Below, one piece after another: positions 1 through 8,726 of a stretch of DNA of 8,726 nucleotides. Source of the DNA: Anaerolineales bacterium (GTDB lineage Bacteria; Chloroflexota; Anaerolineae; Promineifilales; Promineifilaceae). Made by a program: the position numbers and the translations under genes. The stretch is from contig JAGQGA010000195.1 of the NCBI GenBank assembly GCA_020432595.1, forward strand, positions 1-8,726. Direction: 5' to 3'. Positions within the stretch are counted from its first letter, which is position 1. Each line of letters opens with the position of its first letter. The notes under the pieces are model-generated. The model searched no databases. It was not told where the DNA came from and saw only the letters and a list, made by a program, of their open reading frames with translations.

Positions 1-697
1 CCTGCCACTGCCCAATCGGCACTGTGGGGCGCTGTCCGGCCAGCAGTTCGTAGAGAATAATGCCCAGCGAATACACATTGCTGGCCTTTGTTACCGGTTC
101 ACCGGCCGCCTGTTCTGGCGATTCGTAGTCGAGTTCATCCACTGGTGTCAGGTCGCTGATGGTGTGGCGCGTCTGGCTGGGTGACTGTACCACCGTGAAG
201 CCGGTGAGCAAAGGGCGGTTGTGTTCATTGAGCAGAATTTTTTCTGGGCGCAAATCTTGGTGAATCACGCCAACCCGATGAATGGCGTTCAGGGCATCGG
301 CAATGTGCCCGGCCAGCTCCAGCATTTCTACGGGCGAACGATAGCCACCGCCGCGCCGCAGTTCAACCAGCCGCTGTGCCAAAGAAACGGCCGTAAAATG
401 ATCAATAGCCGCATAAAGCCGACCGTCATCTGTAAGCCCGCTGTCCAAAATGGGAGCAATGTTGGGATGCTTGAGCTGCGTAATGGCTTTAACCCGCCTG
501 TCAAATGCAGCCACTAACTGCGGCGAATCGGAAGCCTTTAATTCAGATACTTCAAGGAAGATAGGATGGTCGAGTGAGGCATCATCTGCCAGGTAGAGCG
601 CACTTGATCGGTCTTGAATAATGACCACGTGGCTACTAGGAATGTCTTGCATCGGTGTTTGCTCCATGGTTGCCAAATCGCTGTCCAATAGTTGCAT
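1..697 (-). CDS. Protein-kinase-fold protein, probable pseudokinase (partial, N-terminal 232 residues)
   Basis: I translated the minus strand from ATG at 697; the frame stays open to the window edge, so the C-terminus is missing. AAAGGG lies about 7 nt upstream of the ATG. The fold is that of a Hanks-type Ser/Thr kinase: LKHPNIAPILDSG (75-87), catalytic loop HQDLRPEKILL (146-156), SPEQAAG in the APE position (193-199) and NVYSLGIILYELLAGQRP (207-224). Key residues are missing. The beta-3 Lys of VAIK is Glu49 (IFLEV), the alpha-C Glu appears to be Arg68, the Asn after the catalytic loop is Lys153, and DFG reads TGF (165-167). No glycine-rich GxGxxG loop is visible before residue 45. Only the catalytic-loop Asp148 survives. 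I infer a scaffold or sensor pseudokinase rather than an active enzyme. Met11 or Met16 are alternative starts. Downstream domains, if any, lie outside the window. Confidence 0.85.
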   Translation of the reverse strand, partial: MQLLDSDLATMEQTPMQDIPSSHVVIIQDRSSALYLADDASLDHPIFLEVSELKASDSPQLVAAFDRRVKAITQLKHPNIAPILDSGLTDDGRLYAAIDHFTAVSLAQRLVELRRGGGYRSPVEMLELAGHIADALNAIHRVGVIHQDLRPEKILLNEHNRPLLTGFTVVQSPSQTRHTISDLTPVDELDYESPEQAAGEPVTKASNVYSLGIILYELLAGQRPTVPIGQWQ

Positions 698-794
698 CTT
701 TTAACCCTTTGTCATGGTTTGTTGGCATGTTCGCACAAAACCAGTGAGTTTGGTACTTAGGTACTAAGATAACAAATCAGGGTTACAAATCAGA
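698..794. promoter_or_regulatory. Spacer between rlmN and the kinase-like gene with short repeats
   Basis: This 97-bp gap holds a 9-bp direct repeat ACAAATCAG (772-780 and 785-793), 13 bp apart centre to centre and directly after the rlmN stop. It also holds a small inverted repeat CTTAG-GTA-CTAAG (756-768) inside a partly repeated GGTACTTAGGTACTAAG. It is AT-richer than the genes around it. It could hold the promoter and an operator for the kinase-like gene, but I cannot identify convincing -35/-10 boxes. No intrinsic terminator is visible. Confidence 0.3.
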
Positions 795-1826
795 TTACAA
801 GGCAGAGGAAGCGAGTTGACCGCAGCCAGCACCAATGTCAATGCCGCGCCGCTGGCGCACGGTGCTGGGCAGGTTGTATTGTTGCAGAATGGTTTGGAAG
901 GTTTTAACGGCCGTTTGCCCCGTCGGCTCACCCCCATACCCCATTGTTGGGTTTAACGGAATCAGGTTAATGTGGGCATCCAGCCCATGCAGCAGTTGCC
1001 CAACGGCGTGGGCTTGCTCTGGCGTGTCGTTTTTGCCCGCAATCAGCGTCCACTCAAAGAAGATGCGCCGCTGCCGTTTGGTTGTGTAGTAGCGGCAGGC
1101 CGCGATCAGTTCAGCCAGCGGCCAGCGGCGGGCTGGCGGCACCAATGCCGCCCGTTCGGCATCGGTGGCGGCGTGCAGGCTGACAGCCAGCCGCACGGCT
1201 CGCCCTTCGTCGGCCAGCCGCCGAATGCTCGGCACCACCCCCACCGTGCTGAGGGTGATGTGCTTGGGGGCGATGGCTAACCCTTTGTGGTCGGTGAGAA
1301 TGTCAATGGCGGTCATGGTGGCATCGTAGTTGTGCAGCGGTTCCCCCATGCCCATAAGGACGATGTTGCGAAGCTGCTCCCCTTGCTGCGCCAGCGATTG
1401 CTGGACAAACAGCACTTGGGCCACAATTTCGCCGGGTGTCAGGTGGCGGCGGAACCCCATTTGGCCGGTGGCGCAGAAAACGCACCCCATCGCACAGCCA
1501 ACTTGGGTGCTGACGCAGGCAGTGGCGCGGCCTTTGAAGCGCATTTGCACCGTTTCGATGGTTTGGCCGTCGGGCAAGCGGAGCAAAAATTTGTGGGTGT
1601 AGCCGTCGCTGCTGTGGGTGGAAACGGCCGTTTGTAGCCCCTCGACCACCACCTCGGCCAACAGCCGTTCCCGCAAATCAGCCCGCAGCCCATCCATCTG
1701 CGCCAGCGACTGCACCCGCTGCTGGTAGAGATAACCCCACACCAGCTCGGCATGATAAGCACTGTAGCCCCACGCCGCCAACTGCCCCGCCAACCCTTCA
1801 CGGCTAAAATCATACAAATTCAACAT
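795..1826 (-). CDS. rlmN: RlmN, dual-specificity 23S rRNA A2503 / tRNA A37 C2-methyltransferase
   Basis: This radical-SAM enzyme methylates C2 of A2503 in 23S rRNA and, in characterised homologues, of A37 in some tRNAs. The protein is 343 residues, close to family size. The [4Fe-4S] cysteines are C111, C115 and C118 (CAMGCVFC). C104, seven residues before the first cluster Cys, matches the conserved Cys at that position in E. coli RlmN. C335 in GIDIGAGCGQL matches the methyl-carrying Cys, and E91 in IETVQM matches the catalytic Glu. The SAM-binding segment is VLMGMGEPLHNY (156-167). GEP here favours RlmN over the Cfr resistance branch. The ATG at 1826 is chosen because the family start fits it. 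The frame stays open to a TTG at 1919, which would add 31 unrelated residues. No good Shine-Dalgarno is seen; a small hairpin sits just upstream. Two copies of the AACGGCCGTT palindrome lie inside (906, 1623), both read as TAV. Confidence 0.96.
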   Translation of the reverse strand: MLNLYDFSREGLAGQLAAWGYSAYHAELVWGYLYQQRVQSLAQMDGLRADLRERLLAEVVVEGLQTAVSTHSSDGYTHKFLLRLPDGQTIETVQMRFKGRATACVSTQVGCAMGCVFCATGQMGFRRHLTPGEIVAQVLFVQQSLAQQGEQLRNIVLMGMGEPLHNYDATMTAIDILTDHKGLAIAPKHITLSTVGVVPSIRRLADEGRAVRLAVSLHAATDAERAALVPPARRWPLAELIAACRYYTTKRQRRIFFEWTLIAGKNDTPEQAHAVGQLLHGLDAHINLIPLNPTMGYGGEPTGQTAVKTFQTILQQYNLPSTVRQRRGIDIGAGCGQLASSAL

Positions 1827-1828
1827 GG

Positions 1829-1846
1829 CACCGATTGTAGTCGGTG
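1829..1846 (-). promoter_or_regulatory. Short hairpin directly upstream of the rlmN start
   Basis: The inverted repeat CACCGA-(6 nt)-TCGGTG gives a perfect 6-bp stem that ends 2 nt before the rlmN ATG at 1826. It occupies the place where a ribosome-binding site would sit, and no purine-rich Shine-Dalgarno is otherwise visible. It might limit translation initiation, or the match may be chance; a 6-bp stem alone is weak evidence. Confidence 0.3.
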
Positions 1847-1866
1847 ATCGAGAATTGGTAAACTTA

Positions 1867-1925
1867 AGTGCGTTGCACGGGGCAAACGGCCGTTGCTTAA
1901 CCAGAATCGCTCCGTGCAACGCACT
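1867..1925. repeat. 14-bp perfect inverted repeat with the AACGGCCGTT palindrome in its loop
   Basis: Arms AGTGCGTTGCACGG (1867-1880) and CCGTGCAACGCACT (1912-1925) are perfect complements separated by 31 nt. Each arm itself contains GTGC-GTT-GCAC or its complement, so each can also fold alone. The loop holds AACGGCCGTT at 1885-1894, the only non-coding copy in the window. The element begins 5 bp after the stop of the YCII gene when read on the minus strand, so it could act as a transcript end or processing site between the YCII gene and rlmN. There is no T-tract after it, so it is not a typical intrinsic terminator. Confidence 0.75.
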
Positions 1926-1930
1926 GGAAT

Positions 1931-2281
1931 CTAGCCAAACTCATATACGGGTCGAATTTCCACCGACCCATTGTGAACGTCGGGGATTTTGGCAGCAAAT
2001 TCGATGGCTTGGTCAAGGTTTTCGCAGTCGAGCATGTAATAGCCCCCAAGTTGCTCCTTGGTTTCGGCAAAAGGCCCATCGGTGGTGAGGGTTTGGCCGC
2101 TGCGAACGCGCACGGTGGTGGCGGCAGCCGTGGGATGCAGCGCATCACCACCCACTAGCACACCTGCTTTTTGGGCTTCTTCGTTAAATGCCCAATAGGC
2201 TTGCATCAGGGCTTGCCCCTCGCTCTCACTCATTTCGGCGTTGGCGGCTTCGCTGTGATAAATTAACAATAAATAACGCAT
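1931..2281 (-). CDS. YCII-related (DGPF domain) small protein
   Basis: The 116-residue protein starts MRYLLLIYHSE and carries the family hallmark TDGPFAETKEQLGGYY (residues 67-82), which is the DGPF signature followed by the E-x-K-E-x-L-x-G-Y/F block. The fold is a ferredoxin-like alpha/beta dimer related to YciI. Family members are small cytoplasmic proteins, often encoded near extracytoplasmic-function sigma factors; no such sigma factor is in this window. The biochemical role is not established. The ATG at 2281 has a good AGGAG about 6 nt upstream. No copy of AACGGCCGTT lies in this gene. It is upstream of rlmN on the same strand with a 104-bp gap that holds a strong inverted repeat, so co-transcription is uncertain. 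Confidence 0.9.
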   Translation of the reverse strand: MRYLLLIYHSEAANAEMSESEGQALMQAYWAFNEEAQKAGVLVGGDALHPTAAATTVRVRSGQTLTTDGPFAETKEQLGGYYMLDCENLDQAIEFAAKIPDVHNGSVEIRPVYEFG

Positions 2282-2320
2282 GATTTGCTCCTTTTAAAGT
2301 GGGGCACAAACTGTTTAGGC

Positions 2321-2446
2321 TCTTTGGGAATTCAGGGGGTTGACTTGCTTTTGACGTGGTGCGTGGTGCGTGATACGTGGCAAATGAACCTTCTAACGCA
2401 CCACGCACCACGCACCAAATTTGTCAACCCCAGGAGATCCGAAAGA
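2321..2446. repeat. 126-bp imperfect palindrome with heptamer-repeat inner arms
   Basis: Inner arms are a perfect 17-bp inverted repeat: CGTGGTGCGTGGTGCGT (2355-2371) and its complement (2396-2412), with a 24-nt loop. The inner arms consist of a 7-bp unit, GTGGTGC on the left and ACGCACC on the right; the right side runs on to three units (2396-2417). Outer arms 2321-2344 and 2423-2446 match at 19 of 24 positions, including a perfect 9-bp block GGGGTTGAC/GTCAACCCC. The element lies between the divergent YCII gene and the plus-strand Tat protein gene. It has no open frame of its own that looks real. It may be a mobile palindromic unit, a cruciform site or a bidirectional transcript structure; I cannot choose between these. 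Confidence 0.85.
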
Positions 2447-2588
2447 ACCACTGTCTATAGCGACCCCTTGAGGTTTGTTTCTATGATAACGACGAACAAG
2501 GCACGGTCAGATCGACAGGTGGTTAGGCTAATTGTAACCCAATTGTAGTAAGCTGACGGCTGAATTTTACACTGTGGAGGTGAACACG
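2447..2588 (+). promoter_or_regulatory. Upstream region of the Tat-signal protein gene, with a spaced direct repeat
   Basis: This AT-richer stretch leads to the plus-strand gene. AATTGTA occurs twice (2530-2536 and 2541-2547), 11 bp apart, about one helical turn, which would suit an operator or activator site. A good ribosome-binding site GGAGGTG (2576-2582) lies 6 nt before ATG 2589. The -35/-10 boxes are not convincing; TTGTAG (2543-2548) with a weak TTTACA 17 bp later is the best I can find. Confidence 0.35.
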
Positions 2589-3761
2589 ATGGCTTGGCAC
2601 CCAACCTGGAGCCGACGAACTTTTTTACGCTGGGCGGGAACAACGGCCGTTTCTGCCCTTTCCCTACCCCTTATTCCCCATCTGGCGGCGTTTTCGCCCC
2701 AGGCGGCGCGGCTGGAAAAATGGCCACCCAACAGTAATGTCATCATCGAATGGCGTTATTTGGCCGGCCGCATTACCACCGCCAGCGAGGACATTGGCTT
2801 TGTCATTTCAATTTCGTTTATCCGGCTGCCGGGCGGCGTGCGGCAGGAACTACTGGTGCAGCGGCAAGATTTGGCTGGTGACGGTGCGTTTGTGGGCAGC
2901 ACCTATGGGGGAACATTGACCTATGATGCGGCAACGGCGGGCTATACGTTTGTGGATGAAACGGCCGTTTCTGCTCTCAACTGGCGCTGGGATGAAAGCC
3001 AACAGCAGTATACGCTCTCGCTCTCTTCTCCAGAACTAACGCTGACAAACCTGACGCTGCGGCCACAGGGGGATCTGATTGCCGAAGGTGGCGACGGACA
3101 AATCTCCGTGGGGCGGGCGCAAGGGGTTCCCATAGCTTCCAATTATGATGCAGATTGGGTGACGATTTGGCAGAATGGCAGCGAAGTAGGGGTGGCGCGG
3201 CTGGATATGCAGGGGCTGCGACCCGACTTTCTGCGACAGCAACCAAATGCGGTACAGGACGTGGAGCCAGGTGGGTATGACCACAGTTGGTTTGCATTGG
3301 TGGGAGAGTTAGCGAATGGAACGGCCGTTTGGCTTTCCACTTGGCGCATTGAAGATGATGTCAGCGGGCCTTACTGGGTGGCAACCGTTGCCACCGGCAG
3401 CGGTGCGAGCTGGCAAATCGCCGCCTCGCTGACCGAAAGCAGCAGTGCTACCCCCTTGCAAGTGCGCGAACTAGCGTGGCAGCCGCTGCCCGATGCCAGC
3501 AGCGATCAACGTGCCGCCACTGCTTGGCACATTATTGCCCCCAACAACACCTTTGACCTCACCCTTCGCACCCCGCCCGGTCAATTTACCCTCAGCCCAC
3601 GCGGAGCCGATGTGCTGGGTCAACCGTTTATGGTGGAAGCCGTAGGCGCCAGTGCCAGCGGCACGGTGCTGGGTCAACCGCTCACCAACGTCAAATTGGT
3701 CGTGGCCGAATCCACACACGAGTTTTATACCGAAATGCTGCCGCTTGTCGTCAAGAAGTAA
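2589..3761 (+). CDS. Tat-exported AttH/CrtC-like (lipocalin-like) protein
   Basis: The 390-residue product starts MAWHPTWSRRTFLRWAG, a twin-arginine motif (SRRTFLR) followed by a hydrophobic stretch (about 15-36), so export in folded form is predicted. The mature part is rich in beta-strand. EWRYLAGRI (54-62) resembles the E-W-W-Y-x-G signature of the AttH/CrtC (hydroxyneurosporene synthase-like) family. YDHSWFALVGELANGTAVWL (230-249) resembles its second-half W-D-W-x-x-L-x-L-x-D-G block, and SASGTVLGQPLTN (355-367) resembles its C-terminal G-x-G block. Family members are double lipocalin-like barrels, some acting as carotenoid hydratases; many have no known function. No carotenoid genes are nearby. 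ATG 2589 is preferred over GTG 2574 because GGAGGTG sits 6 nt ahead of it. Three palindromes (2642, 2960, 3320) are read as TAV. Its stop overlaps the convergent glycosyltransferase by 11 bp. Confidence 0.7.
   Translation: MAWHPTWSRRTFLRWAGTTAVSALSLPLIPHLAAFSPQAARLEKWPPNSNVIIEWRYLAGRITTASEDIGFVISISFIRLPGGVRQELLVQRQDLAGDGAFVGSTYGGTLTYDAATAGYTFVDETAVSALNWRWDESQQQYTLSLSSPELTLTNLTLRPQGDLIAEGGDGQISVGRAQGVPIASNYDADWVTIWQNGSEVGVARLDMQGLRPDFLRQQPNAVQDVEPGGYDHSWFALVGELANGTAVWLSTWRIEDDVSGPYWVATVATGSGASWQIAASLTESSSATPLQVRELAWQPLPDASSDQRAATAWHIIAPNNTFDLTLRTPPGQFTLSPRGADVLGQPFMVEAVGASASGTVLGQPLTNVKLVVAESTHEFYTEMLPLVVKK
3612..3680 (+). repeat. 15-bp direct repeat within the Tat-protein gene
   Basis: GTGCTGGGTCAACCG occurs at 3612-3626 and again at 3666-3680, exactly 54 bp (18 codons) apart and in the same frame. 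Both copies encode VLGQP (residues 342-346 and 360-364). Either a small internal duplication or a structural repeat of one beta-hairpin could explain it. Confidence 0.6.
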
Positions 3762-4974
3762 GAGCATCATACACGGCCAAAATTTGCGCGGCAATAGGCT
3801 GCCAGGCGAAGCGGGTTTCCGAGAGGTGCTGGGCGTAGGCGGCCATTGCCTCTGCCTGGTCTGGATGGTCAAGCAGGTGGCGCATGGCGGCGGCGAGAGC
3901 GGCGGGGTCTTGCGGCGGGACAAGCAAGCCGCTTTGCCCTTCGTCCACCACTTCCGGCAGCCCCCCAACGCGGGTGGCAATGACGGGTCGGCCGAAGCTG
4001 TAGGCCACCTGTAGGGAGCCGCTTTGGGTGCTGTTGTGGTAGGGGTAAATAACGGCCGTTGCGGCCTTCATCAGCCCTCCCACCATCTCCGTGGGAATGT
4101 AGCGCAAATCAAACGCCACCTCATCGGCAATGCCCAAATCAGCCGCCTGCTGCTGCATGTCCGGCACGCTGACAAATTTCGTCGGGTAACCGGCCACAAT
4201 TAAATGGGCATCGGCACCAGTGGCACGAAGCTGGGCAAACGCCGCCAGCAGGTCGGGTATGCCTTTGCTGGGCATGATGTTGCCAAAGAAGAGAAAAATC
4301 GGCCGTTGGGGTGGGATGTCGTAATGTGCCCGCACGTCAATTGTGGGGTCATATGCCTCCACAAAAAGGTTTTCGTTGCCGTGGGGAATGACATGGGTAC
4401 GGCCGGCGGGGATGTCAAACAAAGACAAAAAGCGTTGGCGGTTGCTTTCGGCGTGGAAGAAAAGGGCGGCAAAGTTGGGATAAACGGAAGCGTAAAGCCG
4501 GTTGACCAGCCCGGTCAGCGGATTGCCGCCCCGTTCGCGCAGCTCAAATTCGTGGCAAATTTGGGTAAGTTGGAGACCGCGCCAGCGCAGGTAGTGTAAA
4601 AAGAACGCTTCAAAAGGGAAGTTGATTTTGCCAAACTGGATTAAATCCGGCCGTTGGCGCAGCAAAAAATGGGTAAGCTGCACCCAACCCCACAGCAGCC
4701 GCCCCGCCCGCATTGCCCGCCGCACCGTCCAGCGCAGCTTGCGCCACACCTTTTCGGCGACGTTACGCGGCGGCTGGGAGGATTGGGGGTCGGCGTAGGC
4801 CCAAAGGCGCAACGAGGAGACAACGGCGAAGTTGTGGGGATAGTCGGCCATTTCGTACTGGTCGGTGGTGACGAGGGTAACGTCTGCGCCGCATTCGGCC
4901 AGGGCGGTGCAAAGCTGGTAGATGTAGTGGATCATGCCACCTGTGCCGAGGAGTTCGACGACGAAGAGTTTCAT
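3751..4974 (-). CDS. GT4-family glycosyltransferase (A)
   Basis: The 407-residue GT-B fold enzyme transfers a sugar from an activated donor; donor and acceptor cannot be assigned. The N-terminal Rossmann domain opens with MKLFVVELLGTGGMIHYIYQ, with the acceptor-side glycine loop at 10-13. The donor domain (about 222-385) contains FLFFGNIMPSKGIPDLL (227-243) and SFGRPVIATRVGGLPEVVDE (326-345). The usual E-x7-E pair is not kept: the aligned residues are Ser315 and Val323 in NSTQSGSLQVAYSFGRP. I recall similar QSG-type sequences in this superfamily, so activity is not excluded. It is the last gene of the minus-strand cluster. ATG 4974 has no clear Shine-Dalgarno; the region upstream holds a 16-bp hairpin. 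Its stop (TGA, 3751-3753) lies inside the 3' end of the convergent gene. One palindrome (4051) is read as TAV. Confidence 0.92.
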   Translation of the reverse strand: MKLFVVELLGTGGMIHYIYQLCTALAECGADVTLVTTDQYEMADYPHNFAVVSSLRLWAYADPQSSQPPRNVAEKVWRKLRWTVRRAMRAGRLLWGWVQLTHFLLRQRPDLIQFGKINFPFEAFFLHYLRWRGLQLTQICHEFELRERGGNPLTGLVNRLYASVYPNFAALFFHAESNRQRFLSLFDIPAGRTHVIPHGNENLFVEAYDPTIDVRAHYDIPPQRPIFLFFGNIMPSKGIPDLLAAFAQLRATGADAHLIVAGYPTKFVSVPDMQQQAADLGIADEVAFDLRYIPTEMVGGLMKAATAVIYPYHNSTQSGSLQVAYSFGRPVIATRVGGLPEVVDEGQSGLLVPPQDPAALAAAMRHLLDHPDQAEAMAAYAQHLSETRFAWQPIAAQILAVYDALTS

Positions 4975-4986
4975 ATAAAGAATGCC

Positions 4987-5019
4987 AGACCTCCGAGGTT
5001 TTTAAAACCTCGGAGGTCT
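4987..5019. repeat. Perfect 16-bp hairpin between the two glycosyltransferase genes
   Basis: Arms AGACCTCCGAGGTTTT (4987-5002) and AAAACCTCGGAGGTCT (5004-5019) are perfect complements around a single T. In practice this is a stem of about 14 bp with a 4-5 nt loop. The element abuts the TAA stop of the upstream glycosyltransferase (5020-5022) and ends 12 nt before the start codon of the next gene. It nearly fills the 45-bp gap. It could stop or attenuate transcription, or protect the upstream message end. No U-run follows on the minus strand, so a classical intrinsic terminator is not supported. Confidence 0.85.
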
Positions 5020-6153
5020 TTATGACAGCAGCGTGCGATAGAGAGATGCGAGTTCCGCCGCCTGCCGCTGGATGTTAAATTTTTGTTCGACGAGCAAACG
5101 GCCGTTTTCCCCCATTTCCCGCCGCTTGGCCTCATCTTGCAGCAGGGCAATCGTCGCTTGCGCCAATTGGCTGGCACTGCCGGGGGGGACGAGCAAGCCG
5201 TTATAGCCGTTTTGCACCATTTCCGGCACGCCGCCAACGGCCGTTGCCAGCAGCGGCAGGTGTAGTGCCATTGCCTCCATCAGCACCGTGGGCAGGGCAT
5301 CGGTGAGGGTGGGCAGCACAAACAGGTCGCTGGCAGCCAGCAGGTCGGCCACGTCGCGGCGCTGCCCGGCAAAGTGGACGCGCTCATCAATGGCAAGCTG
5401 TGCCATCTGTGCTTCCAGTTCTGGCCGATAGTCGCCATCGCCAACAATGAGGTAGTGGGCATCGGGAACGGCCGTTAATACCGCTGGCATCGCGTCCAAC
5501 ATAAACTGAATTCCCTTGGGCTGGCGCAGCACGGCCACGGTAGTCAGCAGTTTGGCGTGGGCGGGGATTTTGAGGGTGGTACGAACGGCCGTTTGGCACG
5601 CCAAATCACGCGGTTCAAAATGGCTTAAATCAATACCGTTGTAGAGCGTGACCACCTGCGCCGGGGCAAACTTGGCGGTGGCAATGTGGTGCTGCCGCGT
5701 TTCCTCCGACACGGCCACAATGCGCTGGCAAAAGTGGCGCAGCACCCACCACATCAGCCGAATGCGCCGCGCCGTTTTGCTGCCCGGCTGGAGTTCGTCA
5801 ATGGTGTGGAGGGTGCAAACGGTGGGCAGGCGCAACATGGCTGCTGCCACCGTGCCGAGCGTGTTGGCAAGCTCAAGCTGGGTATGGACTAAATCCGCTT
5901 GGTGTTGACGGAAGTAGGCGATGAGGCGAGGAACGGCCGTTATATCGCGCAAATAAGGCACCGGTAGCAAATCAACCGGCACGCCCAGTGCCGCCACCTC
6001 CGCCGCCAGCGGGTTGCCGTGCCGTTCTTGCAGCGCACAGACGCGCAGGGCAAATCCATTGGCCTGCAAATAGCGCAAATAAGGGATGAGCAGCCGTTCT
6101 GCCCCGCCCATGCCCAGGCCGTCAATGAGGGTGATGATGGTTGGCTTTTCCAT
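5020..6153 (-). CDS. GT4-family glycosyltransferase (B)
   Basis: The 377-residue retaining GT-B glycosyltransferase begins MEKPTIITLIDGLGMGGAER, with the G-x-G-G-A-E-R loop typical of GT4 N-terminal domains that bind a lipid-linked or glycan acceptor. The donor-binding domain (about 197-350) includes LLTTVAVLRQPKGIQFMLDA (202-221), YLIVGDGDYRPELE (234-247), FAGQRRDVADLLAASDLFVL (261-280) and LPTVLMEAMALHLPLLATAV (287-306). The second Glu of E-x7-E is present (E293); the first is Asp285. The ATG at 6153 is chosen over an upstream in-frame TTG at 6213 because the family alignment begins there and the extra 20 residues are encoded by a heptamer repeat. No strong Shine-Dalgarno is seen. Five palindromes lie inside (5097 read NGR; 5236, 5467, 5584 and 5932 read TAV), the highest density of any gene here. 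Confidence 0.94.
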   Translation of the reverse strand: MEKPTIITLIDGLGMGGAERLLIPYLRYLQANGFALRVCALQERHGNPLAAEVAALGVPVDLLPVPYLRDITAVPRLIAYFRQHQADLVHTQLELANTLGTVAAAMLRLPTVCTLHTIDELQPGSKTARRIRLMWWVLRHFCQRIVAVSEETRQHHIATAKFAPAQVVTLYNGIDLSHFEPRDLACQTAVRTTLKIPAHAKLLTTVAVLRQPKGIQFMLDAMPAVLTAVPDAHYLIVGDGDYRPELEAQMAQLAIDERVHFAGQRRDVADLLAASDLFVLPTLTDALPTVLMEAMALHLPLLATAVGGVPEMVQNGYNGLLVPPGSASQLAQATIALLQDEAKRREMGENGRLLVEQKFNIQRQAAELASLYRTLLS

Positions 6154-6164
6154 GAGGATAATTA

Positions 6165-6224
6165 GAGATTGGAGATTGGAGATTGATAAAGGTTCATAGT
6201 CCCCAATCTCCAACCTCCAATCTC
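6165..6224. repeat. Inverted heptamer array between phosphotransferase and glycosyltransferase B
   Basis: The left arm is three tandem copies of GAGATTG (6165-6185). The right arm is CAATCTC CAACCTC CAATCTC (6204-6224). The 21-nt arms are complementary at 20 of 21 positions with an 18-nt loop. The phosphotransferase stop codon (6194-6196) lies in the loop, and the right arm encodes most of that protein's last residues. The left arm ends 11 nt upstream of the next start codon. It could form a strong stem in the polycistronic message. Confidence 0.88.
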
Positions 6225-7216
6225 CTTTTCATAATAGCCAAGTTAGCAAAAATGGTACGCCACAACATAGCGTCATCTTGCACAATGCCAAACGTTTCTA
6301 CCGGACGGGCTGCGGCGGTGACACATGCCCACAAAAAACCGAGGCGCGGTGGCAGCAGGCTGTAGAGCATGGGCTGGCCGTAGGCGGTGAGGTAGGCAGG
6401 GATGAGCGTTTGCGCCCAGCTATTTAGTTGTTGGGCTGCCCGTTGTCCGCGCTGTTCCGGGGTGCCGGAGCCAGCCAGAGCAACGGCCGTTGCCAGCAGC
6501 AAAAAATAGAGATCAAAGCTCGGGTCGGTTGTCCAGGCAGAAAATTGCCAGTCAATGAGTGCCAACTGGTCGTCATCAGCGCGAAGCAGGATGTTGCCGG
6601 GCCAATAGTCGCCGTGCTGGATGAGTTGGGTGGCGGCGGTGGTGGTGTGGTCGGAAACGGCCGTTTCTACCTCCCGCAGTGCCACCTGTTCTTGCTGTTG
6701 CAAGGGAAAAAGCGTGGCAAATCGCTTGGCATACGGTTCGTGGCGCAGTTGCAAATCGGCCGTGCGGGGGCGTGCCGTTTGTTCATGCAGCAGCCGCAGC
6801 CAGACGGCGGCACGTTGCAGCAGTTGGGTCAGCGCAGCCAAATTGTTAGCCGCGACCCGCAGGCGGCTGGTAAACACGGCACCGGCAAAAAAGTCGGTCA
6901 TCAGAACTTGATCAGCCCCATTTTGCCCCAGGTGGAGGGGGCGGGGAATGCGGCCGATGGCTTGATCACCTAGCTGCTGCCAAACGGCCGTTAATTGCCC
7001 AAATTCATGTGAGATTGTTTGGCTGTACTCCGGCCAGCGGCACGCTTTGGCAACGAGCAATGGCTGCCGCTGCCCTTTAGGTGTGCCCAAAAAGACAACA
7101 TTATCATGCAGGGCGGTTCCGCCATTGGTCAGCAGCAGCCAATCCAGCGCGGGTGGCTTTGCACTGTACCAGGTGTGCCATTGGTTGCCAACAACGGTGT
7201 TGAGGTAATCAATCAT
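6194..7216 (-). CDS. APH-fold phosphotransferase (aminoglycoside/choline kinase-like)
   Basis: The 340-residue protein has the bacterial small-molecule kinase fold of the APH family. Catalytic loop HGDYWPGNILL (201-211) supplies Asp203 and Asn208. IDW (221-223) gives the metal-binding Asp222. DPSFDL (231-236) is the usual follow-up. K57 in LLVAKACRW and E71 in HEFGQL are good candidates for the ATP-site Lys/Glu pair, after a glycine-containing loop at 32-44. All key residues are present, so it is probably active. The substrate is unknown; in a glycosyltransferase cluster a sugar, polyol or lipid headgroup is more plausible than an antibiotic. ATG 7216 overlaps the upstream gene's stop by 8 nt (ATGATTGA), suggesting translational coupling. 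The last ten residues, RRLEVGDWGL, come largely from an inverted heptamer repeat. Three palindromes (6482, 6656, 6983) are read as TAV. Confidence 0.92.
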   Translation of the reverse strand: MIDYLNTVVGNQWHTWYSAKPPALDWLLLTNGGTALHDNVVFLGTPKGQRQPLLVAKACRWPEYSQTISHEFGQLTAVWQQLGDQAIGRIPRPLHLGQNGADQVLMTDFFAGAVFTSRLRVAANNLAALTQLLQRAAVWLRLLHEQTARPRTADLQLRHEPYAKRFATLFPLQQQEQVALREVETAVSDHTTTAATQLIQHGDYWPGNILLRADDDQLALIDWQFSAWTTDPSFDLYFLLLATAVALAGSGTPEQRGQRAAQQLNSWAQTLIPAYLTAYGQPMLYSLLPPRLGFLWACVTAAARPVETFGIVQDDAMLWRTIFANLAIMKRRLEVGDWGL

Positions 7217-7922
7217 GGTGCGGCCTGTGGGCAAGCCGCCACACGTAATAACCGACAACAGCAAACAGCAGGCCGTAAATGGCCTCTTTTAGCTCGACGG
7301 TGCTGTGTTTCAGCGGGTAGCTGCTTTGGTACCAAGCACTGCCTTCAAAGAGGGGGCGAAAGGCGTTGGCGACGATGTAATTGAGCAGAAAGAGCAACCC
7401 CAGCAACCACGGGGGAACGGGAGTAAGTTTGTTGAACCAGGTGCCGGTGGGGGGGTGAAGAACGGCCGTTAATGGTACCACCAGCGTAAACCCCAGGGCA
7501 AACAGGGTGAGCAATCGGTCGGTGTTGAGCAGGCTGTTGTTCTGGATCAGTTCCAGATTATGAAAGTTAAACTCATCCTGGGTGTTGATTTCGCGCATCT
7601 CCTCAGGTGTGTCAAAATCAAAGATGCGCTGCCCCCAGCTAATTTCTTCCCCGGCGATAAAGATGAGCAGGGCGGCTAGCCCCACGTAGGCAAGCTGTTT
7701 GAGCCAGAAAAACGGCCGTTTTGCCCGCCGCTCCCGCCACCACGCACCCAAAAAACACAGACCGGCGACGAAAAAACCGGCCGTTCCCACGCTTTCAATT
7801 AGCCCGTCTTCTTTGATAAGCCAATCGAGCATAGGCTGACCGACCAACAGCACGCCATAACTGGCAACTACTAGCACGGCTAACCATATTAAAACTAATC
7901 TGTTTATGCGGTAGTTCTGCAT
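7209..7922 (-). CDS. Six-helix integral membrane protein of unknown function
   Basis: The 237-residue protein has six predicted membrane segments at about 8-28, 42-62, 74-91, 136-155, 172-190 and 212-231. Between helices 3 and 4 is a polar, aromatic segment with GEEISWGQRIFDFDTPEE (91-108) and NTQDEFNFHNLELIQNN (113-129). I recall this EEISWGQR...HNL pattern from uncharacterised bacterial membrane proteins but cannot name the family. Charged residues (E92, E93, H121, E123) beside a membrane helix could form a catalytic or ion-binding site; this is inference. ATG 7922 has GGAG about 8 nt upstream. The gene is coupled by an 8-nt overlap to the phosphotransferase, so it probably works in the same pathway, for example on a lipid carrier. 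Two palindromes lie inside: 7461 (TAV) and 7711 (read KRPF). Confidence 0.85.
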   Translation of the reverse strand: MQNYRINRLVLIWLAVLVVASYGVLLVGQPMLDWLIKEDGLIESVGTAGFFVAGLCFLGAWWRERRAKRPFFWLKQLAYVGLAALLIFIAGEEISWGQRIFDFDTPEEMREINTQDEFNFHNLELIQNNSLLNTDRLLTLFALGFTLVVPLTAVLHPPTGTWFNKLTPVPPWLLGLLFLLNYIVANAFRPLFEGSAWYQSSYPLKHSTVELKEAIYGLLFAVVGYYVWRLAHRPHHD

Positions 7923-7953
7923 CGTTTTGCTCCAGTGATACCATTTTTGGTCT

Positions 7954-8009
7954 GCAAGTAACAGGTGGCAGGTCGCAAGTTGAGTTGACAGAGAAGACCT
8001 GCTACTTGT
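7954..8009. repeat. Degenerate heptamer array and inverted repeat in the spacer of two cluster genes
   Basis: From 7954 the sequence reads as 7-bp units: GCAAGTA, ACAGGTG, GCAGGTC, GCAAGTT. The stretch 7961-7974 (ACAGGTGGCAGGTC) pairs with 7996-8009 (GACCTGCTACTTGT) at 12 of 14 positions. The two mismatches would be G-U pairs in a plus-strand RNA but A-C mismatches in a minus-strand RNA. The loop is 21 nt. It fills the middle of the 96-bp gap between the methyltransferase-like gene and the membrane-protein gene. Nothing else is visible in this gap except the GGAG site of the latter. Confidence 0.7.
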
Positions 8010-8018
8010 GGCAATAAA

Positions 8019-8675
8019 TCAGGCCAAATCTTTACGCGCCACAATGCCGTAAGCGGGCAGCAGATGGGGCAGCAGCCGCTGCCAGGGGTCGTGCTGTAGC
8101 AAGCGCCTGACCCACGCTGGCCGTACCTTTTGCGCTACCCATGACCCGGCAATGGTAGCCGTCAGCGGGACAAAGGTTGCGGGCTGCGCCAGATTGGGCA
8201 TCATGCCCACCATTTCGATGGGGGTGAAATGGTGCTGCCGCAGCAGCCGGGCAATATGCGCCGGTGTCCAGCTTGCTCCCGTTTGCCGCTGCCGCCGGTA
8301 ATGCCAACGGCCGTTAAACCCCACATAAATAATGCCATTTGGCCGCAGCCATTGCCGCGCCAGTGATAAATCGGCTGTTGGTGCGTGCCAAAAGCCGTGG
8401 GGCAGGGCAACCAGATCAAGCTCTGTTAAGGACAGGGCGGTCAGCGTGTCGGTGACTAACCAGTGTAAACGGCCGTTTTCCCGCCAGCGTGGGGGCAAAA
8501 CGGCCGTTTTTGCCGCAGAATCTGTTACCACCACCACCTGTTCATAGGTGGCAAGCAGTCCGACTGCCGCGTCGGGGTGGGGCAAGCTGATGAGCAGTGC
8601 TCGCCCCCCCGACGGCATTCCCGCCAGAAACCGCCAATCGCTGCTGGCCGATGGCATCCAGCCATCAGCGATCAA
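8019..8675 (-). CDS. Class I SAM-methyltransferase-like protein, degenerate SAM motif
   Basis: The 218-residue protein has the second half of a class I methyltransferase: strand DLVALPHGFWH (87-97), helix then LRPNGIIYVGF (110-120, the usual L-R-P-G-G block) and a C-terminal LPAYGIVARKDLA. The first half is unusual. Where motif I (D-x-G-x-G-x-G) should be, the segment reads ALLISLPHPDAAVGLLATYE (26-45), so the SAM-binding glycines are not visible, although VVVVTDS (47-53) could be the motif II strand. It may be a divergent or inactive member. The start is TTG 8675, which overlaps the stop of the upstream gene (TTGA) and has GAGG 5 nt before it; ATG 8657 (212 residues) is the alternative. Three palindromes lie inside (8306 and 8468 read NGR; 8499 read TAV). 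Confidence 0.7.
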   Translation of the reverse strand: MIADGWMPSASSDWRFLAGMPSGGRALLISLPHPDAAVGLLATYEQVVVVTDSAAKTAVLPPRWRENGRLHWLVTDTLTALSLTELDLVALPHGFWHAPTADLSLARQWLRPNGIIYVGFNGRWHYRRQRQTGASWTPAHIARLLRQHHFTPIEMVGMMPNLAQPATFVPLTATIAGSWVAQKVRPAWVRRLLQHDPWQRLLPHLLPAYGIVARKDLA

Positions 8676-8726
8676 CTATCCCTCGCTCGCCGGGCGCTAA
8701 AGAACAACCCCAGCGCGGCCACTAAG
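8672..8726 (-). CDS. C-terminal tail of an upstream gene, probable membrane protein (partial)
   Basis: One minus-strand frame is open from the window edge to a TGA at 8672-8674 and encodes LVAALGLFFSARRARDS. This is a hydrophobic run followed by basic residues, as at the end of a membrane helix with a cytoplasmic tail. The stop overlaps the TTG start of the next gene by 4 nt, a common operon junction. The other frames in this short stretch hit stops or give no such pattern. With only 17 residues visible, no family can be given. Confidence 0.5.
   Translation of the reverse strand, partial: LVAALGLFFSARRARDS

Follow-up and report, generated by a model that had tools for sequence, protein, structure and literature searches.

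A HIP-like palindrome with the core CGGCCG in the Chloroflexota and its alternate forms within one family of Anaerolineae

In about half of one family of Anaerolineae, the hexamer CGGCCG is sharpened to the palindromic octamer ACGGCCGT, and in the lineage of the DNA stretch analyzed here (8,726 bases, hereafter the window) to the decamer AACGGCCGTT. The octamer, with its core CGGCCG, is the unit shared by the family, which refines the decamer reported in a first-pass annotation of the window. It resembles the HIPs of cyanobacteria, but in a second phylum and with another word, one that switches within the family. To our knowledge, HIP1 has been described since the 1990s without agreement ever being reached on its function, and Xu, Lawrence and Durand have reportedly worked on its selection. 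The literature on HIPs that we found concerned only cyanobacteria, and in the literature searched we found no report of a CGGCCG palindrome in Chloroflexi and no relevant work on methylation in Leptofilum. Among the papers listed for ACGGCCGT none proved relevant; one of them gives a table of absent words. A paper on wastewater methylation motifs (PMC12772301) names an Anaerolineae genus, and its main text contains no CGGCCG.

Across positions 906-8508 of the window we counted 20 exact copies of AACGGCCGTT, while 200 dinucleotide shuffles of the same sequence gave a mean of 0.01 and a maximum of 1, in agreement with the initial estimate of 20 perfect copies against about 0.01 expected. Markov models predicted 0.02 (order-1), 0.14 (order-3) and 0.97 (order-4) copies, the last value being too high because the motif itself feeds the model. 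The octamer ACGGCCGT occurs 21 times, and 20 of these copies are part of the decamer; the 30 one-mismatch forms of the decamer sum to four occurrences. The sequence around the copies varies from site to site, as in HIPs and not as in a mobile repeat. Nineteen decamers are located within seven genes, and the last, at 1885-1894, probably falls in a spacer, since RlmN likely starts near 1826 and the site lies upstream of this start; the 343-aa form of RlmN (795-1826) is the version matched in the protein database. The distribution over seven genes and, probably, one spacer is therefore as first described, but the accompanying mention of both strands is meaningless because the decamer is a perfect palindrome. 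The sites, given without strand, are the following:

386-395, AACGGCCGTA, the single variant decamer that retains the octamer ACGGCCGT outside a full AACGGCCGTT
906-915, AACGGCCGTT site, RlmN gene
1623-1632, AACGGCCGTT site, RlmN gene
1885-1894, AACGGCCGTT site, probably spacer upstream of RlmN (343-aa form)
2642-2651, AACGGCCGTT site, ORF 2574-3761
2960-2969, AACGGCCGTT site, ORF 2574-3761
3320-3329, AACGGCCGTT site, ORF 2574-3761
4051-4060, AACGGCCGTT site, glycosyltransferase 3751-4974
5097-5106, AACGGCCGTT site, glycosyltransferase 5020-6213
5236-5245, AACGGCCGTT site, glycosyltransferase 5020-6213
5467-5476, AACGGCCGTT site, glycosyltransferase 5020-6213
5584-5593, AACGGCCGTT site, glycosyltransferase 5020-6213
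5932-5941, AACGGCCGTT site, glycosyltransferase 5020-6213
6482-6491, AACGGCCGTT site, phosphotransferase-like gene 6194-7264 (PF01636 match)
6656-6665, AACGGCCGTT site, phosphotransferase-like gene 6194-7264
6983-6992, AACGGCCGTT site, phosphotransferase-like gene 6194-7264
7461-7470, AACGGCCGTT site, ORF 7209-7922
7711-7720, AACGGCCGTT site, ORF 7209-7922
8306-8315, AACGGCCGTT site, ORF 8019-8675
8468-8477, AACGGCCGTT site, ORF 8019-8675
8499-8508, AACGGCCGTT site, ORF 8019-8675

The genome-wide results come from the genomes of relatives, the count for the window lineage itself being that of its 8,726 bases. These relatives place the window near one Anaerolineae family (Chloroflexota) represented by 52 genomes. 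ACGGCCGT reaches at least 1 per kb in 25 of the 52 (about 1,050-2,100 per Mb, an excess of the HIP type), with a maximum of about 15,000 copies, and all 22 of the 396 genomes of the class with more than 1,000 copies belong to this family. In genome G365, for instance, 100 kb contain 203 copies against an order-1 expectation of 2.1. The idea of the first-pass annotation that the word is a genome-wide habit and not a gene-family motif is thus borne out in the relatives, and in these genomes the word is not confined to a single window, the outcome that it had named as speaking against this idea.

Cyanobacterial HIPs consist of one palindromic octamer in extreme genome-wide excess (300-2700 per Mb), and a core-specific methylase is generally present where the word is frequent (Elhai 2015, PMC4390886). 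HIP1 (GCGATCGC) and the alternate HIPs resemble the Chloroflexota word in being GC-rich palindromic octamers scattered in genes at 1-2 per kb, with the outer positions most variable, palindromic extensions, and replacement in some relatives (PMC4390886). In contrast, HIP1 belongs to another phylum and has the core CGATCG instead of CGGCCG; in the Chloroflexota the outer base differs by lineage (A, T or G), and no methylase from the three families searched was found paired with the word throughout. We rejected HIP1 itself, since the word differs and the relatives are Chloroflexota. The parallel with HIP1, initially drawn with the remark that the sequence differs, is closer than claimed, given the varying outer bases and the alternate palindromes (cf. 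Elhai 2015).

As in HIPs, the main palindrome is replaced by others in some relatives: TCGGCCGA in G102 and G400, GCGGCCGC in G008, and TGCCGGCA in G403, while in some family members the enrichment is limited to the hexamer CGGCCG. The A..T flanks are found on 20 of the 21 octamers of the window and on 9 of 20 in L057, and C..G flanks on 43 of 203 in G365, the sharpest extension observed being AACGGCCGTT in the window lineage. Near misses of ACGGCCGT in 992 kb of genomes with high counts numbered 269 at the inner positions (290-363 expected) and 563 at the outer positions (153-246 expected), so that 563 of 832 one-offs deviate at the first or last base, which, together with the palindromic extensions, is the pattern of HIPs. 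These figures also bear on the possibility that the word is a palindromic DNA-uptake signal, by which competent cells would favor word-bearing DNA and recombination would spread it. Its density and the persistence of its sites recall the uptake sequences described in Neisseria and the Pasteurellaceae, but the known uptake words are non-palindromic and accompanied by many one-off copies, whereas the inner one-offs of ACGGCCGT show no overall excess; we consider an uptake signal improbable.

To evaluate whether individual sites persist, orthologous positions in relatives were compared, a check proposed in the first pass. In ten genome pairs compared in one direction, 53-95% of the sites were intact against 12-62% of octamers of the same composition, and the sites exceeded these controls within every pair. 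When twelve pairs were compared in both directions, 76-94% of the sites were kept against 18-60% of the controls, and the flanks of the sites were slightly less conserved than the control flanks in all twelve. Conservation dropped towards G002 (24 of 45 and 35 of 53). In a group with 83-86% identity, the eight positions of the word were 97-98% conserved and the next base 73%; the profile dips every third base, and codon third positions explain part of this drop. Outside long ORFs, 11 of 14 sites were kept (six pairs; a small sample). At fourfold synonymous positions, 91-99% were kept inside the word against 48-84% in the same codons outside it (six pairs). These results indicate that the sites are maintained at the DNA level in the relatives, with an 8-bp footprint. 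Self-propagating mutation bias, one of the explanations first offered, is unlikely as the sole cause because of this synonymous conservation and the sharp footprint, although a bias from site-protecting repair may remain. Since synonymous positions are almost fully conserved and the density of sites reaches two per kb, some silent sites of these genomes are constrained beyond codon models.

A context-dependent mutation or codon habit acting without any reader would agree with the commonest coding use of ACGGCCGT, which is TAV in frame 0, and with the density of sites outside ORFs, which is clearly below that inside in the window and in G008 (in four relatives, the ratio of density outside to inside long ORFs was 0.6-1.1). 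However, the word occurs in all three reading frames and outside genes, dispersed over unrelated genes and spacers as HIPs are, and identical codons elsewhere show much weaker conservation. The conservation of fourfold positions and orthologous sites disfavors such a habit, which we regard as very improbable.

Two known systems share the center of the word. M.Ssp6803II of Synechocystis makes GGm4CC, which has been linked to DNA stability, replication and repair, and GGCC is the center of the Chloroflexota word; its target, however, is a tetramer, and we found no claim of a HIP-type excess for it (PMC6560206). In addition, no ordinary PF01555 enzyme is universal in the Chloroflexota family. Dnd phosphorothioation in Streptomyces lividans occurs at GGCC, the same core; the word was rejected as a Dnd target, given that DndC was above the cut-off in only 5 of the 52 family genomes and gave any match in 10.

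The search for methylases covered PF00145, PF01555 and PF02384, and none of the three families had a universal ordinary member in the family genomes. The m5C methylases (PF00145) were discarded, being present in 21 of 44 genomes and absent in 10 of 23 chosen for more than 1,000 copies; no member was found in G002, G003, G005, G007, G209, G219, G360, G365, G375 and G390. The closest counterparts of the m5C enzymes of G286 and G141 are of the HhaI and HaeIII types; five proteins of this kind hit models of the Dcm superfamily and of type II enzymes, and none of these hits points to a target. The N6/N4 methylases (PF01555) match in at least 41 of 44 genomes, many strongly, but were also discarded: when ten genomes were rechecked, G209 had no match and G365 just two, both of them pieces of a single split-domain protein. 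PF02384, with a match in 44 of 52 genomes, was absent in G005, G375, G411 and G209, among others, and marginal in G003.

The split-domain amino-methylase (L273 1273-3249), a candidate for the core-specific enzyme, is present in 40 of the 52 family genomes, and in 39 of the 48 in which CGGCCG exceeds GCCGGC. It could serve the repair ratchet put forward by Elhai for HIP1, in which an orphan methylase would mark CGGCCG and mark-directed mismatch repair would create and fix palindromes that have no other use. Alternate words, deviations at the outer positions and a density of 1-2 per kb all follow the cyanobacterial pattern. Six genes near the methylase in G365 are not restriction genes according to Pfam, and four close genomes have neighbors of it in common. 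CGGCCG fails to outnumber GCCGGC in four genomes, and three of these lack the methylase (G001, G311, G403; Fisher p = 0.034, uncorrected for kinship, and 0.074 at another threshold), and 14 of 15 single-base losses of sites were C-to-T or G-to-A (six partly overlapping tests). On the other hand, PF00145, ordinary PF01555 and PF02384 are each lacking in some high-copy genomes, and nine of the 48 genomes biased to CGGCCG lack the candidate (G159, G286, G354, G415, G416, G209, G411, G141 and G412), while five of eight sampled carriers outside the family have no twofold excess of CGGCCG. Its DPPY motif presumably indicates adenine as the target, yet GCGGCCGC contains no adenine, and an outer A or T is not predicted by Elhai's GmeC rule. 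We consider the ratchet unlikely. The original suggestion of a methyltransferase site with a matching orphan methylase is only partly supported and not established: no methylase of the three families is universal in its ordinary form, and the near-universal candidate has exceptions in both directions. Among viral contigs, 22 pattern matches to the split-domain methylase gave no confirmed case.

We favor as probable the explanation that AACGGCCGTT is the lineage form of a HIP-type palindrome recognized by a two-fold-symmetric DNA protein and kept by selection or repair. This putative reader, sequence-specific, may be a binding or modifying enzyme serving chromosome maintenance, for example strand-directed repair, and cells would depend on roughly one site per 500 bp. 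Mutated sites would be purged and new ones retained by selection or by a site-protecting repair process, and a drift in the specificity of the reader would slowly rewrite all of the sites. No reader protein was found among the methylase families searched and DndC. More tentatively, the HIP system may have arisen in Chloroflexota independently of cyanobacteria, with a non-methylase reader that switches specificity between genera, so that thousands of sites, many of them intragenic, would be rewritten (ACGGCCGT, TCGGCCGA, GCGGCCGC and TGCCGGCA in one family). Gains, losses and replacements of the word inside one family open the HIP question to a comparative test, in which a protein that changes or vanishes in step with the word would be the likely reader.

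Against the favored explanation stand the lower density of sites outside ORFs in the window and in G008, the small number of such sites in the conservation comparison and the drop in conservation towards G002. The spacing of the sites is a little more regular than random (CV 0.93 vs 1.02), which speaks for the explanation, although the evenness is mild. A lower mutation rate at the site through repair would yield equal conservation without selection.

The decamer AACGGCCGTT occurs 20 times in exact form in the window, and 200 dinucleotide shuffles gave a mean of 0.01 copies with a maximum of 1, in agreement with the 20 perfect copies against about 0.01 expected that the first-pass annotation had claimed. 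Markov expectations were 0.14 at order 3 and 0.97 at order 4, the latter being inflated because AACGGCCGTT dominates its own 5-mers; at the maximal order, the test on this word is empty. The inner octamer, ACGGCCGT, was counted 21 times, its sole copy outside the decamer being AACGGCCGTA at positions 386-395, and all 30 one-mismatch variants of AACGGCCGTT together account for 4 occurrences. The described spread over seven genes and one spacer was also recovered: 19 sites lie within the genes for RlmN, two glycosyltransferases and a phosphotransferase-like product and within three ORFs without a Pfam match, and the site at 1885 probably falls in a spacer, given that RlmN is 343 residues long in its database form. 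Another word, CACCACGCAC, was found four times with both strands counted, some of them within the longer CACCACGCACCA.

The RlmN protein of the window showed 67-74% identity to the best seven loci, which come from MAGs named Chloroflexi, Anaerolineae or Ardenticatenaceae, and 91% (partial sequence) and 81% identity to protein-database relatives named Anaerolineales and Chloroflexota. In an RlmN tree of 41 rows, the window forms a lone branch, in a place not exactly fixed by the tree, among members of an Anaerolineae family of 52 genomes, most of which have two RlmN matches (one about 70% and the other about 55% identical to the window copy). Whole-genome counts of AACGGCCGTT ranged from 7 to 4,045 in eight genomes reached via RlmN-related loci. 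More than 1,000 copies of ACGGCCGT (1,189 to 14,867) are present in 22 of the 396 genomes of the class, all 22 belonging to this family, and the remainder have at most 657. Its density is at least 1 per kb in 25 of the 52 family genomes (genome sizes rounded), and 100 kb of the relative G365 contain 203 copies vs 2.1 expected at order 1. The relatives' genomes thus bear out a genome-wide habit and not clustering in the window alone. In two Promineifilum loci, L018 and L068, the hexamer core CGGCCG exceeds its order-1 expectation 9.4-fold and 3.6-fold; by these figures, the family may not be the limit of the excess.

Sampled stretches from 51 of the 52 family genomes served to rank all 256 palindromic octamers (G390 was left out; the stretches of G407, G410 and G416 are only N, and several others are below 6 kb). 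For 27 of the 51, ACGGCCGT came top; in G311, 3 copies were enough for this. Other words took this place in G102 and G400 (TCGGCCGA, 1.73 and 1.35 per kb), G008 (GCGGCCGC, 1.50 per kb) and G403 (TGCCGGCA, 1.46 per kb), the last being spotted when the reversed-pattern control of a count turned out to be that genome's own word. Eleven sampled genomes (G043, G075, G409, G295, G122, G332, G159, G286, G354, G415 and G209) showed CGGCCG about 3-15 fold over order 1 without a strong choice of outer bases, and in G001, G311, G402 and G403 CGGCCG does not exceed the mirror hexamer GCCGGC. In the RlmN tree, G102 and G400 are sisters (support 97/83) adjoining L018, which is rich in both CGGCCG and TCGGCCGA, and G008 is sister to the group without a strong outer-base choice (95/87). 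The flanks of ACGGCCGT also vary: A..T at 20/21 copies in the window, 29/42 in G005 and 9/20 in the locus L057, and C..G at 43/203 in G365. GCCGGC is nearly absent from some CGGCCG-rich genomes (132 in G159, 51 in G008), and CGGCCG is scarce in G403 (447 in 4.0 Mb). GGGCCC, GCATGC and CCGCGG are depleted inside and outside the family, probably by ordinary avoidance; AGGCCT is less so in the outside loci of the class.

Conservation at orthologous positions, proposed earlier as a check, was observed in ten of ten pairs of relatives: compared in one direction, 53-95% of sites were intact at the aligned position vs 12-62% of same-composition octamers. The lowest values were obtained towards G002 (35/53 and 24/45 sites, controls 12-13%). 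When a smaller set was counted in both directions, 76-94% of sites were kept, against 18-60% of controls and 7-57% of other palindromes, and site flanks were slightly less conserved than control flanks in 12/12 pairs. Where the first two codon bases agreed, fourfold-degenerate third positions inside the word were 91-99% conserved, whereas the same codons elsewhere predict 48-84% (six pairs). Symmetrised position profiles, measured on ACGGCCGT genomes, gave 97-98% for the eight bases and 73% for the next base in G239/G365/G398, 93-95% and 76% in the G006/G406/G007 group, and 84-89% and 61% towards G002; conservation dips again at each third base further out, so codon wobble accounts for some of the next-base drop. 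Outside long ORFs, 11/14 sites were kept, too few to stand alone. The 66 sites of 33 RlmN genes occupy 18 alignment positions, where random placement gives 64 (minimum 59); kinship and shared amino acids contribute to this. The word belongs to a real system of the HIP (highly iterated palindrome) type in a second phylum; words switch inside a single family, and sites are strongly conserved. From the palindromy, footprint and conservation of the word we infer that a symmetric DNA protein reads it.

Elhai (2015; PMC4390886) describes cyanobacterial HIPs as frequent GC-rich palindromic octamers that can be extended palindromically, deviate at their outer positions, give way to alternate words and have methylases linked to them. 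The sequence features are the same here, which upholds the HIP1 parallel, with words switching inside one family and, for the linked methylase, a candidate. The GmeC repair model of that study accounts for an outer G but not for the outer A or T of the Chloroflexota word. GGm4CC methylation influences both the stability of DNA and its replication in Synechocystis (PMC6560206). No report of the word in Chloroflexota turned up among the papers listed by literature searches, which leave out most subscription journals.

In 992 kb of genomes rich in ACGGCCGT, one-off variants at inner positions numbered 269 vs 290-363 expected, the C-to-T variants among them being 1.2-1.9 fold over expectation (ATGGCCGT 44, ACGGCCAT 46, ACGGTCGT 15). 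Outer one-off variants numbered 563 vs 153-246 expected; variants starting with G or T, plus their mirrors, were in about 2.5-6.5 fold excess, and variants starting with C in no clear excess. Six partly overlapping polarised tests gave 21 losses and 3 gains, all but one of the 15 single-base losses being C-to-T or G-to-A. Sites were spaced a little more evenly than at random (CV 0.93 vs 1.02), with 53 gaps below 40 bp vs 120 expected, 23 of the expected ones falling in a bin impossible for non-overlapping copies. The ratio of density outside to inside long ORFs was 0.6-1.1 in G365, G007, G002 and G006, and densities outside were lower in the window (0.78 vs 2.69 per kb) and G008 (0.73 vs 1.70).

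A matching methyltransferase had also been suggested, and the searches produced a candidate for it. DndC was above cut-off in 5/52 family genomes, PF02384 was missing from genomes including G005, G375, G411 and G209, and ordinary PF01555 enzymes were not found in G365 and G209, G005 and G007 having only weak matches. Weak PF01555 matches pointed to a single conserved protein, about 660 residues long (locus L273, 1273-3249), a split-domain amino-methylase that has a glycine-rich SAM motif close to its N-terminus, cysteine pairs mid-protein and DPPY close to its C-terminus. Two separated pieces of it exceed the Pfam cut-off for PF01555, and its NCBIfam match is weak (DUF1156-type, 76 bits vs a cut-off of 1000). 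Of the 52 family genomes, 40 carry this candidate reader of the word, either entire or split by a contig break; the 40 leave out G403, a 41st with a marginal match. Genomes lacking it are G001, G311 and G403, where CGGCCG does not outnumber GCCGGC, and also nine in which CGGCCG exceeds GCCGGC, a crude criterion that some genomes pass narrowly; Fisher's test gave p = 0.034, or 0.074 at another threshold, with kinship uncorrected. Outside the family, 21 class genomes have it near full length (48-64% identity, E <=1e-200), and of eight carriers sampled, three have an at least twofold CGGCCG excess and five do not. We rate the protein as a candidate reader, with exceptions to its distribution in both directions. 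In G365, six nearby genes encode LysM proteins (two), DUF proteins (two), a dihydrouridine synthase and a BipA-like GTPase, and by Pfam none of them is a restriction gene; several neighbours are common to four close genomes. No close solved structure was found (best E 0.004). The protein has 1,694 relatives, and Candidatus Leptofilum among the names of the 120 listed is no more than a hint to where the window comes from.

The m5C enzymes (PF00145) were found in 21/44 genomes tested and are absent from 10/23 with more than 1,000 copies. Among 20 loci around such methylases in genomes above 1,000 copies, L091, L096 and L102 (from G006, G259 and G286) are without ACGGCCGT, and the pooled density is somewhat low (0.91 per kb), as if newly acquired DNA gained the word slowly.
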